Assembly: GCF_034263275.1 (NCBI RefSeq)
Contig: NZ_CP139559.1
Location: forward strand, 248,001-312,000
Length of the DNA: 64,000 nucleotides
Origin: Mucilaginibacter sp. cycad4
GTDB lineage: Bacteria > Bacteroidota > Bacteroidia > Sphingobacteriales > Sphingobacteriaceae
Direction of reading: 5' to 3'
Positions 1-64,000 of the stretch are shown here, piece by piece. Below the pieces are notes generated by a model. The model did no database searches, was not told the origin of the DNA, and saw only the letters and a program-made list of their open reading frames with translations. The position numbers and the translations under genes are program-made. The stretch's first letter is position 1, and each line of letters starts with the position of its first letter.

Positions 1-625
1 TAGGGTGCATGCCCACAAATGAGCGGTTAACCGTATCCAGGATTGGGCCGTCAATTAAATAACCGTTGGGGTTTGGGCGGTCAAATATCATGAGCTCTAC
101 ATTGTTTTCGGCACAGGCCTCCATTAAATAATGCAGGGTTGAGATATAAGTGTAAAAGCGTACGCCAACATCCTGTATATCAAATATCATGAGGTCGATG
201 CCCTTCAAATCAGCAGGGGTTGGTTTGTAATGCTTGTTACCGTACAGCGATATTACAGATAAACCGGTTTTAGGGTCTTTAGTGTCGCCAACGGTAGCGC
301 CGTTGCTGGCATTGCCCCTGAAACCATGCTCAGGGCCGAAGATTTTTTTTACGCTTACCCCTAAATGCACCAAACTATCTACACTGGCAGTTAAATTTTT
401 ACCAATAACCGAAGTTTGATTAATAACCATCCCTATATTTTTCCCCTTAAGATAGTTAATATATTGCGAAACTTGATCGGCCCCGGGAATAATGGGGCTG
501 TTTTTTTTGTTTTTTTGGATGGATGCCGTCTTGCAGCTTTTACAATCAGTTGCCTGGCTGCATGCCGTGTTTGCAAGTAAAACTGTTATAAGGGCAAATC
601 GTAAAAAAGCACAAATCTTATTCAT
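1..625 (-). CDS. NamZ/DUF1343 family exo-beta-N-acetylmuramidase-like lipoprotein (C-terminal part outside window)
   Basis: Partial gene running off the left edge; about 208 residues are visible. It starts at the ATG at 625-623 (MNKICAFLRF...). A short hydrophobic stretch followed by LANTAC suggests a lipoprotein signal with Cys22. Conserved DUF1343 blocks are present in order: NQTS, GPEHGFRG, DIQDVGVRFYTYI and FDRPNPNGYLIDGP. This family contains the exo-acting N-acetylmuramidase NamZ, which removes MurNAc from peptidoglycan fragments, so a role in wall recycling in the periplasm is likely. It is divergent from the permease gene at 711. The family call is firm; the substrate is inferred from the family. 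Confidence 0.85.
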   Translation of the reverse strand, partial: MNKICAFLRFALITVLLANTACSQATDCKSCKTASIQKNKKNSPIIPGADQVSQYINYLKGKNIGMVINQTSVIGKNLTASVDSLVHLGVSVKKIFGPEHGFRGNASNGATVGDTKDPKTGLSVISLYGNKHYKPTPADLKGIDLMIFDIQDVGVRFYTYISTLHYLMEACAENNVELMIFDRPNPNGYLIDGPILDTVNRSFVGMHP

Positions 626-710
626 AAAATATTGAGTTGAAACAATTTTAAAAGTAGCAGGTTTAACAGCAAAACCGCATATTTGCGAAGGTACAAAAAA
701 TCAGTCTGCA

Positions 711-1931
711 TTGAGTTTCGCCTCCTTTATATCAGCCCGTATAACATTTAAATCAAAACGCACATTTTCAAAACTGATAGTGCGTATTGCAATTATAGGC
801 ATTATGCTGGGCCTTGGTGTAATGATACTGTCACTTGCTATCGTTAAAGGGTTTAAACACGAAATCCGCAATAAAGTTCGTGGCTTTGCCGGCGATATCC
901 GTGTAGTAAAGTTCGACCTGAATAACTCTTACCAAAGTTCCTCATTTCCTGCTGATAGCGAATTTGTTAAGCGCGCGCTCAAAAGCCCGTTTATTACCCA
1001 TGTAATGCCGGTGGCTACCAAACCGGGCATTGTTAAGGCCAATAACGAAATTGAAGGTGTGGTACTTAAGGGCGTTGACAAAAACTACGACTGGAGCTAC
1101 TTTAAAAAAATGATGGTTGCCGGCGAGGTGATCAGTTTTGCCGATTCGGTTGAGGCGCAAAAGGAGATCATGATTTCCCAAACAACGGCCGACAGGCTTA
1201 AACTGAAAGTAGGGGATAAGCTGCTGATGTATTTTGTGCAGGAGCCATTGCGTAAACGCCAGTTTAAAATAAAAGGCATTTTTAACATCGGGGTTGAAGA
1301 GGTTGATAAAACCTTTGTAATCGGTGCCTTATCGCTCATTAACCGCCTTAACGACTGGAAGCCGAACGAGATAGGCCAGTATGAACTACGCGTAGCCGAT
1401 TTTGATCATATCAATGAAGCTGCCTATGCGCTCGAGACTGTTTTGCCTGTAAAATTGAAAGAGTATACCATTGAAGAAGATTATCCTACCATATTTGAAT
1501 GGCTCAACCTGCTCGATGTTAATTCGATAGTGATGCTGGTATTGATGGTAGCGGTTGCCGTAATCAATATGATATCGGCCTTGCTGATCATGATCCTTGA
1601 ACGAACCGCTATGATTGGGATGCTCAAAGCCATGGGGGCATCCAACTGGGCTATCCGCAAAATCTTCCTGATCAATGCCAGCTACCTGATAGGGTTAGGA
1701 CTGCTGCTGGGTAATTTACTGGGAATAGGCCTGGGATATTTCCAGATGTACACGCATTTTTTCCAATTGGACCAGGCTTCCTATTATATGACCTTTGTGC
1801 CTGTTGAGTTTAATGTTTTTGATATTGTTGCCCTCAATATTGGCACGCTGATCATTTGTCTGCTGGTCCTTATCATTCCATCAACGCTGGTAAGCAGGAT
1901 CTCGCCGGTAAAGGCTATCCAGTTTAAATAA
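711..1931 (+). CDS. FtsX/LolE-type ABC transporter permease
   Basis: A 406-residue inner-membrane protein with the MacB/LolCE layout: one helix at about 21-46, a large periplasmic domain (about 50-268), then three helices at about 272-296, 319-345 and 371-394. The segment ERTAMIGMLKAMGAS after the second helix is the typical FtsX-domain signature. Such proteins work with a separate ATPase to move lipoproteins or other envelope substrates; no ATPase gene lies next to it, so the partner is encoded elsewhere. The start used is TTG at 711; the frame stays open to about 636 with no ATG, so the start is uncertain by some codons. The next gene downstream is convergent. Confidence 0.85.
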   Translation: MSFASFISARITFKSKRTFSKLIVRIAIIGIMLGLGVMILSLAIVKGFKHEIRNKVRGFAGDIRVVKFDLNNSYQSSSFPADSEFVKRALKSPFITHVMPVATKPGIVKANNEIEGVVLKGVDKNYDWSYFKKMMVAGEVISFADSVEAQKEIMISQTTADRLKLKVGDKLLMYFVQEPLRKRQFKIKGIFNIGVEEVDKTFVIGALSLINRLNDWKPNEIGQYELRVADFDHINEAAYALETVLPVKLKEYTIEEDYPTIFEWLNLLDVNSIVMLVLMVAVAVINMISALLIMILERTAMIGMLKAMGASNWAIRKIFLINASYLIGLGLLLGNLLGIGLGYFQMYTHFFQLDQASYYMTFVPVEFNVFDIVALNIGTLIICLLVLIIPSTLVSRISPVKAIQFK

Positions 1932-1964
1932 GTTTAACCAGCCTGGTTATAATCAAATGGCTGA

Positions 1965-2013
1965 CAGGAGGCACCTACGGAGCCTGGTTTCATTTGATTT
2001 TTCCTATAAACAT
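1965..2013. repeat. Left arm of a large palindrome interrupted by the IS3 element
   Basis: This arm (CAGGAGGCACCTACGGAGCC ... TATAAACAT) is complementary to the sequence at about 3479-3546, which reads AACTCCGTAGGAGTAACATG ... CTCCGGAGGTGCCTCCTG. With the IS removed the two arms of about 66 bp would form one long imperfect hairpin between two convergent genes, so it could have acted as a bidirectional terminator. Confidence 0.75.
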
Positions 2014-2052
2014 TGTCTTGTCCTGAAATGAGTTTACACAAAAATAAACTAC

Positions 2053-2454
2053 ATGGAAAAGATCATTATTGATGGAAAAGGACATTATTCACTTGAATTT
2101 AAGCATTCAGTTATCAAAGAGTATTTGGCTGGCAGTGTTAGTCAAAAGGCGTTGTTGAGGAAATATGATATCAAGATACATAGTGGCATAACGCGTTGGA
2201 TGCAGAAGTTAGGTTATGCAGAAGTTTCGGAAAAAGACAGATATTTGTCATCAGTAAAACCACTATCCTTGCCCGCAAAGAAGCCCCATAAAGATCCGCC
2301 TACAGGTGCCTTGTCGCAAGAACAACAACGCATCAAAGAACTCGAACGTCAGCTTGAAGATGAGCAGCTTCGCAGTGAAATGTACAAGCGTATGATCGAG
2401 ATTGCTGAACGTGATCTTAATATTCCTATCCGAAAAAAGTCGGATACCAAGTGA
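2053..2454 (+). CDS. IS3-family transposase OrfA (DNA-binding subunit)
   Basis: A 133-residue protein with an N-terminal helix-turn-helix (about residues 10-55, FKHSVIKEYLAGSVSQKALL...) and a C-terminal, coiled-coil-like charged region (about 90-125, QEQQRIKELERQLEDEQLRS). This is the usual first ORF of an IS3 element, which binds the terminal repeats. Near its end the sequence A AAA AAG (2433-2439, in phase) is the canonical IS3 slippery site. A -1 shift there enters the orfB frame without meeting a stop and yields the OrfAB transposase. Confidence 0.92.
   Translation: MEKIIIDGKGHYSLEFKHSVIKEYLAGSVSQKALLRKYDIKIHSGITRWMQKLGYAEVSEKDRYLSSVKPLSLPAKKPHKDPPTGALSQEQQRIKELERQLEDEQLRSEMYKRMIEIAERDLNIPIRKKSDTK
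2433..2439 (+). other. Programmed -1 frameshift site A AAA AAG
   Basis: In the orfA reading phase the bases read A AAA AAG. After a -1 slip the frame runs GTC GGA TAC CAA GTG ATC CAT GAG ATG with no stop, joining orfA to orfB. This is the known frameshift arrangement of IS3-family elements; its use here is inferred. Confidence 0.75.
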
Positions 2455-3398
2455 TCCATGAGATGAAAGACATGTATACAAGGATCAGCCTTGTACGATT
2501 ATGTCGGTTACTTGGTATTACCCGCCAGGCCTATTATCAGCACTTTTGGCAACAAGAAGCATCTGGAATAGAGGATACACTTATATTGCAGGAGGTTGTC
2601 AGCATTCGCCAAGACCACCGGGCAATGGGTGGCAGGAAGCTTTATGAAAAGCTGCACCCTTTTTTGCTTGATCATGGCATTAAAATGGGACGGGATGCAC
2701 TGTTCGACCTGTTGTCAGCTAATGGACTGTTAGTAAAGAAACGCCGCAGGCGGCATGTGACGACCTGGTCGGGTCACCGGTTCAACAGATGGCCGAATAT
2801 CATACGCAGCCTGGAGGTCGTCAGGCCTAACCAACTGTGGGTAAGCGATATCACCTACTGGAAAGTAAAAGAAGAACATTTGTACATCAGTTTGATAACG
2901 GACGCTTATTCGCACAAAGTAGTTGGCTATCATTTGGCTGATACCTTAGAAACGATCGAAACGATACAGGCCTTGAAAATGGCTTTAAAAGACCTGCCTG
3001 AACAATTGCCGGAGGCACTTATACATCACTCGGACCGGGGAGTGCAATATTGCACAGAAAGCTATGTAAAGCTATTACAGGACAGATACATCAAGATCAG
3101 TATGACCGAGAACGGTGACCCATTAGAGAATGCCGTTGCTGAACGAATGAACGGCATTCTTAAAGAAGAATATCTTAAGCATCACCGGCCTGAGAATAAG
3201 CAACAAGCAAAACAATTACTGGATAGAGCTATCGAGTTGTATAACAAACACCGGCCACACTTCAGTATCGGTCTGCTAACGCCCCAACATGTGCATGATA
3301 AAAGCTTGCTACCTCAAAAATTGTGGAAGAACTATTATCGCAAAAACACTAACATTGTAAACGTATCACAGGACATCACTACACTTGTAAATACATAA
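2451..3398 (+). CDS. IS3-family transposase OrfB (DDE integrase domain)
   Basis: The 315 residues (from GTG at 2451) hold an HTH_21-like region (about 45-110) and an rve integrase core. The catalytic triad is visible as D133 (SDITYW), D195 (HHSDRGVQY) and E231 (ENAVAERMNG), with 35 residues between the second D and E, as expected for IS3. It overlaps orfA by 4 bases in the -1 frame, so it is probably made mainly as an OrfAB fusion. No truncation is seen. Confidence 0.93.
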   Translation: MIHEMKDMYTRISLVRLCRLLGITRQAYYQHFWQQEASGIEDTLILQEVVSIRQDHRAMGGRKLYEKLHPFLLDHGIKMGRDALFDLLSANGLLVKKRRRRHVTTWSGHRFNRWPNIIRSLEVVRPNQLWVSDITYWKVKEEHLYISLITDAYSHKVVGYHLADTLETIETIQALKMALKDLPEQLPEALIHHSDRGVQYCTESYVKLLQDRYIKISMTENGDPLENAVAERMNGILKEEYLKHHRPENKQQAKQLLDRAIELYNKHRPHFSIGLLTPQHVHDKSLLPQKLWKNYYRKNTNIVNVSQDITTLVNT

Positions 3399-3441
3399 CA
3401 GGACTATCTCATAAAATGTAAACTTTTTTTAGGACGAGACA

Positions 3442-3546
3442 CATGTTACTCCTACGGAGTTGTGATCTGAAATTTTTCAAACTCCGTAGGAGTAACATGT
3501 TTATAGCCTTTTTTAATGGAAACATTGGCTCCGGAGGTGCCTCCTG
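3442..3546. repeat. Remainder of the palindrome split by the IS3 element
   Basis: It contains the inner stem GTTACTCCTACGGAGTT (3445-3461), a loop, and the whole right arm (3479-3546), which pairs with 3445-3461 and then with 1965-2013 across the IS. The words ACTCCTACGGAGT and CATGTTACTCC suggest a dispersed family; no second copy occurs in this window. Confidence 0.7.
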
Positions 3547-3572
3547 TTTCTTTATTGCGACGTTAAGTTAAT

Positions 3573-4319
3573 TTACAACAACCTGTAGCTTAATCCCAAC
3601 CTAAAATATTCACTATGCGCGTTAAACGAGGCATCACCTACCATGTCTTTCATATAATTGCTAACTCCGTGGGCAAAGCTTGCATTTAAGCCATAGCGGC
3701 CGTAACTGGCCGCCGCGCCAAGGCGTAACCGAACATCGGCTGGGGCTTTGCTTCTTTTGTAGTCAACTTTATAAATCTTGCCTTCTTTGTCTTTTACCTC
3801 GCCCTTATCCCTGGTATCCAATATCAGACCGATGTCCATCCCCGGTAAAATATCAAGTTTAACTTTGTTAAGCCGAAAGCGATAGCCGATATACGGATTA
3901 AAATTAATACTTTGATTTTGTAAAGCAACATGGCCCGTTACCGCGAAGCTTGCGTCGTTGGCTATTATATTGTATTCCGTTGGATTAAGAATGATCGGTG
4001 TATATTTATTAACTTCGGCTTTGCTCCTTAATAATTCATAACCACCCTGCAGCCCAACTATAAACCCGCCTTTTGATACCGTTTGAACCTGGATGCCGCC
4101 GCCGTAACTAAAGCCATTTTTGCTGCCATATGGGTTATTGGCACGGTTCATCGGATCGCCGGTGGTTGAGCCCTGTAATACCTGGGTGGTAGCTGTTGCT
4201 GACTTACCTGCAAAATGAAATAAGCCGGTGTTGGCCTGTACAGAAACTTCTAATTTTTGGGCGCAGAGCTGCAGCCCGCTAAGCATTAACGGGGTAAGGA
4301 TAACAAGGTACTTTTTCAT
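3573..4319 (-). CDS. Outer-membrane beta-barrel protein (porin-like, hypothetical)
   Basis: The 248 residues begin with a signal peptide (about 1-20, ending QLCAQ). They continue as alternating polar/aromatic strands (FNPYIGYRFRL, LRLGAAASYGRYGLNASF) and end in an aromatic-rich strand (YFRLGLSYRLL), as outer-membrane barrels of the OmpA/OprF-like superfamily do. The start codon overlaps the stop of the upstream gene by 4 bases (ATGA), so it is co-translated with the anti-sigma-like/barrel gene and the sigma factor gene. The function is unknown. It may work with the barrel domain of its neighbour. Confidence 0.75.
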   Translation of the reverse strand: MKKYLVILTPLMLSGLQLCAQKLEVSVQANTGLFHFAGKSATATTQVLQGSTTGDPMNRANNPYGSKNGFSYGGGIQVQTVSKGGFIVGLQGGYELLRSKAEVNKYTPIILNPTEYNIIANDASFAVTGHVALQNQSINFNPYIGYRFRLNKVKLDILPGMDIGLILDTRDKGEVKDKEGKIYKVDYKRSKAPADVRLRLGAAASYGRYGLNASFAHGVSNYMKDMVGDASFNAHSEYFRLGLSYRLL

Positions 4320-5836
4320 TTTTTATGTGTTGTAAAGTTCAGTTTCAGGTTTAAACCGCCTGCTCCAAATTTTATCTGCTGTGAGCCAAGGCCGTCAAGC
4401 GGGTATTTCAAAAATGGTTCAATAATTAGCTTGTTGCTTTTACCCAGGGGATAGCCAATACCAAATGCCACATTCAGGGTTTTGGCAAAATAAAAGCTAT
4501 TGAAGCTTTTGTGCGTTGTTTCATCGGATGTTTGCGGCTGTACACCGGCAGCCTGCGCCAGTCCCGGGTAACTGTAACTTGCTGTGTAGGCTTCATTAAT
4601 AAAGGTGCCCGAACTTAAACCGGCAGAAATATAAGTATCATTTTTTTGCGGATTAAATTCATACTTAAGGTTAACAGGGATGTCAAGACCGATGAGGTTA
4701 GCACTGTAGTTTTTAAATGAAGGTGTGGACGATACTTTACTAAAATCGGCCATTGTATTATAGGCTGTGCTTAATGATGGCGAAAATGACACCGCAGCCG
4801 CACCATTTGAGGGTTGACTTTTATTATAATTAAGTGTGTTTTGGGCCAAGGCCAAACCTGTTGAAAGTTTGAGGTTTTTGCTCAGCTTAATATCCGATGT
4901 AAAGCCGGCACCGGCATTTACCTGGTTTTGGCTACCCTTGGCATAGTTAAAGAATGTAGCAGCGTAAACACTGAATTTTACCCTGCGCTCGTTTACTTCC
5001 ATATCAGGTTTTTTAGGCTGCTCCTGATCACTGGCAAGCAAAGATTCCATAGAGTTGATCTTTGGCTTAACTTTTACTACCGATGGAACAGCAGGCGGGG
5101 TTGCAGTAACAGGTTTGGTATTTGCCGGAGGCTGTACAACAGGGTTATTAGCATATTGCTGCGTATTGGTTTGCTGCAATACAGATTTTACACTATCAGC
5201 TTTTTTAGCCGGAGTTGCATTGATTATGCCGTTATTAGCCGGTTGAACGGTAGGAGATATGCCGGTTTTGGCAATTCCATTAACAGGGTTTGCACTTACA
5301 GGATTTGCAGGCACAGGTGTAAACGCGGGTACGGTTGTTGCCGGTTGATTTACGATTACATTGCCCGCCGGTTTATTTAAAGCGCTATTTTTTGCAAGTA
5401 CATTTGATTTATTTGCCGGGGTGTTGCCGGCGGGGTTCAGTTTTGTTGCCGAAGATTGGGTGTTATTGTTGCCTGCAAGGTTTGTTGCAGGTGATTGCTT
5501 AGTTGTTACAGGAGGCTGTACCGGGGTAACGTTTTGAACGTTGCTATCTGCAGTGTTGCTTTGCGGCAGCGCAGGTTTTACCGGTTTAGCCGAAAATGTT
5601 TGGCCATTATTATTAACATTATTTTTGTTCGATGCTATCCACAAGCCTATACTCAAAAACAACAACAGGACAGCAGCGGCGCTTGCCCACCATAGGTAAA
5701 CCGGGCGGCGCTGTTTTTCCTGAACAGGGAACCTCTCCCTGAGCAGCAGCCAGCCTTCATCAGCAGTAGTGTCTTCGTAATTATCAAACACTTCCCTGAT
5801 GCGGTCTCTTAAGTCGTTATCCAACTGGTCATCCAT
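4316..5836 (-). CDS. Anti-sigma-like inner-membrane protein fused to an outer-membrane beta-barrel domain
   Basis: The 506 residues fall into four parts. Residues 1-45 are a charged cytoplasmic segment (MDDQLDNDLRDRIREVF...). Residues 46-68 are one membrane helix. Residues 70-283 are a low-complexity periplasmic linker rich in N, P, T, A, V and K. From about 285 to the end is a barrel-like domain (FSVYAATFFNYAKG..., KLIIEPFLKYPLDGLG, GGLNLKLNF). It overlaps the ECF sigma gene by 8 bases upstream and the small barrel gene by 4 bases downstream. The position and N-terminus suggest an anti-sigma factor. The C-terminal barrel suggests that one polypeptide spans the envelope and could pass an outer-membrane signal to the sigma factor. 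The anti-sigma role is inferred. Confidence 0.6.
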   Translation of the reverse strand: MDDQLDNDLRDRIREVFDNYEDTTADEGWLLLRERFPVQEKQRRPVYLWWASAAAVLLLFLSIGLWIASNKNNVNNNGQTFSAKPVKPALPQSNTADSNVQNVTPVQPPVTTKQSPATNLAGNNNTQSSATKLNPAGNTPANKSNVLAKNSALNKPAGNVIVNQPATTVPAFTPVPANPVSANPVNGIAKTGISPTVQPANNGIINATPAKKADSVKSVLQQTNTQQYANNPVVQPPANTKPVTATPPAVPSVVKVKPKINSMESLLASDQEQPKKPDMEVNERRVKFSVYAATFFNYAKGSQNQVNAGAGFTSDIKLSKNLKLSTGLALAQNTLNYNKSQPSNGAAAVSFSPSLSTAYNTMADFSKVSSTPSFKNYSANLIGLDIPVNLKYEFNPQKNDTYISAGLSSGTFINEAYTASYSYPGLAQAAGVQPQTSDETTHKSFNSFYFAKTLNVAFGIGYPLGKSNKLIIEPFLKYPLDGLGSQQIKFGAGGLNLKLNFTTHKK

Positions 5837-6383
5837 GGTTTTGTGCTTCTTTTCTTAATATACTTCTTAATCTTTCTTTCGCCCTGCTCAGGTAAACGCG
5901 CGATGAGCTTACCGGGATGCCGAGCGTTGTGGCTATTTCGTCATGGTCATAGCCGTCTATCTCATACATGTTAAAAATTGTTCGTTGTATAGCCGGGAGC
6001 TCAACCATCAGTTTTAAAATATCCTGTACATTTAAATTATCAACCGGCCCCATATTACTCCTGATGGGGGCGGCATTTTCCAATTCAACATTAAGCTGGA
6101 ATTTAAGGTCTTTGCGCCGGCGGTCGATGGCCGTGTTAACCAAAATGGTGCGGAGCCAGGCTTTAAACGGCTTATCGATGTTGTAGCCGCCAATAGCGTT
6201 AAACACTTTTATAAAAGCGTCATTTACAGCTTCAAGGGCATCATCGCGGTTTAAACTGTAACGCAAACTTATACCCATAGCATAGCCATAGAACTGCTTA
6301 TACAGCAATTCCTGATGTTTTAAGCTGCCTTTTTTGCATTGCCTTACGATCTCTTCTTCGGTAATGCGAGGGGGTGGATGCAT
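5829..6383 (-). CDS. ECF-type RNA polymerase sigma factor
   Basis: The 184 residues contain sigma-70 region 2 (about 25-95: LYKQFYGYAMGISLRYSLNRDDALEAVNDAFIKVF and AWLRTILVNTAIDRRR) and region 4 (about 125-175: LPAIQRTIFNMYEIDGYDHDEIATTLGIPVSSSRVYLSRAKERL). These match ECF sigma factors of Bacteroidota. It is the first gene of a three-gene overlapping operon with the anti-sigma-like barrel fusion and a small barrel protein. The sigma factor is probably held by the N-terminus of the fusion protein and released by an envelope cue. Confidence 0.9.
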   Translation of the reverse strand: MHPPPRITEEEIVRQCKKGSLKHQELLYKQFYGYAMGISLRYSLNRDDALEAVNDAFIKVFNAIGGYNIDKPFKAWLRTILVNTAIDRRRKDLKFQLNVELENAAPIRSNMGPVDNLNVQDILKLMVELPAIQRTIFNMYEIDGYDHDEIATTLGIPVSSSRVYLSRAKERLRSILRKEAQNHG

Positions 6384-6493
6384 TAAATGTACTTAGTTCC
6401 GCTAAATGTTGTTTTTAAAGCCTTTACGCAGCAAAAGCGTTAAATGATACAAAATAAAAAAAAATTCTGCCGGGATAATTTGCTGCTGTAATC

Positions 6494-6529
6494 AAAAAAA
6501 GCCGGTACCCTCAATGCAGGCACCGGCAA
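6494..6529 (-). terminator. Intrinsic terminator of the 6553-6981 lipoprotein gene
   Basis: On the minus strand a stem GCCGGTGCC / GGTACCGGC (one mismatch) is followed by seven T residues, 24 bases after the stop codon at 6553. Confidence 0.8.
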
Positions 6530-6552
6530 CGTAATTAAAACAATAAAAGTAG

Positions 6553-6981
6553 TTAATTAGTTTTCTTCAAATTGTATTGAACCGTTAACGTATCGCCGTT
6601 GCTGTTTCTCTGCAATTGAAATACATTACCGTCATAATAATATTGGTAAACACCTTTAAGGTGAAATTTATTGACGCCCGGTACTACCGCCGATGAGTCA
6701 TTAAACTGGATATAGTATCCGTTGTATACAAAGCCACCGTAGCTTGCCACGTGTTTCCTGGTGTCGGCAGCTACTTTGAATAATGATGCCGCAGTAAGTT
6801 TTAAAGCTATTGTATCGCGAACGGTATCATAGCCGGTACCGCTTGTTTTTTTAACCAGCGCACCAAATGTTCCGGTAAAATTGCCTTGCGGTTGGGCAAC
6901 CGGAACAACCTCATTTTTGGGCGAGCAGGCTACGCCTAATGTTAACAGTAATGGCAGCAGGTAAAATAAATTACGTTTCAT
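6553..6981 (-). CDS. Hypothetical lipoprotein
   Basis: The 142 residues begin with a lipoprotein signal (MKRNLFYLLPLLLTLGVAC, Cys19), then SPKNE. The mature part reads like a small beta-rich domain (GNFTGTFGALVKK, FHLKGVYQYYYDGNVFQLQR). I recognise no family. It stands alone, ends at a clear terminator, and is not overlapped by neighbours. Confidence 0.65.
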   Translation of the reverse strand: MKRNLFYLLPLLLTLGVACSPKNEVVPVAQPQGNFTGTFGALVKKTSGTGYDTVRDTIALKLTAASLFKVAADTRKHVASYGGFVYNGYYIQFNDSSAVVPGVNKFHLKGVYQYYYDGNVFQLQRNSNGDTLTVQYNLKKTN

Positions 6982-7056
6982 ATAATCTTATCTCGTTATC
7001 AATTTTTAACCATTACGCATCTTTTTAATAAAACGATACACCAGTCAACAATATTT

Positions 7057-7860
7057 TTATAGTTTTTTTGCCTCGTCCCAAAAAACATCCATCTCGGCCA
7101 GGCTCATATCGTGCAGTTGTTTGCCGTTTTCCTGTGCCTTAAGCTCAAGGTACTGAAAGCGTTTGATGAATTTTTTGTTGGTTTTTTCGAGGGCGTTTTC
7201 CGGGTTGATATTGATAAAGCGGGCGTAATTGATCAGCGAAAACAGCAGGTCGCCAAATTCGGCTTCGGCCCTTTCATGGTCGATAGTGCTTTCATCTTCG
7301 GCATTGAATTCGTTTTTAAACTCCTGCATCTCTTCCTCAACTTTTGCCCAAACCTGGCTTTTCTCCTCCCAGTCAAACCCCACACCGCGCGCTTTTTCCT
7401 GTATGCGCAATGCTTTTACCAATGCCGGTAAGGAAGCCGGTACGCCACCCAAAACAGATTTGTTGCCCTCTTTAAGCTTGATCTGCTCCCAGTTACGTTT
7501 TACATCTTCTTCGTTCTGCACCTCCACATCGCCGTAAATATGCGGGTGGCGGTTGATGAGCTTATCACAAACGCTGTTCAAAACATCGGTAATGGTAAAG
7601 TCGTTGGTTTCGGAAGCTATTTTGGCATAAAAAACCAGGTGCAGCATAATATCGCCAATCTCCTTTTTTATTTCAGGCATATCGCCGCCTAAAATGGCAT
7701 CGCTTAGCTCGTAGGTTTCTTCAATGGTGAGGTGGCGCAGGCTTTCAAGCGTTTGCTTTTTGTCCCATGGGCAATTGGCCCGCAGGTCGTCCATGATAAT
7801 GAGCAGTCTGTCGAACGCGATGGAGGCGGTAGGGGCAGTTTCAGGGGCTTTTAAAGGCAT
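7057..7860 (-). CDS. mazG: Nucleoside triphosphate pyrophosphohydrolase MazG
   Basis: The 267 residues are close to the usual length of the tandem-domain MazG. The first MazG domain (about 25-130) carries LRANCPWDKKQTLESLRHLT, the metal-binding acidic cluster E47-E48-x-x-E51 and E67-x-x-D70 (KKEIGDIMLHLVF). The second domain (about 170-250) carries ERAEAEFGDLLFSLINYAR. The enzyme hydrolyses (d)NTPs to NMP and pyrophosphate, as house-cleaning or ppGpp control. A consensus -7 box lies 29 bases upstream of the start. Confidence 0.95.
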   Translation of the reverse strand: MPLKAPETAPTASIAFDRLLIIMDDLRANCPWDKKQTLESLRHLTIEETYELSDAILGGDMPEIKKEIGDIMLHLVFYAKIASETNDFTITDVLNSVCDKLINRHPHIYGDVEVQNEEDVKRNWEQIKLKEGNKSVLGGVPASLPALVKALRIQEKARGVGFDWEEKSQVWAKVEEEMQEFKNEFNAEDESTIDHERAEAEFGDLLFSLINYARFININPENALEKTNKKFIKRFQYLELKAQENGKQLHDMSLAEMDVFWDEAKKL

Positions 7861-7888
7861 AAATTATTTATAATGAATACTTATGTTG

Positions 7889-7896
7889 CAAAGGTA
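7889..7896 (-). promoter_or_regulatory. Candidate -7 box (TACCTTTG) for mazG
   Basis: Read on the minus strand this is an exact TAnnTTTG match of the Bacteroidota primary promoter type, 29 bases before the mazG start. No clear -33 TTTG is seen. Confidence 0.4.
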
Positions 7897-7998
7897 TGAT
7901 AACATCTTTAATGAAAACTTACTGTATCATTAATTTTAAGCTAACATTAATTAATTTTATTAGCCCATTGTTAATACCATCTGAAAGCACATTTTATC

Positions 7999-8818
7999 AT
8001 GAAAAAAACTTACCTGTTTATCTTCCTTTTTGTTTCGATATTTAAAGTAAGCTATGCCCAGCAGCTGCCTGCCGGCGATGCGGCAAACAGCACCTTTAGC
8101 CAGCCACAGCCTTTCCTGTTCACCGTGAGCACACTTAACCCGCAAGGCCGCAATTGGAGTTTGCGGATATGGAGAGCGTACCGTTACACCGCTTGGGTTT
8201 GATGGTGTTGATCAAAATTTTTCGGCCAAGGGGTACCTGGGCAATAAGTTTACCCTGATGGCCATGCTGGGCACAGGTTTTAGTAATAACGGTGGCGTGC
8301 GTACCCTGCAGCAAGCCGAAGTATTACGTGATTTTATTGGCGGTACCCAGCCTATGGGCTTCAGGGCCGGGGCAAGCCTGGGTTTCAGAAGGGAGTTTAA
8401 CAGCGATGCCGTAGCATTCAGCCGCATAACTGCAGCATATGAGGTATCAAAATGGAAGCTTGGCGCCAATCTTCGCTTTGAAAAAGCATTTGCAACCAGC
8501 CGCGATGGTTTGGATTTGATCACCAGCGTTGGGGTACACCGTCATATCTCGGGCCAGCTTTTTGGCGGCTTTGAAGCAGTAGGACAGGACCTGGAAGGTT
8601 TTTGGGAAGCTGATGAGGCCGAAGGTGGCGCCCGCTTGTTGATTGGCCCGTCGCTTAATTACGCCCCTGTAAATTCGCGGCTGGCGTTTTCACTTTGTGG
8701 CGGCCCAATTATTTATGCCACCCGCAGTGCGGCAACCCAGGGCCAGTTTGCTTACCGCGAATTGCCAACCACCAACGGTTTTACACTGAAATTTAACGTA
8801 GGCTTCCGGTTCTTGTAG
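7999..8818 (+). pseudogene. Frameshifted outer-membrane protein (hypothetical)
   Basis: Two adjoining reading frames form one gene. The first starts at 7999 with a signal peptide (MKKTYLFIFLFVSIFKVSYA) and is stopped at 8202. The second frame is open from before 8150 to the stop at 8818. Around 8162-8170 the bases TTGCGGATATGGAGAGCG change frame. Removing one base there restores ...SLRYGERTVTPLGFDGVDQNF..., and the total length 820 = 3n+1 agrees with a single extra base. The restored product of about 273 residues looks like a beta-barrel (FGGFEAVGQDLEGFW..., ending LKFNVGFRFL). It is either a recent pseudogene or a sequencing error. Confidence 0.7.
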
Positions 8819-8826
8819 GCAGAGAT

Positions 8827-9504
8827 TTAAAGTTTTACTGCCCTGAGCATTTCGCGTTTGCCGGGTGCTCCGGGCGCTTTTTCAACTTTGAAGCCCCGGC
8901 TTTTGAGCATGCGTTTCAGGTTGCCGGTGATAGCATAGGTAACAAATACGCCGCCAGGTTTTAAAAAGCTGACGGTATGGCCGATAGCTTCTTCATCCCA
9001 CATTTCGGGTTGATGGGCAGCGGCAAACGCGTCGAAATAGATAATATCAAACTGCTCGTCTGTTTTAAAATCCAGAAGCTTGTTGTGGGCGATATGCAAC
9101 CGTGTAGTACTATCAATTTCAATTTTACTTGTTAATGCCGCAGGGTAATTGCTGTTGAATTGTTCCCATAGCAGTGCAGGGATGTATTGCTGATAACCGG
9201 TTTGCGCCATCATACCGGCATTTATAGGGTAGGCTTCGATACCGGTATAATTAAGCTGCATTTGCTTACCGGTACATGCATCGGCAGTTAATAAAAAATT
9301 TAGACCAGTGCCAAAGCCTACTTCAAGGATCCTTACTTCCTTAACATCGTCGTTCCGATCCAGGAAATATTGCAAGCCCGATTTAACAAACACATGCAGG
9401 CTCTCCTGCAATGCCCCATGGCGCGAGTGATAATGCTCGCCAACTTCGGCATTGTAAATAGTGTTTGAGCCGTCGGCGGTAGTGACTATGGTTAGTTGAG
9501 ACAT
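8827..9504 (-). CDS. mnmD: tRNA (mnm5s2U34) methyltransferase MnmD-like
   Basis: The 225 residues hold a class I SAM-dependent methyltransferase fold. The SAM-binding loop is EVGFGTGLNFLL (61-72) and the family motif is IIYFDAFAAAHQPEMW. This matches the methyltransferase half of MnmC (MnmD), which completes the wobble modification 5-methylaminomethyl-2-thiouridine in some tRNAs. The oxidase half is absent, as is common outside gammaproteobacteria. It is convergent with the broken barrel gene; only 8 bases separate their stops. Confidence 0.85.
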   Translation of the reverse strand: MSQLTIVTTADGSNTIYNAEVGEHYHSRHGALQESLHVFVKSGLQYFLDRNDDVKEVRILEVGFGTGLNFLLTADACTGKQMQLNYTGIEAYPINAGMMAQTGYQQYIPALLWEQFNSNYPAALTSKIEIDSTTRLHIAHNKLLDFKTDEQFDIIYFDAFAAAHQPEMWDEEAIGHTVSFLKPGGVFVTYAITGNLKRMLKSRGFKVEKAPGAPGKREMLRAVKL

Positions 9505-9647
9505 GAAACGCTTGTGTAAATGCTGTTATAAAAATCAAGTGTCATTGCGAGTATCCATCAGGAAAATCCTAAAAAAAACCGTGATGACGTATAAAATATC
9601 TTAGCGATAGTGCGCGGGGCTGCGTTAGTGATAGGAGCGGATACCGT

Positions 9648-9702
9648 CCGTTAGCCAACGGATTATGCCTGTGCAGTATGAGCACGGCCCGTTGGCTAAC
9701 GG
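9648..9702. repeat. Hairpin repeat CCGTTAGCCAACGG / CCGTTGGCTAACGG
   Basis: Perfect 14-bp arms (9648-9661, 9689-9702) enclose a 27-base loop. The upstream text GATAGGAGCGGATAC suggests it is part of a larger dispersed repeat. Confidence 0.75.
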
Positions 9703-9767
9703 GAACGCCCATATTTATAAAATCACTCCAAAAAAACGCAATTGATAATCAACAAACTTACAATCAC

Positions 9768-9859
9768 GTCATTATAAGCAACGAAGCAATCCCTAACTGT
9801 ACGGAGAAATTCGCATGGCCGCTCTGCCAATCGGGGATTGCTTCGTTCCTCGCAATGAC
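9768..9859. repeat. REP-like palindrome, GTCATTGCGAGG family (copy 1)
   Basis: The left arm GTCATTATAAGCAACGAAGC pairs with the right arm ending GCTTCGTTCCTCGCAATGAC. The same arm sequence recurs at 21974-22067, 29669-29721 and 31431-31512. Confidence 0.85.
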
Positions 9860-9877
9860 GGTTTTTTTTTAAGATTA

Positions 9878-11224
9878 TCAGTGAACCTCTTTTATCATCT
9901 CCGTAACCACCTCGCCAAGATCATAAACGGGCACGGCATTTATTGCAGCCGAAACAATGCTTACGCCTGCGGCTGAACGGTAACCTGCCGCACAATGCAC
10001 CACGATTGGTTTATCCGAAGGGATTTCGCCAACACGTTCGCGCAGTTCGGGCAGGGGGATGCTGATGGCATTTTTAAATACTTTGCCTGCGGCAACTTCG
10101 CCATGGTTACGTACATCAACTATAGTGTAATCATTTTCATTTGCCCTGAACGCATCTAAATTAAGATCCGGAGATACTTCATTAGTGTTTACAGGGGCTA
10201 ACAATGCGCCTTTGATATTTTGTTCGTAGCCAATTTTGGCTGCTTTTTTAATCAGGATATCAAGCTTATCATCATTTTCGGCAATGAGATAAAACTGCTC
10301 ATCGGGGCCAATCACAGAACCCAGCCAGGTTTCAAACTTTTCACCATCCTGCAGGTTGATGGCGCCATGCAGGTGGCCACTCCTGAACTGTGCTTTGGGG
10401 CGGGAATCAACAATTAAAATATCATCTTCCAAAACGCTGCCTTCATCAATACGTGGTACAGCTGTAATGCTGTCCTCAAAACCCGATATCCCATTTTTAT
10501 TCAACTCCACATCGCGGCCAAAGTACTTGGGCATAAAAGGCTGATCGGTGGTGAGGGTTTTAACAAACTCCAGTTCGTCCATGAGTTGCAAAGCATAGTT
10601 TTCGCGCAGTTCGCGACCGATGGTGCTTTCCAGGTCGGGGCTCATGCTTTTACCGCATAATGAACCGGGGCCGTGCGCCGGGTACACCACTACGTTTTTG
10701 GGCAGGGTCATGAGTTTTTGCCGGGTACTCTGGAACATCTGGCGGGCGAGTTCCTCTTTTTTAGCGGTGATATTACCCACGTTCTCCCGTAAGTCCGGTC
10801 TGCCCACATCGCCAACAAACAGTGTATCGCCGGTAAAGATGGCTGTTTCGCGGCCTTCTTCATCTACCAGTAAAATACAGATAGAATCGGGCGAGTGGCC
10901 TGGGGTATTGATGGCTTTTAATTTGATATCGTTGAGCTGGATAACGTCGCCGTCATCAAAGGTTTCGTGCGGATATGCTGCACCGGTGAGTTTGCTGCAA
11001 TAAATAACAGCGCCTGTGGTTTGGTGAATTTCCAGGTGCGAGCTTACAAAATCGGCATGCGGGTGGGTTTCAATAACCCCCACAATATCGGCATCATGCT
11101 GGGCCGCAAAGTCATAGTAAGGCTGCGGGTTACGGGCCGGGTCAATAACTATCATTTTGCCCGTGCGGATAACGGCATATGAACCGTGCGCCAGGCCTTT
11201 ATCGTAAAATTGCTGAATGATCAT
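9878..11224 (-). CDS. Persulfide dioxygenase-like MBL protein with two rhodanese domains (CstB-like)
   Basis: The 448 residues begin with an ETHE1-type metallo-beta-lactamase domain (about 1-240). Metal ligands are visible: H54, H56 and D58 (THPHADF), H110 (GHSPDS), D133 (GDTLF) and H184 (PAHGPGS). Rhodanese domain 1 (about 265-345) has no cysteine at its expected loop (LIAENDDK) and is probably inactive. Rhodanese domain 2 (about 360-448) keeps the active Cys411 in HCAAGYRS. By family, it would oxidise low-molecular-weight persulfide and transfer sulfane sulfur in the cytoplasm. A consensus -7 box lies 9 bases from the start, so the mRNA would have almost no leader. Confidence 0.85.
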   Translation of the reverse strand: MIIQQFYDKGLAHGSYAVIRTGKMIVIDPARNPQPYYDFAAQHDADIVGVIETHPHADFVSSHLEIHQTTGAVIYCSKLTGAAYPHETFDDGDVIQLNDIKLKAINTPGHSPDSICILLVDEEGRETAIFTGDTLFVGDVGRPDLRENVGNITAKKEELARQMFQSTRQKLMTLPKNVVVYPAHGPGSLCGKSMSPDLESTIGRELRENYALQLMDELEFVKTLTTDQPFMPKYFGRDVELNKNGISGFEDSITAVPRIDEGSVLEDDILIVDSRPKAQFRSGHLHGAINLQDGEKFETWLGSVIGPDEQFYLIAENDDKLDILIKKAAKIGYEQNIKGALLAPVNTNEVSPDLNLDAFRANENDYTIVDVRNHGEVAAGKVFKNAISIPLPELRERVGEIPSDKPIVVHCAAGYRSAAGVSIVSAAINAVPVYDLGEVVTEMIKEVH

Positions 11225-11232
11225 ATTTGCAG

Positions 11233-11240
11233 CAAAGATA
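11233..11240 (-). promoter_or_regulatory. Candidate -7 box (TATCTTTG) for the MBL-rhodanese gene
   Basis: An exact TAnnTTTG match on the minus strand ends 9 bases before the ATG at 11224, implying a leaderless or nearly leaderless transcript. No clear -33 element is seen. Confidence 0.4.
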
Positions 11241-11376
11241 ATGCTTAGGCAATATGTTTTACTCGTGCAATGTTTGAGTGGTGTAAATATTGAGCGGTTT
11301 TGTGTGAATGTGTGAAGCGGGTCGTTAGTGCAGATCAGAAAACGATCAACAAAGAATCTTTACACTAATTTTTGGG

Positions 11377-11440
11377 AATTAATCGAATCACACCAATTTT
11401 GAATTGGGAGTTAATTGACATTCGTGTAATTCGATTAATT
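11377..11440. repeat. Word-type hairpin (AATTAATCGAAT / ATTCGATTAATT)
   Basis: Perfect 12-bp arms lie at 11377-11388 and 11429-11440. The surrounding text repeats related words (ATTCGTGTAATTCG, AATTCGTGTGGGAATT). It lies between two minus-strand genes. Confidence 0.65.
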
Positions 11441-11485
11441 GTGATGAGTTTGAAAGGAATTCGTGTGGGAATTTTTCAGCATGCT

Positions 11486-11932
11486 TTAATTACTAAACTG
11501 CCTCAAATGATGGTCAACATGTTTGTATGCTAATTGGCCCATCTGCTTCCTGGTCATTTTTCCGAAAAACGAATGCTCAAAATCAGTTTTTGAAGTCTTG
11601 CCATATTCCTCAACAAGTTCAATCCATTGTTTTTTCTGAGCCGCTACGTCGCCGTTTTGTTCAGTTACTTTGCAATGCGGAACGGTAGGGGCATTCTTTC
11701 CTAACGGACTATCATCCCTGAGCATGCCGTTCAGCGCCACTTTGCCAAACAGGCGACCAATGAACGTGCGTTTATACGTTTTAATCCCCAGGTACATTTC
11801 TTCGGAAAGGGTGCAATGTTTCAACATTTGATAAACGTTCATTTTGCCCCATTGCGGTTTGCTGTTTTCATCAAGTAAGTTGATCCTGCTGATCAGGCCG
11901 TCGCGGGTTTCTTTATCAAATATTGTTTTCAT
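11486..11932 (-). CDS. DUF1569 (DinB-like) family protein
   Basis: The 148 residues resemble DUF1569 proteins, small helical-bundle proteins related to DinB/YfiT. Characteristic parts are the N-terminal NLLDENSKPQWGKMNVYQMLKHC and the C-terminal YKHVDHHLRQF, whose histidines resemble the metal-binding His residues of the DinB fold. No catalytic role is established. The gene stands alone. Confidence 0.65.
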   Translation of the reverse strand: MKTIFDKETRDGLISRINLLDENSKPQWGKMNVYQMLKHCTLSEEMYLGIKTYKRTFIGRLFGKVALNGMLRDDSPLGKNAPTVPHCKVTEQNGDVAAQKKQWIELVEEYGKTSKTDFEHSFFGKMTRKQMGQLAYKHVDHHLRQFSN

Positions 11933-12036
11933 TGTTTTAAAGGTTTATGACATAAAGCTACTGCGAAATTACAAACAGGCACAGGCGCTTTTGAGCCATA
12001 AGCAGGGAGGATTTATGCCAATATTTTATAAAACAC

Positions 12037-12066
12037 AACAGGCCCGGTTCATCAATCGGGCCTGTT
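12037..12066 (-). terminator. Terminator downstream of the M13 peptidase gene
   Basis: A perfect 10-bp stem AACAGGCCCG / CGGGCCTGTT with a 10-base loop lies 24 bases after the stop at 12090, followed on the minus strand by GTGTTTTAT. Confidence 0.75.
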
Positions 12067-12089
12067 GCATCAAAAAAACAAAATTTTGC

Positions 12090-14165
12090 TTACCAGATCT
12101 TCGTCCTGTCTTCTGGTTTTTTATACATTTTATCGCCGGGTTTTACGTCAAACGCTTTGTACCACGCATTGATATTGGTTATAGGCGCATTGGCACGGAA
12201 CCGCTCGGGCGAGTGCGGATCTGTCAGGATCCTTTGCGCTGCCGACTCGGGAGTTTGAGAAGCTCGCCATACCTGTGCCCATGATAAAAAGAAGCGCTGA
12301 TCGGGCGTAAAGCCGTCAATAGTATTGGCCGACTGGCCCTGTTTGGTTTTGCTGAAAGCTTCATAAGCGATGTTCAAGCCGCCAAGGTCGGCCAGGTTTT
12401 CGCCAAGGGTAAGTTTGCCGTTTACATGCAGGGAATCAAGAACAGTGAAAGCATCGTACTGCTTTACAACCTGGTCGGCACGCGACTTGAATTTGTCGGC
12501 ATCATCTTTTGTCCACCAGTCGCGTAGGGTGCCGTCGGCATCGTACTGGCGGCCCGAGTCGTCAAAACCGTGGGTCATTTCGTGACCTATCACAGCGCCA
12601 ATACCGCCGTAATTAACAGCATCATCAGCATTAAAATCAAAGAAAGGGAACTGTAGTATCCCGGCAGGGAACACAATCTCGTTATTGGTGGGGTTGTAAT
12701 AGGCGTTAACGGTTGGCGGTGTCATTCCCCAGCGGGTTTTATCAACCGGTTTGCCTAAACGTGTTACGTTAAAATTGTAACGCCATTTATTTAGCGCACG
12801 CAGGTTGCCAAAGTAATCATCGCGGTTAATTACCAGGCCATCGTATTTTTCCCAATGATCAGGATAGCCGATCTTTACCGTAAAGGCATTGAGCTTTTTA
12901 AGCGCGCGTTCTTTGGTTGCCGGGCTCATCCAGTCAAGGCGTTTAATCCGGTCGCCGAGGGTTTCTTTAAGGTTATTCACCAAATCAACCATGTATTGTT
13001 TAGCGGCAGGTGTAAAATATTTTTCAACAAAAAGCTGACCCAGTAATTCGCCGATGTTGCCGTCAACAAGGGCACTTGTACGCTCGGTACGTGGTGTCTG
13101 TACTTTTTGACCGCTTAGCACGGTGTTGTAGGCAAAGTTTGCGTTAACAAAGTCCGAACTTAACCCATTGGCCCCTCCTCTTAACATACTCCATTGCAGG
13201 TATACTCTCAATTTAGCAACCGGGGTAGCGGCAAATAAGGAGTCGGTAGTTCTGAAAAACGATGGTTGACCAACCAGGATGCTGTCCTGTCCGCCGGCAT
13301 TAAGGGCCGGTAATATTTTTGACCATTTTAAGTGAGGGGTCTGCTTTTCAAAGTCGGCCACCAGGAACTTATTATAGGTAACATGCGGATCGCGCATGGC
13401 TACACGGCTCAACTGTGCTTTGGCCCAGGTATATTCCAGGTCATAAACTATAGCCGCATTTTTGGCTGCTTCATCGGGGCTGCTTCCGGTAAGGGTGAAC
13501 AAGGTTACAGCGAACTTTTTCAAAGCCTCCTGGGCCTTTTTTGAACGCGGATCGTTTTTGAGGTAATAATCCCTGTCGGGCAGGGTGATGCCGCCCTGGC
13601 CAAGGTTTATGATGTATTTGTTTACATTCTTTTCGTCCTGATCCACTCCAAACCTGAAAATGGGCGAGTTTAACCCATTAACACGTTCATAAATCAGTTC
13701 ATTAATAAAATCATCAAGGGTTTTTAACCGGCCAATGCGCTGCAGATCAGCTTTGAGAGGGTCGTAACCGCGTTTTTCGATGGTTAAACTATCCATTCCG
13801 CTGGCATACAGATCGCCAACGCGTTGTTTCAGGCTGCCTTTGGGCTGTGAAGCCGATATCCGGCTTACTTCGTTCAGCAGGCCGATCAGTTTATCTGTAT
13901 TTTCCTGGCGGAGAATATTGAAGCTGCCCCAGCGGGCTTCTTTGGCCGGGATGCCGTTTTGTTTTAACCAGCTGCCATTGGCATATTCAAAAAAATCGTC
14001 GCCGGGCTTTACGCTCAGGTCCATGTTGGCGGGATCAATAAATTTTTTAGGAGGAGCAGCAGTTTTGTGCTTTGGCTTTACGGGTTTGGGGCCATCTACA
14101 GCGAAAACATTTACCGACATGCCAAGACCGGCAACCAGTAATAAATAGTTAAACTTTAATTTCAT
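12090..14165 (-). CDS. M13 family (neprilysin/PepO-like) zinc metallopeptidase
   Basis: The 691 residues have an N-terminal signal peptide (about 1-22), the M13 N-terminal domain, and the C-terminal peptidase domain. Zinc ligands are visible as H528 and H532 with catalytic E529 (VIGHEMTHGFD) and E589 (GENLADLGGL). The substrate-binding motif NAYYNPTNNEIVFPAGIL precedes them. The C-terminus lacks the CxxW end of mammalian relatives and closes with KPEDRTKIW. It is a secreted or periplasmic endopeptidase acting on short peptides. It ends at a strong terminator. Confidence 0.95.
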   Translation of the reverse strand: MKLKFNYLLLVAGLGMSVNVFAVDGPKPVKPKHKTAAPPKKFIDPANMDLSVKPGDDFFEYANGSWLKQNGIPAKEARWGSFNILRQENTDKLIGLLNEVSRISASQPKGSLKQRVGDLYASGMDSLTIEKRGYDPLKADLQRIGRLKTLDDFINELIYERVNGLNSPIFRFGVDQDEKNVNKYIINLGQGGITLPDRDYYLKNDPRSKKAQEALKKFAVTLFTLTGSSPDEAAKNAAIVYDLEYTWAKAQLSRVAMRDPHVTYNKFLVADFEKQTPHLKWSKILPALNAGGQDSILVGQPSFFRTTDSLFAATPVAKLRVYLQWSMLRGGANGLSSDFVNANFAYNTVLSGQKVQTPRTERTSALVDGNIGELLGQLFVEKYFTPAAKQYMVDLVNNLKETLGDRIKRLDWMSPATKERALKKLNAFTVKIGYPDHWEKYDGLVINRDDYFGNLRALNKWRYNFNVTRLGKPVDKTRWGMTPPTVNAYYNPTNNEIVFPAGILQFPFFDFNADDAVNYGGIGAVIGHEMTHGFDDSGRQYDADGTLRDWWTKDDADKFKSRADQVVKQYDAFTVLDSLHVNGKLTLGENLADLGGLNIAYEAFSKTKQGQSANTIDGFTPDQRFFLSWAQVWRASQTPESAAQRILTDPHSPERFRANAPITNINAWYKAFDVKPGDKMYKKPEDRTKIW

Positions 14166-14231
14166 GTCAATACTTAAAAATTAAAGTTAACAAATAACAG
14201 GTATTAAGCAAAAATGGCCGGGGGCAGGCCG

Positions 14232-14318
14232 TTAGTGATTGAACCAGTTGATAATGGCGTCGAGCTTTGTTTTTTTCAAAATATCAAGCCAGAAACGGTG
14301 TAAGGGTATTGTTTTCAT
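14232..14318 (-). CDS. Possible 28-residue small protein
   Basis: An ATG-initiated frame begins MKTIPLHRFW and ends AIINWFNH before TAA. It is amphipathic and basic and lies 66 bases upstream of the M13 gene on the same strand. There is no homology evidence. It may be chance, or a leader peptide or small protein. Confidence 0.2.
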   Translation of the reverse strand: MKTIPLHRFWLDILKKTKLDAIINWFNH

Positions 14319-14385
14319 GACAATTTGAATGTTACATATATAATAACTGGTTAATTGTAAAAATATTGTGGGAGTGGAAAAGGGT

Positions 14386-14646
14386 TCATGGTTCATGGAT
14401 CGTGGTTCATGGTTTGGTGGTGGTTTGTGGTTAGTTCGTAGATCATGGTTTACGGTTGGATTAGCGGAAAAAAAGGGGGCATAGCTTTGATGATGACAAT
14501 GCGCGGGAACAAAAATCCGGTTAATCCATTAATCCGTTTAATCCAGGTTCAGACTTCCCTAATGCGGCCCGCGCACGGGCTCATCGTTAAATAACGGCTA
14601 TTATCCAGCTATGAACCATGATCTATGAACTATCAACCATGAACCA
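14386..14646. repeat. Word-type hairpin tract (GGTTCATG / CATGAACC)
   Basis: The left side repeats GGTTCATGGTTCATGGATCG and variants to about 14455. The right side (14609-14646) carries the complementary words (ATGAACCATGATCTATGAAC, CAACCATGAACC). The arms could pair across about 150 bases. It ends just upstream of the valS promoter. Apart from this tract and the possible small ORF at 14232, the 14166-14707 interval holds no gene. Confidence 0.7.
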
Positions 14647-14668
14647 AGCACAAAAAAATCCCTCAACC

Positions 14669-14701
14669 TTTGGCTATGAACCGCTAACTATCGTATTTTT
14701 G
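14669..14701 (+). promoter_or_regulatory. Promoter of valS (TTTG-N21-TATTTTTG)
   Basis: The -33 TTTG (14669-14672) and the -7 box TATTTTTG (14694-14701) match the Bacteroidota consensus with 21-bp spacing. The box ends only 6 bases before the ATG at 14708, so transcription would start at or next to the start codon. This supports 14708 as the true start, not the upstream in-frame ATG at 14618. Confidence 0.6.
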
Positions 14702-14707
14702 CGCGTT

Positions 14708-17443
14708 ATGAGTATTGCTAAAACATATATCCCTAAAGAAACCGAAGAAAAATGGTACAGTTACTGGTTACAGCACGGCTTTTTTAAGTCGGTGCCCGAC
14801 GAGCGTGAGCCTTACACTATAGTGATTCCGCCGCCAAATGTTACCGGGGTTTTGCACATGGGGCACATGCTTAACAATACTATTCAGGATGTGCTGGTTC
14901 GCCGCGCCCGTATGAAAGGCAAAAATGCCTGCTGGGTCCCCGGTACCGACCACGCCAGTATTGCCACCGAAGCCAAAGTTGTTGCCATGCTTAAAGAACG
15001 CGGCATCAGCAAAAAAGACCTTACCCGCGAAGAGTTTTTAACCTACGCCTGGGAGTGGAAGGAAAAATACGGCGGCATTATCCTGGAACAGCTTAAAAAA
15101 TTAGGCGCCTCATGCGATTGGGACCGTACCAGGTTTACCATGGACGAGAGCCTTTCGGAAGCGGTTATTGATACGTTTATCCACTTGTATAAAAAAGGGC
15201 TGATCTACCGCGGTATCCGCATGATCAACTGGGACCCGCAGGGCAAAACCGCGGTAAGTGATGAGGAAGTTATTCGTAAAGAAGTTAACCAGAAGCTCTA
15301 TTATATCCGCTATGCTGTTAAGTCGGAAAGTCTGGAAAGTCAGGAAAGTCCGGAAGTCGGAAAGTCGGAAAGTCCGGAAGTTGAAAAGTCAGAAAGTAAC
15401 GAACTTTCGGACTCACGGACTTCCGGACTTGCGGACTTCTTAACCATCGCTACTACCCGCCCGGAAACCATTATGGCTGATGCTGCTATTTGTATCAACC
15501 CTAACGACGAGCGTTATCTGCACCTGCATGGTAAAAAGGTATACATCCCGCTGATCAACCGTGAGATCCCGGTGATACTGGATAACTACGTAACCATGGA
15601 TTTTGGTACCGGCTGTTTGAAAGTTACTCCTGCGCATGATTTGAATGACTATGAACTGGGCCAGCGCCATAACCTGCCCGTTATCGATATCCTGAATGAT
15701 GATGGTACGCTGAATGAAAAAGCACAGATATTGGTTGGTGAAGACCGTTTTGCTGCCCGTAAAAAGATAGCAGTACTGCTGGAAGAAGCCGGCGTACTGG
15801 AAAAAGTTGAAGAATATAAATCGCAGGTTGGTTTCAGTGAACGTACCAACGCGGTTATTGAGCCAAAACTATCTATGCAGTGGTTTTGCAAAATGGGCGA
15901 GATGGCTAAACCTGCTTTGGATTATGTATTGAACGGCGAGATCAAGCTGATCCCCGAAAAGTTTGTGAACACTTACCGCCATTGGATGGAGAATGTAAGG
16001 GACTGGAATATCAGCCGCCAGTTATGGTGGGGACAGCAGATCCCGGCATGGTACCTGCCAAACGGCGATTTTGTGATTGCTAAGAACAGGGAAGAGGCTT
16101 TTGAAGAAGCAAAAAATCTCAAATCTCAAATCTCAGATCTCAAATCTGAAGATTTAAGACAAGACGAAGACGTGGTTGATACCTGGTTTTCATCATGGTT
16201 ATGGCCAATTTCGGTATTTGATGGCTTTAAAGACCCTAACAATGCCGATATCAACTATTACTACCCAACTAACGACCTGGTTACCGCGCCGGAGATCTTG
16301 TTTTTCTGGGTTGCCAGGATGATCATGGCCGGTCATGAGTTCAGGGGCGAAGTACCGTTCCGGAACGTGTACCTAACCGGTATCGTAAGGGATAAACAGG
16401 GCCGCAAAATGTCAAAATCATTAGGCAACTCGCCCGATCCGCTTGACCTGATCGAGACTTACGGCGCCGATGGCGTACGTGTAGGTATGCTGCTATGCTC
16501 ACCTGCCGGTAACGACTTAATGTTTGATGAAAGCTACTGCAAACAGGGCAGCGGTTTTGCCAACAAAGTATGGAACGCGTTTAAACTGGTAAAAGGCTGG
16601 GAGGTTGATGAAAACCTGGCTAATCCTAACGCCGTAGCCATTGAATGGTTTGGCAGCAGGTTTAACCAGGCCCTGACCGAAATTGAAGCCAACTTTGCCC
16701 AGTACCGTTTATCAGAGGCCCTGATGGATACCTATAAGCTGGTATGGGATGATTTTTGCGCATGGTACCTGGAAATGATCAAGCCTGCTTATCAGCACCC
16801 TATTGATCAGGCTACTTATACGGCTACTATTCAATTCTTCGGGAATATTTTGAAGGTATTGCACCCTTTTATGCCTTTTCTTACCGAAGAATTATGGCAT
16901 GATGAGCTGTTTGGTGAACGTACTGAAACAGACTGCTGTATTGTAGCGCAATTGCCCGCTATTGGGGAAATAAATTCACGCTTATTGAATGAAACAGAGC
17001 TTGTTAAGGATGTTGTAACCAACATCAGGAATACCCGCAAAACAAAACAAATTTCTGACAAAGAACCGCTTGAGTTGTTTGTTAAATCAAATTCAGGGAT
17101 CAATTACGGCCAGTACGAAGCTATCATTGCAAGGCTTGCCAACATCAGTAAGTTTGAATCCGTAGCCGATAAAATTGAAGGGGCTATTAATTTCTTAGCC
17201 TCAACAGATGAGTTTTATATTCCTTTCAGCGAAGAAATTGACCCGGTTGCCGAGTGTGCGCGATTAAAAAAAGAGCAGGAATACCTGCTGGGTTTCCTGA
17301 AATCGGTTAATGCCAAATTGGGTAACGAACGCTTTATGGCCAATGCAAAACCCGAAGTTATTGAGGTGGAGCAAAAGAAAAAGGCCGATGCCGAAGCCAA
17401 ATTAACGATCATTGAAGAAAACTTAGCAGCTTTGGCTTGCTAA
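14708..17443 (+). CDS. valS: Valyl-tRNA synthetase with two repeat-derived insertions
   Basis: Class I ValRS of 911 residues from the ATG at 14708 (MSIAKTYIPKETEEKWYSYW). An upstream in-frame ATG at 14618 would add 30 unconserved residues read from a repeat and is rejected. Signatures are HMGH at 50-53 (HIGH), the editing-domain TTRPETIMAD, VDTWFSSWLWP, KMSKS at 567-571, and a C-terminal coiled coil. Two inserts are unusual. Residues about 205-243 (DNA 15320-15436) are coded by tandem GGAAAGTC-like words just before the editing domain. Residues about 469-485 (DNA 16111-16160) are coded by AAATCTC words. Both keep the frame. The gene is essential, so the inserts are presumably tolerated loops. 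Confidence 0.95.
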   Translation: MSIAKTYIPKETEEKWYSYWLQHGFFKSVPDEREPYTIVIPPPNVTGVLHMGHMLNNTIQDVLVRRARMKGKNACWVPGTDHASIATEAKVVAMLKERGISKKDLTREEFLTYAWEWKEKYGGIILEQLKKLGASCDWDRTRFTMDESLSEAVIDTFIHLYKKGLIYRGIRMINWDPQGKTAVSDEEVIRKEVNQKLYYIRYAVKSESLESQESPEVGKSESPEVEKSESNELSDSRTSGLADFLTIATTRPETIMADAAICINPNDERYLHLHGKKVYIPLINREIPVILDNYVTMDFGTGCLKVTPAHDLNDYELGQRHNLPVIDILNDDGTLNEKAQILVGEDRFAARKKIAVLLEEAGVLEKVEEYKSQVGFSERTNAVIEPKLSMQWFCKMGEMAKPALDYVLNGEIKLIPEKFVNTYRHWMENVRDWNISRQLWWGQQIPAWYLPNGDFVIAKNREEAFEEAKNLKSQISDLKSEDLRQDEDVVDTWFSSWLWPISVFDGFKDPNNADINYYYPTNDLVTAPEILFFWVARMIMAGHEFRGEVPFRNVYLTGIVRDKQGRKMSKSLGNSPDPLDLIETYGADGVRVGMLLCSPAGNDLMFDESYCKQGSGFANKVWNAFKLVKGWEVDENLANPNAVAIEWFGSRFNQALTEIEANFAQYRLSEALMDTYKLVWDDFCAWYLEMIKPAYQHPIDQATYTATIQFFGNILKVLHPFMPFLTEELWHDELFGERTETDCCIVAQLPAIGEINSRLLNETELVKDVVTNIRNTRKTKQISDKEPLELFVKSNSGINYGQYEAIIARLANISKFESVADKIEGAINFLASTDEFYIPFSEEIDPVAECARLKKEQEYLLGFLKSVNAKLGNERFMANAKPEVIEVEQKKKADAEAKLTIIEENLAALAC
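15320..15436. repeat. In-frame word-repeat tract inside valS (GGAAAGTC words, then inverted)
   Basis: About eight units of GTCNGGAAA run from 15320 to about 15398, followed by the inverse words ACTTTCGGACT, CGGACTTCCGGACTTGCGGA to 15436, so the tract can fold. It codes for a Ser/Glu-rich segment (KSESLESQESPEVGKSES...). Similar words recur upstream of the ABC transporter at 40743-40790. Confidence 0.85.
16111..16160. repeat. Second in-frame word-repeat tract inside valS (AAATCTC words)
   Basis: The tandem words AAATCTCAAATCTCAAATCTC are followed by AGATCTCAAATCTGAAGATTT. The stretch codes for KNLKSQISDLKSEDL. It lies just before VVDTWFSSWLWP in the catalytic domain. Confidence 0.7.
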
Positions 17444-17446
17444 TTG

Positions 17447-17539
17447 CAGAACTTACAGGCTTTGCGTAACAAGCTACCATACAGTATTTTGATTGCTGTG
17501 TGGCAGCTTGTTCAATTGCAGGGCCAATGTTAAGTTCTG
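17447..17539. repeat. Cruciform-like palindrome after valS
   Basis: Outer arms CAGAACTTA / TAAGTTCTG and inner arms AACAAGCTACCATACAG / CTGTGTGGCAGCTTGTT pair over 93 bases, starting 3 bases after the valS stop codon. It could end or stabilise the valS mRNA, or be a mobile palindromic repeat. Confidence 0.75.
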
Positions 17540-17542
17540 AAT

Positions 17543-19348
17543 ATGAGTAATAAAGTAAGTTTTTTTAACTTATCAATTTATAAGATTTTGTCGAAGGAGC
17601 AATCGTTCCTTGACCAGGCCCGGATTCGTTTATTGTATTATGGGTTCTTCCTTATTTTTGTTGCCCTTGGGGCGCTTTACCTGAACGTTTATTTCCAAAA
17701 CCAAAAAATGCTTGCCTATACCGCCCTGTTTTTGATGGGAGCGATAGTAGTGTTATTTAAGTATTTAACCTGGCGGCCCGACTGGCGCGGCGCAGCGCAT
17801 GCCCTGCTTATTGTGGGTACCCTTGTTAATACCAGCCTGGTTTATGCCTCTATGCAAACGGTAAATATCATTACCGTGCAGGTAATTATTATTGTCATCG
17901 TATTCAGCTATTATATGCTTGGCCAGCAATGGGGGCTCATGTACTCGTTGCTTAATACGGTACCGGTTTTGGTATTTATGATCATTGAGTACAACAGCGG
18001 GTACATTATTAGTATAAAACCTAATAAAATTGACCAGTCTACCATCATCATCAGCCTGTTTGCCAATTTTATACTGCTCATTTTTATCCATAGTCATTTT
18101 TATACTGCCTTCTTAAAAAATATCAAGCACCTTAAAGATAGCAGCAGGGAGCAGGCCAGGCTTTACAATAAGATGGAAACGGCTATTGAAAAGGCAGAAA
18201 AATCGGCCCAGGCCAAATCGGAGTTCCTGTCAACCATGTCGCACGAAATCCGTACGCCGTTAAATGCGGTTATAGGGATGAGTAATTTGCTGATGATGAG
18301 CAGCCCGCGGCCCGACCAGCGGGAGAACCTCGAAATTCTTAAGTTTTCGGCCAATAACCTGTTAGCCATTGTCAATGACGTGCTTGATTTCAGCAAAATT
18401 GAATCGGGGAAAGTGGTGTTTGAAAACATCCGCTTTAACCTTATTGAGCTGATGCATAATATTTGCGGCGGGCAAATACTGAAGGCCGAAGAGAAAGGAC
18501 TGCTTTTTAAGCTTGATGTTGATAGCTCGCTGAAAGACAAAGTGCTTTTTGGCGACCCTACCCGCATTACCCAGATCATTTTTAACCTGGTGAGCAACGC
18601 TATAAAATTTACGCCGCAGGGAAACATATGGGTGAGGGTTACTTGTGTGGAAGACAGGCATAATACCGTTACCGTAAATTTTTCGGTAAGGGATACAGGC
18701 ATCGGTATCGAAAAAGAGAACCTTGAAAATATATTTGAGCCATTTACGCAGGAGTCATTGGCTACTACCCGCGAGTATGGCGGCACCGGGCTTGGCCTGG
18801 CCATAGTTAAGCGTTTGCTCGAGCTGCAGGAACTGCAAATGACCGTTAACAGCAGAATGGGACAAGGATCAGAGTTTTCTTTTCATATGGAATTTCCTGT
18901 ATCAACAGAAGTATTGCCCGTAGTAGTGGCTGCGCCGGAAGCTAAACAATCGGCAAAAAACCCGCTGGCCTGTTTGCGTGTGCTTATTGCCGAAGATAAT
19001 ATGGTTAATGTGATGCTGATGAAGAAATTGCTGAGCAAGTGGAATATAAACCCAACCATTGCCGAAAATGGCGAACGGGCAGTTGAGTTTATGCAATATG
19101 GCAATTTTGACATTGTATTAATGGACCTCCAGATGCCGGTGATGAACGGTTTTGATGCATCTAAAGAGATCCGTAAAATGGCCGATCCTAAAAAATCGGG
19201 CATACCCATCATAGCACTTACTGCTTCCGCACTTTTTGATATCAAAGAACAGGTATACGAGGCCGGCATGAACGACTATGTATCCAAGCCATTTAAACCG
19301 GATGAGCTGCTGGAGAAGCTTAGTAATTATACTTTGAATAAGGTGTAA
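17543..19348 (+). CDS. Hybrid sensor histidine kinase with receiver domain
   Basis: The 601 residues start with five or six membrane helices (about 30-190), with no large periplasmic sensor domain. A short coiled coil (about 200-225) follows. Then come HisKA with H234 in FLSTMSHEIRTPLNAVIGM, a HATPase domain (FNLVSNAIKFTPQG, DTGIGI, GGTGLGLAI), and a C-terminal receiver (about 475-600) with D528 in IVLMDLQMPVMNGFD. No separate response regulator is adjacent, so the output is unknown; phosphorelay to another protein is likely. The stop codon abuts a dispersed GC-rich repeat. Confidence 0.93.
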   Translation: MSNKVSFFNLSIYKILSKEQSFLDQARIRLLYYGFFLIFVALGALYLNVYFQNQKMLAYTALFLMGAIVVLFKYLTWRPDWRGAAHALLIVGTLVNTSLVYASMQTVNIITVQVIIIVIVFSYYMLGQQWGLMYSLLNTVPVLVFMIIEYNSGYIISIKPNKIDQSTIIISLFANFILLIFIHSHFYTAFLKNIKHLKDSSREQARLYNKMETAIEKAEKSAQAKSEFLSTMSHEIRTPLNAVIGMSNLLMMSSPRPDQRENLEILKFSANNLLAIVNDVLDFSKIESGKVVFENIRFNLIELMHNICGGQILKAEEKGLLFKLDVDSSLKDKVLFGDPTRITQIIFNLVSNAIKFTPQGNIWVRVTCVEDRHNTVTVNFSVRDTGIGIEKENLENIFEPFTQESLATTREYGGTGLGLAIVKRLLELQELQMTVNSRMGQGSEFSFHMEFPVSTEVLPVVVAAPEAKQSAKNPLACLRVLIAEDNMVNVMLMKKLLSKWNINPTIAENGERAVEFMQYGNFDIVLMDLQMPVMNGFDASKEIRKMADPKKSGIPIIALTASALFDIKEQVYEAGMNDYVSKPFKPDELLEKLSNYTLNKV

Positions 19349-19385
19349 GCCCCACCCAAACCCTCCCCGGAAGGGAGGGCTTTAA
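19348..19385. repeat. Two-stem GC-rich repeat, half copy (D)
   Basis: AGCCCCACCC, then the stem CCCTCCCCGG / AAGGGAGGGC, begins on the last base of the histidine kinase stop codon. Only the first stem of the family (compare 44884-44969) is present. Confidence 0.75.
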
Positions 19386-19401
19386 AAACAACGCCATCGT
19401 T

Positions 19402-19413
19402 GGTGTTGTCACT
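19402..19413. repeat. 12-bp direct repeat (target duplication), left
   Basis: GGTGTTGTCACT directly precedes the element at 19414. The identical 12 bases follow its other end at 19845-19856. Confidence 0.8.
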
Positions 19414-19844
19414 ATAAATGTTCGGAAGAAATAAAAAAGCGTAGGGATGTGCGATTCCCTCCCCTGGGAGCTACTGTGTGTACACATCTTTTAAATTCTA
19501 TCAATAATTGAAAAAAATGTCATTTCGAACGAACCTGGTGGGAGAATTCGCGCGCAGGGGGGTGAGGAGAAATCTTCTACGCCCTGCTTTTATAAGTATG
19601 ATTGTAGAGCCTGATGTAGAAGATTTCTCTTTCGCCCCACTTCTTAGCCCGCCCCTGCTCAATCGAAATGACATTTTCTTTTATTTAAAAGATGTGTACA
19701 CACTGTAGCCCCAGGGAGGGTGTAGGGAGGGGTTTCATCGACAGGCTTATTCGCTTGCAATGGCGTATAAACCCCTCCCTGCCACTACGCAATCCAGCCG
19801 CGCCCCTCCCAGGGGAGGGAATTAAGAATCTTCCGAACACTTAT
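19414..19844. mobile_element. MITE-like non-autonomous element (431 bp) with nested hairpins
   Basis: The ends are inverted repeats ATAAATGTTCGGAAGA (left) and ATAAGTGTTCGGAAGA (complement of the right end). Perfect 12-bp direct repeats lie outside, so it looks transposed. Inside are nested palindromes: CCCTCCCCTGGG arms; then CTACTGTGTGTACACATC (19471-19488) pairing with its near-complement at 19691-19708; then ATGTCATTTCGA / TCGAAATGACAT; then AGAAATCTTCTAC / GTAGAAGATTTCT. There is no transposase gene; a 66-residue frame inside is not gene-like. Confidence 0.7.
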
Positions 19845-19856
19845 GGTGTTGTCACT
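19845..19856. repeat. 12-bp direct repeat (target duplication), right
   Basis: GGTGTTGTCACT, identical to 19402-19413. Confidence 0.8.
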
Positions 19857-19955
19857 AACAATCCCTAATACTCTTTTAATCACGTTATTTCATATTACTA
19901 TATTAAGCTTTTTGGTTGCTTACGTAACGCCGTAACGCGTGGAGTAGGTGGTGTA

Positions 19956-20042
19956 AGCTCCACCCAAGCCCTCCCTTCCGGGGAGGGCTTCAAAAACTAA
20001 CAACAAAAAAGTCTCCCCTACCGGGGGAGATTAGAGGGGGCT
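19956..20042. repeat. Two-stem GC-rich repeat, full copy (A), overlapping the GH2 stop codon
   Basis: AGCTCCACCC, the stem CCCTCCCTTCCGGGGAGGG, a spacer, then the stem TCTCCCCTACCGGGGGAGA and AGAGGGGGCT. The GH2 gene, coming from the other side, reads its last codons and its TAA (20033-20031) from this repeat. Confidence 0.8.
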
Positions 20043-21851
20043 CTTATTCAATTTATCCCCCTCCTTAATTACAGCCTGGTTCACTTCCCGTACCCTTTCT
20101 ATCTCCATTTTTTCAACAGCCCTGTCGTAGGTTAAAACGCCGTTTACTTCGTGTTCAACATCGGTGGTTTGGGTATATATGGCAACACTTAATCCTTTAT
20201 ATTTCATAAGCTGCTCTACTTCATCAAGTAAAAAAACGTAACGGTCGGTAAGCCTGGCTTTGGTTGGTTCGTAATCGTAGGCATTATTGTGAACCGGCCA
20301 CATATGCCCGCGAACAAACAGGCCAACGCCCCCAAATTCGCCCAGCGAGGCGGCCCGGCGGCCATCCGGAACAGAGGCACCGTACGGGCCAACATAAATA
20401 TGTGTATCCACATAATCGCCATTGCCCGGATCGCCGTAAGGTTTTTGGTAGCTGGGGTTATTGTTAAAGCCCGAGTTGCCGTTAACCAATCGCGACGGAT
20501 CATATTGTTTAACCCAATTGGTGATACTGTTCACATCAAAGGCGCCCCAGTTTTCATTAAAGGGTACCCATGTAATAATGGAAGGCGAGTTATAATGATC
20601 GTCAATAATGGCTTTTAATTCCTTCCGGTAAACCTTCCTGTTTTTGGTAGTATCTTCATTCTGATACCATATGGCCGGCATATCCTGCCAAACCAATAGC
20701 CCCATTTTATCGGCCCAGTAATAAAAACGCTGCGGCTCGGTTTTCATGTGTTTACGGATCAGGTTGTAGCCGGCCTTTTTGGTGTATTGTATATCAAACT
20801 TAAGGGCTTCTTCTGTAGGCGCGGTTAAAACTCCGTCGGGCCAGTAGCCTTGGTCAAGCAAGCCGAGCTGCATGATGAATTTGCCATTTATGAGCGGCCT
20901 GATCACGCCATTAAGCTTACCCAGTTTAATATCGCGCATACCGAAATAGCTTTTAACCTCGTCTGCTTCGCCGCCGTCGGCATTGTAAAGCGTAAGTTTC
21001 AGGTCGTACAAAAACGGAAAATCGGGCGACCATAAAACAGGGTTGTCAATTGGCATATAGAAATACGAGCCGCCTGTTGCGCTAACCTGCGAAACTTCTT
21101 TGCCATTGTTTAAGGCAACTGCCCTGATCTTGCCCGTACCAGTACTATTAACAAATACTTTTAAGCGTTTGCCTTCAACGTCGGGCAAGAGGCGGATGTT
21201 TTTAATATATGATTCATTTACGGGTTCCAGCCAAACGGTTTGCCAGATGCCCGACGAAAAGGTATAGTCGCCGCGCGGGCCGTTTTTGCCCGATGGTGTT
21301 TTGCCATCATTTGGGTCATGAGCGGCAACAATAAGGGTATTACTGCCTTTGTTAAGATATGAGGTAATGTCAAAGCTGAATGAATCGTACCCGCCCGAGT
21401 GCGAACCTGCTTTTTTACCATTCACAAAAACGGTGGCGTCATGATCTACTGCCCCAAAATGAATAATAACGTGTTTGTTTTGCCATTTTTCGGGCACTTC
21501 AAAGTTTCGGCGGTACCACATATTAATCTCCTGTTTACGCTGTACACCGGATAATACCGATTCAGGGCAATAAGGCACAAGTATTTTATCCGGCTTGTCA
21601 TCAAAAGATGCCGGCGTTTGAGGATTCAAAGCATTAGGGGCGGCTTTACCGCCACGGTAATCCCAATGTCCGTTAAGGCAGAGCCAGTCGTTGCGTTGCA
21701 ACTGAGGGCGGGGGTATTCAGACAACGGGATTTCAGCTTGTAGGGCGGTATTTGTCCATTGAGTAGGGAGTTTAGCTTCCTGGGCAGATGCTATACAACT
21801 GACAGCTATCAGTACTGAAGCCAATACAATTGCTTTGCTGTAAATTTTCAT
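20031..21851 (-). CDS. Glycoside hydrolase family 2 enzyme, secreted
   Basis: The 606 residues start with a signal peptide (about 1-23, ending IASA) and follow the GH2 order: jelly-roll sugar-binding domain (about 45-210), immunoglobulin-like domain (about 212-305), and TIM barrel (about 310-590). The acid/base is E433 (VPFNENWGAFD) and the nucleophile candidate is E505 (SLGEFGG). Related enzymes are beta-galactosidases, glucuronidases or mannosidases; the substrate cannot be told from sequence. The last codons (KSPL) and the stop are supplied by a dispersed repeat, so the original C-terminus may have been slightly altered. Confidence 0.9.
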   Translation of the reverse strand: MKIYSKAIVLASVLIAVSCIASAQEAKLPTQWTNTALQAEIPLSEYPRPQLQRNDWLCLNGHWDYRGGKAAPNALNPQTPASFDDKPDKILVPYCPESVLSGVQRKQEINMWYRRNFEVPEKWQNKHVIIHFGAVDHDATVFVNGKKAGSHSGGYDSFSFDITSYLNKGSNTLIVAAHDPNDGKTPSGKNGPRGDYTFSSGIWQTVWLEPVNESYIKNIRLLPDVEGKRLKVFVNSTGTGKIRAVALNNGKEVSQVSATGGSYFYMPIDNPVLWSPDFPFLYDLKLTLYNADGGEADEVKSYFGMRDIKLGKLNGVIRPLINGKFIMQLGLLDQGYWPDGVLTAPTEEALKFDIQYTKKAGYNLIRKHMKTEPQRFYYWADKMGLLVWQDMPAIWYQNEDTTKNRKVYRKELKAIIDDHYNSPSIITWVPFNENWGAFDVNSITNWVKQYDPSRLVNGNSGFNNNPSYQKPYGDPGNGDYVDTHIYVGPYGASVPDGRRAASLGEFGGVGLFVRGHMWPVHNNAYDYEPTKARLTDRYVFLLDEVEQLMKYKGLSVAIYTQTTDVEHEVNGVLTYDRAVEKMEIERVREVNQAVIKEGDKLNKSPL

Positions 21852-21973
21852 AGTAAGGATGTTATAATTGATGAGGTTATGAACGCCAAAATAGGGATTA
21901 GATAACTGTAATCATAACATTTTATTGAGGATAAATTAATGCAGCCCTTTAATTAAAGGGCTATTCCAAAAAG

Positions 21974-22067
21974 CGTCATTGCGAGGTACGAAGCAATCCC
22001 CGATTAGCAGGGCAGCTATGCAAGTTTCCCTGTACAGTTAGGGATTGCTTCGTACCTCGCAATGACG
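21974..22067. repeat. REP-like palindrome, CGTCATTGCGAGG family (copy 2)
   Basis: The arms CGTCATTGCGAGGTACGAAG and the complementary CTTCGTACCTCGCAATGACG enclose about 54 bases. It lies between GH2 and the HsdR-N-like gene. Confidence 0.9.
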
Positions 22068-22084
22068 ATTCCATATATTTTGCG

Positions 22085-22537
22085 CTAACCCTTAACATAC
22101 CCCGGCAACTCCTCAATAAACTGGTAAGTACATTTTTCATGATCAATGGTACAATAATAATGCTGCAGGCCATTGCTTACCGCCAGCAATGGAACCTTAT
22201 GCACCATGTTATACCGGGCAATCTGGTCGAAGGTTTTTTGATCGATAGTTACCGATGGGGCTTTGCACTCAATCATTAAAATGCGTTCGCCGCTGGAGTT
22301 AAAAACTACAATGTCGGTACGTTTTTGCAGCGTATTGAGCTTAAGGCCGCCTTCCAGCTTAATTAATGAGCGGGGGTAGCTTTTTTGTTTGATAAGGTAT
22401 TGTACAAAATGCTGGCGTACCCACTCTTCGGGCGTAATGATGATGGTTTTCTTACGGATCTCGTCAAAAAGGGTCAGTGTGCCGTTATCGTCGCTTATTT
22501 TAAAAGGGTAGGGTGGGAGGTTAAGCGGTTGGAGCAT
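22085..22537 (-). CDS. HsdR N-terminal domain-like protein (PD-(D/E)XK fold)
   Basis: The 150 residues match the short stand-alone HSDR_N proteins of Bacteroidota. The nuclease-fold core is visible as KRTDIVVFNSSG followed by ILMIECKAPSV, a D-x(n)-E-x-K pattern. The N-terminus (EEWVRQHFVQYLI) is typical. No restriction or modification subunits lie nearby, so it is unlikely to be a restriction system; it may be a DNA repair or housekeeping nuclease. It is divergent from holA. Confidence 0.75.
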   Translation of the reverse strand: MLQPLNLPPYPFKISDDNGTLTLFDEIRKKTIIITPEEWVRQHFVQYLIKQKSYPRSLIKLEGGLKLNTLQKRTDIVVFNSSGERILMIECKAPSVTIDQKTFDQIARYNMVHKVPLLAVSNGLQHYYCTIDHEKCTYQFIEELPGYVKG

Positions 22538-22612
22538 TTTTCAATTAGGAGTAAACAATAAGTAATGTCATTAACAAAGAACATTGGCCCGCTCAATTGC
22601 CGCGGGAGGGCT

Positions 22613-22640
22613 GTTACTTTTGTCTTGATACAAAAGTAAC
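22613..22640. repeat. Hairpin GTTACTTTTG / CAAAAGTAAC
   Basis: Perfect 10-bp arms with an 8-base loop (TCTTGATA). Confidence 0.75.
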
Positions 22641-22704
22641 CAAAAACTGAGCGTAGCGGACTCATGAGTACCGATAAAACAAAAATAATCTGCGAATAAA
22701 TCAA

Positions 22705-22878
22705 GTCAGCAGAGAGGTTTCTTTGCCGCACAGGCCCCGCTGCAAAACAGGCAGAACCGCGGCTGCTAAATTTTGCCCGACCTTTACACCTCCCCTGCGA
22801 CAAAATTCGCTGATGCCTTTACCATCGCACAAGGCCATCATTGTTCTGCCTGTTTTCGCCCGAAACTTTTCTGCTGAC
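22705..22878. repeat. Nested palindromic element, 174 bp
   Basis: Outer arms GTCAGCAGAGAGGTTTC / GAAACTTTTCTGCTGAC (2 mismatches) and perfect inner arms AAAACAGGCAGAAC (22744-22757) / GTTCTGCCTGTTTT (22843-22856). No flanking direct repeat was found. Confidence 0.75.
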
Positions 22879-22928
22879 AAAAAATAGGATGATTTCCGAC
22901 ACCTTATTTCCCTAAATAAAAATACATT

Positions 22929-22960
22929 CCACTTTTGACTTTCGACTTAGTACTTTTGAC
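22929..22960. repeat. Word-type tract (ACTTTTGACTTTCGACTTAG)
   Basis: The word ACTTTTGACT occurs twice, separated by TTCGACTTAGT. The second copy forms the -7 box of holA. Confidence 0.55.
22951..22958 (+). promoter_or_regulatory. Candidate -7 box (TACTTTTG) for holA
   Basis: An exact TAnnTTTG match 10 bases before the holA ATG, implying a very short leader. No -33 TTTG is seen at normal spacing. Confidence 0.4.
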
Positions 22961-22968
22961 TGCGAAAT

Positions 22969-23991
22969 ATGACTGCTGCCGAGATATTAAAGGACCTTAA
23001 GAACCGTAAGTTTAAACCACTGTACCTGCTGCATGGTGAGGAACCTTATTTTATCGACCTGGTAAGCAACTACGTTGAGCACCATGTATTGCCCGAACAT
23101 GAACGCGGCTTTAACCAAACCGTAGTTTATGGCAAGGATACCGACATCATGACCGTGCTCAACGCTGCCAAGCGTTACCCCATGATGGCCGATTATCAGG
23201 TGGTGCTGGTAAAAGAGGCACAGGACATGAAATGGGGAAAGGACGATGATAATAAAAAAAGCATCGACCCGGTATTGAGTTATCTCGAAAATCCCCTGCC
23301 AAGCACCATCCTTGTTTTTTGCTACAAGTACGGCAAGTTTGATAAGCGCAAGAAAACCTATAAGGCCATTGAAAAGAATGGGCTTATCTTTGAGTCGGCT
23401 ACGTTGTATGACAATAAGGTGCCGGCCTGGATTGAGGGGTTTGTAAGCGATAAAGGCTATAAAATGAACCAGCAGGGATCGGCCATGATTGCCGAGTACC
23501 TGGGTAACGATCTGTCCAAAATAGCCAATGAGCTCGAAAAACTGATGCTGAATGTTAGCTCCGGGCAGGAGATTACCCTGAAGCATATCCAGGATAATAT
23601 TGGTATCAGTAAGGAGTACAATGTATTTGAACTGCAAACGGCGCTTACTAAAAAAGATGCTTACAAGGTAAACCAGATCATCAATTACTTTGAAGCCAAT
23701 CCCAAATCAAACCCTATTGTTTTGGTGCTGGGCAACCTGAACAACTTTTTTAGCAAGGTGCTGGTGTACCATTATGTGAAGGATAAGACCCCGCAAAACC
23801 TCGCCCGTGAAATGGGTGTTAATCCTTATTTTATAAAAGATTATGAGCAGGCCGCCCGCAACTACCCGCTCGGTAAAGTTTTCCAGGTGATCAGTTACCT
23901 GCGCGAGTATGATCTGAAAAGCAAAGGTGTTGAATCAAATGCCCCGCATGGGGAGCTGATGAAAGAGCTGATGTTTAAGATCTTGCATTGA
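22969..23991 (+). CDS. holA: DNA polymerase III subunit delta
   Basis: The 340 residues match the delta subunit of the clamp loader, which opens the sliding clamp at the replication fork. Recognisable segments are PLYLLHGEEPYFIDLVSNYV near the N-terminus, the central YLGNDLSKIANELEKL, and FELQTALTKKDAYKVNQIIN leading into the helical collar domain. The length is usual. It is divergent from the HsdR-N-like gene, a neighbour pairing I recall from other Bacteroidota genomes. Confidence 0.93.
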   Translation: MTAAEILKDLKNRKFKPLYLLHGEEPYFIDLVSNYVEHHVLPEHERGFNQTVVYGKDTDIMTVLNAAKRYPMMADYQVVLVKEAQDMKWGKDDDNKKSIDPVLSYLENPLPSTILVFCYKYGKFDKRKKTYKAIEKNGLIFESATLYDNKVPAWIEGFVSDKGYKMNQQGSAMIAEYLGNDLSKIANELEKLMLNVSSGQEITLKHIQDNIGISKEYNVFELQTALTKKDAYKVNQIINYFEANPKSNPIVLVLGNLNNFFSKVLVYHYVKDKTPQNLAREMGVNPYFIKDYEQAARNYPLGKVFQVISYLREYDLKSKGVESNAPHGELMKELMFKILH

Positions 23992-24013
23992 TATTACTTT
24001 CACCTTAACTGTT

Positions 24014-24388
24014 ATGACCCTATCCTCCCAATCAAAAGCCAATATAGCATCCGGCATGATCCGCGTATCGGCGGTTTTGTACCTGGTTTATTATTATTTG
24101 AACGGGGGAAGGTCGGCTTCTTTTCAAATCGCTTTAGCTACCTGCATTGCGCTGGGTATTTTACTTTTACTGGCTTTTTTTATCAGACGGGGTTATAAAT
24201 GGGCAAAATGGCTGTTATTAGGCTTACTAATCTTAACCATAACACCTGATGTTATAAATCTGCCCGCAACTTTTAAGGCAAACATATATGCGGGCTGCAT
24301 CGCTGTCATAATCGACCTGCTGCAAATAGGTTCCCTTGTTTTGCTTTTCATGCCGGATAAAGAGAAGCCTGTTGCTAAAGAAATTTAA
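24014..24388 (+). CDS. Hypothetical four-helix membrane protein
   Basis: The 124 residues have four predicted membrane helices (about 15-27, 37-57, 65-83, 93-113) with short loops and a charged tail (MPDKEKPVAKEI). I recognise no family. It starts 22 bases after holA and may be co-transcribed with it. Confidence 0.6.
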   Translation: MTLSSQSKANIASGMIRVSAVLYLVYYYLNGGRSASFQIALATCIALGILLLLAFFIRRGYKWAKWLLLGLLILTITPDVINLPATFKANIYAGCIAVIIDLLQIGSLVLLFMPDKEKPVAKEI

Positions 24389-24464
24389 AAAAGCGCTCCA
24401 GGATCATTTCTAATAAGTTAAATAATGTAACATTTTTGTTAAGTGTAGCGTTGGTTAGTGTTTG

Positions 24465-24480
24465 ACCGTATACATACGGT
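24465..24480. promoter_or_regulatory. Operator-like inverted repeat ACCGTAT-AC-ATACGGT
   Basis: Perfect 7-bp arms with a 2-base spacer, 190 bases upstream of the APS kinase gene in a 280-bp non-coding interval. The regulator is unknown. Confidence 0.35.
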
Positions 24481-24669
24481 TATTTATTAAAACTTCATTT
24501 TTAGCCGGTATAGGCCGATTTTTAGCCTGACTTTCTACCTCCCTGGTTTACATGTAATTGATTATTTACAATGTAACAAAATTCATCAGCCGATTAATTT
24601 CCTAAGTTCACTTATCCTAAGCAATATGTTAAGCTGATCAATAAGGCATACTAAATAAAAAATTAAGGC

Positions 24670-25230
24670 ATGATACTTTTATTTTGCGGATTATCAGGTG
24701 CGGGAAAAACTACTTTGGCAAAAAGTGTAGCCGCCGAATTAACAAGCCTGGGTATTAAAATTGAAATCATTGACGGTGATGAGTACCGCGCAGCACTTTG
24801 CCGCGACCTGGGCTTTAGTAAAGAAGACCGGAACGAAAACATTCGCCGCCTCGGGTTTGTAGCCAGCCGCTTCAGCGCGCAGGGTATTGTTACCATTGTG
24901 AGCGCCATAAATCCATATGATGATATCAGGCAGGAACTTGCCGAAAAATATAACCATGTAAGCATTATTCATATTGATTGCCCCGTGAAAAAGTTGATAA
25001 GCCGCGATACCAAAGGCTTGTACAAAAGGGCGCTGCTGCCCGATGGGCATCCTGATAAACTAACTAACCTGACAGGTGTTAACGATAGGTTTGATGTACC
25101 TGTTAAGCCCGACCTGTATATTGATACCTGCAATTATACCATACAACAAAGTACCTCTTCACTGCTTTATTATATTATAAATAACCTGCATCCTGTTAAG
25201 CAGACTAATAAGATACCAAGCTATTCCTGA
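24670..25230 (+). CDS. cysC: Adenylyl-sulfate (APS) kinase
   Basis: The 186 residues have the CysC layout: P-loop GLSGAGKTT (7-15), the APS-binding region DGDEYRAAL and DLGFSKEDRNENIRR, the mobile-lid region SAINPYDD, and KGLYKRA. It phosphorylates APS to PAPS. No ATP sulfurylase or PAPS reductase gene lies nearby. The next gene, 24 bases on, is a sulfotransferase. PAPS made here is therefore probably used as a sulfate donor, not for cysteine synthesis. Confidence 0.88.
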   Translation: MILLFCGLSGAGKTTLAKSVAAELTSLGIKIEIIDGDEYRAALCRDLGFSKEDRNENIRRLGFVASRFSAQGIVTIVSAINPYDDIRQELAEKYNHVSIIHIDCPVKKLISRDTKGLYKRALLPDGHPDKLTNLTGVNDRFDVPVKPDLYIDTCNYTIQQSTSSLLYYIINNLHPVKQTNKIPSYS

Positions 25231-25254
25231 CAAAAAAGGAGCTTATAAAGATTT

Positions 25255-26085
25255 ATGCAAAAAAGAGTACTGATCATTACCGGGATGCACCGTTCCGGAA
25301 CCTCGCTTATTACCCAATGGTTAAGCAAATGCGGCCTGCAAACAGGCGAAAAACTGGTGCCCGGCGGGCACGGCAATGTTGAAGGGCATTTTGAGGATAT
25401 CGAATTTTTAAAAATGCACGAAGAGATCCTGGCCGGTCATAACCTGCCAACAACGGGGCTTACGGTTGAGCATGTGGCGCAGTTTACCTTGTACGAAAAG
25501 GAAAAGCTTAAAAGCATCATTAAAGTTAAACAACAGTTGTACGACCAATGGGGCTGGAAGGACCCGCGGACCTGCCTGTTCCTGGATGTATATAAAGAAC
25601 TGCTGCCCGATGCCTGCTACCTGGTTATCCTGCGCGATTATCAGTCGGTAGTGAGCTCACTTTTGCGGCGCGAATTTAAATGGGTGGAAGACAGATACAT
25701 GGCGCGTAAATATTTTTCAAGGCTGGTATGGATGAAATTCAGACGGTCGCGCCGCATGGCGCAGTTTTATAATGAATACGCTACCGAATACTTAAAAGTT
25801 TGGATAGCTTATAACCGGGACATTCTGAAAGGTATTGAAACACTGCCCCGGAATGCTTTTGTAGTTATTAATTATTCGATGCTGAAAGACGAGGATGAAC
25901 AGGTTTTTGAATACATGAAAAGCAAGTGGAACCTGGCATTAAAGTACTCAAGATTTAAGGACATTTTTAAAGAAAACCTTATCGGTCCCGATGTCGCTTT
26001 TGAGCAGTACATCAAAGATAAATCCCTCATTACGCAGGCCGTAAAATTACAGGCTGAGCTTAAAGAATATATGCTGACTGATTAG
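25255..26085 (+). CDS. Sulfotransferase family protein
   Basis: The 276 residues start with a PAPS-binding P-loop-like motif (TGMHRSGTSLITQWL, residues 9-23) and contain a 3'-phosphate-binding segment (LVILRDYQSVVSSLLRR). These are hallmarks of the sulfotransferase fold. It follows the APS kinase gene closely and would use its PAPS. The acceptor is unknown: a glycan, lipid or exopolysaccharide are possible. There is no signal peptide, so it acts in the cytoplasm. Confidence 0.82.
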   Translation: MQKRVLIITGMHRSGTSLITQWLSKCGLQTGEKLVPGGHGNVEGHFEDIEFLKMHEEILAGHNLPTTGLTVEHVAQFTLYEKEKLKSIIKVKQQLYDQWGWKDPRTCLFLDVYKELLPDACYLVILRDYQSVVSSLLRREFKWVEDRYMARKYFSRLVWMKFRRSRRMAQFYNEYATEYLKVWIAYNRDILKGIETLPRNAFVVINYSMLKDEDEQVFEYMKSKWNLALKYSRFKDIFKENLIGPDVAFEQYIKDKSLITQAVKLQAELKEYMLTD

Positions 26086-26299
26086 TATCTAAAGTTTTTT
26101 TCGGTTTATTATACATTGTTGCGAAAGAAGTAAACAGATATCTGTGCAATAAAGTGTAAAAGCAGCTCAATTTGTGATACAATCGTTATTAGGGTTTGAT
26201 AATCAGCTAATTATTTCTTCAAATTCGTTTTACTCAATGGCTTAAGTACCCCCCCTGTTACGGTGCTGATTTAGCCATTGTAAAACGAAGGAGGAGGAT

Positions 26300-26887
26300 A
26301 TGAAAGCTAAGTTTTTTTGCTACTTGCCCTACAGAGTAGTTACGGGGCTTTTGATTATCATGTGTTTACATTCGCCGGGTTTTTCGCAGGCGGGGAAAGT
26401 TGGGTCGCTGGCCTATTTAAGGGCCCGCAACGGGATTGGCGGATTTAATTTAGGCGGTTTATTAACCGGCGAGCAGGAGCAGGGTTTAACTTACATTGAT
26501 GGTGAAGGCAGCAAGCCTGACGCTGATAGCTGTGTTACCTATGAATATCACTCTGACAAGCAACTGGAACTGGAAGGTGGGTTAATAGCAAGCCATATAT
26601 GTGTACGTACCTGGCAAAATAAAATTGTAAATATTTATGTTTTCTTTAACCGCAACCAGGGATACAAAATGCTCAGTAAATTTTTGCACTGGTACGGTAC
26701 CTTCACTGCAAAACCCGATGATTACCAGGACGTTTACCTGTGGGATTCGCGCACGGTAAAACTCATGCTGAGTTATCACCCCGATGACGACCAGGGAATA
26801 GCTGTTTATACCTCTGTTCCCTTAACAAACGCTATCAATGCGCAGAACGCTAAAAGGTTAACCCAGTTGTTGACCAGTAATGAATAA
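26300..26887 (+). CDS. Hypothetical secreted protein with a strong Shine-Dalgarno site
   Basis: The 195 residues start with a signal peptide (about 1-30, ending GFSQA). The mature part is compact with single cysteines (DSCVTYEYH, HICVRTW) and no recognised domain. The start is preceded by GGAGGAGG 4 bases upstream, an unusually perfect ribosome-binding site for this lineage, where SD sequences are rare. It ends at a terminator and stands alone between the sulfotransferase and the EVE gene. Confidence 0.6.
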   Translation: MKAKFFCYLPYRVVTGLLIIMCLHSPGFSQAGKVGSLAYLRARNGIGGFNLGGLLTGEQEQGLTYIDGEGSKPDADSCVTYEYHSDKQLELEGGLIASHICVRTWQNKIVNIYVFFNRNQGYKMLSKFLHWYGTFTAKPDDYQDVYLWDSRTVKLMLSYHPDDDQGIAVYTSVPLTNAINAQNAKRLTQLLTSNE

Positions 26888-26942
26888 GTAATGGGTTTAT
26901 TAACCCCTACATTACCACTCCACCCCGTAATTTCAATGTAAC

Positions 26943-26975
26943 AATGCCCTGTATGTCCATAGGGCATTTTAGTTT
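26943..26975 (+). terminator. Terminator after the secreted protein gene
   Basis: The stem AATGCCCT / AGGGCATT with a 10-base loop is followed by TTTAGTTT, 56 bases after the stop codon. Confidence 0.7.
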
Positions 26976-27024
26976 GTGCTCCCTTTTTTACATTTTTACG
27001 CTACAAAAAAATTATACCGTACAA

Positions 27025-27432
27025 ATGCAACATTGGTTAGTAAAAAGTGAGCCCTTTAAATATAGCTGGGAAAAATTTAATAAGGATGGTCGTACCTTTT
27101 GGGATGGCGTGCGCAATTACCAGGCACGCAATAACCTCAGGGAAATGAAGGAAGGCGATCTGGTTTTATTTTACCACAGCAACGAAGGAAAAGAGATTGT
27201 AGGTATAGCCAAAGTAGTGAAGGAAGCCTACCAGGACCCCACAACCGATGATACCAATTGGGTAGTTGTTGACCTGGCCCCGGTTGAAGCCCTGAAAACC
27301 CCGGTAACCCTTGAGCAGATCAAAGCCGACCCTAAATTACAGGATATAGGACTGGTAAGGCAGGGGCGTTTATCGGTGATGGGTGTAAAGCGCGAAGAGT
27401 TTGATTATATCTTAGCGCTGGGCAGTAAATGA
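27025..27432 (+). CDS. EVE domain protein (Thy28-like)
   Basis: The 135 residues from the ATG at 27025 (MQHWLVKSEPFKYSW) are a complete EVE domain: TFWDGVRNYQARNNLREMKEGDLVLFYHS, then IGLVRQGRLSVMGVKREEF. EVE domains bind modified bases in DNA or RNA. An upstream ATG at 26944 would add 27 unconserved residues read through the terminator and is rejected. The stop overlaps the start of the next gene (ATGA), giving a three-gene coupled unit with secreted carbohydrate-related proteins, an odd pairing for a nucleic-acid reader. Confidence 0.88.
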   Translation: MQHWLVKSEPFKYSWEKFNKDGRTFWDGVRNYQARNNLREMKEGDLVLFYHSNEGKEIVGIAKVVKEAYQDPTTDDTNWVVVDLAPVEALKTPVTLEQIKADPKLQDIGLVRQGRLSVMGVKREEFDYILALGSK

Positions 27433-28568
27433 AATGGATAAGCGCCCGCCCGAGCCATTTTATTAAACCGGTATTAACTGCTGCTTTATTTGCACTGCCC
27501 GGGCTGGTGAAGGCACAGGATGTTTTTCAAGGTTTTCCTGATCTATTTACTGTTCCTGAAAGCTACGTTGTAAAGCATGTTAAGCAAGCACCGGTAATTG
27601 ATGGCGATGTGGAAGATGCTGTATGGCAGCAGGCCAAATGGACTAAAGATTTCCAGGATATTGAAGGCCGCCTTAAACCACAGCCGCCGCTGCAAACCAA
27701 CGTTAAAATGCTTTGGGGTGATAGCTGCCTGTATGTAGCAGCCCGGATCAGAGATCCACATGTTTGGGCTACGCTTAAACATCATGATGATATTGTTTAC
27801 CGCGACAATGACTTTGAGTTGTTTATCGATCCCACTAACAGCACGCATAAATATTTTGAAATTGAGGTGAATGCCCTCAACACCATTTTCGATTTGTTTT
27901 TAACCAGGCCTTATCGTAATAACGGGGCTGCTGTAACCGGTTGGGATACGCATGGGTTACGGTCGGCGGTAAAAGTTCAGGGCACGCTAAATGATCCTTC
28001 GGATACTGATCAAGGCTGGACGGTTGAAATGGCTATTCCATTTAAAGCCATAGCCGGCGGCTTTAACCGGGCTGTGATAAAAGATGGCACCACGTGGCGT
28101 ATCAATTTTTCGCGGGTGCAGTATGATACTAAAGTGCAGAACGGCAAATATGTAAAGCTGCAGGATAATGCCGGGCATGGTTTGCCGGAGCATAACTGGG
28201 TATGGAGCAACCAGGGACTTATCAACATGCATTACCCCGAACGCTGGGGCTATCTGCTGTTTAGCGATCATGAGTTTGATGAGGCTGCGTTTAAAATGCC
28301 TTATGCCGAAGAGCAAAAGAAATACCTGTGGCTGGTTTATTACAAGCAAAAGCAGTGGTTTAAAGATCATCATGAGTACCTCACCTCGTTAAACAAATTA
28401 GGTATTGAAAATAAGGTAACAGTTGCAGGCCATGCTAACGAACTTAAGCTCGAAGCAACCGCTCATCAGTTTATAACTTATATTAGTGATACTAAAACCA
28501 ATGCCACCTATACCATTGACCAGGATGGCCTGGTGCAGCAACAGATAATCCCTAAACTCCATGAATAA
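27429..28568 (+). CDS. CBM9-like (DOMON-type) carbohydrate-binding secreted protein
   Basis: The 379 residues start with a signal peptide (about 1-29, ending VKAQ). A family-9-like carbohydrate-binding domain follows (about 45-245: APVIDGDVEDAVWQQAKWTKDF, VKMLWGDSCLYVAARIRDPHVWA, DNDFELFIDPTNSTHKYFEIEVNA). The C-terminus (about 270-379) is uncharacterised. It overlaps its upstream neighbour by 4 bases and the downstream GHL10 gene by 8 bases, so the two secreted proteins likely act on the same glycan. Confidence 0.85.
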   Translation: MKWISARPSHFIKPVLTAALFALPGLVKAQDVFQGFPDLFTVPESYVVKHVKQAPVIDGDVEDAVWQQAKWTKDFQDIEGRLKPQPPLQTNVKMLWGDSCLYVAARIRDPHVWATLKHHDDIVYRDNDFELFIDPTNSTHKYFEIEVNALNTIFDLFLTRPYRNNGAAVTGWDTHGLRSAVKVQGTLNDPSDTDQGWTVEMAIPFKAIAGGFNRAVIKDGTTWRINFSRVQYDTKVQNGKYVKLQDNAGHGLPEHNWVWSNQGLINMHYPERWGYLLFSDHEFDEAAFKMPYAEEQKKYLWLVYYKQKQWFKDHHEYLTSLNKLGIENKVTVAGHANELKLEATAHQFITYISDTKTNATYTIDQDGLVQQQIIPKLHE

Positions 28569-29646
28569 GCGCGAATTTTTAAAGGCCGGTTTACTGGCCG
28601 GCGTGGCTGCCCAGTTGCCCTTAGTAAGCAATGCCGCTGTTGAAGCTGCCAAAAGCAGCAAGAAAAAGGCCATGAAAAACTGGGTATGGATCAACCCTAA
28701 CCAGAAAGATACTGATGACGAGCTGGCCACCCGTTACGCTTCCTACAAAGCATCGGGTATAACCGGCATATTTTTCGAGAACGACAGCGAGCGCCATTTC
28801 CGCGCTGCCAAAGCTAAAGGCCTGGAAGCCCACCGCTGGATCTGGACTTTTAACCGTGCCGAGCTGGTAAACGAAAAGCCCGAATGGTACAGCAAAAACC
28901 GTAAAGGCGAATCATGTGCCGATCATCCGCCTTATGTGCAGTATTACCGCTGGCTTTGCCCGTCGCGCCCTGAAGTGCAGGAGTATTTAACCAAAACTGT
29001 CGATGATATTTTAGCCAAAGATTATATCGATGGTATCCATCTGGATTACGTACGTTACTGCGATGTTGTATTACCGGTAAACCTTTGGGATAAATATAAA
29101 ATTGAGCAAACCAAAGAGCTGCCCGAATATGACTTTTGCTACTGCGATGTTTGCAAAGCCAAATTCAAAGAAGAATATAACCAGGATCTTGACCAGATCC
29201 AATACCCCGAAGCCAGCCTTTCGTGGCGCTTGTTCAGGTACAACAATATTACCCGGGTGGTTAACGGTATCTCGACCGTGGCCCACCAGCATAAAAAACA
29301 AATAACTGCAGCCGTATTCCCAACACCCGAAGTAGCCCGCCGTAACGTAAGGCAGGACTGGACAAACTGGAACATGGATGGCATCTGCCCCATGATATAC
29401 CACGGTTTTTATAAAGAAGGCGTAAGCTGGATAGGCAATGCCGTAGCCGAAGGCGTTCATTTCCTGGCCGGAAGGTTCCCGCTGTATGCAGGCTTGTATT
29501 TATCTGATTTTAAAAGCGACGACGAAATTCGCCTCGGCATCCAGGTGGCGTTGAAAAATGGGGCTATGGGTGTGTCTTTCTTCGGTAATGTGAGGCCGGA
29601 AGTGCTGGCGATACTGAAGGATGAAGTAGCGGCTTTTAAGGCATAA
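28561..29646 (+). CDS. Family-10-like glycosyl hydrolase (GHL10/DUF187 type), secreted
   Basis: The 361 residues start with a signal that has a Tat-like KREFLK sequence (KR in place of RR) and a hydrophobic stretch to about residue 26. The catalytic barrel shows YIDGIHLDYVRY, the hallmark of putative glycosyl hydrolases of this clan, and a CxxC pair (CYCDVCKAKF). The start overlaps the CBM9-like gene by 8 bases. The last 17 codons and the following 70 bases are duplicated at 31353-31483, on the far side of an IS insertion. Confidence 0.78.
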   Translation: MNKREFLKAGLLAGVAAQLPLVSNAAVEAAKSSKKKAMKNWVWINPNQKDTDDELATRYASYKASGITGIFFENDSERHFRAAKAKGLEAHRWIWTFNRAELVNEKPEWYSKNRKGESCADHPPYVQYYRWLCPSRPEVQEYLTKTVDDILAKDYIDGIHLDYVRYCDVVLPVNLWDKYKIEQTKELPEYDFCYCDVCKAKFKEEYNQDLDQIQYPEASLSWRLFRYNNITRVVNGISTVAHQHKKQITAAVFPTPEVARRNVRQDWTNWNMDGICPMIYHGFYKEGVSWIGNAVAEGVHFLAGRFPLYAGLYLSDFKSDDEIRLGIQVALKNGAMGVSFFGNVRPEVLAILKDEVAAFKA

Positions 29647-29721
29647 AATACCCCATTGTTTCTCACACCGTCATTGTGAGGCATGAAGCAATCCCCGATC
29701 AGCAGAGCCGCTCTGTATAGT
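29592..29721. repeat. 130-bp direct duplication, copy A (end of the GHL10 gene plus half a REP palindrome)
   Basis: GAGGCCGGAAGTGCTGGCGA ... CTCTGTATAGT recurs at 31353-31483 with only a few differences. Copy A ends inside the REP palindrome, whose right half is missing here. Confidence 0.92.
29669..29721. repeat. REP-like palindrome, left half only (copy 3)
   Basis: CGTCATTGTGAGGCATGAAG ... is interrupted after CTCTGTATAGT. The complete version is copy 4 at 31431-31512. Confidence 0.85.
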
Positions 29722-29886
29722 TTATTTCTTGCGCTCGTTTGTAACGAGTGCTTAACGTGGGTTTACGTTTGTAACGTAAACTATCGCTACCACAAGCGTC
29801 CTCGCTTGTGGCCATCATGCTAAGCTATGCAAGCGTCTCATTGAGCTGCTGACCAAACGCGGGCCACAAGCCGGGAGGCTTGCGGC
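29722..29886. repeat. Array of four mini-palindromes
   Basis: Consecutive small inverted repeats: GCGCTCGTTTGTAACGAGTGC; GTTTACG / CGTAAAC; CCACAAGCG / CGCTTGTGG; CACAAGCC / GGCTTGCG. The IS4-family element is inserted in the last one. No coding potential. Confidence 0.7.
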
Positions 29887-31335
29887 CAATGTCATTAAGT
29901 TAAGTTGGTTTTAGATTGCATCTTTTTGATTTTTAGTTACTTTAGGTCTGATCCTGGCTCTGTATTTACCGGCATGTCTTGGGAACGTTCGATTATTTCT
30001 CACCGGGATAGTATGTTTAATAAACAAAGCTTCTAATTCCTGAAATACAGATTCTAAAGGGGCTTGTTTACAAAGCAATTCTAATATCCTGTTTTTTAAG
30101 AACCCATAAGAGAGGTTTGTATTTACCTTGTAATCGTATTTTTTGGCTTCATTTTGTATAGACAATTCCGGTTCCAGATCATTTACAATAACCGATTGAA
30201 GATTGCTGATAAAAATGGCACAATAAAAATCCTGCAATATGCTCGCTTGTGAGTAACCTGTGAAGTGTTCGACCTTAAGTTTGTTCTTTAATTCATCATA
30301 AAAGGTCTCAACTCCCCATCGCATGAAATATAGCTTTTTAAACAGTTTAGCAGGGTATTTAGTACTATCCAACAAAGTTGTTATCAGTACCTCTACTTCT
30401 CCGCTCGGAAGGTCAACCCTTAATAAACGCACTTTTAACGGAGTATTTTTATCATAATCCTTATCTTTTAGTGAATGACTTTCTGAGGGATATATTTCCG
30501 TAACTACAGATTTCTTACCGCCGGCTACAAAGGTAGTAGCGAACGAAAAATTCGCTACTGTTACCCGTATCAAACAATCAGCCCCCAATTTAACATGCTC
30601 ATGTATAAAATCGTAAGAAGGGTATCCTCTGTCATATATGATCAGGTCTTTCTTTTTCCATTTTTGGTTATGCCTTAGCGCGAGTTCCCTTTCCCCTTTA
30701 TTCAAACCATCTAAAGCTGCATCTAAGACTAAGCCATTTAAAACATCGTATAAAACAGATGCTCTTGCTTGTACAACTTCCACTGTGGACTGATTTTTCA
30801 TTACGCCATAGCACTTTTTTAATTCGGCAGTATAAGGTAAAGTAAGTTTGGTGCTATCAACAACCAGTATCCTAATACCATTTAAATAGTTTGCCGTCTC
30901 GTTGTCTGTCGTGTAAAAGTTCTCAATAATCACATTTGAAAGGTGACTGAAAACGGCTGGATCGATCTTTTTCCGGTTCTGAATAAAAGCGCTTGAGGTA
31001 AAAGAGCGGGCATTGCCAAAAGAAAAATGCTCATTCAAATAACGTACGAAGCCATCTATTTCAATGGCAAGGCTTCTTCTTAATAAATTGAACATAAATA
31101 GCAAAGTTGAACTAAAAGGCTGCTTTCTGTTCCTGGTAAAGTCTTGTTCATTCATCTTAAACTTCAGAGCAAGCTCCTTGCTGAAAATTGTCTCCCTCAA
31201 TTTTTCTATGATTAAAAATGAGGTTTTTTTTGCACTTTAACTAATTGATTATGAATTAAATATAGGAAAAATAATCAATTAAATAAAGATAAATAACTGA
31301 TTATTAGTAACTTATTCGCTAACTTAATGACATTG
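29887..31335 (-). mobile_element. IS4-family insertion sequence (1,449 bp), complete
   Basis: The terminal inverted repeats are CAATGTCATTAAGTTA (29887-29902; exact complement at 31320-31335). Perfect 10-bp direct repeats GGCTTGCGGC flank it (29877-29886 and 31336-31345), as expected for IS4-type transposition. It carries one intact transposase gene on the minus strand. Confidence 0.92.
29911..31200 (-). CDS. IS4-family DDE transposase
   Basis: The 429 residues have an N-terminal DNA-binding part (about 1-100) and a DDE core. Catalytic residues are D115 (ILVVDSTKL), D190 (LIIYDRGYPSYDF) and E298. The IS4 signature Y-(2)-R-(3)-E-(6)-K is exact: Y291, R294, E298, K305 (YFMRWGVETFYDELK). The frame is intact, so the element may be mobile. 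It is the only gene in the insertion. Confidence 0.94.
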   Translation of the reverse strand: MRETIFSKELALKFKMNEQDFTRNRKQPFSSTLLFMFNLLRRSLAIEIDGFVRYLNEHFSFGNARSFTSSAFIQNRKKIDPAVFSHLSNVIIENFYTTDNETANYLNGIRILVVDSTKLTLPYTAELKKCYGVMKNQSTVEVVQARASVLYDVLNGLVLDAALDGLNKGERELALRHNQKWKKKDLIIYDRGYPSYDFIHEHVKLGADCLIRVTVANFSFATTFVAGGKKSVVTEIYPSESHSLKDKDYDKNTPLKVRLLRVDLPSGEVEVLITTLLDSTKYPAKLFKKLYFMRWGVETFYDELKNKLKVEHFTGYSQASILQDFYCAIFISNLQSVIVNDLEPELSIQNEAKKYDYKVNTNLSYGFLKNRILELLCKQAPLESVFQELEALFIKHTIPVRNNRTFPRHAGKYRARIRPKVTKNQKDAI

Positions 31336-31352
31336 GGCTTGCGGCAGCGGGG

Positions 31353-31483
31353 GAGGCCGGAAGTGCTGGCGATACTGAAGGATGAAGTAGCGGCTTTTAA
31401 GGCATAAAATATCCCCATTGTTTCTCACACCGTCATTGCGAGGCACGAAGCAATCCCCGATCAGCAGAGTCGCTCTGTATAGT
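31353..31483. repeat. 130-bp direct duplication, copy B
   Basis: It contains a copy of the last 17 codons and stop of the GHL10 gene (28561-29646) and the sequence after it. Here it continues into an intact REP palindrome, so copy B probably carries the original junction downstream. Confidence 0.92.
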
Positions 31484-31512
31484 CCGCGATTGCTTCGTGC
31501 CTCGCAATGACG
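31431..31512. repeat. REP-like palindrome, complete (copy 4)
   Basis: The arms CGTCATTGCGAGGCACGAAG and the complementary CTTCGTGCCTCGCAATGACG enclose a centre with AGCAGAGTCGCTCTGTATAG. Confidence 0.92.
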
Positions 31513-31522
31513 TGGTTTTCAT

Positions 31523-31648
31523 GTCTCCTCAGGGTCTCTCGCAGAGGACCCTGAGGTTCACCACATTCTAAACATCTGCCAGGATATTCAGAATAGTGAA
31601 TCCGCATAGCGTATGCCTCAGAGTCCTCTGCGAGAGACCCTGAGGGGA
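31523..31648. repeat. Double palindrome CCTCAGGGTC / GACCCTGAGG
   Basis: Left hairpin 31527-31556 (perfect 10-bp arms CCTCAGGGTC / GACCCTGAGG). An inverted copy with one change lies at 31616-31648. The two copies can also pair with each other over about 30 bases. Confidence 0.8.
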
Positions 31649-31780
31649 CGTTAACTTTTTAGTTTTTAACACCCCCTGCACCCCCCTTTTCCAACAATAA
31701 CTATTTCTATTATTTTTCTCTTGTTAGACCAAAGGAAATGACATTTTTTTTGATTGGTGCAATCAAGGCAAAAAACCTTT

Positions 31781-31822
31781 CGCCTTTAACCTTTTCCCTT
31801 TCGCCTCAAATCAACCGCCTCA
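31781..31822. repeat. Word-type tract (CTTTCGCCTTTAACC words)
   Basis: CTTTCGCCTTTAACCTTTTC is followed by CCTTTCGCCTC and CCGCCTC. The same words build the hairpin at 35000-35160. It lies just after the stop of the minus-strand MarR gene. Confidence 0.6.
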
Positions 31823-31827
31823 AAAGC

Positions 31828-32277
31828 TTATCCCCGCATTTTGTCCAATAGATCACTTAGCGTTGCTGCTTCATCTTCGGTGAGGTTATTGCTTAGGATC
31901 TCCTTAGTTTTAAACTCGGCATCCATTTTTGAAAGGGTTGCAAGGCCTTCTTCGCTGATGCGGATATCCACGGCGCGCCTGTCTTTATTATTGGTGCAGC
32001 GTGACACCAGGCCTTTTTGAACAAGGCGGTCAACAATGCGCGATGCATCCGACATTTTATCAATCATCCTTTCCTTCAGCAAATTTATGGTAGCTGGTTT
32101 TGGATATTGGCCGCGCAGGATGCGCAGTATATTGAACTGCTGCTGGGTAATATTATGTTTTTCAAAATGGCAACGAAAATAATTAGCCAGCCAACCTTGC
32201 GTGTATGCCACGTTAATGGCTACTTTGTGGTAGTTGTCTTCAAAATTGGTACTTTGTATTTCGTCTTCTATTCGCAT
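31828..32277 (-). CDS. MarR family transcriptional regulator
   Basis: The 149 residues have a winged helix-turn-helix of MarR type: ITQQQFNILRILRGQYPKPATINLLKERMIDKMSDASRIVDRLVQKGLVSR, then the wing NKDRRAVDIRISEEGLATL. C-terminal helices provide the dimer interface (LTEDEAATLSDLLDKMRG). It probably responds to a small phenolic or oxidative ligand. The target is not evident; no efflux or stress gene is next to it. Confidence 0.9.
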   Translation of the reverse strand: MRIEDEIQSTNFEDNYHKVAINVAYTQGWLANYFRCHFEKHNITQQQFNILRILRGQYPKPATINLLKERMIDKMSDASRIVDRLVQKGLVSRCTNNKDRRAVDIRISEEGLATLSKMDAEFKTKEILSNNLTEDEAATLSDLLDKMRG

Positions 32278-32334
32278 AATAGTAGTAATGAATGGGATGC
32301 AAATATGTTTAATTATTTTTAATTTAACATTGAT

Positions 32335-32511
32335 TTATTTAGCGCTATCATCTGATTCAGTGTTATTTCCAAACAATTTTACCTTGCCATAACCCCAGGG
32401 ACAATGCAGGCACTTGTTTTTACAGCAATAGCCCCGCTTTAAATGGTATGCTTCCGTAAAAACAAAATTGCCGTCTTTGTTGATATAATAATCAATGCCT
32501 TCCTGCAACAT
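32335..32511 (-). CDS. Small Cys-rich protein, DUF5522-like
   Basis: A 58-residue frame starts at the ATG 32511-32509, overlapping the stop of the MBL nuclease gene by one base (TGATG). The core EAYHLKRGYCCKNKCLHCPWGY has four cysteines and one His in a compact pattern that suggests metal binding, and it matches the short DUF5522 proteins common in Bacteroidota. The tail is acidic and disordered. Function unknown. Translational coupling to a nuclease and coaE suggests a nucleic-acid or housekeeping role. Confidence 0.75.
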   Translation of the reverse strand: MLQEGIDYYINKDGNFVFTEAYHLKRGYCCKNKCLHCPWGYGKVKLFGNNTESDDSAK

Positions 32512-33449
32512 CAGTTCAGAATTTTTACAAAGATATCATCTTTAAAATAAGCTTTCAGATGATCGCCCTTACCGTGAAGTGTCCACACCTGTTTGGGTTT
32601 GGTATCGACGATGGTTTGCAGGATATCGTTCCAGTCCACATGGTCGGATATAAAGAGGGTATCCTGGCTGTTAACCTGCAGGTTTTTCCATCCCGATGCA
32701 AAAAGGCGTTTTACTCCCGTGGCCCTGATGTAGCTGTCGAAAGTAAAAGGCGGCACAATATAAACAAACTCATCCTGCACCTTCATCAGTTTGCGCCCGT
32801 AAATTTGATACTTGCCGGGGTGGAAGCCCATCTGTTCATAAATGGCATTGATGGGCATTATTTTATGGTGTACCAGGATCTTTTTTTGCGGAACATGTTC
32901 GGTAATGAGATTGATCAACCGCTGGCTTTTACCCAGTGCATACGCACCAAGCAAAATGTTGCTTTTGATATCATTGATCTTGCGGATTTCGGCAACAGGA
33001 TCGGGATGGATAATCGCCGGATTGGCAAAGGTGCTTTCGGTGATCAGCACATCGGTGGTAACCCATTCAATAGGTTCGCAGGTGGCATCGGGCTGTAGTT
33101 TATAATCGCCGGTGTATAAATACCTTGAGCCTTCATACTCCATCAGTATTTGTGCCGAACCAAGCATATGCCCCGCCGGGATCAGTGTTACCGTAACCCT
33201 GCCCACCTCAAACGGCTGGTTAAAAGCCGCGATATTAAAAACTTTAGCAGCGGTACGGTCATACCTTAGCTGCATAATGCTTGCTGTGGCACGGGTGCAG
33301 TAAACGTTGTTGTTACCGCTTATGGCATGATCGGCATGGGCATGGGATATTACGGCAGTTTTTACAGGCAGTTGAGGGTCGATATAAAAGTCGCCGTATT
33401 TGCAGTACAGCCCTTTTTCGTCAAAAGAAACAAAATCGTCAAGTATCAT
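32511..33449 (-). CDS. MBL-fold exonuclease-like protein (beta-CASP/SNM1-like)
   Basis: The 312 residues carry the metallo-beta-lactamase motifs of nucleic-acid nucleases: SHAHADHA (about 36-42), GHMLGSAQ (about 93-100), GDYKLQPD (about 113-120), ITESTFANP, and a late ISDHVDW. It resembles the ligase-associated DNA exonuclease / mRNA 3'-processing family. No DNA ligase gene is adjacent. It overlaps coaE upstream and the DUF5522-like gene downstream by one base each, so all three are co-translated. Confidence 0.8.
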   Translation of the reverse strand: MILDDFVSFDEKGLYCKYGDFYIDPQLPVKTAVISHAHADHAISGNNNVYCTRATASIMQLRYDRTAAKVFNIAAFNQPFEVGRVTVTLIPAGHMLGSAQILMEYEGSRYLYTGDYKLQPDATCEPIEWVTTDVLITESTFANPAIIHPDPVAEIRKINDIKSNILLGAYALGKSQRLINLITEHVPQKKILVHHKIMPINAIYEQMGFHPGKYQIYGRKLMKVQDEFVYIVPPFTFDSYIRATGVKRLFASGWKNLQVNSQDTLFISDHVDWNDILQTIVDTKPKQVWTLHGKGDHLKAYFKDDIFVKILN

Positions 33450-34045
33450 TAATTGCGGGCAAGCGATAAGTACAGTTCATGCAGGGCCAGTACCTGGGGT
33501 ATAACCAGCTGTTTACCGTCGTTTATAATTACATCATTGGCCAGTTTCAGTTTTTCATCCTGCGATAGCTGGCGGGCCTCGCGGTTTTCAACATCGGCCC
33601 GGCTAATGCCGTCGCGCTCCATAACACGGGCAATGCGGGCTTCAAGCGGAGCGGTGATCATAATGGCCCTGTCGCACATTTTGTATGAACCGCTTTCAAA
33701 TAAAATGGCTGCTTCGCGGATTACATAAGGGGCATCCTTGTGCAGCTGATCAAACCTATCAAAAGCCCTGAACACGGCAGGATGTACCAGGGCGTTAAGT
33801 TTTTCAAGTTCGGCTTTATTGTTAAAAACTATTCCCGATATATACTTGCGGTTCAGGCTGCCATCATCAAAATAGGCCTGTGCGCCAAAAGCTTGTTTAA
33901 TACCTTCAATAAGCAGCCTATCGGTAACCATTACTTTTTTAGCTTCATCATCGGCATAAAAAACAGGGATGCCAAGCAGCTCAAATACCTGGGCCACGGT
34001 TGTTTTGCCGCTGCCTATATTACCGGTTAAACCTATTTTAAGCAT
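33449..34045 (-). CDS. coaE: Dephospho-CoA kinase
   Basis: The 198 residues show the CoaE P-loop GLTGNIGSGKTT (5-16), the substrate lid region YADDEAKKVM, and the conserved IREAAILFESG. It performs the last step of coenzyme A synthesis. The start codon overlaps the stop of the YbbR gene by one base (TAATG) and its stop overlaps the next start the same way. The length is usual. Confidence 0.95.
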   Translation of the reverse strand: MLKIGLTGNIGSGKTTVAQVFELLGIPVFYADDEAKKVMVTDRLLIEGIKQAFGAQAYFDDGSLNRKYISGIVFNNKAELEKLNALVHPAVFRAFDRFDQLHKDAPYVIREAAILFESGSYKMCDRAIMITAPLEARIARVMERDGISRADVENREARQLSQDEKLKLANDVIINDGKQLVIPQVLALHELYLSLARN

Positions 34046-34995
34046 TATTTTTTTATGTAGAAGTCAATATTGGCAGGAAACACCCTTACAACTTTACAAA
34101 AGGGCGGCATATGGATAAGTTTTACCGGCAAGGCTGTATAACCCTTATCGCGCCAAAGGTTAAGATCGGCAACGGCTTCAAACAGGTCTTCATCAATATC
34201 GGCATACCGGGTTAAGGATGTGGTAAAGGTTACTTTAATTTTTTGCGGAAATACTTTTACGTTATAATAACTGTTGTTGTTGATCAGCTTTACCGGGATC
34301 TCCAGCGTTTTTTCTGTAAATTCATCAACCGGGACAATAGCCTGTACCGAGCGGGGATAAACATTCAGGTTGCCCTCATTGCTGGGCTTTAAATTAACCC
34401 TGGTATTAATGGTTTCATTAACATTACTAAATTTAAGCGAGTCTGTTTTCCACGAAGTGATTTGCTTCAGGCGCTCAATAGGGCCGCTCACGGTTACATA
34501 AGCCGGCCGCACCGTTATATTGCCCGATACGGCAAATTGCTTTTGATAGCTAACGCCCATGGTAAGCTGCACAGGGACTTTTTTGATAAGGCGGTTACTG
34601 AAATCAAAATAAAGCGTATCAGGGTCAATGGATAAGATCCGGTTGGCCGGGTCTTTCCCTATGTTGATCTGCTTAAGTTGCGTGCTGTCAATAACCACAT
34701 AATTTCGGGTTTCGAGCGAGCGGAGGTCAACAGTTAGCGGCTTATTATCGCTGTTGATCCTGGAGAACAGCATTTGCCAGCCGGTACCCTGTATGGTTGC
34801 ATCCACAGTATCAGGCTGCAGCGAATGAAAAGCCCGCCTTTGCGGAGCATTTTTAAAAGTTAAAACCTTTTTTACCCTGTAAGGAAGAGGATCGGAAAGC
34901 GTAGTAAAAATCCAGGCAATGATGGCCAGCGACAAACAGGTAAAAAATACCGAGAGCCGCCTGCGTTCTGTTGCCGATAATTTTACTATTGCCAT
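34045..34995 (-). CDS. YbbR-like (CdaR-type) membrane-anchored protein
   Basis: The 316 residues have one N-terminal membrane helix (about 14-32) and then tandem YbbR-like beta domains (about 40-310: VDATIQGTGWQMLF, KKVPVQLTMGVSYQ, ITVRPAYVTVSGPIERLKQITSWKTDSL). It sits between yajC and coaE. YbbR/CdaR proteins modulate c-di-AMP synthesis in Firmicutes; whether that holds here is unknown. A long word-type hairpin separates it from yajC. Confidence 0.85.
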   Translation of the reverse strand: MAIVKLSATERRRLSVFFTCLSLAIIAWIFTTLSDPLPYRVKKVLTFKNAPQRRAFHSLQPDTVDATIQGTGWQMLFSRINSDNKPLTVDLRSLETRNYVVIDSTQLKQINIGKDPANRILSIDPDTLYFDFSNRLIKKVPVQLTMGVSYQKQFAVSGNITVRPAYVTVSGPIERLKQITSWKTDSLKFSNVNETINTRVNLKPSNEGNLNVYPRSVQAIVPVDEFTEKTLEIPVKLINNNSYYNVKVFPQKIKVTFTTSLTRYADIDEDLFEAVADLNLWRDKGYTALPVKLIHMPPFCKVVRVFPANIDFYIKK

Positions 34996-34999
34996 ATTT

Positions 35000-35160
35000 A
35001 AGGTTAAAGGCGAAAGGTTAAAGGTGAAAGGTCAAGCACTTTCATGCGTTCCTTTTCCTTTAACCTTTCGTCATTGTTTATTTTATCTGGGTAAAGGTTT
35101 CTGGTATCAAGCGACCGGCTTCTGCCTTTCGCCTTTTACCTTTAACCTTTCGCCTTAAAA
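35000..35160. repeat. Word-type hairpin tract (GGTTAAAGGCGAAA / CTTTCGCCTTTAACC)
   Basis: The left arm 35000-35032 (AGGTTAAAGGCGAAAGGTTA...), a middle copy of the complementary words near 35051-35071 (CCTTTTCCTTTAACCTTTCG), and the right arm 35122-35156 (CTTTCGCCTTTTACCTTTAA...). It fills almost the whole 168-bp gap between yajC and ybbR. Confidence 0.8.
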
Positions 35161-35163
35161 GAA

Positions 35164-35496
35164 TTAAGCTTTTTTCTCAACCGCCGGGGTGTTCAATGCC
35201 TTTGAAGCCTCAAGTGATATGGCCGATTTGTCAAAGCGGATTTTACCGTTTTCAACCTCAACCAAAAATGTAGCATCGTTCAAATCAATGATACGGCCAT
35301 GGATACCGGCTGTGGTTATAACCCTGTCGCCTTTTTTTAGTTCTTCAACGTATTTCTTTTGATCTTTTTGCTTTTTAACCTGCGGGCGGATCATAAAAAA
35401 ATAAAATACCACGATGATCAGTACCATTGGCACCAATGAACCGTAGCTGCCTAAGCCGCCGCCTGCTGAGGCTTGTAATAAAATAGTAGCTATCAT
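35164..35496 (-). CDS. yajC: Preprotein translocase subunit YajC
   Basis: The 110 residues have one membrane helix (about 18-38: VPMVLIIVVFYFFMI), the conserved RPQVKKQKDQKKYVEELKKGD, and the TTAGIHGRI segment of the YajC domain. It is an accessory part of the SecDF-YajC complex in the inner membrane. The C-terminus is a short A/K-rich tail. It follows the DUF1573 gene by 16 bases. Confidence 0.95.
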   Translation of the reverse strand: MIATILLQASAGGGLGSYGSLVPMVLIIVVFYFFMIRPQVKKQKDQKKYVEELKKGDRVITTAGIHGRIIDLNDATFLVEVENGKIRFDKSAISLEASKALNTPAVEKKA

Positions 35497-35512
35497 TTGT
35501 TTAAATTAATTG

Positions 35513-35944
35513 TTATTTTTTTAAAACCTCGCCAATTAAATGTACCATAGTTTCGGCGGGCTGGGTGTTTGCTGTAACGGTTATTTGTTTATCCTGTAAA
35601 CCGCTTTTGCCTGCGCTGTTAAAAGTAACGCTGATCACGCCGCTTTCGCCGGGTTTAACTGGTGCTTTTGGCCAGGTAGGGGTAGTACAGCCGCAGGTAG
35701 CACGCGCGTTGGTAATAATTAACGGCGATTTACCGGTATTGGTGAACTTGAAATCGTACGATACCTTGTCGCCTTCTTTGATCTTGCCGAAATCGTGGCT
35801 TTCTTTTTCAAATTTAGCTACCGGTGCATTGGCTGCACTTGCCGCGCTATCAGCGGTAGTTGTTGATGAATTACCGGCTGTGCTGCTGTTGCAGGCCGAT
35901 AATAACACGCCCGCTGCTACTAAGCTTAAAAATAGTTTTTTCAT
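35513..35944 (-). CDS. DUF1573 lipoprotein
   Basis: The 143 residues start with a lipoprotein signal (LLSAC, Cys18) and an S/T/A-rich spacer. A DUF1573 (ASPM/Hydin-like immunoglobulin) domain follows: HDFGKIKEGDKVSYDFKFTNTGKSPLII, RATCGCTTP and PGESGVISVTF. The family is widespread in Bacteroidota, often next to nusB and yajC. Exact function unknown. Confidence 0.9.
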   Translation of the reverse strand: MKKLFLSLVAAGVLLSACNSSTAGNSSTTTADSAASAANAPVAKFEKESHDFGKIKEGDKVSYDFKFTNTGKSPLIITNARATCGCTTPTWPKAPVKPGESGVISVTFNSAGKSGLQDKQITVTANTQPAETMVHLIGEVLKK

Positions 35945-35953
35945 TTTTTAATA

Positions 35954-36901
35954 TTATTCTATTAAGCCACGGCCTATCTTTTTGATCTTGTTTTCGGCTT
36001 TAAGCTCTATTAAAATCTTGTCCAAGATACCGTTTATAAATGAATTACTCTTAGGCGTGCTAAACTCTTTTGATATTTCAAGGTACTCGTTTATAGTAAC
36101 CTTAACCGGGATAGAATTGAAGTTAATAAACTCGGTTATAGCCATTTTCATTAACAGGGTATCCATCATGGCAATACGCTCCGGCTCCCAGTTTTGGGTT
36201 TTGGCGGCTATCAGCTCATGGTAAGCCTCATTGTACCTGATGCTTTGCTGAAACAGGTTTACCACAAACTCGCGGTCTTCAACCCAGTTACCGGTAATTT
36301 CGGCAAGCTGGTTAAGCTTGTAATCATCATGCGAAAAGTTTTTGAACGTTTTGGCAATAAGCGCCTGGAGCACATCTTTATCAACAGGCCAAAAAATAAA
36401 CCTGTCTTCAAAAACCTGCTCGGCTAATGACGATTTAAGGATAACCTTTTTGAAAATGAATTTAATGATATCCTTGTCTGTTTGCAGTGTATCGCCTGTT
36501 TTGGCAAGATACTCGGCATACTCGGGTGAGTTTTTAAGGATAATAAAAAGAGATTTTGCAAGTTCGGGCTCAAAGGTCCAGTCAACTTTGTACTTTTTCC
36601 AGGCTGTAATGTATTCCTTATTATCATTCAGGCTCAGGATAAACCTGTTAGTGAGTATTTTAAGGTTTGCATTTAAGTCATCGGCGGTAGGGAGGTGTTT
36701 GTTGGCGCGTTCCTGCGCGTCATTCGCGGCAAAGCTTACTACTTCATTAATTAATGATAGCATCCAGATATACATTTCGTAAACCTGGTCAATGCTGCTT
36801 AGCATATTTTTCTCGAATAGCTTAACATCTTTCGTATCTGATTGATGATACGCGTACAGTGCCTGTAATACCTTTACCCGGAGGTGCCTTCTGTTTAACA
36901 T
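35954..36901 (-). CDS. nusB: Transcription antitermination factor NusB (long Bacteroidota form)
   Basis: The 315 residues start MLNRRHLRVKVLQALYAYHQ and end in the conserved NusB core (about 230-310: DTLLMKMAITEFINFNSIPVKVTINEYLEISKEFSTPKSNSFINGILDKI). The middle insertion makes it about twice the length of E. coli NusB, which is usual in this phylum. It binds boxA RNA with NusE in rRNA antitermination. First gene of the operon with DUF1573 and yajC. Confidence 0.93.
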   Translation of the reverse strand: MLNRRHLRVKVLQALYAYHQSDTKDVKLFEKNMLSSIDQVYEMYIWMLSLINEVVSFAANDAQERANKHLPTADDLNANLKILTNRFILSLNDNKEYITAWKKYKVDWTFEPELAKSLFIILKNSPEYAEYLAKTGDTLQTDKDIIKFIFKKVILKSSLAEQVFEDRFIFWPVDKDVLQALIAKTFKNFSHDDYKLNQLAEITGNWVEDREFVVNLFQQSIRYNEAYHELIAAKTQNWEPERIAMMDTLLMKMAITEFINFNSIPVKVTINEYLEISKEFSTPKSNSFINGILDKILIELKAENKIKKIGRGLIE

Positions 36902-36958
36902 TTTTGTAAGAACGATTTGGTTTGCTTATGCAAACGGTTTATATAAAAATTAATTGTT

Positions 36959-38044
36959 TTAATAGGATGATTTTACTTTCCTGATGTCTTCAATGCGTTT
37001 TTCGGCTATTTTATTGGCTGCGCTAATGGTTGGAATGTTTTCGGCCTTTGACAGCTTTAAGACATTGCGTGTAGCTTCGTAAATATTTTCTGTAAGCTGT
37101 AAGGTACGCTTTTTATTGAAATTCATCAACTCCGAATAACCGGTGATAATACCGCCTGCATTGATCACATAATCGGGGGCAAAAAGTACACCTTTATCAA
37201 GCAGCATTTGCCCGTGCACGTTTTCGTCAAGCAGCTGGTTATTGGCCGAGCCGGCTATAATGCCGCACTTTAATTTGGCAATGGTTTGTGTATTCACCGT
37301 ACCGCCCATGGCGCATGGTGCATAAATATCGGCATCGATATCAAAAATATTATTGTTTGATACCGGCTGTGCGCCATATTTTTTGGAGATCTGGCTTACG
37401 CGCTCTTCGTTAATATCGCTGGCGTAAACTTTTACGTTTTCGTCCCTCAGCAGGCGTACCAGGTTTTCGCCCACGTGGCCAATACCCTGTACAATAACCG
37501 ATTTACCGGTTAAACTATCGCTGCCGTACATTTCCCTTACGCAAGCCTTAATGCCCATCAAAACGCCCAAAGCTGTAATAGGCGATGGGTCGCCGCTGCC
37601 GCCAATATTTTCGGGGGCACCGGTAACGTGATTGGTTTCCATTTTAATGTACTCCATATCGCGCGGGTTGGTGCCCACGTCTTCGGCCGCAATAAATTCG
37701 CCGTTAAGGTTTTTGATAAAGCGGCCAAATTTACGCAGTAAAGCCTCGTTCTTGTCCTGGCGCGAATCGCCGATGATTACCGAATAACCGCCGCCAAGGT
37801 TAAGGCCTGCTATAGCAGCCTTGTAGGTCATGCTTTTGGCTAAACGCAATACATCATTAAGGGCGTCGCCTTCGGTTTTGTAGGCCCACATACGCACGCC
37901 GCCAAATGCAGGGCCAAGCGTAGTATTGTGGATAGCAATAATAGCTTTCAGATTGGTATCAGGATCGGTACAAAAAACAACTTTCTTATGCCCGAAAGCG
38001 TCAAGCTGGCTAAATATGGATTCCGGTGGATGTTGTTCAGGCAT
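36959..38044 (-). CDS. Leucine dehydrogenase-like (Glu/Leu/Phe/Val dehydrogenase) with altered catalytic Lys
   Basis: The 361 residues align by eye with Bacillus leucine dehydrogenase along their length: MTYKAAIAGLNLGGG (72-86), AEDVGT, GSGDPSPITALGV, the NAD fold VQGIGHVGENL, APCAMGG and DYVINAGG. K75 matches the substrate-binding lysine. The position of the catalytic lysine (GGGK in the Bacillus enzyme) is Tyr87 here (GGGYSVI). If real, oxidative deamination may be lost or changed. A near-perfect promoter lies upstream. Confidence 0.85.
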   Translation of the reverse strand: MPEQHPPESIFSQLDAFGHKKVVFCTDPDTNLKAIIAIHNTTLGPAFGGVRMWAYKTEGDALNDVLRLAKSMTYKAAIAGLNLGGGYSVIIGDSRQDKNEALLRKFGRFIKNLNGEFIAAEDVGTNPRDMEYIKMETNHVTGAPENIGGSGDPSPITALGVLMGIKACVREMYGSDSLTGKSVIVQGIGHVGENLVRLLRDENVKVYASDINEERVSQISKKYGAQPVSNNNIFDIDADIYAPCAMGGTVNTQTIAKLKCGIIAGSANNQLLDENVHGQMLLDKGVLFAPDYVINAGGIITGYSELMNFNKKRTLQLTENIYEATRNVLKLSKAENIPTISAANKIAEKRIEDIRKVKSSY

Positions 38045-38074
38045 TAGTACTGTAAGTAAATGTCTTTAAGCGCA

Positions 38075-38106
38075 CAAAAGTAGAGGTTTTTTTTAATACT
38101 GGCAAA
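38075..38106 (-). promoter_or_regulatory. Promoter of the leucine dehydrogenase-like gene (TTTG-N20-TACTTTTG)
   Basis: On the minus strand the -33 TTTG (38106-38103) and the -7 box TACTTTTG (38082-38075) are exact and 20 bases apart. The box ends 31 bases before the ATG. Confidence 0.6.
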
Positions 38107-38229
38107 GATATTAAGTGAGGTGTAAGTATGAAATTACTATTAAATAAGTATCTGTAACAATTAGTACGCTCAGCTCCCATACCATAAACGATATTAATAA
38201 CATCAATAATCGCCTTGTATGATTACTTC

Positions 38230-38270
38230 GGCCAATTGGGTTTGCGGTTCCGCCTCAAAATCAATTGGCC
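38230..38270. repeat. Hairpin GGCCAATTG / CAATTGGCC
   Basis: Perfect 9-bp arms (38230-38238, 38262-38270) with a 23-base loop lie in the interval between the S8 peptidase end and the dehydrogenase promoter. Confidence 0.55.
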
Positions 38271-38331
38271 AGGTACTAATGGATAGTTGTGCTCCAGTTA
38301 AGAAAATACTCATGTTATTTCAACAATCGCA

Positions 38332-40014
38332 TCATTTAGTATCTGATATGTTTTTGGCAAGGTCCATAGCTATTTGCATATCGGCAAGGCCATAGCCGTA
38401 AGGCATAACCGGGTTATTATATTTGTTAGCCGATTTTCTGAGTACTATGAGCAGATCTTTATTGCTGAGTTTTGGATACGCCTGCCATAAACAGGCAGCC
38501 AGGCCGCACATGATAGGGCTGGAATAGGATGTACCCATTCGTGATTCCGCAACACCGGCAGGGTTTATCACACCGGCTCCTAAGCCTACTGCTACAATAT
38601 CGGGTTTAACACGTCCATCAACCGTTATTCCAAATGTTGAGAAAGGGGCAATAATACCCGCTGGGTTAACTGCACCAACCGTCAGTACGCCAGGTGAATC
38701 GGCCGGGGTACCTATCCATTGCTCGTCGTTACCTGCACAGCATACAATAAAAATTCCTTTGTTAAAGGCAACGTTGGCTGCCCTGGTGGCCATCGCAGTT
38801 TTTCCGTCCATATCCTCAAATTTATACTTGGCTTGGGGCAGGTAATAATTATTTGTATAAGTAAGCGATGAATTAACAATGTCTACCCCAACGCTATCGG
38901 CATATTCAATGGCATTAACCCAGTAATCTTCTTCAATAGGATACTCTGTCAGTGCATCCTCAGTATGGAATAACCAGTAATTTGCTTCGGGCGCAGTACC
39001 CACATAGGTTCCGGGTTTGTTGACCGCCATGCATGATGTAACCCATATGCCATGGTTATCAATGGCGTAAGGATCGGGACTTTCATAAACAAAAGATTTT
39101 GCCCCCTTTATGCTGATATTGTTGAAGGCCGGATTGTTTTTCAGGTTGATAAAGCCCTCGTCAATAACGGCAATGTCTATCCCGGCACCTTTAAAGCCTT
39201 TGTTGTGCAGGACCTGCCCGTTGCATGTGCTGATATTTGCTGTCGCTGCGCCATAGTCAAGCGGTGTATTGGCGGTTTGGTTTGAACCTAACTGCGGTAT
39301 ATCCGTGTATTTAGCTGGTATAGCAGCCGGCCTTGGCCCTTCCCATACCAATATTACATCTTTTACAAATGGCAATGCTTTGTATTTATCTACTAAAAAC
39401 TCGTCAGATGTATTTACACTAACTGTATTAAGCCATTTGCTTTGCGCCACTATCACACCGCCTATTTGTTTTATCGCTTTAATATAATCGGCAGAGATCG
39501 GGAGGTCTGTTTCATCAACCGGGATATTGCGTTTTCGGCGACGCTCAATTGCCCGCGCTGATAAAAATTCGGAAGGTTTACTTATTGAATAAGCAGATGA
39601 GCCTTTATCTTTAAGTATGAGCCTGTATTTGTAATCATTATTGTCGGCAATGGTTACTTTGCATTTTGCCGAGGTTTTTCCATCTGCAAGGGTAGCAACA
39701 ATATTGGTTTGCCCTGCCGTTAAGCATGAAACCAATCCATCGGCAGTAACTGTTGCTATCCTGGTGTTTTCAGAACTCCAGGTAATTTGTGCAGCCCCGG
39801 AACCATTGCTAACCGTAGTCGTTAACCGGTAAGAATAGGCCGGATTTTTAACTACGTTTAAAGAAGATGGATTAATAACTATTGTTGTAGCTGCCTTCGG
39901 GAGATTGTCGGTCTTTTTACATCCGGTTGAAACGAAACATATTAGTAGTAATAAGTATAAAGGCAGTGTACATAATTTGGCAGTCATCAGGAGCGGGAAA
40001 GGTGTTTTGGTCAA
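38332..40014 (-). CDS. S8 (subtilisin-like) serine peptidase lipoprotein with a bacterial Ig-like domain
   Basis: The 560 residues start with a lipoprotein signal (FVSTGC, Cys32; an alternative start Met10 would keep it). A BIG2-type Ig-like domain follows (about 43-125: WSSENTRIATVTADGLVSCLTAGQTNIVATLADG), then an inhibitor/propeptide-like region and the S8 domain. The triad is visible: D285 (IAVIDEGF), H321 (NHGIWVTS) and S496 (GTSYSSP). It is an exported, probably surface-anchored endopeptidase. Confidence 0.92.
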   Translation of the reverse strand: MTKTPFPLLMTAKLCTLPLYLLLLICFVSTGCKKTDNLPKAATTIVINPSSLNVVKNPAYSYRLTTTVSNGSGAAQITWSSENTRIATVTADGLVSCLTAGQTNIVATLADGKTSAKCKVTIADNNDYKYRLILKDKGSSAYSISKPSEFLSARAIERRRKRNIPVDETDLPISADYIKAIKQIGGVIVAQSKWLNTVSVNTSDEFLVDKYKALPFVKDVILVWEGPRPAAIPAKYTDIPQLGSNQTANTPLDYGAATANISTCNGQVLHNKGFKGAGIDIAVIDEGFINLKNNPAFNNISIKGAKSFVYESPDPYAIDNHGIWVTSCMAVNKPGTYVGTAPEANYWLFHTEDALTEYPIEEDYWVNAIEYADSVGVDIVNSSLTYTNNYYLPQAKYKFEDMDGKTAMATRAANVAFNKGIFIVCCAGNDEQWIGTPADSPGVLTVGAVNPAGIIAPFSTFGITVDGRVKPDIVAVGLGAGVINPAGVAESRMGTSYSSPIMCGLAACLWQAYPKLSNKDLLIVLRKSANKYNNPVMPYGYGLADMQIAMDLAKNISDTK

Positions 40015-40101
40015 AGGTTAAGGTTTGTTTTAAATTATAAAAGCAGATCAATGTTACCCATTTCTGTTTTGTAAACGCGGCGAAGGTACTGTTATTGCAG
40101 G

Positions 40102-40142
40102 AAATACCAGGCATCATGTTTGATTTTACGAGCCTGGTATTT
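40102..40142. repeat. Hairpin AAATACCAGGC / GCCTGGTATTT
   Basis: Perfect 11-bp arms (40102-40112, 40132-40142) with a 19-base loop lie upstream of the S8 peptidase start. It could be a terminator for a transcript entering from the right. Confidence 0.6.
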
Positions 40143-40617
40143 ATAAACCAATAATATTAAAGGTCTGTTATAAATCAGAAAGCTTCGGTTAGTATCCGAA
40201 AGCTTTTGGTTCCCGAATTTTAATTGATGTTACTATTAGTGACGTGCGGGATATTGACGCTGGATATAGGCAATGCCCGACTTGCGTCAAGAACTCACTG
40301 CTGCTTTATATTCTATGTGTGGTTGATCCTTTAGCTAAAATGTATTGCCAAATTTCATGCATGCTAATGCCCCCACGTCGAAAATTGATGGCGTGCAGCC
40401 TTTTATTTTCGACAAACGATTAACTAAAAAAGCGATGATCATACTGACATGATCCTGTCAGTGTTCAACTTTTAAAAAACGAGTGTTCAGTCTTTGATTT
40501 TGTGATTTTGTAACTTATTGATTATTAGTGTGCATGTGTTTATTGTGAATTTTAAGGCGCTTGGAGCTATTTATAATTTGCTGATTATCAATAGTGTTTA
40601 TTTTTGAAAAAAACTGC

Positions 40618-40648
40618 AAGTGTTCACACTTTAAAAATTGAACACTTA
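40618..40648. promoter_or_regulatory. Inverted repeat AAGTGTTCA / TGAACACTT
   Basis: Perfect 9-bp arms. The words GTGTTCA also occur at about 40460-40495, so it may be a regulator site cluster. The regulator is unknown. Confidence 0.35.
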
Positions 40649-40729
40649 ACAAAATTGCAACAGATGCATCAATTTAACATTCTTACATCCTCCCGACTTT
40701 TCCATTCAATCACTCTCCTCAAATTTTAA

Positions 40730-40737
40730 TACTTTTG
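40730..40737 (+). promoter_or_regulatory. Candidate -7 box (TACTTTTG) for the ABC exporter
   Basis: An exact TAnnTTTG match. The word-type tract lies between it and the ATG at 40798, so it would be in the mRNA leader. Confidence 0.4.
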
Positions 40738-40742
40738 ATTAT

Positions 40743-40790
40743 TATGTCAGGGCTTTCCGACTTTCGGACTTTCCCGGCTTCCGGACTATA
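40743..40790. repeat. Word-type tract (GACTTTCGGACTTTCC words)
   Basis: TCAGGGCTTTCCGACTTTCG, then GACTTTCCCGGCTTCCGGAC. The same words, inverted, make the insertion in valS at 15320-15436. Confidence 0.7.
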
Positions 40791-40797
40791 ATAATAA

Positions 40798-42585
40798 ATG
40801 AAAGACCTCGCATACCTTAATAAATTCTTTTACAAATACCGCTGGCGGCTTATTCCGGGCGTGCTGTTTGTAATTATATCCAATGTTTTTGGTGTGCTGC
40901 CCGCGCAGGTTATCCGCGTAGCTTTTGATCTGGTTACCGAAAACATCGGCGCCTATCAGTTGTTTTCTGGTTTCGACAGGCAGAGTTTCATTTATGATAT
41001 TTTCGGTACCAGCCTTTTCCTGTTTGGTACGCTGGTATTGGTGCTGGCATTGCTGCGGGGCTTGTTCCTGTTTTTTATGAGGCAAACCATTATCCTCATG
41101 TCGCGCCATATCGAGTACGATTTAAAAAACGAGATCTATAACCACTACCAGGAACTTTCCCTTGCCTTTTACCGCCGCCACAATACCGGAGATTTAATGA
41201 ACCGCGTAACCGAGGATGTAAGCCGTGTACGCATGTACCTTGGGCCGGGTATCATGTACTCCATCAATACCGTGGTATTGTTTGTGATGGTGATATATGC
41301 CATGCTTACTGTAAATGTACAGCTGGCCGTTTTTTCGGTACTGCCATTGCCTATTCTGGCAGGTGTTATTTACTATGTAAACAATATTATCAATCACCGC
41401 AGCGAGATGATCCAGGAGCGCCTGTCCGGCTTATCCAGCTTTGTGCAGGAAAATTTTTCGGGCATCAGGGTGATCAAATCATATGTGCGCGAAGGCTTTG
41501 TGCGCGAAAACTTTGCAAAGGAGAGTGAGGACTATAAAGTACACTCAATGGAACTGGCCAAAGTACAGGCCCTGTTTTTCCCGATCATGCTGTTGCTGGT
41601 AGGCCTGAGTAACGTAATAACCATGTACGTTGGCGGGGTGGAAGTAATAAAAGGCAACATTACCCCGGGTAATATTGCGGAGTTTATTGTTTACCTCAAT
41701 ATGCTTTCGTTCCCGGTTATTTCGCTGGGCTGGGTAACCTCATTGGTGCAACGCGCCGCAGCTTCGCAAAAACGCATTAACGAATTTTTGCATGAAAAGC
41801 CTGAGATCATCTCGCCGGTTGCAGAAAATCACCATGTTGAGGGATTGATCAGGTTTGATGAGGTATCATTCATTTATCCTGATACGGGCATCCAGGCATT
41901 AAAAAATGTTTCCTTTACGGTTGAGCCTGGGCAGATGTTGGCTATTATAGGCCGTACAGGTTCGGGTAAGTCAACCATTGCCAACCTGGTAATGCGCATG
42001 TACGATACCACAGGCGGAGAGATCACGGTTGACAACCGTTCGATAAGATCACTTGGTCTTGAAAACTACCGCTCGCAGATAGGTTTTGTACCGCAGGAGG
42101 TGTTCCTGTTTTCGGATACCATAGCCAATAACATTGCTTTTAGTGCCGATGTACTGGACATGCCGGTTGTTGAGCAGGCCGCTAAAGATGCCGCAGTATA
42201 CAATAACATTATTGAACTGGAAGAAGGTTTTACAACCCTCATTGGCGAACGCGGCGTTACCTTATCGGGCGGTCAAAAACAGCGTGTATCCATTGCACGC
42301 GCCATATTCAAACATCCGCAGGTTTTGATCTTTGACGATTGCCTTTCGGCAGTTGATACCCGCACGGAAGAAGAGATTTTGAATAACCTTGGCCGGGTAA
42401 TGCAGGATAAAACGAGCATCATCATAGCCCACCGCATTTCCACCATAAAAAATGCCGATAAGATCCTGGTGATGGATAACGGCGAAATAGTTGAGCAGGG
42501 CAACCACGAATACCTGATGCAGCTTAAAGGTACTTACTTTGAGCTTTACGAAAAACAACTGCTGGAAGAAGAGCAGGATGCATAA
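40798..42585 (+). CDS. ABC exporter, fused permease/ATPase (MdlB/MsbA-like)
   Basis: The 595 residues have six membrane helices (about 15-300, ABC_membrane type 1) and an ATPase domain. Walker A is GRTGSGKST (385-393), the signature LSGGQ (489-493), Walker B VLIFDDCLSAVD, and the H-loop IAHRIST. It is a half-transporter working as a dimer; the family exports lipids, drugs or peptides. No partner half-transporter is adjacent. The stop codon is followed after one base by a GC-rich two-stem repeat. Confidence 0.93.
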   Translation: MKDLAYLNKFFYKYRWRLIPGVLFVIISNVFGVLPAQVIRVAFDLVTENIGAYQLFSGFDRQSFIYDIFGTSLFLFGTLVLVLALLRGLFLFFMRQTIILMSRHIEYDLKNEIYNHYQELSLAFYRRHNTGDLMNRVTEDVSRVRMYLGPGIMYSINTVVLFVMVIYAMLTVNVQLAVFSVLPLPILAGVIYYVNNIINHRSEMIQERLSGLSSFVQENFSGIRVIKSYVREGFVRENFAKESEDYKVHSMELAKVQALFFPIMLLLVGLSNVITMYVGGVEVIKGNITPGNIAEFIVYLNMLSFPVISLGWVTSLVQRAAASQKRINEFLHEKPEIISPVAENHHVEGLIRFDEVSFIYPDTGIQALKNVSFTVEPGQMLAIIGRTGSGKSTIANLVMRMYDTTGGEITVDNRSIRSLGLENYRSQIGFVPQEVFLFSDTIANNIAFSADVLDMPVVEQAAKDAAVYNNIIELEEGFTTLIGERGVTLSGGQKQRVSIARAIFKHPQVLIFDDCLSAVDTRTEEEILNNLGRVMQDKTSIIIAHRISTIKNADKILVMDNGEIVEQGNHEYLMQLKGTYFELYEKQLLEEEQDA

Positions 42586-42586
42586 G

Positions 42587-42681
42587 AGCCCCCGCTAAAT
42601 CTCCCCCGGTAGGGGAGACTTTTTTTGATCTGTATCTTTTCCTTTTTTTGCCGCTCCTTCCGGGGAGGGTTGGGTAGGGCC
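42587..42681. repeat. Two-stem GC-rich repeat, full copy (B)
   Basis: In inverse orientation to the other copies: AGCCCCCGCTAAATCTCCCC, the stem CCCCCGGTAGGGG, a spacer, CTTCCGGGGAGGG. It starts 2 bases after the ABC exporter stop codon. Confidence 0.8.
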
Positions 42682-42705
42682 AGTCGTTCTTCCCGTTTTC
42701 CCATT

Positions 42706-42823
42706 CTGGCGCAAGTCCCTTGTGCTGCTGAGTGTGGGAGGATACATGTGCTTCCCATGTCTCATCAAAATAAGTTGGCACAAGTTAGCCTCCGCACAGC
42801 CAAACCCGCAAAACTTGCGCCAG
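42706..42823. repeat. Long-range inverted repeat CTGGCGCAAGT / ACTTGCGCCAG
   Basis: Perfect 11-bp arms (42706-42716, 42813-42823). Internal text has further partial complementarity (GGGAGGATACATGTGCTTCCC). Confidence 0.6.
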
Positions 42824-42929
42824 TGAAGAGACTTTGTATTCTTTCTTTTTACAACTCCCTTTAATCGGTCATCCACACAAAAAAATGACACTTTTGTTTC
42901 AAAAAACTCAATAATAACGAATAAAATAC

Positions 42930-42957
42930 TTGCACTTTGAAAATTTATTTATATTTA
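42930..42957 (+). promoter_or_regulatory. Candidate promoter of the DUF3276 gene (TTG-N17-TATATTTA)
   Basis: The TTG at 42930-42932 and TATATTTA at 42950-42957 are a near match to the Bacteroidota consensus; the last base of the -7 box is A and not G. Confidence 0.3.
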
Positions 42958-42989
42958 TGCCAACCAAAACTAATTACAGGTAAATATAT

Positions 42990-43322
42990 ATGGGAGATTT
43001 TGACAATAGAGAGCGCGAAGAGGTTTATTCAAAGAAGGTGAGAGCTGGGAAGCGGACCTATTTTTTTGATGTAAAAGCAACCCGTTCAAACGATTATTAT
43101 GTTACTATTACTGAAAGTAAAAAACGTTTGGAAGATGGGGTGTTTGTAAAACACAAGATCTTTTTATATAAAGAAGACTTTGAAAAATTTGCCGAAGGTT
43201 TGAAAGATACCATCGACTACATCAAATCAAACCAGGAGGTAGTTGAAAAACGCTACGAGTATAGCGAAAACCCTGAAATTGCCAGGGCATCTGCCGATGA
43301 AGATTTTTCGTTTGAGATTTAA
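42990..43322 (+). CDS. DUF3276 family protein (PUR-alpha-like nucleic-acid-binding)
   Basis: The 110 residues match the DUF3276/PUR family: KVRAGKRTYFFDVKATRSNDYYVTITESKK, then KHKIFLYKEDFEKFAEGL. Members form PUR-fold dimers that bind single-stranded DNA or RNA and are widespread in Bacteroidota. The C-terminus is acidic. It ends at a strong bidirectional terminator shared with mgtE. Confidence 0.9.
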   Translation: MGDFDNREREEVYSKKVRAGKRTYFFDVKATRSNDYYVTITESKKRLEDGVFVKHKIFLYKEDFEKFAEGLKDTIDYIKSNQEVVEKRYEYSENPEIARASADEDFSFEI

Positions 43323-43353
43323 TACTACAGAACAATACTAAACTAAAATAATT

Positions 43354-43388
43354 AAAGCCCTGCTTCTTATTTGGAAGCAGGGCTTTTT
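43354..43388. terminator. Bidirectional intrinsic terminator
   Basis: A perfect 13-bp stem AAAGCCCTGCTTC / GAAGCAGGGCTTT with a 7-base loop and T/A tracts on both sides, between the convergent DUF3276 and mgtE genes. Confidence 0.92.
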
Positions 43389-43394
43389 GCGTGG

Positions 43395-44765
43395 TTACAA
43401 TAATATCCCCCGCATAAACAATACTGCTATGGTAAAGTAAATGATTAGCCCGGTAACATCAACCAGGGTAGCCACAAACGGAGCAGATGAAGTAGCAGGG
43501 TCGGCGCCAAGCTTTTTAAGCAAAAGTGGCAGCATCGAACCTGATAACGACCCCCATAAAACGATACCGATAAGGGATGCACCTACCGTAAAACCAACCA
43601 GCATCCAGTGCGGGCCGTAAATATTACTGAACATGCTCCAGGCGGCTATGCGTAAAAAGCCTATTAAACCTAAACAAACACCAAGCATCAGGCCCGAAAG
43701 AATTTCCCGGCGCATAACCCGCCACCAGTCGGTAACGGTAACCTCGCCAAGGGCCATGGCCTGGATAATGAGGGTTGAAGCCTGCGAACCGCTGTTACCC
43801 CCACTTGAAATAATTAGCGGGATAAAATAAGCCAGTACGACTACTTTAGAGATCTCATCGCCAAAATAGCCCATAGCGGTAGCGGTAAGCATCTCACCTA
43901 AAAATAAAATGATAAGCCAGCCTACACGTTTTTTTACCAGTTTAAAAAGGTTGATATCCAGATAGGGTTCATCCAGCGCTTCGGTACCACCTATTTTCTG
44001 AATGTCTTCGGTGTATTCTTCGTTAGCTATCCAAAGGATATCATCAACGGTTACAATCCCTAACAGTACATTGCCGCTATCAACCACCGGGAGGGCGGTA
44101 CGGTTATTCATCCTGAAAACATTGATGGCTTCTTCCTGTGGGTCGGCAGCGCTAAGGGCAATCAGTCGGCCGTCCATTAGTTCGCTCACCTTGGTTTCGG
44201 GCTTTACCAATAAGATCTCGCGGATCCTGATATCATCAAGTAAAACACCGTGCTCATCAATTACATAAATAACATCGATGGTTTCCGAATTTTTACCATA
44301 ACGGCGAATGTGCGAAAGCACACGACTTACATCCCAGGTACGTTTAACGGCAATATAGTCGGGCGTCATCAGGCGGCCAACGCTTTCTTCTTCGTAACCC
44401 AAAAGTTTTAGAGCTTCGTCGCGGTTTTCGCGTGAAAGTTTCTGGATAAGTTTTTGAACGGCGTCGCCATGCAATTCGCTGAAAAGTGCTGTGCGGTCGT
44501 CGGGCGGGAGTTCATTGATCAGATCTTCCAGCTTTTGGCCCGAGAGTTTTTTAATGATCCGCTCCTGCACCGGGAATTCAAGAATCCGGAACACATTAAC
44601 CGCGCGGTTAAGCGAAAGGGTTTCGATGAATTTAGGGCCATGTTCCGGAAGTTCTCCAATCAGTTCTTCAACATCCGATATGTTGAGGTTGTTCAAATAT
44701 TCCTGTAATTGGGTATCGTCTTGTTTTTCCAGCAACAATTCTATTTGCTCAACCATTTCTTCCAT
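43395..44765 (-). CDS. mgtE: Magnesium transporter MgtE
   Basis: The 456 residues follow MgtE order: an N-terminal superhelical domain (about 1-130, ISDVEELIGELPEHGPKFIETL and LPPDDRTALFSELH), two CBS domains (about 135-260, MTPDYIAVKRTWDVSRVL and NVLLGIVTVDDIL), and five membrane helices (about 280-456), including ISSGGNSGSQASTLIIQAMALGE and LVDVTGLIIYF. It is a Mg-gated channel in the inner membrane. Confidence 0.95.
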   Translation of the reverse strand: MEEMVEQIELLLEKQDDTQLQEYLNNLNISDVEELIGELPEHGPKFIETLSLNRAVNVFRILEFPVQERIIKKLSGQKLEDLINELPPDDRTALFSELHGDAVQKLIQKLSRENRDEALKLLGYEEESVGRLMTPDYIAVKRTWDVSRVLSHIRRYGKNSETIDVIYVIDEHGVLLDDIRIREILLVKPETKVSELMDGRLIALSAADPQEEAINVFRMNNRTALPVVDSGNVLLGIVTVDDILWIANEEYTEDIQKIGGTEALDEPYLDINLFKLVKKRVGWLIILFLGEMLTATAMGYFGDEISKVVVLAYFIPLIISSGGNSGSQASTLIIQAMALGEVTVTDWWRVMRREILSGLMLGVCLGLIGFLRIAAWSMFSNIYGPHWMLVGFTVGASLIGIVLWGSLSGSMLPLLLKKLGADPATSSAPFVATLVDVTGLIIYFTIAVLFMRGILL

Positions 44766-44864
44766 AAAGCCCTCTTTTTTACATCGTTTTACAATCTTGT
44801 TTGGTGTTTTTCAACGTGCGCAAAAGTCGTTTATTTTTTCAAATTATAAGGCAAAATTTTCTGT

Positions 44865-44872
44865 TATCTTTG
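44865..44872 (+). promoter_or_regulatory. Candidate -7 box (TATCTTTG) for ychF
   Basis: An exact TAnnTTTG match. The two-stem repeat 44884-44969 lies between it and the ATG at 44981, so the ychF mRNA would begin with that structure. Confidence 0.45.
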
Positions 44873-44883
44873 CAGCCGAATTC

Positions 44884-44969
44884 AGCCCCTCCCAACCCTC
44901 CCCGGAAGGGAGGGCTTTTAATTAATAATAATGGAAGTCTCCCCTTCCGGGGGAGATTTAGAGGGGGCT
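44884..44969. repeat. Two-stem GC-rich repeat, full copy (C)
   Basis: The best copy: AGCCCCTCCC, stem 1 CCCTCCCCGGAAGGGAGGG, an AT spacer, stem 2 TCTCCCCTTCCGGGGGAGA, then AGAGGGGGCT. The outer ends AGCCCC / GGGGCT also pair, giving a cloverleaf-like fold. Confidence 0.85.
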
Positions 44970-44980
44970 AATTTAAAAAC

Positions 44981-46084
44981 ATGGGTTTACAATGTGGTAT
45001 AGTAGGTTTGCCGAATGTGGGTAAATCGACACTATTTAATTGCTTATCAAACGCCAAGGCGCAGGCGGCTAACTTTCCGTTTTGTACTATTGAGCCAAAT
45101 GTGGGTGTAATTACAGTGCCGGATGAGCGCTTAACAAAGCTTACCGAAATAGTTAACCCCAAAAGCATAGTACCAAACACTATCGAGATAGTTGATATTG
45201 CGGGCCTTGTTAAAGGCGCCAGCAAAGGCGAAGGTTTGGGTAACCAATTTTTAGCCAATATCCGTGCTACAAATGCCATTATCCACGTATTGCGTTGCTT
45301 TGATAACGATAACGTGATCCACGTTGACGGCTCGGTTGATCCTATCCGCGACAAAGAGATCATTGATACCGAACTACAGCTGAAAGATCTTGAATCTATC
45401 GAGAAAAAGATTCAGAAGGTTGAAAAGATGGCTAAAACCGGCGGCGACAAAGAGGCTAAAAAAACTTTTGATGTTTTAACCGTTTATAAAAACCACCTGC
45501 TTGAAGGCAAATCGGCCCGTACCGCCCCCGTTGAAGAGGAAGATAAAGAATATGTAGCCGACCTTTGGCTGCTTACTGCTAAACCTGTATTGTACGTTTG
45601 TAATGTTGATGAAGGTTCGGTTAGTAACGGCAATGCTTATGTTGAAAAAGTAAAAGCAGCCGTTAAAGATGAAAACGCTGAAGTACTGATCATCTCAGCT
45701 CAGATTGAATCTGAAATTTCGCAACTGGAAACTTACGAAGAGCGCCAGATGTTTTTGGACGATTTGGGGCTTACTGAATCGGGCGTTAACAAACTGATCA
45801 AAGCGGCATACAGGCTACTAAACCTGGCTACTTACTTTACTGCCGGTGTGCAGGAAGTACGTGCCTGGACTATTACCCAGGGTTTCACTGCACCACAGGC
45901 AGCAGGTGTAATCCACACCGATTTTGAAAAAGGCTTTATCCGTGCTGAAGTTATTAAATACGATGATTTTGTAAAATTCAATGGCGTTGAGGCTACTATA
46001 AAAGAAAACGGCAAACTGGGTGTTGAAGGTAAAACCTACATTGTGCAGGATGGCGACATTATGCACTTCAGGTTTAACGTGTAA
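44981..46084 (+). CDS. ychF: Redox-regulated ATPase YchF (Obg family)
   Basis: The 367 residues start with the P-loop GLPNVGKSTLFN (about 8-19), then G3 VDIAGLVKGASKGEGLGNQFL, a coiled coil (about 135-170), and a C-terminal TGS-like domain (AWTITQGFTAPQAAGVIHTDFEKGFIRAEV). It is a universal ribosome-associated P-loop protein that prefers ATP. The length is usual. A GC-rich structured repeat lies in its likely leader. Confidence 0.95.
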   Translation: MGLQCGIVGLPNVGKSTLFNCLSNAKAQAANFPFCTIEPNVGVITVPDERLTKLTEIVNPKSIVPNTIEIVDIAGLVKGASKGEGLGNQFLANIRATNAIIHVLRCFDNDNVIHVDGSVDPIRDKEIIDTELQLKDLESIEKKIQKVEKMAKTGGDKEAKKTFDVLTVYKNHLLEGKSARTAPVEEEDKEYVADLWLLTAKPVLYVCNVDEGSVSNGNAYVEKVKAAVKDENAEVLIISAQIESEISQLETYEERQMFLDDLGLTESGVNKLIKAAYRLLNLATYFTAGVQEVRAWTITQGFTAPQAAGVIHTDFEKGFIRAEVIKYDDFVKFNGVEATIKENGKLGVEGKTYIVQDGDIMHFRFNV

Positions 46085-46085
46085 G

Positions 46086-46260
46086 GAAAGAGCCAAGAGG
46101 TCAAGATTCAAGAGACAAGTGTTTAGAGTCAAGACGACAAGATATAAGAGCCAGGAAATGAGTTCCAATCATTCCTGGTTTTTTTATGTCCTGATTCTTG
46201 AGCCTTAACTTCTCGCTTCTGTTTTTGTCTTGCCTCCTGATTCTTGATTTCTTGACTCTA
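46086..46260. repeat. Word-type hairpin tract (GTCAAGATTCAAGA / TTCTTGATTTCTTGAC)
   Basis: The left side repeats CAAGA and AGAGTCAAGA-type words to about 46150. An inner stem CCAGGAA / TTCCTGG follows, and the right side carries the complementary TTCTTGA, TCTTG and CTTGACTC words to 46260. It fills the gap between the convergent ychF and AraC genes. Confidence 0.75.
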
Positions 46261-46269
46261 CCTCAGCGG

Positions 46270-47076
46270 TTACACCGCCGATGGTGCTATCCCATAAGCC
46301 TTTTTAAAGGCGAATGAAAAGTGGGAGAGGTCTTTAAAACCCACATCCATATACACATCTGATACCTTGTGCCCTTTTTCTTTGATGAGGAAGTAGGCGT
46401 CCTTTAGCCTTTGGTTTTGAATCCAGCGATTGGGGGAAGTATTAAAAATTCGTTCAAAATCACGTTTAAAGGTAGCCAGGCTGCGGCCGGTTAAGTAGGC
46501 AAAGCGGTTAAGATCTACATTAAAGCGGTAGTTTTGGGTCATAAAAGCTTCCAGGTTTATTTTGCCGGGCTCGCTGAAATCAAACAGGATATTTTTAAGT
46601 TCGGGATTGGTTTCCAGCAAAATCATTACGGCCTCTTTTACCTTGTGCAGCGTAAGCGCAGGGCTGATCTCGTCGCTGCTTTTATCCATATAAGGGCTTA
46701 ACGATGCGATGTAATTGTTAAAAAGCCCGTTGGGTTTCAGGAACAATGCGCTTTCGCCTGTATACTGGCCATCGGCATGTAAATCAAGTTCGGCACTTAT
46801 ACTTTGCAGCGTTGCCTGATCCATACCGATGGTAATGGTTTTAAATTCGCCGCCTGCGGGTGGATGCTTTACAAATTTGGCCAGTTCGTTCCGTTTCAGG
46901 AAGCGATAGTCTCCCTGCTTAAAATAGTAGTTTTTGCCGTTTATATACAATTCCGAATCGCCCGAAAGGATGTAGCCGAAAATATGGTCGGCAATGAATT
47001 GCTCGCCAGCCCTGCTTATGTGCGAGTAACAGGAATAAAGTATTCGAGGCGATGTTTTTGGGTTTGACAAAGGCAT
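46270..47076 (-). CDS. AraC family transcriptional regulator
   Basis: From the ATG at 47076 the protein has 268 residues; an upstream ATG at 47151 would add 25 residues read through a palindrome and is less likely. The N-terminal part is cupin-like (GYILSGDSELYINGKNYYFKQGDY). The C-terminal HTH is clear (MTQNYRFNVDLNRFAYLTGRSLATFKRDFERIFNTSPNRWIQNQRLKDA, then SDVYMDVGFKDLSHFSFAFKKAYGIAP). It probably controls the SDR gene just upstream on the same strand. Confidence 0.88.
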   Translation of the reverse strand: MPLSNPKTSPRILYSCYSHISRAGEQFIADHIFGYILSGDSELYINGKNYYFKQGDYRFLKRNELAKFVKHPPAGGEFKTITIGMDQATLQSISAELDLHADGQYTGESALFLKPNGLFNNYIASLSPYMDKSSDEISPALTLHKVKEAVMILLETNPELKNILFDFSEPGKINLEAFMTQNYRFNVDLNRFAYLTGRSLATFKRDFERIFNTSPNRWIQNQRLKDAYFLIKEKGHKVSDVYMDVGFKDLSHFSFAFKKAYGIAPSAV

Positions 47077-47101
47077 GGTGCTCAAATTTAATAATAAAGA
47101 A

Positions 47102-47132
47102 AGACTTACGAAGTTTGAAACTTCGTAAGTCT
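47102..47132. repeat. Perfect 31-bp palindrome in the AraC leader
   Basis: The arms AGACTTACGAAGTTT / AAACTTCGTAAGTCT are joined by one base. Located 25 bases before the AraC start and 40 bases after the SDR stop, it could end the SDR transcript or regulate AraC. The terminator at 50991-51009 shares GACTTAC / GTAAGTC. Confidence 0.75.
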
Positions 47133-47172
47133 GGTATATCCCGGGGAACATGTCTCCAAAACCGAAATTATA

Positions 47173-48057
47173 TTATACTTTTTGAGCCGTTATTGATTTT
47201 CCAAATTCAGTATTCAGGAAATCTTCCGCTTCATCATGATCAGTTGAAGTAGTAACCAGCAGCCATTTTTCAAATTCGGCTTTGCGTGCTTCATCGGCAG
47301 CTTTTAGCAATCCGGCGGCTTCGCTGCCCAATATAAGGTGCACAGGTGGTTCGGGATGTTCAGCGAGTTCAATCATTACCCTGGCTGCTTTTTCGGGATC
47401 GCCAACAGGAACAAATTTACCGCTTGATAGATAATCTGCACGCACATCAACGGTTTGTTCATAGCCTTCAATTTTTGGTGCATAGCTCATAGATCCGCCG
47501 GCCCAATCGGTACGGAAGCCTCCTGGTTCAACACTGGTAACCAGTATGCCAAGCGGTTTTACTTCTTTAGCTAAAGCCTCGGTAAAGCCGCTCAAACCAA
47601 ACTTAGCTGCCTGGTACATGCTTAAACCTGCATTACCAACGCGGCCACCAACCGAGCTGATCTGCAAAATCCTGCCCGAACGTTGTTTGCGCATATAAGG
47701 CAATACAGCGCGGGTGATTTCGATAGGCGCATATAGGTTGGTTTCCAGTTGGCTGCGTACCTGCTCACCGGTAAAGGCTTCAGTTGCACCAATGATGCCG
47801 AAACCAGCATTATTTACCAATACATCAATTTTGCCAAAATGAACCACCGTATCTGCAACGGCTTTGTGTACGGCAGGGTAATCGGTAACATCAAGTTTTA
47901 TAGGGTAAACCTGGCCGGGATATTGATCAGCCAGGTCTTTTAATTGTTCGGGGTTACGTGCTGTAGCGGCAACGTTATCGCCGGCTGCTAAAACTGCTTC
48001 TGTAAGGCTGCGGCCTAATCCGCGGGCGCTGCCTGTTATAAACCATACTTTTTTCAT
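47173..48057 (-). CDS. Short-chain dehydrogenase/reductase
   Basis: The 294 residues show the SDR cofactor motif TGSARGLG (8-15), NNAG (VLVNNAGFGIIG), and the catalytic S-Y-x-x-x-K (ISSVGG ... YQAAK). It is a classical SDR using NAD(P)H; the substrate is unknown. It is paralogous in type to the SDR at 48235 and lies upstream of an AraC regulator. A consensus -7 box precedes it but no -33 element, which fits activator control. Confidence 0.9.
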   Translation of the reverse strand: MKKVWFITGSARGLGRSLTEAVLAAGDNVAATARNPEQLKDLADQYPGQVYPIKLDVTDYPAVHKAVADTVVHFGKIDVLVNNAGFGIIGATEAFTGEQVRSQLETNLYAPIEITRAVLPYMRKQRSGRILQISSVGGRVGNAGLSMYQAAKFGLSGFTEALAKEVKPLGILVTSVEPGGFRTDWAGGSMSYAPKIEGYEQTVDVRADYLSSGKFVPVGDPEKAARVMIELAEHPEPPVHLILGSEAAGLLKAADEARKAEFEKWLLVTTSTDHDEAEDFLNTEFGKSITAQKV

Positions 48058-48082
48058 AGTGTTATCTTTAATTTTGATAATA

Positions 48083-48090
48083 CAAAGTTA
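48083..48090 (-). promoter_or_regulatory. Candidate -7 box (TAACTTTG) for the SDR gene at 47173
   Basis: An exact TAnnTTTG match 25 bases before the start, with no -33 TTTG at normal spacing. Confidence 0.4.
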
Positions 48091-48234
48091 GGTTGAATGG
48101 CAGTGTAGCGTTTTGTTAAAAGGCTCAAGTTGCTTTGTTGAAAAGCTCAACCTGATGCGCTTGATTAGAGGATTTCCTGATGTTTGATTTCATGATATCA
48201 GGAAATCCTTAAAGCCTATTAATCAAGATTCAAA

Positions 48235-49050
48235 TTAAAACATGCTGTTCACCTTTTCCATGTATTCCTCAATAGGCATGGTGTTACGCATGTTCATCAG
48301 CATGGTGCCCATATTGCCTATTACTGTACGGAATTTGTTGCTTTTGCCGGTTGCCAGATCATAAATGGCATTTACAATCTCCATTGGATCATCCAGTTGT
48401 GATTCATCGCGTGAGCTCATCAGATTTTGTAGTTTAGCGGTAAGTTCATCATAAGCGGTTATATCCGGGTTTTGGTTCCAAACCACACTTTCAACAAAAT
48501 TATTGCCTTTTGAACCGCCCTGTTCTATCAACCTTAAATGGATGTTAAGCGGCTTTAACTCGTAATAAAGTCCTTCGGTAAGGCCTTCAAGTGCAAATTT
48601 CGACATGTTGTAAAGTGAGCCAAGCGGTACAGCGGTGGTAATGCCCATAAACGAGCTGATGTTGATGAACATGCCCCCATTGTTTTGCCTGAAATGTGGC
48701 AGGAACGCACGGATCACGTTGATGGGACCGCGGGCATTTACCGCAAACTGCCAGTCGATATCCTCTTCCTTAGCAAGCTCTAATGCGCCGTACGTACCCA
48801 TACCCGCATTATTTACCACAACATCAATTTTGCCGAAAGCTGCTATAGCCTGTTCGGTAGCGGTTTTTACCTGCTCGAGGTTGGTAACATCCAGCTTAAA
48901 TATTTTAATATTAGGGTATTGCGTTAATTCAATTTCCTTTTCGGGCGTACGCATGGTGGCGGCTACGTTCCAGCCTTGTTGTGCAAAATGTTTAGCGGTT
49001 AATTTGCCCAGGCCGCTGCTGGTTCCGGTTATAAAAACTGTTTTTGACAT
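48235..49050 (-). CDS. Short-chain dehydrogenase/reductase
   Basis: The 271 residues show TGTSSGLG (7-14), VVVNNAGMGTYG, and the active-site YNMSK after ISSFMG. It is divergent from the HxlR regulator gene with only 75 bp between starts, and their promoters almost overlap, so HxlR probably controls it. Substrate unknown; such SDR/HxlR pairs often answer to electrophiles, which I infer only from the family. Confidence 0.9.
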   Translation of the reverse strand: MSKTVFITGTSSGLGKLTAKHFAQQGWNVAATMRTPEKEIELTQYPNIKIFKLDVTNLEQVKTATEQAIAAFGKIDVVVNNAGMGTYGALELAKEEDIDWQFAVNARGPINVIRAFLPHFRQNNGGMFINISSFMGITTAVPLGSLYNMSKFALEGLTEGLYYELKPLNIHLRLIEQGGSKGNNFVESVVWNQNPDITAYDELTAKLQNLMSSRDESQLDDPMEIVNAIYDLATGKSNKFRTVIGNMGTMLMNMRNTMPIEEYMEKVNSMF

Positions 49051-49069
49051 GGTATTTTACTTTTTTATG

Positions 49070-49111
49070 CAAAAGTATAGTGTAATTGATATAATTTTGT
49101 AACCAGTTACA
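49070..49111. promoter_or_regulatory. Divergent SDR/HxlR promoters with operator TGTAAC-CA-GTTACA
   Basis: The minus-strand -7 box TACTTTTG (49077-49070) serves the SDR gene; the plus-strand -7 box TAATTTTG (49092-49099) serves the HxlR gene. The inverted repeat TGTAAC-CA-GTTACA (49098-49111) overlaps the HxlR start region. It is a likely HxlR operator. Confidence 0.5.
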
Positions 49112-49125
49112 CAGAGTATACCAGT

Positions 49126-49488
49126 ATGGAAGCAGGAATAACGTCACATCAACGTAATCATGCCGATGAACGGCAGGCACTTCAGGACACCATGTATGTT
49201 ATAGGCGGTAAATGGACGCTGCCAATCATCAATTCCATTTGCAATGGCAATCACCGTTTCAGGGAAATTGAGCGGAGCATCCCCGGCATCACCACGCGGA
49301 TGTTGTCGCGCGAGCTGAAAACCATGGAAATGAACAAGCTTGTTAAGCGGGTAGTTACGCCTACAACACCTGTTTTGATCGAATACCAGTCGACAGAGTA
49401 CTGCCGAAGTTTTGGCAGTATTATTTTGGAGATGATAAAATGGGGAAAGGAGCACCGCGAGATGCTGCGCAACGCTGATAAGCAATAG
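49126..49488 (+). CDS. HxlR family transcriptional regulator
   Basis: The 120 residues contain the HxlR winged helix: MYVIGGKWTLPIINSICNGNHRFREIERSIPGITTRMLSRELKTMEMNKLVKR. The C-terminus (YCRSFGSIILEMIKWGKEHR) is the dimer helix. No DUF24-type N-terminal redox cysteine is at the canonical place; single cysteines lie at CNGN and YCRS. It is divergent from an SDR gene with a palindrome at its own promoter, so autoregulation is likely. Confidence 0.92.
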   Translation: MEAGITSHQRNHADERQALQDTMYVIGGKWTLPIINSICNGNHRFREIERSIPGITTRMLSRELKTMEMNKLVKRVVTPTTPVLIEYQSTEYCRSFGSIILEMIKWGKEHREMLRNADKQ

Positions 49489-49564
49489 TTGTTAGTTAAA
49501 GCCTATTGTAAAAGTTAAGTTATCTTTAACAGTCATCCGTTATAAAAACTATTTTCACCGGGCA

Positions 49565-50953
49565 ATGAAACATCTCACCAATTTAACCTGTAAAGGCCTT
49601 TTCCTTTTGGCTTTCTTATTCTTAATTGTACCTGCTTCGGCACAAAAAAAACAATTGCCTAATATCGTTTTTGTATTAGCCGATGATATGGGTTACTCCG
49701 ACCTGAGTTGTTATGGAAACCCCGTTATTCGTACGCCGTTTTTAGATAAGATGGCACAAAGAGGGGTAAGGGCAACTAATTACGTAGTGAGCAGCCCAAC
49801 CTGTACTCCTTCACGTGCTTCGTTGCTCACGGGGCGGTATGCATCGCGGATGAATCTGCCTTATCCAATCGGGCCTGGTTCAAAACTTGGTATTCCCGAC
49901 CAGGAAGTTACCATTGCCGAAATGTTGAAACAAATTGGTTATGAAACCGCTATGATAGGTAAATGGCACCTTGGCGATCACGCGGCTTACAACCATCCAA
50001 TGGCGCAGGGTTTTAACTCGTACTATGGCTTACTATACAGCCATGATTACCGTTCGCCTTATGTAAAAACGGATACTACTATTAAAGTATTTCGTAACCA
50101 TAAGCCGGAGATCTTGAAGCCGGCAGATTCATCGCTGATCGACCTGTACCAGCGTGAAGCTATCCGATACATCAAAGAGCAAAAAAAAGGCGGTAAGCCG
50201 TTCTTTCTGTATCTCGCCCATAATATGCCGCATTTGCCGGTAGCCTTTGCATCATCCGCAAAAAATAAAAACCGCAGCGATGGCGGCCATTTGGGTGATG
50301 TAGTTGAACAACTGGACGAAAGTCTTGGTAAGGTTTGGAGCGAACTGGAAAAACAGGGACTGGCTGATAATACGATCTTTATGTTTTCGAGTGATAATGG
50401 TCCGTGGATAGAGTTTCCTGACCGGATGCTGGGCGATAGTGCTACCAAACATTGGGATGCAGGTACGGCAGGGGTTTTCCGCGGTAGCAAGGGACAATCG
50501 TATGAAGGCGGTTTGCGTGAGCCGTTTATCGTTTACTGGAAAAATCATACCCCGGTTGGTGCAAGTATTACCAGTATGATGAGCAACCTCGATGTTTTGC
50601 CAACGCTTGCCAAATGGACAGGAGCCCCGCTGCCTAAAGCCAGAACTCTTGACGGCCAATCAATAGCAGATGTGCTGACAGGCAAAGCGCCCAAACATCC
50701 CGAACACAGGCCAATTTATTATTATAATAACAGCGTTTGCGAAGCCGTGCGCCTGGGCGACTGGAAATACCGCGAAGTAAAAGCTAATAACAACGTTGGC
50801 GGCGTAGCTGGTTTGCCGCTGCCTGCAAAAACAGAATTATTTAACCTGGCCTATGATCCCAGCGAACGCACTAATGTGATCAGAGAATACCCTGAAATGG
50901 CCCAAAAGCTAAAAGTTCTTTTTGACCAGTATCCGGGCATGAAGGAGAATTGA
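49565..50953 (+). CDS. Sulfatase, secreted (formylglycine type)
   Basis: The 462 residues start with a signal peptide (about 1-26, PASAQ). The sulfatase signature C-x-P-S-R is at Cys80 ([16 protein letters not shown]), to be converted to formylglycine. Metal ligands are in [11 protein letters not shown] (D40, D41) and in FSSDNGPW. It resembles arylsulfatase A-like enzymes of Bacteroidota, acting on sulfated polysaccharides. No carbohydrate-uptake gene is directly coupled to it. It is followed by a terminator and tRNA-Arg on the other strand. Confidence 0.93.
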
Positions 50954-50984
50954 TTGAAGCAATGCAAGTATCTATGGACAAACA

Positions 50985-51014
50985 AAAAGAGACTTACAAT
51001 TTGTAAGTCCCTTT
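50985..51014. terminator. Terminator between the sulfatase gene and tRNA-Arg
   Basis: The stem GACTTACAA / TTGTAAGTC (50991-50999, 51001-51009) with a single-base loop. T-rich runs follow on both strands, so it can end both transcripts. Confidence 0.75.
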
Positions 51015-51016
51015 TG

Positions 51017-51088
51017 TGCTCCCGACGAGATTCGAACTCATATCGATGGTACCGGAAACCATAATTCTATCCATTGAACTACGGGAGC
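51017..51088 (-). tRNA. tRNA-Arg (anticodon CCG)
   Basis: Read on the minus strand the 72 bases fold as a tRNA: acceptor GCTCCCG / CGGGAGC with discriminator A, a D-arm with TTCAATGGATAGAA, anticodon stem ATGGT / ACCAT with loop TTCCGGT (anticodon CCG), and a T-arm with GTTCGAATC. The CCA end is not encoded. Confidence 0.95.
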
Positions 51089-51097
51089 AGACAGGGG

Positions 51098-51105
51098 CAA
51101 AGATA
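51098..51105 (-). promoter_or_regulatory. Candidate -7 box (TATCTTTG) for tRNA-Arg
   Basis: An exact TAnnTTTG match 9 bases before the mature tRNA 5' end. A TTTG lies 16 bases further upstream (51125-51122), slightly short of the usual spacing. Confidence 0.5.
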
Positions 51106-51198
51106 TAAAATTGATTTAAACCAAAAGCATTGTTTACTACATTAACGTATTGTAATAATGCGCAAGTTTGGTAATAATTATTATCAGCGCCATTTACA

Positions 51199-51218
51199 TT
51201 ACGTAAACGTTTACGTAA
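51199..51218. promoter_or_regulatory. LacI-type operator (perfect 20-bp palindrome)
   Basis: TTACGTAAACGTTTACGTAA is its own complement and has the TAAACGTTTA core typical of LacI/GalR regulators. It lies 136 bp upstream of the GH28 gene. A degenerate copy occurs before the inositol oxygenase gene at 52971-52986. Confidence 0.6.
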
Positions 51219-51354
51219 ATAAAAATATACGGCTGCCGCCAACTAATTTGAAAGTTTAATAGTTTAGGTGTTTAATGTACAATTAAACGCTTCATGTTCG
51301 TAAACTTTAGAAGCTATAAACCTGCTTGAATTTTTCTCTTAATAATAACTTATA

Positions 51355-52884
51355 ATGAAAATCCTTTATTTTTTAACCCTGCTTATAACGCCATTTGCCG
51401 GTTACGCTCAGCAAAAAGTATTTAACGTTACCGATTATGGTGCCAAAGCCGATGGTATTACCAATAACACCATCAGTATTCAAAAGGCTATTGATAATGC
51501 AGGCGCGCAGGGCGGCGGTACAGTATATGTACCCGCCGGAAAGTTTTTGACGGCTTGTATCAGCATGAAATCAAATGTTACCCTGAACCTTGCCGAAAAT
51601 GCTACGTTGCTGAGCAGCGCGAAAAGAATTGATTTTGGGGAAGGTCATGCGGCACCTTTAATAGTTGCCAACAATCTGCAGCATATTGCCATAACAGGTA
51701 AGGGAACTATTGATGGAAACGGGGAGGAATTGCTGAAAGACCTTTTTGCGATGCTGAAAGCGGGTAAATTAAGGGATTCGTTATGGCAAAAGGAAAACCC
51801 ATGGGGGCAAACCCAGCCCGAGGAACCTAACCGGCCCAAATTGATCCATTTTTCAAACTGTACCGATGTACTGATAAAAGGCGTAACCATGAAAAACGGC
51901 CTGGTGTGGGTACAGGATTACACCAAATGCCGCAACCTGGTCATTGACAGCATAAAAGTAGAAAGCAATACCTATTGGAATAACGATGGTATTGATTTGG
52001 TTGATTGCAAAAACGTAAAGCTTACCAACAGTTTTTTTAACGCCGATGACGATGGCATCTGCCTGAAATCGAGCGACAGGAACAGTAGCTGCGAAAATAT
52101 TTATGTGGCAAACTGTACCACGAGGTCCAGCGCCAGCGGGATTAAATTTGGCACGGCCTCAAGAGGCGGTTTTAAAAAGATAACGATAAAGAATGTGAAG
52201 ATTTACGATACCTACCGGTCGGCCATTGCGTTGGAATGTGTTGATGGGGGTGTGATGGAAGATATTGATATCAGTAACATTAATGCGGTAAATACAGGCA
52301 ATGCCATTTTTATTCGCCTCGGTCATCGTAATAAGGATACTGTAGTAAGTCGCATCAATGGTATCCGCATCAGCAACGTAACGGTGGACGTGCCAAAAGG
52401 TAAACCCGATAAAGGTTATCCGATGGAAGGGCCTTTAGTTAAAGGGAACCACAATATCTTTCCTTCGTCAATTGCGGGCTTGCCGGGGCATCCTGTTAAA
52501 AATGTAATCCTCGAAAACATTAAGATAGTGTACCACGGCGATGCCAGCAAAGCTGTGGCAAATGTCAGCCTCGATTCGTTATCCAGGATACCCGAAAACC
52601 CGCATGATTATCCGGAGTTTTCCATGTTTGGAGAATTGCCGGCCTGGGGATTTTATACGCGCCATGCAGAAGGGCTGACGTTTAAAAATGTAACCCTTAG
52701 CTGCCTGGGGAATGATTTCAGGGCCGCCGGTGTATTTCATGATGTGGATGGGCTGGTGCTAAATGGCCTCAAAATACCGCAGGTTAAATCGTTGCCGGTG
52801 ATTGTGCTTAACGGGGTAACTAAATCTTCGGTTAAAGGCATTCAGATTCCCGGAACAAGTAAAAATAAGATCCTTAAGAGGTAA
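51355..52884 (+). CDS. GH28 family (polygalacturonase-like) enzyme, secreted
   Basis: The 509 residues start with a signal peptide (about 1-18, GYAQ). The N-terminus VTDYGAKADGITNNTISIQKAIDNA and the right-handed beta-helix are typical of GH28. Catalytic-type acidic residues are visible: D211 (NNDGID) and D231-D233 (ADDDGICLKS). The canonical GHG histidine motif is not evident (SASGIKFGTAS in its place), so exact activity is uncertain. It is probably exported to attack pectic or other uronic-acid polymers. A LacI-type palindrome lies upstream. Confidence 0.85.
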   Translation: MKILYFLTLLITPFAGYAQQKVFNVTDYGAKADGITNNTISIQKAIDNAGAQGGGTVYVPAGKFLTACISMKSNVTLNLAENATLLSSAKRIDFGEGHAAPLIVANNLQHIAITGKGTIDGNGEELLKDLFAMLKAGKLRDSLWQKENPWGQTQPEEPNRPKLIHFSNCTDVLIKGVTMKNGLVWVQDYTKCRNLVIDSIKVESNTYWNNDGIDLVDCKNVKLTNSFFNADDDGICLKSSDRNSSCENIYVANCTTRSSASGIKFGTASRGGFKKITIKNVKIYDTYRSAIALECVDGGVMEDIDISNINAVNTGNAIFIRLGHRNKDTVVSRINGIRISNVTVDVPKGKPDKGYPMEGPLVKGNHNIFPSSIAGLPGHPVKNVILENIKIVYHGDASKAVANVSLDSLSRIPENPHDYPEFSMFGELPAWGFYTRHAEGLTFKNVTLSCLGNDFRAAGVFHDVDGLVLNGLKIPQVKSLPVIVLNGVTKSSVKGIQIPGTSKNKILKR

Positions 52885-52970
52885 TTTTATTTCACATCAG
52901 GAAATCACCCTTGCTAAATCAATTTAAGGGCTTTTAGCGTTGCGCGTTCAGCTTTTAGCTTCGGTGTAAC

Positions 52971-52986
52971 TTAATCGTTTACGTAA
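52971..52986. promoter_or_regulatory. Degenerate LacI-type operator upstream of inositol oxygenase
   Basis: TTAATCGTTTACGTAA keeps the right half CGTTTACGTAA of the operator at 51199 and a TAAnCGnTTA core. Confidence 0.45.
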
Positions 52987-53176
52987 ATAAATATTGCAGT
53001 TAATATAAAAGCACCGTTTTTTTTATCAAAATTTAATCATTATAAAACTAAACGGAGCATTTAATTACAGCCCCCAATAAAAGTTTATTGCCACAATACT
53101 TAATTGGATTTTTCTGTGGTTGGGTTGGGGGACAATAAAGATCAAGATGCTTATTATTTAATGAAAGGTTTACGAT

Positions 53177-54046
53177 ATGGAAAAGTTAACTGAAAAAGAG
53201 ATATCGCCATTGTCAAGTCTTGACGTATGGGAAGATGATGTATTGAGCAGGTACCCCGAGCCGGGAACCGAGAAGGCCAAAGAGGAGTTCAGGGTTTATA
53301 ACGACGATGAAAATAACCCGGTGCGGGAGTTTTACAGGCTTAACCATACTTATCAAACCTATGGCAATGTATTGGCCAAAAAGGCAAACTTTTTAAAGTT
53401 TGATAAAAAAGAAATGCCATGGTGGTCGGCAATGGAATATCTGAATACGCTGGTTGATGAATCAGATCCGGATATTTCGCTTGATCAGTTGCAGCATTTA
53501 TTGCAAACATCTGAGGCTATCCGTGCCGATGGTCATCCGGATTGGTTTGTATTAACAGGCTTTATCCATGATTTAGGCAAGGTGCTTTGCCTTTTTGGCG
53601 AACCGCAATGGAATGTAGTGGGCGATTCGTTCCCGGTAGGCTGTAAGTTTTCGGATAAGATAGTTTACCCCGAATTTTTTGCTGCAAACCCCGATAATGA
53701 TGATGAGCGTTACAATACCAAATATGGTGTATATTCACATCAATGCGGGCTCGACAACGTGCATATGTCATGGGGGCATGATGAGTACCTATACCACATT
53801 ACCAAAGATTATTTGCCCGAAGAAGCTTTGTACATGATCCGTTACCACTCTTTTTACTCGCAGCACCGCGAAAAGGCATACGATCATTTATTGAATGCGC
53901 ATGACCAGGAGATGTTTAAATGGGTTGATAAATTTAATCCGTACGATCTGTACTCTAAAAGTCCGAAACCTCCGGTAGTATCTGAGTTAAAACCTTATTA
54001 TGAGGATTTGATTGCCAAATATTTGCCCGCGACAGTTAAATTATAA
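53177..54046 (+). CDS. myo-Inositol oxygenase
   Basis: The 289 residues match MIOX, a di-iron oxygenase that cleaves myo-inositol to D-glucuronate (human protein 285 residues). Ligands are visible by comparison: H120 (DGHPDW), H131-D132 (GFIHDLGK), H201 (SWGHDEYLY), H224 (RYHSFYS) and D257 (FNPYDLYSK). The C-terminus [14 protein letters not shown] also agrees. The enzyme is best known from eukaryotes. It shares an operator motif with the GH28 gene, suggesting uronate use, but no uronate isomerase or dehydrogenase is in the window. Confidence 0.95.
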
Positions 54047-54296
54047 AGGGCTGTAATTTCAGCCGGTTTTATCTTGGCCAGTTAAATTAACTTGTTTTGC
54101 TCAGGCTGTAAAAAAAGTAATTTTATAACCTGGGCAAAACTTTACAAAAGGCTATAAAGCCTCCTTTTAACCAATTACTGAATAAATTATTAATGATGTT
54201 GCTGTGAAGCAGATTTATTGATAAAAAAATAGTTGTATTTTTCACAATAATTCCTACCTATTAATTAATGAATAAATAAATAATTACCAGGTTTTT

Positions 54297-54890
54297 ATGA
54301 ATACAAACGGAGATAAAGATTTAGTGTTTCGCTTACACGATGATGACATCGGTGCATTTGATATGCTTTATCAAAAGTATCACCAGGCCATTTATCGCAA
54401 TATTTACAAGCTCACTAAAGATGATGACATTGCCTGCGATATTTTGCAGGATATTTTTATAGCCCTTTGGGAAAAACGGGCCGATATTAACCCTGATCAG
54501 TCTGTAAGCGGATGGCTTTTTGTGCTTAGCTTTAACAAATCGATCTCCCATCTCCGTAAAAAAGTACGGGAAACCGCAATTGTTAACACCATGCCTTTTG
54601 CCGAAATGGAAACCGACAACGGTGATGTACAGTTAATGGACGAGCAATATTATTTATTACAACAGGCTATCAACCAATTATCCCCGCAGCGTAAAAAGGT
54701 ATTCACCCTTTGCAAGCTGGAAGGAAAAACCTATGAAGAGGCGGCCGAGAGATTGAACCTTTCTAAACATACTGTTAAAGAATACCTTGGGCATGCGGTT
54801 GTAGCTGTTAAAAACCATATAAAAGAACATCACGCCGAATGGAAAACAGCAGGCGTTATGATGATTTGTTATTGGATAGGGGGGAATTAA
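54297..54890 (+). CDS. ECF-type RNA polymerase sigma factor (Bacteroidota FecI-like)
   Basis: The 197 residues contain region 2 (DIGAFDMLYQKYHQAIYRNIYKLTKDDDIACDILQDIFIALWEKR and SGWLFVLSFNKSISHLRK) and region 4 (AINQLSPQRKKVFTLCKLEGKTYEEAAERLNLSKHTVKEYLGHAVVAVKNHI). This is the type that pairs with FecR to control SusC/SusD systems. Its FecR partner lies 1 kb downstream with a methyltransferase gene inserted between on the other strand. Confidence 0.93.
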   Translation: MNTNGDKDLVFRLHDDDIGAFDMLYQKYHQAIYRNIYKLTKDDDIACDILQDIFIALWEKRADINPDQSVSGWLFVLSFNKSISHLRKKVRETAIVNTMPFAEMETDNGDVQLMDEQYYLLQQAINQLSPQRKKVFTLCKLEGKTYEEAAERLNLSKHTVKEYLGHAVVAVKNHIKEHHAEWKTAGVMMICYWIGGN

Positions 54891-54935
54891 TAACGGGCTA
54901 TTTATTGTAAACTGATTGCTCATTGCACACATTAA

Positions 54936-55065
54936 GCTTGTGGTTGGTGTAATCTCCATACCAGTTGGCTGGCATTTAATGATGCATAAGGGCACATTAG
55001 TTATAAAGCTGAAGGACTACCTGTAGAGTTTGGTAGGTGGTGCGGTGATTACACCGACCTTAAGC
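54936..55065. repeat. Palindrome GGTTGGTGTAATC / GATTACACCGACC
   Basis: 13-bp arms with one mismatch (54942-54954, 55047-55059), extended outward by GCTT-type pairs, separated by 92 bases. Located between the sigma factor gene and the methyltransferase gene. Confidence 0.65.
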
Positions 55066-55083
55066 AAATAATACCTGAAACTT

Positions 55084-55716
55084 TCAGACATCCATCTTTT
55101 TTCGTCCTACAAATCTGATCACCGACCCTTGGCCGCTGTGATAAAGCCCTTCATTTAAATCGATTTCTGTTTCCAGGAGTTCTAAAATCTCATAATTATT
55201 AAAGTCTGTTTTAATTTCCTCTACAGAAAATAGTGATTCGATGTCTCTCGGGCCGCCCATTTTTTCATCCTTTGCCAAATAGTCAAGATGGCTTTTACTA
55301 AAAGCCTCGAAAATGATAAGTCCTCCGACGTTTAAATATTTATTAAGGCTTTGATGTACAAGTGATTTGATGTTTGGAGGAAAGTGCGCATAAATGAGGG
55401 CGATCACGTCAAATTGTGCCTGTGTGTAATTAAGTTCCTGCAATTCCCCAACCTGGTAATCAATAACTGCCTGTTTCTTTTCTGCAAGCTTCAGCGCTTT
55501 CTTTTGCCCCTCAATGCTAATGTCGAATGCAGAAACTGTCCAACCAAGTTTGGCTGCAAAAACAGCATTACGGCCTTCGCCTTCTGCTGGGAAAAGAATT
55601 TTGCCTGGTTTTAGAAGTGCCAGTTGTTGTTGCAAAAAATTATTAGGCTGTTCACCATAAGCAAATTCTTCTTCGGCATATCGTTGGTTCCATTTTTCTG
55701 TCCAGGTATCTTTCAT
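55084..55716 (-). CDS. Class I SAM-dependent methyltransferase
   Basis: The 210 residues begin [24 protein letters not shown]. The SAM-binding motif is [28 protein letters not shown], with a second motif [14 protein letters not shown]. This resembles TehB/thiopurine-type small-molecule methyltransferases. It interrupts the sigma-FecR pair on the opposite strand and may be a later insertion. Substrate unknown. Confidence 0.88.
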
Positions 55717-55888
55717 ATAAGGAGTAATTATTTAGCTGTTTGCTTATGATAAAGATAGTATTTAAGTAAGTCAGCACAAGGATTATTGTTCATCGAAAGA
55801 TTTGCGATTTTTTTAAATTTTCTTTAAAAAATCACAAAACCATCCCCCCCGTTTTAAAGCTCCCGGCGTATTTATATAAAAATAGCTT

Positions 55889-56893
55889 GTGGAAACTATA
55901 GTCAAACGCTTAGAAAGGCTTTATAATACCGAGAATTTAACTCCTGAAGACAGGCGCTGGCTTGCCGAATACCTGCAGGGTGATGTTTCGGAATTATACC
56001 TTGTAGCGCTTGAAGGTTTCAGTAAAGATGCACTGGAAAAAAAGATCTCCCTGAGCGGTGAGGCATCTGATCAAATCCTTAAGAATATTCATCAGCGTAT
56101 TATAAAGCCTCCGCCCCGAAAAGTGTTTCCCCTTTGGCGGGTGCTCTTAAAAGTAGCGGTAGCAGCATCGGTAACAGCCGTTTTTTGTGCGGGCTATATC
56201 TTCAGAAAGCAGTTGGATAACTGGCTGAACCCGGTTAATTACCAGGAAACAATAGCACTGAACGGCGAAATAAAACTGATCACTTTACCCGATGGTACAA
56301 CCATTTGCCTTAATGCCGGCAGCCGGTTAAAGTACCCCGATAAGTTTAAGCAGAACACGCGGGAGGTTACACTTACAGGCGAAGCTTTCTTTAAAGTAGC
56401 ACACGATAGCAGCAAGCCGTTTATCATCCATTCGGGCAAAATTAAAACCACTGTGTTAGGTACCAGCTTTAATGTTAAAGCTTATAACGAAGATAAATCC
56501 ATCAAAATTACAGTGGTTAGCGGAAAAGTAGGAGTAATACCAACAGCTTCAAAACATCCGGCTGTATTGCTTACATCAGATATGCAATTGGTATATAACA
56601 AAACCAGCAAAACGCTGCTTGCCGAAAAAATTAAGGATGCTTCGTCTGTGATCAGCTGGCAGCAGGGTAACCTGCAATACCATAATACGCCCTTGTTTGA
56701 TGTTTTGGCTGATGTTCAGCGAAAATATAATGTGACGATCAGGGCCGACAAGAATTTACTGAACTGTACATTATACGCCGATTTTAACAATATGGCATTG
56801 GAGAAAGTATTGAAGCTGACGGGGGCCCTTGTAAATGCTCATTTTAAAAAGGAGGGGGATGCCTATACTTTAAAGGGCAAAGGCTGTAATTAA
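55889..56893 (+). CDS. FecR-type anti-sigma factor
   Basis: The 334 residues start at a GTG. A cytoplasmic N-terminus (about 1-82), one membrane helix (84-105), the periplasmic FecR domain (about 120-215: ITLPDGTTICLNAGSRLKYPDKF, REVTLTGEAFFKVAHD, FIIHSGKIKTTVLGTSFNVKAY), and a C-terminal DUF4974 domain (about 262-330) are visible. It would hold the ECF sigma factor and receive a signal from the STN domain of the SusC protein encoded next. Confidence 0.93.
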   Translation: METIVKRLERLYNTENLTPEDRRWLAEYLQGDVSELYLVALEGFSKDALEKKISLSGEASDQILKNIHQRIIKPPPRKVFPLWRVLLKVAVAASVTAVFCAGYIFRKQLDNWLNPVNYQETIALNGEIKLITLPDGTTICLNAGSRLKYPDKFKQNTREVTLTGEAFFKVAHDSSKPFIIHSGKIKTTVLGTSFNVKAYNEDKSIKITVVSGKVGVIPTASKHPAVLLTSDMQLVYNKTSKTLLAEKIKDASSVISWQQGNLQYHNTPLFDVLADVQRKYNVTIRADKNLLNCTLYADFNNMALEKVLKLTGALVNAHFKKEGDAYTLKGKGCN

Positions 56894-56987
56894 TGTACCT
56901 GATATACCAATTATATAAGTGCAAATAAAATGTTTGACAACCTAAAAATGAAATTGCTATGAGTTAAACCCAGGAAAGAGAAAAGGA

Positions 56988-57018
56988 TCCTCCAAAATGG
57001 CCGGGCCAATTTTGGAGG
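56988..57018. promoter_or_regulatory. Leader hairpin upstream of susC
   Basis: TCCTCCAAAAT(G)GCC pairs with GGCCAATTTTGGAGGA around a very short loop. It lies about 100 bases before the SusC start, in the 222-bp FecR-SusC gap, with no T-run after it. It may stabilise or regulate the susCD mRNA. Confidence 0.5.
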
Positions 57019-57115
57019 AAATAAAATGCAAGGATTTTTTTTGGACCATGCACAGGGCCTCTCACAACCGCAGCACGTTCCAGCTTGACCTATAACACTT
57101 TAATATAGCAAAAAT

Positions 57116-60100
57116 ATGAAAATAAACATACCCGAAAGAGTCTTTCGAACCATAACATATGTTATGAAAATTAATGCGATAATTTTATTAGTTGTCTGTT
57201 CACTATCAACCATTGCCATGGCTGGTAACTCATACGGACAAAGCGTACTGGAAAAGCCAGTTACCCTTAAATTAAAAAACACACCACTTTCTGATGCACT
57301 GGAGCGGATTTCTGCAAGTACCGGTGTGCGGATCATGTACACAGGGAATAACATTGAAACCGATGTTAAGGTGACACTTACGGCCCGTAACGAAAAGCTG
57401 GAAGCTGTTTTGAAAAAAGTTTTATTAGATAACCAATTTACTTATACCGAAGTTGAAGGAAGTTTACTGGTTAAACCGGCACCCAAACCACCGGTAGAGA
57501 AAAAAGCAGAGCTTCCCCCGCCTATTATTGTTACGGGATCTGTTGTGGACGATAAGGGGGTACCTTTAATAGGTGTTTCTGTTAAAATAGAAGGCCTTGC
57601 AACAGGTGCAGTAACCGATATTGACGGTAAATTCAGGGTTCAGGTCGCTAATGAAAAAGCCGTGCTGGTATTTTCTTATATCGGCTTTGAAACCCAAAAA
57701 ATTGCTGTAGGTAAACAAACGGCTATAAAGGTTACGTTGCAGCCATCGGCTAATTCGTTATCTACTGTCGTAGTAATAGGTTATGGTACTACTACCAAAA
57801 AGGAGCTGACCAGCGCGATTGCTACTGTTAAGGCCGAACAATTTAACGCCGGTGTTGTTGCAACCCCTGCCGATTTATTGGAAGGTAAAGTAGCAGGTTT
57901 AAATATCACCAACGATGGTAACCCGAACGGCAAAGCATCGGTAACGTTACGCGGCCCGTCATCAATAAGGGCTGGTGCGGCATCTGTTCCTTTTTATGTA
58001 ATTGATGGCGTACCCGGCGCCGATTTTAACCTGTTGGCCCCGTCAGATATTGCTTCGATAGATGTATTGAAAGACGCTTCGGCAGCGGCAATTTACGGAA
58101 CCAGGGCTACCAATGGTGTAATCATCGTCACTACTAAAAAGGCTAAAGCCGGGCAGCTAAGGATGACCTATAACGGATACGGATCATTTGAAAAAGTATC
58201 TAACCAGTTTAAAGTTGCCAGCGCCGAGCAGTTAAGGGCCTATGTAAAAGCTAACGGGCAAAGTTTTACCCCTGCGAATGATAACGGTGGAAATACCGAT
58301 TGGCAAAAAGCGGTTGAACGCAGCACCGGCTTCTCTCAAAATCATAACCTTTCTTTTGGCGGCGGTACCGATAAAACCACTTATAACGGAAGCATAAACT
58401 ACCTCCAAAATCAGGGTATAGTTAAAAGCAGCGATATGAAGCGTGTTATAGGCAGGCTTAATATCACCCAAAAAGCGCTGAATGATAAGTTGAAACTGGA
58501 TTTTTCATTAAGCAATTCGGTAACCAATTCCAACCTGTTAGTTAATGATATTCCGCTATCATCGGCAAACGGACAAAGTCCCGGCCTGTTTAAGTCGATA
58601 GTTCAATATCTGCCAACGCGTACCATTTATAACGCCGACGGTACCTTTTACAATGATCCTACTTTAAAGCTGGGTTATAACCCCGTAGGGCTTATAACCA
58701 ACGATAGCTACAAACAAAAAATTAACTTACTACTGGGCAACGTACGCGGTGAGTTGATATTGCCTGCAGGCCTGCTTTACAATTTTAACTTAGCTTACCA
58801 GGAAACAAATACCAATAATGACACCTATTACAACTCGGCTTCAGAACTTGCGCCGGGCCTTGGCGGCAAAGCTATCCGTTCAACTTATGAGGATAACAAA
58901 AAGCTGTTTGAAAACTATTTAACTTACTCCCATAAGTGGAACGACAAACACGATTTTAAAGCATTATTTGGTTATTCGATAGACCAAACCACAACAGGTA
59001 ATGGTTTTCAATCAACCAATCAAGGCTTTATTTCGGATGCTACGGGTTCCAGTAATCTGGGTTTAGGTACGCCTGCCGCAGGTTACCGGGTTGATTATGG
59101 TAGTGTTAATGTTGAAACTTTACGTTTAATATCTTTTTACTCTCGTCTTAATTACAGCTATAAAGGTAAATATCTTTTGCAGGCATCTTTGCGCCGTGAC
59201 GGTTCAAATGCCTTTGGTACTAACAAACGCTGGGGATACTTCCCGGCTGCTTCGGCCGCCTGGCGCATCATTGACGAGGGCTTTATGAAATCTCAATCCC
59301 TGTTTGATGATTTGAAACTGCGGGTTGGCTATGGTAAAACAGGTAACTCATTGGGTTTCTCTCCTTATACTCCTATAACGCTTTATGGTACTACCGGTAG
59401 CTTTTATTACAATGGCGCCTATATTGGCGCAATTGGCGTAACCCAAAATCCTAACCCCGACTTGAAGTGGGAAAGTACAGCTACACTGAACGGCGGTGTT
59501 GATTTCTCGTTATTTAAAGGACGTTTGGGCGGTTCGGTTGATATCTACAATAAAAAAACAACCGACATGATCACCTCGGTGCCGGTATCGCTTATTAACA
59601 ACTTTGTTGGTACAAAAATTGAAAACGTAGGCAGCATGACCAATAAAGGTGTGGAGATAGCGCTTAACGGAACGCCAATAAAAACAAAAGACTTTACCTG
59701 GAGCAGCTACGGAAATATTTCATTTAACAAAAATAAGATCACTGCACTGGCACCAAATCTTTCAAAAATATATGCAGGCGATCCGGAAGGGCCGGGACAA
59801 AGCGGCATCAAAACATCAATCATTGAAGCCGGTTATCCGCTTGGTGAATTTTACACTTTGAAATACCTTGGTCGCACTAATGGTGTATCTACCTTCCTGG
59901 GTGCCAACGGCCAGCCAACAACGACACCCCAAAGTACTGATCAAACTTATGCGGGCAATGCACAGCCAACATATACCTTCGGTTTTGGTAATGATTTTAC
60001 TTACAAAAACTTTAGCCTTAATTTCTTTTTCAGGGGCCAGGGCGGTAACAAGATCATGAATGCATCATTGGCCAGCTTTAACCAGCCTACCCAGGCTTCG

Positions 60101-60433
60101 GCGCATGGTGTACCTGTTTTAACACTAAGTGAGCCGGGTACCGATGTTAATGCCAATTTATATTCAACACGTTATCTTGAAAGCGGCGCTTTCATCAGGT
60201 TAAGTAATGCTACGCTGGCCTATAAAATAAATGTTGCGGGCAATTATGTGCATGGCATCCGGTTGTATGTTACCGGTACCAATTTATTTATCATCACCAA
60301 ATACAAAGGCGTCGATCCTGAATTGAACTTAAACATTGATAACCAGGCGAGCGGCCAGTTTATCGGGGTAGACAGCAATAATTTTTATCCAAAAACAAGG
60401 AGCTTCCTTGCCGGCGTACAAGTTGATTTATAA
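57116..60433 (+). CDS. susC: SusC/RagA-type TonB-dependent outer-membrane transporter with STN signalling domain
   Basis: The 1105 residues have a signal peptide (to about 41; a second Met at 17 is an alternative start), an STN domain (about 49-120), a carboxypeptidase-regulatory-like domain (about 138-208), the plug (about 217-345: STVVVIGYGTTTKKELTSAI, LRGPSSIRAGAASVPFYVIDGVPG), and the barrel to the terminal VQVDL. With SusD it forms an outer-membrane glycan or oligomer importer. The STN domain links it to FecR and the ECF sigma factor. Substrate is unknown; no glycosidase gene is directly coupled. Confidence 0.95.
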   Translation: MKINIPERVFRTITYVMKINAIILLVVCSLSTIAMAGNSYGQSVLEKPVTLKLKNTPLSDALERISASTGVRIMYTGNNIETDVKVTLTARNEKLEAVLKKVLLDNQFTYTEVEGSLLVKPAPKPPVEKKAELPPPIIVTGSVVDDKGVPLIGVSVKIEGLATGAVTDIDGKFRVQVANEKAVLVFSYIGFETQKIAVGKQTAIKVTLQPSANSLSTVVVIGYGTTTKKELTSAIATVKAEQFNAGVVATPADLLEGKVAGLNITNDGNPNGKASVTLRGPSSIRAGAASVPFYVIDGVPGADFNLLAPSDIASIDVLKDASAAAIYGTRATNGVIIVTTKKAKAGQLRMTYNGYGSFEKVSNQFKVASAEQLRAYVKANGQSFTPANDNGGNTDWQKAVERSTGFSQNHNLSFGGGTDKTTYNGSINYLQNQGIVKSSDMKRVIGRLNITQKALNDKLKLDFSLSNSVTNSNLLVNDIPLSSANGQSPGLFKSIVQYLPTRTIYNADGTFYNDPTLKLGYNPVGLITNDSYKQKINLLLGNVRGELILPAGLLYNFNLAYQETNTNNDTYYNSASELAPGLGGKAIRSTYEDNKKLFENYLTYSHKWNDKHDFKALFGYSIDQTTTGNGFQSTNQGFISDATGSSNLGLGTPAAGYRVDYGSVNVETLRLISFYSRLNYSYKGKYLLQASLRRDGSNAFGTNKRWGYFPAASAAWRIIDEGFMKSQSLFDDLKLRVGYGKTGNSLGFSPYTPITLYGTTGSFYYNGAYIGAIGVTQNPNPDLKWESTATLNGGVDFSLFKGRLGGSVDIYNKKTTDMITSVPVSLINNFVGTKIENVGSMTNKGVEIALNGTPIKTKDFTWSSYGNISFNKNKITALAPNLSKIYAGDPEGPGQSGIKTSIIEAGYPLGEFYTLKYLGRTNGVSTFLGANGQPTTTPQSTDQTYAGNAQPTYTFGFGNDFTYKNFSLNFFFRGQGGNKIMNASLASFNQPTQASAHGVPVLTLSEPGTDVNANLYSTRYLESGAFIRLSNATLAYKINVAGNYVHGIRLYVTGTNLFIITKYKGVDPELNLNIDNQASGQFIGVDSNNFYPKTRSFLAGVQVDL

Positions 60434-60453
60434 TAGATTTTAACCTAACAGAC

Positions 60454-62046
60454 ATGAATAATTTAAAAAGATATATAAAACCTGGCTTCATTGCCATGTT
60501 TATAGGAGCAATTTACCTTTCGGGTTGTACTAAATTGGATATTACACCAAAATCGGCACTTACAACGGCCAATTTTCCAACCACGCCAGCACAGTATGTA
60601 GCCGCTACAGGGCCTATCTATACCTCATTTCGTGGAGCGCCAGGCAGGCAATACTGGTTGTTGCAAAATTTAAGTACTGATGAATGCGTACTTGTTGCAC
60701 GTGGTGGTAACTGGCTTGACGGCGGCACCTATTCAACAGTAAACCTGCACACCGTTACTCCTGATAACAGTATGACTGAAACTTGCTGGTCGGGAGGTTA
60801 CGGAACCATCAGTTTATGTAACCAGGTATTGTCATTATTGGCACCTACGCCCGAAAGCGATGCAAAAAAGCAAACCATTGCCGAAATTAAAACCATGCGC
60901 GCCCTGTCGTACTTTTACCTGATGGATCTTTTTGGTAATGTTCCTATCAGCAAAACTTTTGGCGATACTACCAACCTGGGCACCCAGCCAAGGGCGGCAG
61001 TGTTTGCATTTATTGAAAGTGAATTGCTTGGGCAAATTTCTGATCTGAGCGGGACAGCAGGGGTAACTACCTATGGCAGGCCGACCAAAGGTTTGGCGTA
61101 CGCCATACTCGCAAAAATGTACCTTAACGCGCAATATTATATTGGTACGCCAAGGTACCAGGACGCTGTTACTATGTGCGATAACGTTATAAAAAGCGGT
61201 CAGTATGGTTTAGATGCGGATTATTTAGGCATGTTTAAGCCTAATAACGGCCCGGGTATTAAGGACTTTATTTTTGCCATACCTTATGACGGTGTGTTGG
61301 CGCAGGGGCAGTATTATTCGCGCTGGACATTAAACCCTAACCTAAAAAATAAGTATAAAATGCCTTACACACCTGACGGCCCCGTCTATACTTACAAAGA
61401 ATATTATGCTTTGTTTAACGATGCGAATGATATCCGCAAAAAACAATTTTTGGTTGGCAAGCAGTACAATAACGATGGCACACCAATAAATATTACCACA
61501 ACCAATATCGGGCTTGATGCAAGTTACTCCGGGCCTAATCCAAATGCTACGGTGATCCATCAGTTGGAGTTTACGCCTGATATTGTATGGAAAAACCCGG
61601 CAACTTTTGACATTGGTAACGACGAACTTGCCAACGAAGAAGGTTACAGGAACAATAAGTTTTATCCGGACAGCCTAAATACAGACCGTAACCAGGGCAA
61701 TGATGTGCCTATGTTCAGGTATGCCGATATTTTACTGGAAAAAGCCGAAGCTATTTTACGCGGCGCATCAGCAACCAATGGCGATTCGCCTTTATCATTG
61801 GTTAACCAGGTTAGGGCGCGTGCAAAAGCTTCGCCTTTGACTACTGTAACGCTGTCTGATATATTGGATGAGCGTGGCCGCGAGTTCTCTATGGAAATGT
61901 GGAGACGTAATGACCTGATCCGTTTTGGCCAGTTTGAAAAGCCATGGGGCATAAAAACAGATGCTAATCCTAATAAACGTATTTTCCCGATCCCAAGACC
62001 GGAAATGCAGTTGAACCCGAAACTGGTACAAAATCCGGGTTATTAA
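60454..62046 (+). CDS. susD: SusD/RagB-type surface glycan-binding lipoprotein
   Basis: The 530 residues start with a lipoprotein signal (YLSGC, Cys25). TPR-like helices of the SusD fold follow (TIAEIKTMRALSYFYLMDLFGNVPISKTF), with the C-terminal RYADILLEKAEAILRG and LDERGREFSMEMWRRNDLIRFG and an end in LNPKLVQNPGY. It starts 20 bases after SusC and forms its lid. A strong terminator follows. Confidence 0.95.
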   Translation: MNNLKRYIKPGFIAMFIGAIYLSGCTKLDITPKSALTTANFPTTPAQYVAATGPIYTSFRGAPGRQYWLLQNLSTDECVLVARGGNWLDGGTYSTVNLHTVTPDNSMTETCWSGGYGTISLCNQVLSLLAPTPESDAKKQTIAEIKTMRALSYFYLMDLFGNVPISKTFGDTTNLGTQPRAAVFAFIESELLGQISDLSGTAGVTTYGRPTKGLAYAILAKMYLNAQYYIGTPRYQDAVTMCDNVIKSGQYGLDADYLGMFKPNNGPGIKDFIFAIPYDGVLAQGQYYSRWTLNPNLKNKYKMPYTPDGPVYTYKEYYALFNDANDIRKKQFLVGKQYNNDGTPINITTTNIGLDASYSGPNPNATVIHQLEFTPDIVWKNPATFDIGNDELANEEGYRNNKFYPDSLNTDRNQGNDVPMFRYADILLEKAEAILRGASATNGDSPLSLVNQVRARAKASPLTTVTLSDILDERGREFSMEMWRRNDLIRFGQFEKPWGIKTDANPNKRIFPIPRPEMQLNPKLVQNPGY

Positions 62047-62067
62047 TTTAATTTCTATTATTTATTT

Positions 62068-62106
62068 AGCAAATGCAGGTCGTAAAAAGCCTGCATTTGC
62101 TTTTTT
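62068..62106. terminator. Intrinsic terminator of the susCD operon (bidirectional)
   Basis: A perfect 12-bp stem AGCAAATGCAGG / CCTGCATTTGCT with a 10-base loop, then TTTTT. It lies between the convergent susD and AraC genes. Confidence 0.9.
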
Positions 62107-62121
62107 AGGGTCTTATTAATC

Positions 62122-63006
62122 TTAAAACTCTCTGAATTTTCTCCGATATTCCATCGGGGTATTGCCGGTAGCTAATTTGAAATACCTGTTAAAATTTGAA
62201 AGGTTGTTAAACCCCGAATCGCGGCAAATTGAATTTATATTTTCATTGGTCTCCCTGATCAGTTTACACGAGTTTTCTATTCTTACGGTCAGTAAAAAAT
62301 CAAAATAGGTTTGGCCGGTACGCAATTTAAAATAATGGCAAAACGCCTTAGGTACCATGTGGATAATGTTTGCTATGTCTTTAAGTTTAATGTCCTTATA
62401 GAAATTGTCCATCGTATATAAATAGATCTTCGTTAACCTCAACTCATCTATTCTGTTGAAGACCTTTTTTTCTGTTTGACCTGCCACGTTTGAGATTTGT
62501 TCGCCCTCAGCAATTTTATTTAACAGCTGCAGCAACAAAGGAAGTTGTTCATGCTTAGCCGAATTTTCTATTTGCCGGATAAAGTCGACGGCAATAGCTT
62601 TTGAATTACTATTGATCAACAGCCCGCTTTTAGCGCTGTTTAAAAGATTGTTCAGGAGGCTGTTTTCAGGCAGCGTCATGAAAGTACTTCCTAATTTATT
62701 CGGATCAAAATGAAGGGTGAGCAGTTGCAGCGGTTTGGGGATCTTACCGCTTTTCATGGAGTAATCATAATAGCGGTTAGTTTCAAACTTGAACATATGA
62801 GGTACATTACAACCAATCATCATCATAGTATCTCCCGAAATTCTCTTTGATGTATTTCCTATCGAAAAAGTTCCTTCTCCGCTTATAATATAGATCAGCT
62901 CCAGCTCTGGATGGTTGTGGAAATTGTTGATGGCATGATAAGTATTTGCTTCGGCTATTGTAAAAGCTGAATTGTCGACCTTTAAAATTTGCTCGAAAAA
63001 TTCCAT
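62122..63006 (-). CDS. AraC family transcriptional regulator with cupin domain
   Basis: The 294 residues have an N-terminal cupin (about 20-110: YHAINNFHNHPELELIYIISGEGTFSIGN) and a C-terminal AraC HTH (about 195-290: FYKDIKLKDIANIIHMVPKAFCHYFKLRTGQTYFDFLLTVRIENSCKLI, RDSGFNNLSNFNRYFKLATGNTPMEYRRKF). Such regulators sense sugars. It lies between susCD and ppsA, divergent from ppsA, and may control either. Confidence 0.93.
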   Translation of the reverse strand: MEFFEQILKVDNSAFTIAEANTYHAINNFHNHPELELIYIISGEGTFSIGNTSKRISGDTMMMIGCNVPHMFKFETNRYYDYSMKSGKIPKPLQLLTLHFDPNKLGSTFMTLPENSLLNNLLNSAKSGLLINSNSKAIAVDFIRQIENSAKHEQLPLLLQLLNKIAEGEQISNVAGQTEKKVFNRIDELRLTKIYLYTMDNFYKDIKLKDIANIIHMVPKAFCHYFKLRTGQTYFDFLLTVRIENSCKLIRETNENINSICRDSGFNNLSNFNRYFKLATGNTPMEYRRKFREF

Positions 63007-63136
63007 TATTTTATACTATAGTAATAATAAAAAATAAAAATAGATAATATGTTGTGAATATAGTATTACTTTTTATGAATATTTAAGCATCGCACAGTTT
63101 ACTAAGTGGTTAACTTCGTTTTATAAAATTTTAGCC

Positions 63137-64000
63137 ATGAAGGAAAAGAAATTTACTATGAAACTTATTGAAGCTTCAATAGGTGACATTGAATTAGTAG
63201 GAGGTAAAAATGCTTCGCTTGGAGAAATGATGCAGAACATCTCTCAATTTGGCATTGATATTCCTGATGGGTTTATCATCACAAGTAAGGCCTACTACCA
63301 GTTCATCGCAGACAATCAACTTGATAAGCAGATCAGGGACATTATTGAGGATAAAGATGTTACCGATTTGAAGGTTCTTTTATCCTGTGGCAGTAAAATA
63401 AGGGGACTTATACAAAACGGCCGGTTTTCTACCGCAATGGAAAATGAGATTGTTGAGGCCTATAAGGAGCTATTGATTCAATACAAAGATCACTCCGGCG
63501 ATGTTGCAGTTCGCTCGTCGGCCACCGCCGAAGACTTGCCCGATGCTTCATTTGCAGGCCAGCAAGACACTTATTTAAATATAAGCGGAGAGGAAAGCTT
63601 GTTAACAGCTATAAAAAATTGCTTTGCCTCATTATTTACCGATAGGGCAATCAGTTACAGGACATCATTTAATTATGATCATTTTAACATTGGCCTTTCT
63701 GTTTGTGTGCAAAAAATGGTCCGTTCGGATAAAGGCGTTTCAGGAGTTGCATTTTCATTAGATACCGAAAGCGGTTTTAAAGATGCAGTTATTATCAATG
63801 GATCGTACGGTTTGGGCGAAATGGTGGTGCAGGGATCTGTTAATCCCGACGAATTTATTGTTTATAAGCCATTGTTGAAAAGCGGTTTCAGATCCATCCT
63901 TGAAAAAAAATTGGGCAAAAAACATAAAAAAATGATTTATGGAAGGCCCGGGGAAGCAGCCGTAACAATCATTGACACCCCTGTTGAAGAAAGCTCAAGG
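63137..64000 (+). CDS. ppsA: Phosphoenolpyruvate synthase (N-terminal part; cut by window edge)
   Basis: 288 residues are visible from the ATG at 63137 (MKEKKFTMKLIEASIGDIEL). This is the ATP-binding PPDK_N domain: VGGKNASLGEMMQNI, VAVRSSATAEDLPDASFAGQQDTYLN, INGSYGLGEMVVQGSVNPDEF. The enzyme makes PEP from pyruvate and ATP (gluconeogenesis). The phosphohistidine and PEP-binding domains lie outside the window, so a rifampin-phosphotransferase-like relative is not fully excluded. It is divergent from the AraC gene. Confidence 0.85.
   Translation, partial: MKEKKFTMKLIEASIGDIELVGGKNASLGEMMQNISQFGIDIPDGFIITSKAYYQFIADNQLDKQIRDIIEDKDVTDLKVLLSCGSKIRGLIQNGRFSTAMENEIVEAYKELLIQYKDHSGDVAVRSSATAEDLPDASFAGQQDTYLNISGEESLLTAIKNCFASLFTDRAISYRTSFNYDHFNIGLSVCVQKMVRSDKGVSGVAFSLDTESGFKDAVIINGSYGLGEMVVQGSVNPDEFIVYKPLLKSGFRSILEKKLGKKHKKMIYGRPGEAAVTIIDTPVEESSR

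Follow-up and report, generated by a model that had tools for sequence, protein, structure and literature searches.

How does a repeat of the kind found between genes come to lie in frame within an essential enzyme? The question is raised by valS, the gene for valyl-tRNA synthetase (ValRS), in a window of 64,000 nucleotides (the whole stretch of DNA analysed here) from Mucilaginibacter sp. cycad4, whose genome (G000) is a single contig of 7.1 Mb. The initial annotation of this window described one insertion of repeated words, followed by their inverse, just before the editing domain of the enzyme, and likened it to the palindromic elements of Rickettsia. The observation proves to be larger than first stated, extending to a second site in valS, to lysA, folC and mnmE, and to congeners.

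An in-frame word hairpin in valS

The open reading frame, on the forward (+) strand like the other features mapped in the window, comprises 941 codons from the first ATG at 14618 to a stop codon ending at 17443, and is identified as valyl-tRNA synthetase by NF004349 and TIGR00422, both above their cut-offs. Judging by homology, a start at 14708 is more likely than one at the first ATG, and valS is given here as 14708-17443. The insert occupies 15320-15436, exactly where a word-repeat insertion of about 39 residues had been proposed. It comprises 39 codons (117 nt), from AAG (K) at 15320 to GAC (D) at 15434-15436, and is positioned between LYYIRYAV and FLTIATTRPET, at the turn preceding the editing domain. 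The direct arm (15320-15397) consists of imperfect tandem 8-nt words, AAGTCGGA/AAGTCCGG, encoding the peptide KSESLESQESPEVGKSESPEVEKSES, while the inverse arm (15399-15439) consists of the complementary words ACGGACTT/CCGGACTT.

The description of the tract as words followed by their inverse is borne out by TRF, which reports period 8 in both arms (9.5 copies at 15320-15397 and 5 copies at 15399-15438), and by the longest inverted pair within the insert, whose 37-nt arms are 81% complementary. As RNA, positions 15318-15442 fold with -50.2 kcal/mol (z -4.6), a value equalled by none of 200 shuffles. Codon shuffles that preserve the amino acids give p 0.003 for the period-7/8 signal and p 0.005 for the inverse complement, the floors of 300 and 200 shuffles, respectively. 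None of 200 random 75-nt coding windows reached p<=0.01 for either periodicity or inverse complement, a lenient control in that such windows are not variable loops. Three words read in frame give an 8-residue peptide period, KSESPEVG; because the underlying period of 8 nt is no multiple of 3, the insert is a repeat of DNA and not of peptide.

Typical ValRS proteins had been said to join the flanking parts directly, and a short turn is indeed found here in Thermus and in all nine Sphingobacterium sequences (9/9). The phmmer alignment to the Thermus thermophilus enzyme (1gax) reaches residue 205 before the insert and restarts at 208, so that two residues fill its position. The segment encoded by the insert is hydrophilic, in keeping with the suggestion that it is likely disordered. 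A structure model predicted from 25 aligned sequences is poor (mean pLDDT 58.9, pTM 0.46) and deserves little weight; in it, residues 208-241 are predicted with pLDDT <50 and no secondary structure, flanked by predicted strands at 188-204 and 244-249. The peptide is most likely a tolerated disordered loop with no function of its own.

Two further arrays accompany the insert. A second in-frame array, at 16114-16147, repeats the 7-nt word AAATCTC within NLKSQISDLKSED in direct orientation only. Congeners carry other words at this second site, where 12 of 29 ValRS genes are periodic and complementary arms at p<=0.01 occur in none (0/29). Upstream of valS, an intergenic array of the word GGTTCAT at 14375-14451 forms one arm of a hairpin whose inverse arm, ATGAACC, lies at 14611-14646 and overlaps the first ATG (14618). 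This upstream hairpin is of the same general class as the insert but belongs to a different word family.

Word arrays across the host genome

Searching G000 with the valS insert returned 33 matches at E<=0.001, with both of the insert's own strands counted and some places matched on both strands. These are partial word matches of 69-92% identity, and no consensus shared over a whole element of 100-150 nt was found among them. In 400-kb stretches of four genomes (G000, G013, G027 and G026), the commonest TRF period is 7 in every case, and period 8 ranks second, alone or in a tie, in three of the four. Arrays of period 7 or 8 lie mostly outside ORF calls (60/72 over the four stretches). Many intergenic arrays consist of two word arms, the second inverse to the first, around a spacer, and numerous families of 7- and 8-nt words are represented. 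They tend to follow genes closely: among the 37 intergenic regions that hold an array and border a stop codon, the array starts within 10 nt of the stop in 23, against 26% under random placement. All three frames on one strand are open in 6 of 12 arrays within ORFs, a set too small, and with too many spurious ORFs in it, to bear a claim that in-ORF arrays favour stop-free word families, compared with 15 of 59 intergenic arrays and a baseline of 198 of 1180 random intergenic 36-mers. Two array-bearing ORFs, at G000 394078 and G027 505048, are probable artefacts, since by eye the start codon lies inside an upstream array.

The words of the valS insert are here called type A. Clusters of at least four type-A words were found at 10 of 18 further places scanned in G000; three of these are inside genes, identified by NCBIfam as lysA (TIGR01048), folC (TIGR01499) and mnmE (TIGR00450), and the rest are at gene ends or between genes. 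The reading frame is uninterrupted through the arrays of valS, lysA, folC and mnmE. Thus the claim that an intergenic-type repeat lies in frame in an essential gene stands: the ORF is open, and related copies occur in the intergenic DNA of the same genome. The valS insert belongs to a class of hairpins that is spread through the genome and has the form (7-8-nt word)n, spacer, (inverse word)n.

Same site, different words

ValRS was aligned from 29 of 30 congeneric loci, the host gene (L009) included and L032 dropped for lack of an intact ORF, and word types were assigned to loops and tree rows by eye. At the valS site, type A words occur in L009, L013, L016 and L018; AAGTCTGA-like words in L010, L011, L014, L026 and L027, with short and degenerate versions in L028 and L029, whose loops carry label B; GTATCAA words in L015, L020, L021 and L022; and GAGCGAAG-like words in L019 and, weakly, in L023 and L025, whose E labels are weak (periodicity p 0.14 and 0.007, respectively, neither with complementary arms). 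Periodicity was tested in loops of at least 36 nt, of which the 29 genes have 21; 18 of the 21 are periodic at p<=0.01 in the codon-shuffle test and 11 have complementary arms at p<=0.01. RNA folding of eight hand-picked valS loops gave z <= -3.2 in seven. The loop at this site ranges from 6 to 50 residues and has no invariant residue.

A ValRS tree built by a quick method, with the two valS loop regions left out of the sequences, has 28 rows (L030 was also dropped). Over its 18 word-bearing rows, among which L012, labelled E on the tree, is not counted, the word type changes at least nine times, a minimum that drops to six when A and B, which are similar, are treated as one type. Counting 'none' as a further state gives a minimum of 15 changes on the 28 rows; by the labels assigned by eye, a word loop is absent in 9 of the 28. 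Near relatives keep their array, L013 and L016 showing point differences and L028 and L029 being identical. Type A words resemble those of type B, and an alignment by eye is possible between the right arms of the G000 and G031 valS loops; part of the word turnover may therefore be divergence in place.

Sampling of named loci, in which the best relatives of the host ValRS belong to Mucilaginibacter, widens the distribution. ValRS was parsed from 75 of 80 (five were unparsed, or eight under stricter patterns), yielding 34 loops of at least 36 nt, of which 25 are periodic at p<=0.01. By genus, periodic loops number 13 of 15 in Mucilaginibacter (20 loci parsed), 8 of 12 in Pedobacter (27 parsed), 1 of 2 in Daejeonella and 3 of 5 among loci without a genus name. 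This named set and the set of genomes with G handles are not independent, because some genomes are in both (for example L230 and L015). The insert is not strain-specific, and a single insertion event is not supported: word arrays occupy this position in 13 of the 20 Mucilaginibacter loci parsed and in 8 of the 27 from Pedobacter, and in the alignment of sister species the words differ between lineages. As separate genomes carry arrays at the valS site, an assembly artefact is unlikely. A distant ValRS, L303, has at the same site an inverted repeat that is not made of words, CCCTCTCC-AAA-GGAGAGGG. Conservation of the same residues across the family, the mark of an ancient domain, was not seen. 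The site is shared and the residues are not, and an ancient conserved domain is rejected on the grounds that no loop residue is invariant and that Sphingobacterium and Thermus have a short turn.

A family-wide sample yielded type-A words in 26 of its 121 genomes and 9 of its 25 genera, the host's genus included; as DNA, they occur in 32 of 41 congeneric genomes. When the direct arm was used as a 27-residue peptide query against the same 41 genomes, only the host gene matched (1/41); a peptide search, unlike a DNA word search, misses the array family. Overall, the array site in valS persists while its words turn over between species.

Arrays inside lysA, folC and mnmE

These three genes were chosen for their type-A words in G000. 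Periodic loops occur in 19 of 30 FolC, 17 of 28 LysA and 4 of 29 MnmE sequences, and complementary arms at p<=0.01 in 4 of 30, 0 of 28 and 3 of 29, respectively, one of the MnmE cases being a short wordless loop. Words differ between species in all three proteins, and the LysA loops of L172 and L194 each combine two unrelated words.

MnmE is the clearest case of array gain. The element of G000 comprises an arm, a spacer of 21 residues and an inverse arm; it is missing from the sisters G013, G031, G017 and G027, where a short linker is found, while G022, G025 and G018 carry other word loops at the same point. By eye, the loops of G000, G022, G025 and G018 replace the ancestral linker and are not inserted within it. 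A search for the 63-nt mnmE spacer in G000 and 36 relatives found only the spacer itself in G000 and, elsewhere, a best match of E 0.0075. Simple copy-and-paste of a fixed element is rejected for mnmE on account of this unique spacer.

Word sharing and intergenic turnover

Sharing of 10-mers between loops and intergenic DNA was measured on 400-kb samples. The type-A loops of G000 share more 10-mers with the intergenic DNA of G000 than does any of 200 codon shuffles (valS1 40 against a shuffle maximum of 21, folC 58 against 43, lysA 46 against 25 and mnmE 68 against 57). The second valS site of G000 has no excess (25, shuffle maximum 48), and among the loops of G013, G027 and G026 only LysA of G013 beats its own shuffles, narrowly, at 18 vs 17. 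Nor is the sharing genome-specific: the valS1 and mnmE loops of G000 share 37 and 60 10-mers with G013 intergenic DNA, compared with 40 and 68 with their own, and the type-A loops valS1 of G026 and folC of G027 match G000 at 32 and 52 but their own samples at only 3 and 2. Across species, the word count of a genome is weakly tied to its own valS loop (type A p 0.025, type D p 0.088), the high counts behind these values being possibly lower bounds, since at most 21 or 22 candidate regions were scored per genome. Words are dispersed within genomes, but a genome's choice of word can be predicted only loosely.

Among the genes of G000, 164 adjacent pairs are kept in one or more of three relatives; for 22 of these, an array of period 6-9 lies between the genes in at least one genome. 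Different genomes carry different words at the orthologous places of pairs 7, 80, 123 and 133, and the same word at those of pairs 6, 42, 46 and 191. Word switching in valS looks like this turnover between genes.

Comparison with known repeat systems

The parallel with Rickettsia drawn in the initial annotation is apt in that the insert is palindromic, in frame and accompanied by intergenic copies. In the passages cited, Rickettsia and Wolbachia palindromic elements (RPE and WPE) are palindromic repeats of ~100-150 bp, found between genes and in frame in genes for conserved proteins (PMC3767692, PMC2229807), where they take exposed positions and orthologues have insertions at one place (PMC3767692, PMC2229807); RPE families are there given as repeats of 105-146 bp. 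Like RPEs, the arrays described here are in frame (in valS, lysA, folC and mnmE), have related copies in the intergenic DNA of the host genome, and can form stem-loops, as the valS insert and many valS loops do. Unlike RPEs, they are not palindromic in LysA (complementary arms in 0/28), at the second valS site (0/29) or in most FolC loops (such arms in 4/30). Further differences from RPEs as those passages describe them are that only words of 7-8 nt recur, that the one spacer examined is unique, that array length and word vary, and that words at one site differ between congeners. Where different elements occupy one site, the cited text leaves open, for some RPEs, whether this reflects a hot spot or divergence of an old insertion (PMC3767692). 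The hosts of RPE and WPE are intracellular alphaproteobacteria, while the arrays here occur in Mucilaginibacter, Pedobacter and relatives. The valS insert works like RPE/WPE, but without a consensus shared over the element.

Heptamer direct repeats, TAACTGA among them, are described in the portion cited from Beggiatoaceae, Cyanobacteria and five Bacteroidetes (PMC4679880), as tandem 7-nt words that are mostly intergenic, with a few sets inside ORFs (PMC4679880); in Bacteroidetes, other heptamer arrays lie near them (PMC4679880). The present arrays resemble them, as so described, in being tandem, short-worded and mostly intergenic, with some in ORFs. According to the same portion, TAACTGA is one fixed word, located mostly just upstream of start codons and having a single indirect repeat (PMC4679880); by that account it differs from the arrays here, which draw on many words, possess inverse arms, favour stop codons and switch words at orthologous sites. 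REPs are presented in the cited section as short, high-copy palindromes, 20-40 bp long and mostly tagged GTAG or CGTC, for which functions in termination and mRNA stability have been proposed (PMC3733652); the present arrays, made of tandem 7-8-nt words, differ in anatomy from REPs so presented. Bacterial MITEs (ERIC, Correia and RUP) are described in the passages cited as small non-autonomous repeats that have terminal inverted repeats and a target duplication and in some cases are fused in frame to genes (PMC2229807). In the arrays here, neither fixed terminal inverted repeats nor target duplication was seen by eye in the mnmE comparison or at the orthologous intergenic pairs. We found no report of word arrays inside Sphingobacteriaceae genes in the open-access literature, judged mostly by title and abstract.

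Possible origins of the arrays

We give about an even chance to an explanation in which arrays are homogenised by slippage and arm-to-arm copying, reseeded by template switching and tolerated at permissive turns. Slippage would homogenise the words within an arm, and hairpin-templated copying would hold the two arms complementary, while template switching with arrays elsewhere in the genome, which word sharing and turnover suggest, would import new words. Selection would retain variants whose length fits the reading frame (modulo 3) and which contain no stop codon, and permissive turns in a few housekeeping genes would host the arrays, the valS turn before the editing domain being one. Since neither 7 nor 8 is divisible by 3, successive words pass through every reading frame, with the result that a stop-free word family should stay open however it is entered. 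The expected outcome would be arrays with uniform words at each locus and matching arms, whose words recur at other loci and can be replaced with time. The weak complementarity in LysA and FolC argues against arm-to-arm copying as a general rule in those genes.

A mobile palindromic element resembling RPEs, recurrently inserting whole copies at permissive hot spots and leaving words as the degenerate arms of several families, seems unlikely, although several observations suit it. MnmE offers clean presence and absence with arm-spacer-arm anatomy, and the word loops of G022, G025 and G018 at one point look independent. Whole elements with their spacer differ, by eye, at the orthologous intergenic pairs 7 and 133, and the inverted repeat of L303 at the valS site is not made of words. 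However, the mnmE spacer is single-copy in G000, so no body travels with the arms there, and its uniqueness disfavours the movement of a whole element. The mnmE element also replaces the ancestral linker rather than lying inside it, and neither constant termini nor target duplication could be seen by eye in the comparison of filled and empty mnmE sites or at the intergenic pairs.

Slippage and quasi-palindrome correction acting purely in situ, with no exchange between loci, comes next and is improbable as a complete account. It is challenged by the recurrence of one genome's words at many unlinked loci and their absence from other genomes: type D has no match in G000 and at least 35 in G022, and type A has 33 in G000 and none in G004. 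The valS and mnmE arrays of G000 are both type A, even though sister genomes lack the mnmE element. The excess of shared 10-mers over codon shuffles also points away from purely local slippage, though for G000 only. Isolated slippage is disfavoured because words are shared between loci in this way, yet it agrees with the arrays common to near relatives (L013 and L016 with point differences, L028 and L029 identical), with the words kept at intergenic pairs 6, 42, 46 and 191, and with a level of word sharing that differs little between a sister genome and a genome's own DNA. Finally, the idea that the loop is an ancient ValRS insertion with a function, kept by selection on the protein (for instance as a flexible editing-domain linker), in which repeats are secondary, is very hard to credit: position and hydrophilic character are common to most loops in the genus, but the loop varies from 6 to 50 residues with no invariant residue, 9 of 28 tree rows have no word loop, the period is not divisible by 3, and unrelated enzymes carry similar arrays.

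Beyond the combination of slippage, arm-to-arm copying and template switching, we put forward as a long shot that an active process in Sphingobacteriaceae might write word hairpins throughout the genome, at gene ends and permissive turns of essential proteins, overwriting the words of a fixed site with those in use elsewhere in the same genome; the writer could be template switching between arrays or, most boldly and by analogy with telomerase, a polymerase that copies a 7-8-nt template again and again. If so, protein loops would be rewritten by a DNA-level process that is blind to reading frame.

Significance

Coding repeats in conserved genes are already known from Rickettsia, Wolbachia and some MITEs, as the cited passages describe (PMC2229807). 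Here, different words are found at shared sites of several enzymes in many species, which makes the choice between hot spot and divergence testable with close strains, and named isolates are among these species. For annotators, a caution follows that such protein loops are repeat-derived. In the conserved enzymes that carry these arrays, repeat DNA with a period not divisible by 3 can give rise to new peptide that is probably disordered.

Word arrays and other repeats between genes

Word arrays in the window do not occur only after stop codons, as is seen at 40753–40787, where type-A words (the word family of the valS insert) stand alone in inverse orientation. This stretch ends some 10 nt upstream of an ORF (40798–42585) that reads like an ABC transporter. 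Arrays of the words AAGGTGA (35000–35032) and AAGAGTC (46088–46150) lie outside ORF calls. Upstream of valS there is an intergenic hairpin of the words GGTTCAT and ATGAACC (14375–14451 and 14611–14646), a family other than that of the valS insert. The first ATG of the listed valS ORF (14618) falls within this hairpin, and the true start is therefore probably 14708.

Other repeats occupy orthologous intergenic places in adjacent gene pairs of this genome (G000) that are conserved in relatives. At pairs 85, 126 and 170, further repeat families (CATTGCGAGG..., CGAACTTGTTTCGGGATCTCA...) are found in one genome at the place that word hairpins occupy in a relative; at pair 112 a third kind of repeat, GTAGAGACGCA..., is present in both genomes.

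Variation within coding loops

Two unrelated words stand side by side in a single loop in relatives' LysA (loci L172 and L194) and ValRS (L246), as is expected if the arms were replaced singly, one after another. The ValRS of another relative (locus L030, genome G017) shares 97% identity with the window protein over residues 1–206 and 90% over 243–911; an unrelated stretch precedes DEDVVDTWF, and the word loop is absent there. In this protein, a distant version may have replaced part of the editing-domain region. The ValRS of a distant Bacteroidetes genome (locus L303) contains, at the same turn as the valS insert, the inverted repeat CCCTCTCC-AAA-GGAGAGGG, which resembles intergenic sequence near position 166481 of G000 (pair 86). 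This likeness suggests that, besides word arrays, the valS turn may also take up other intergenic palindromes.
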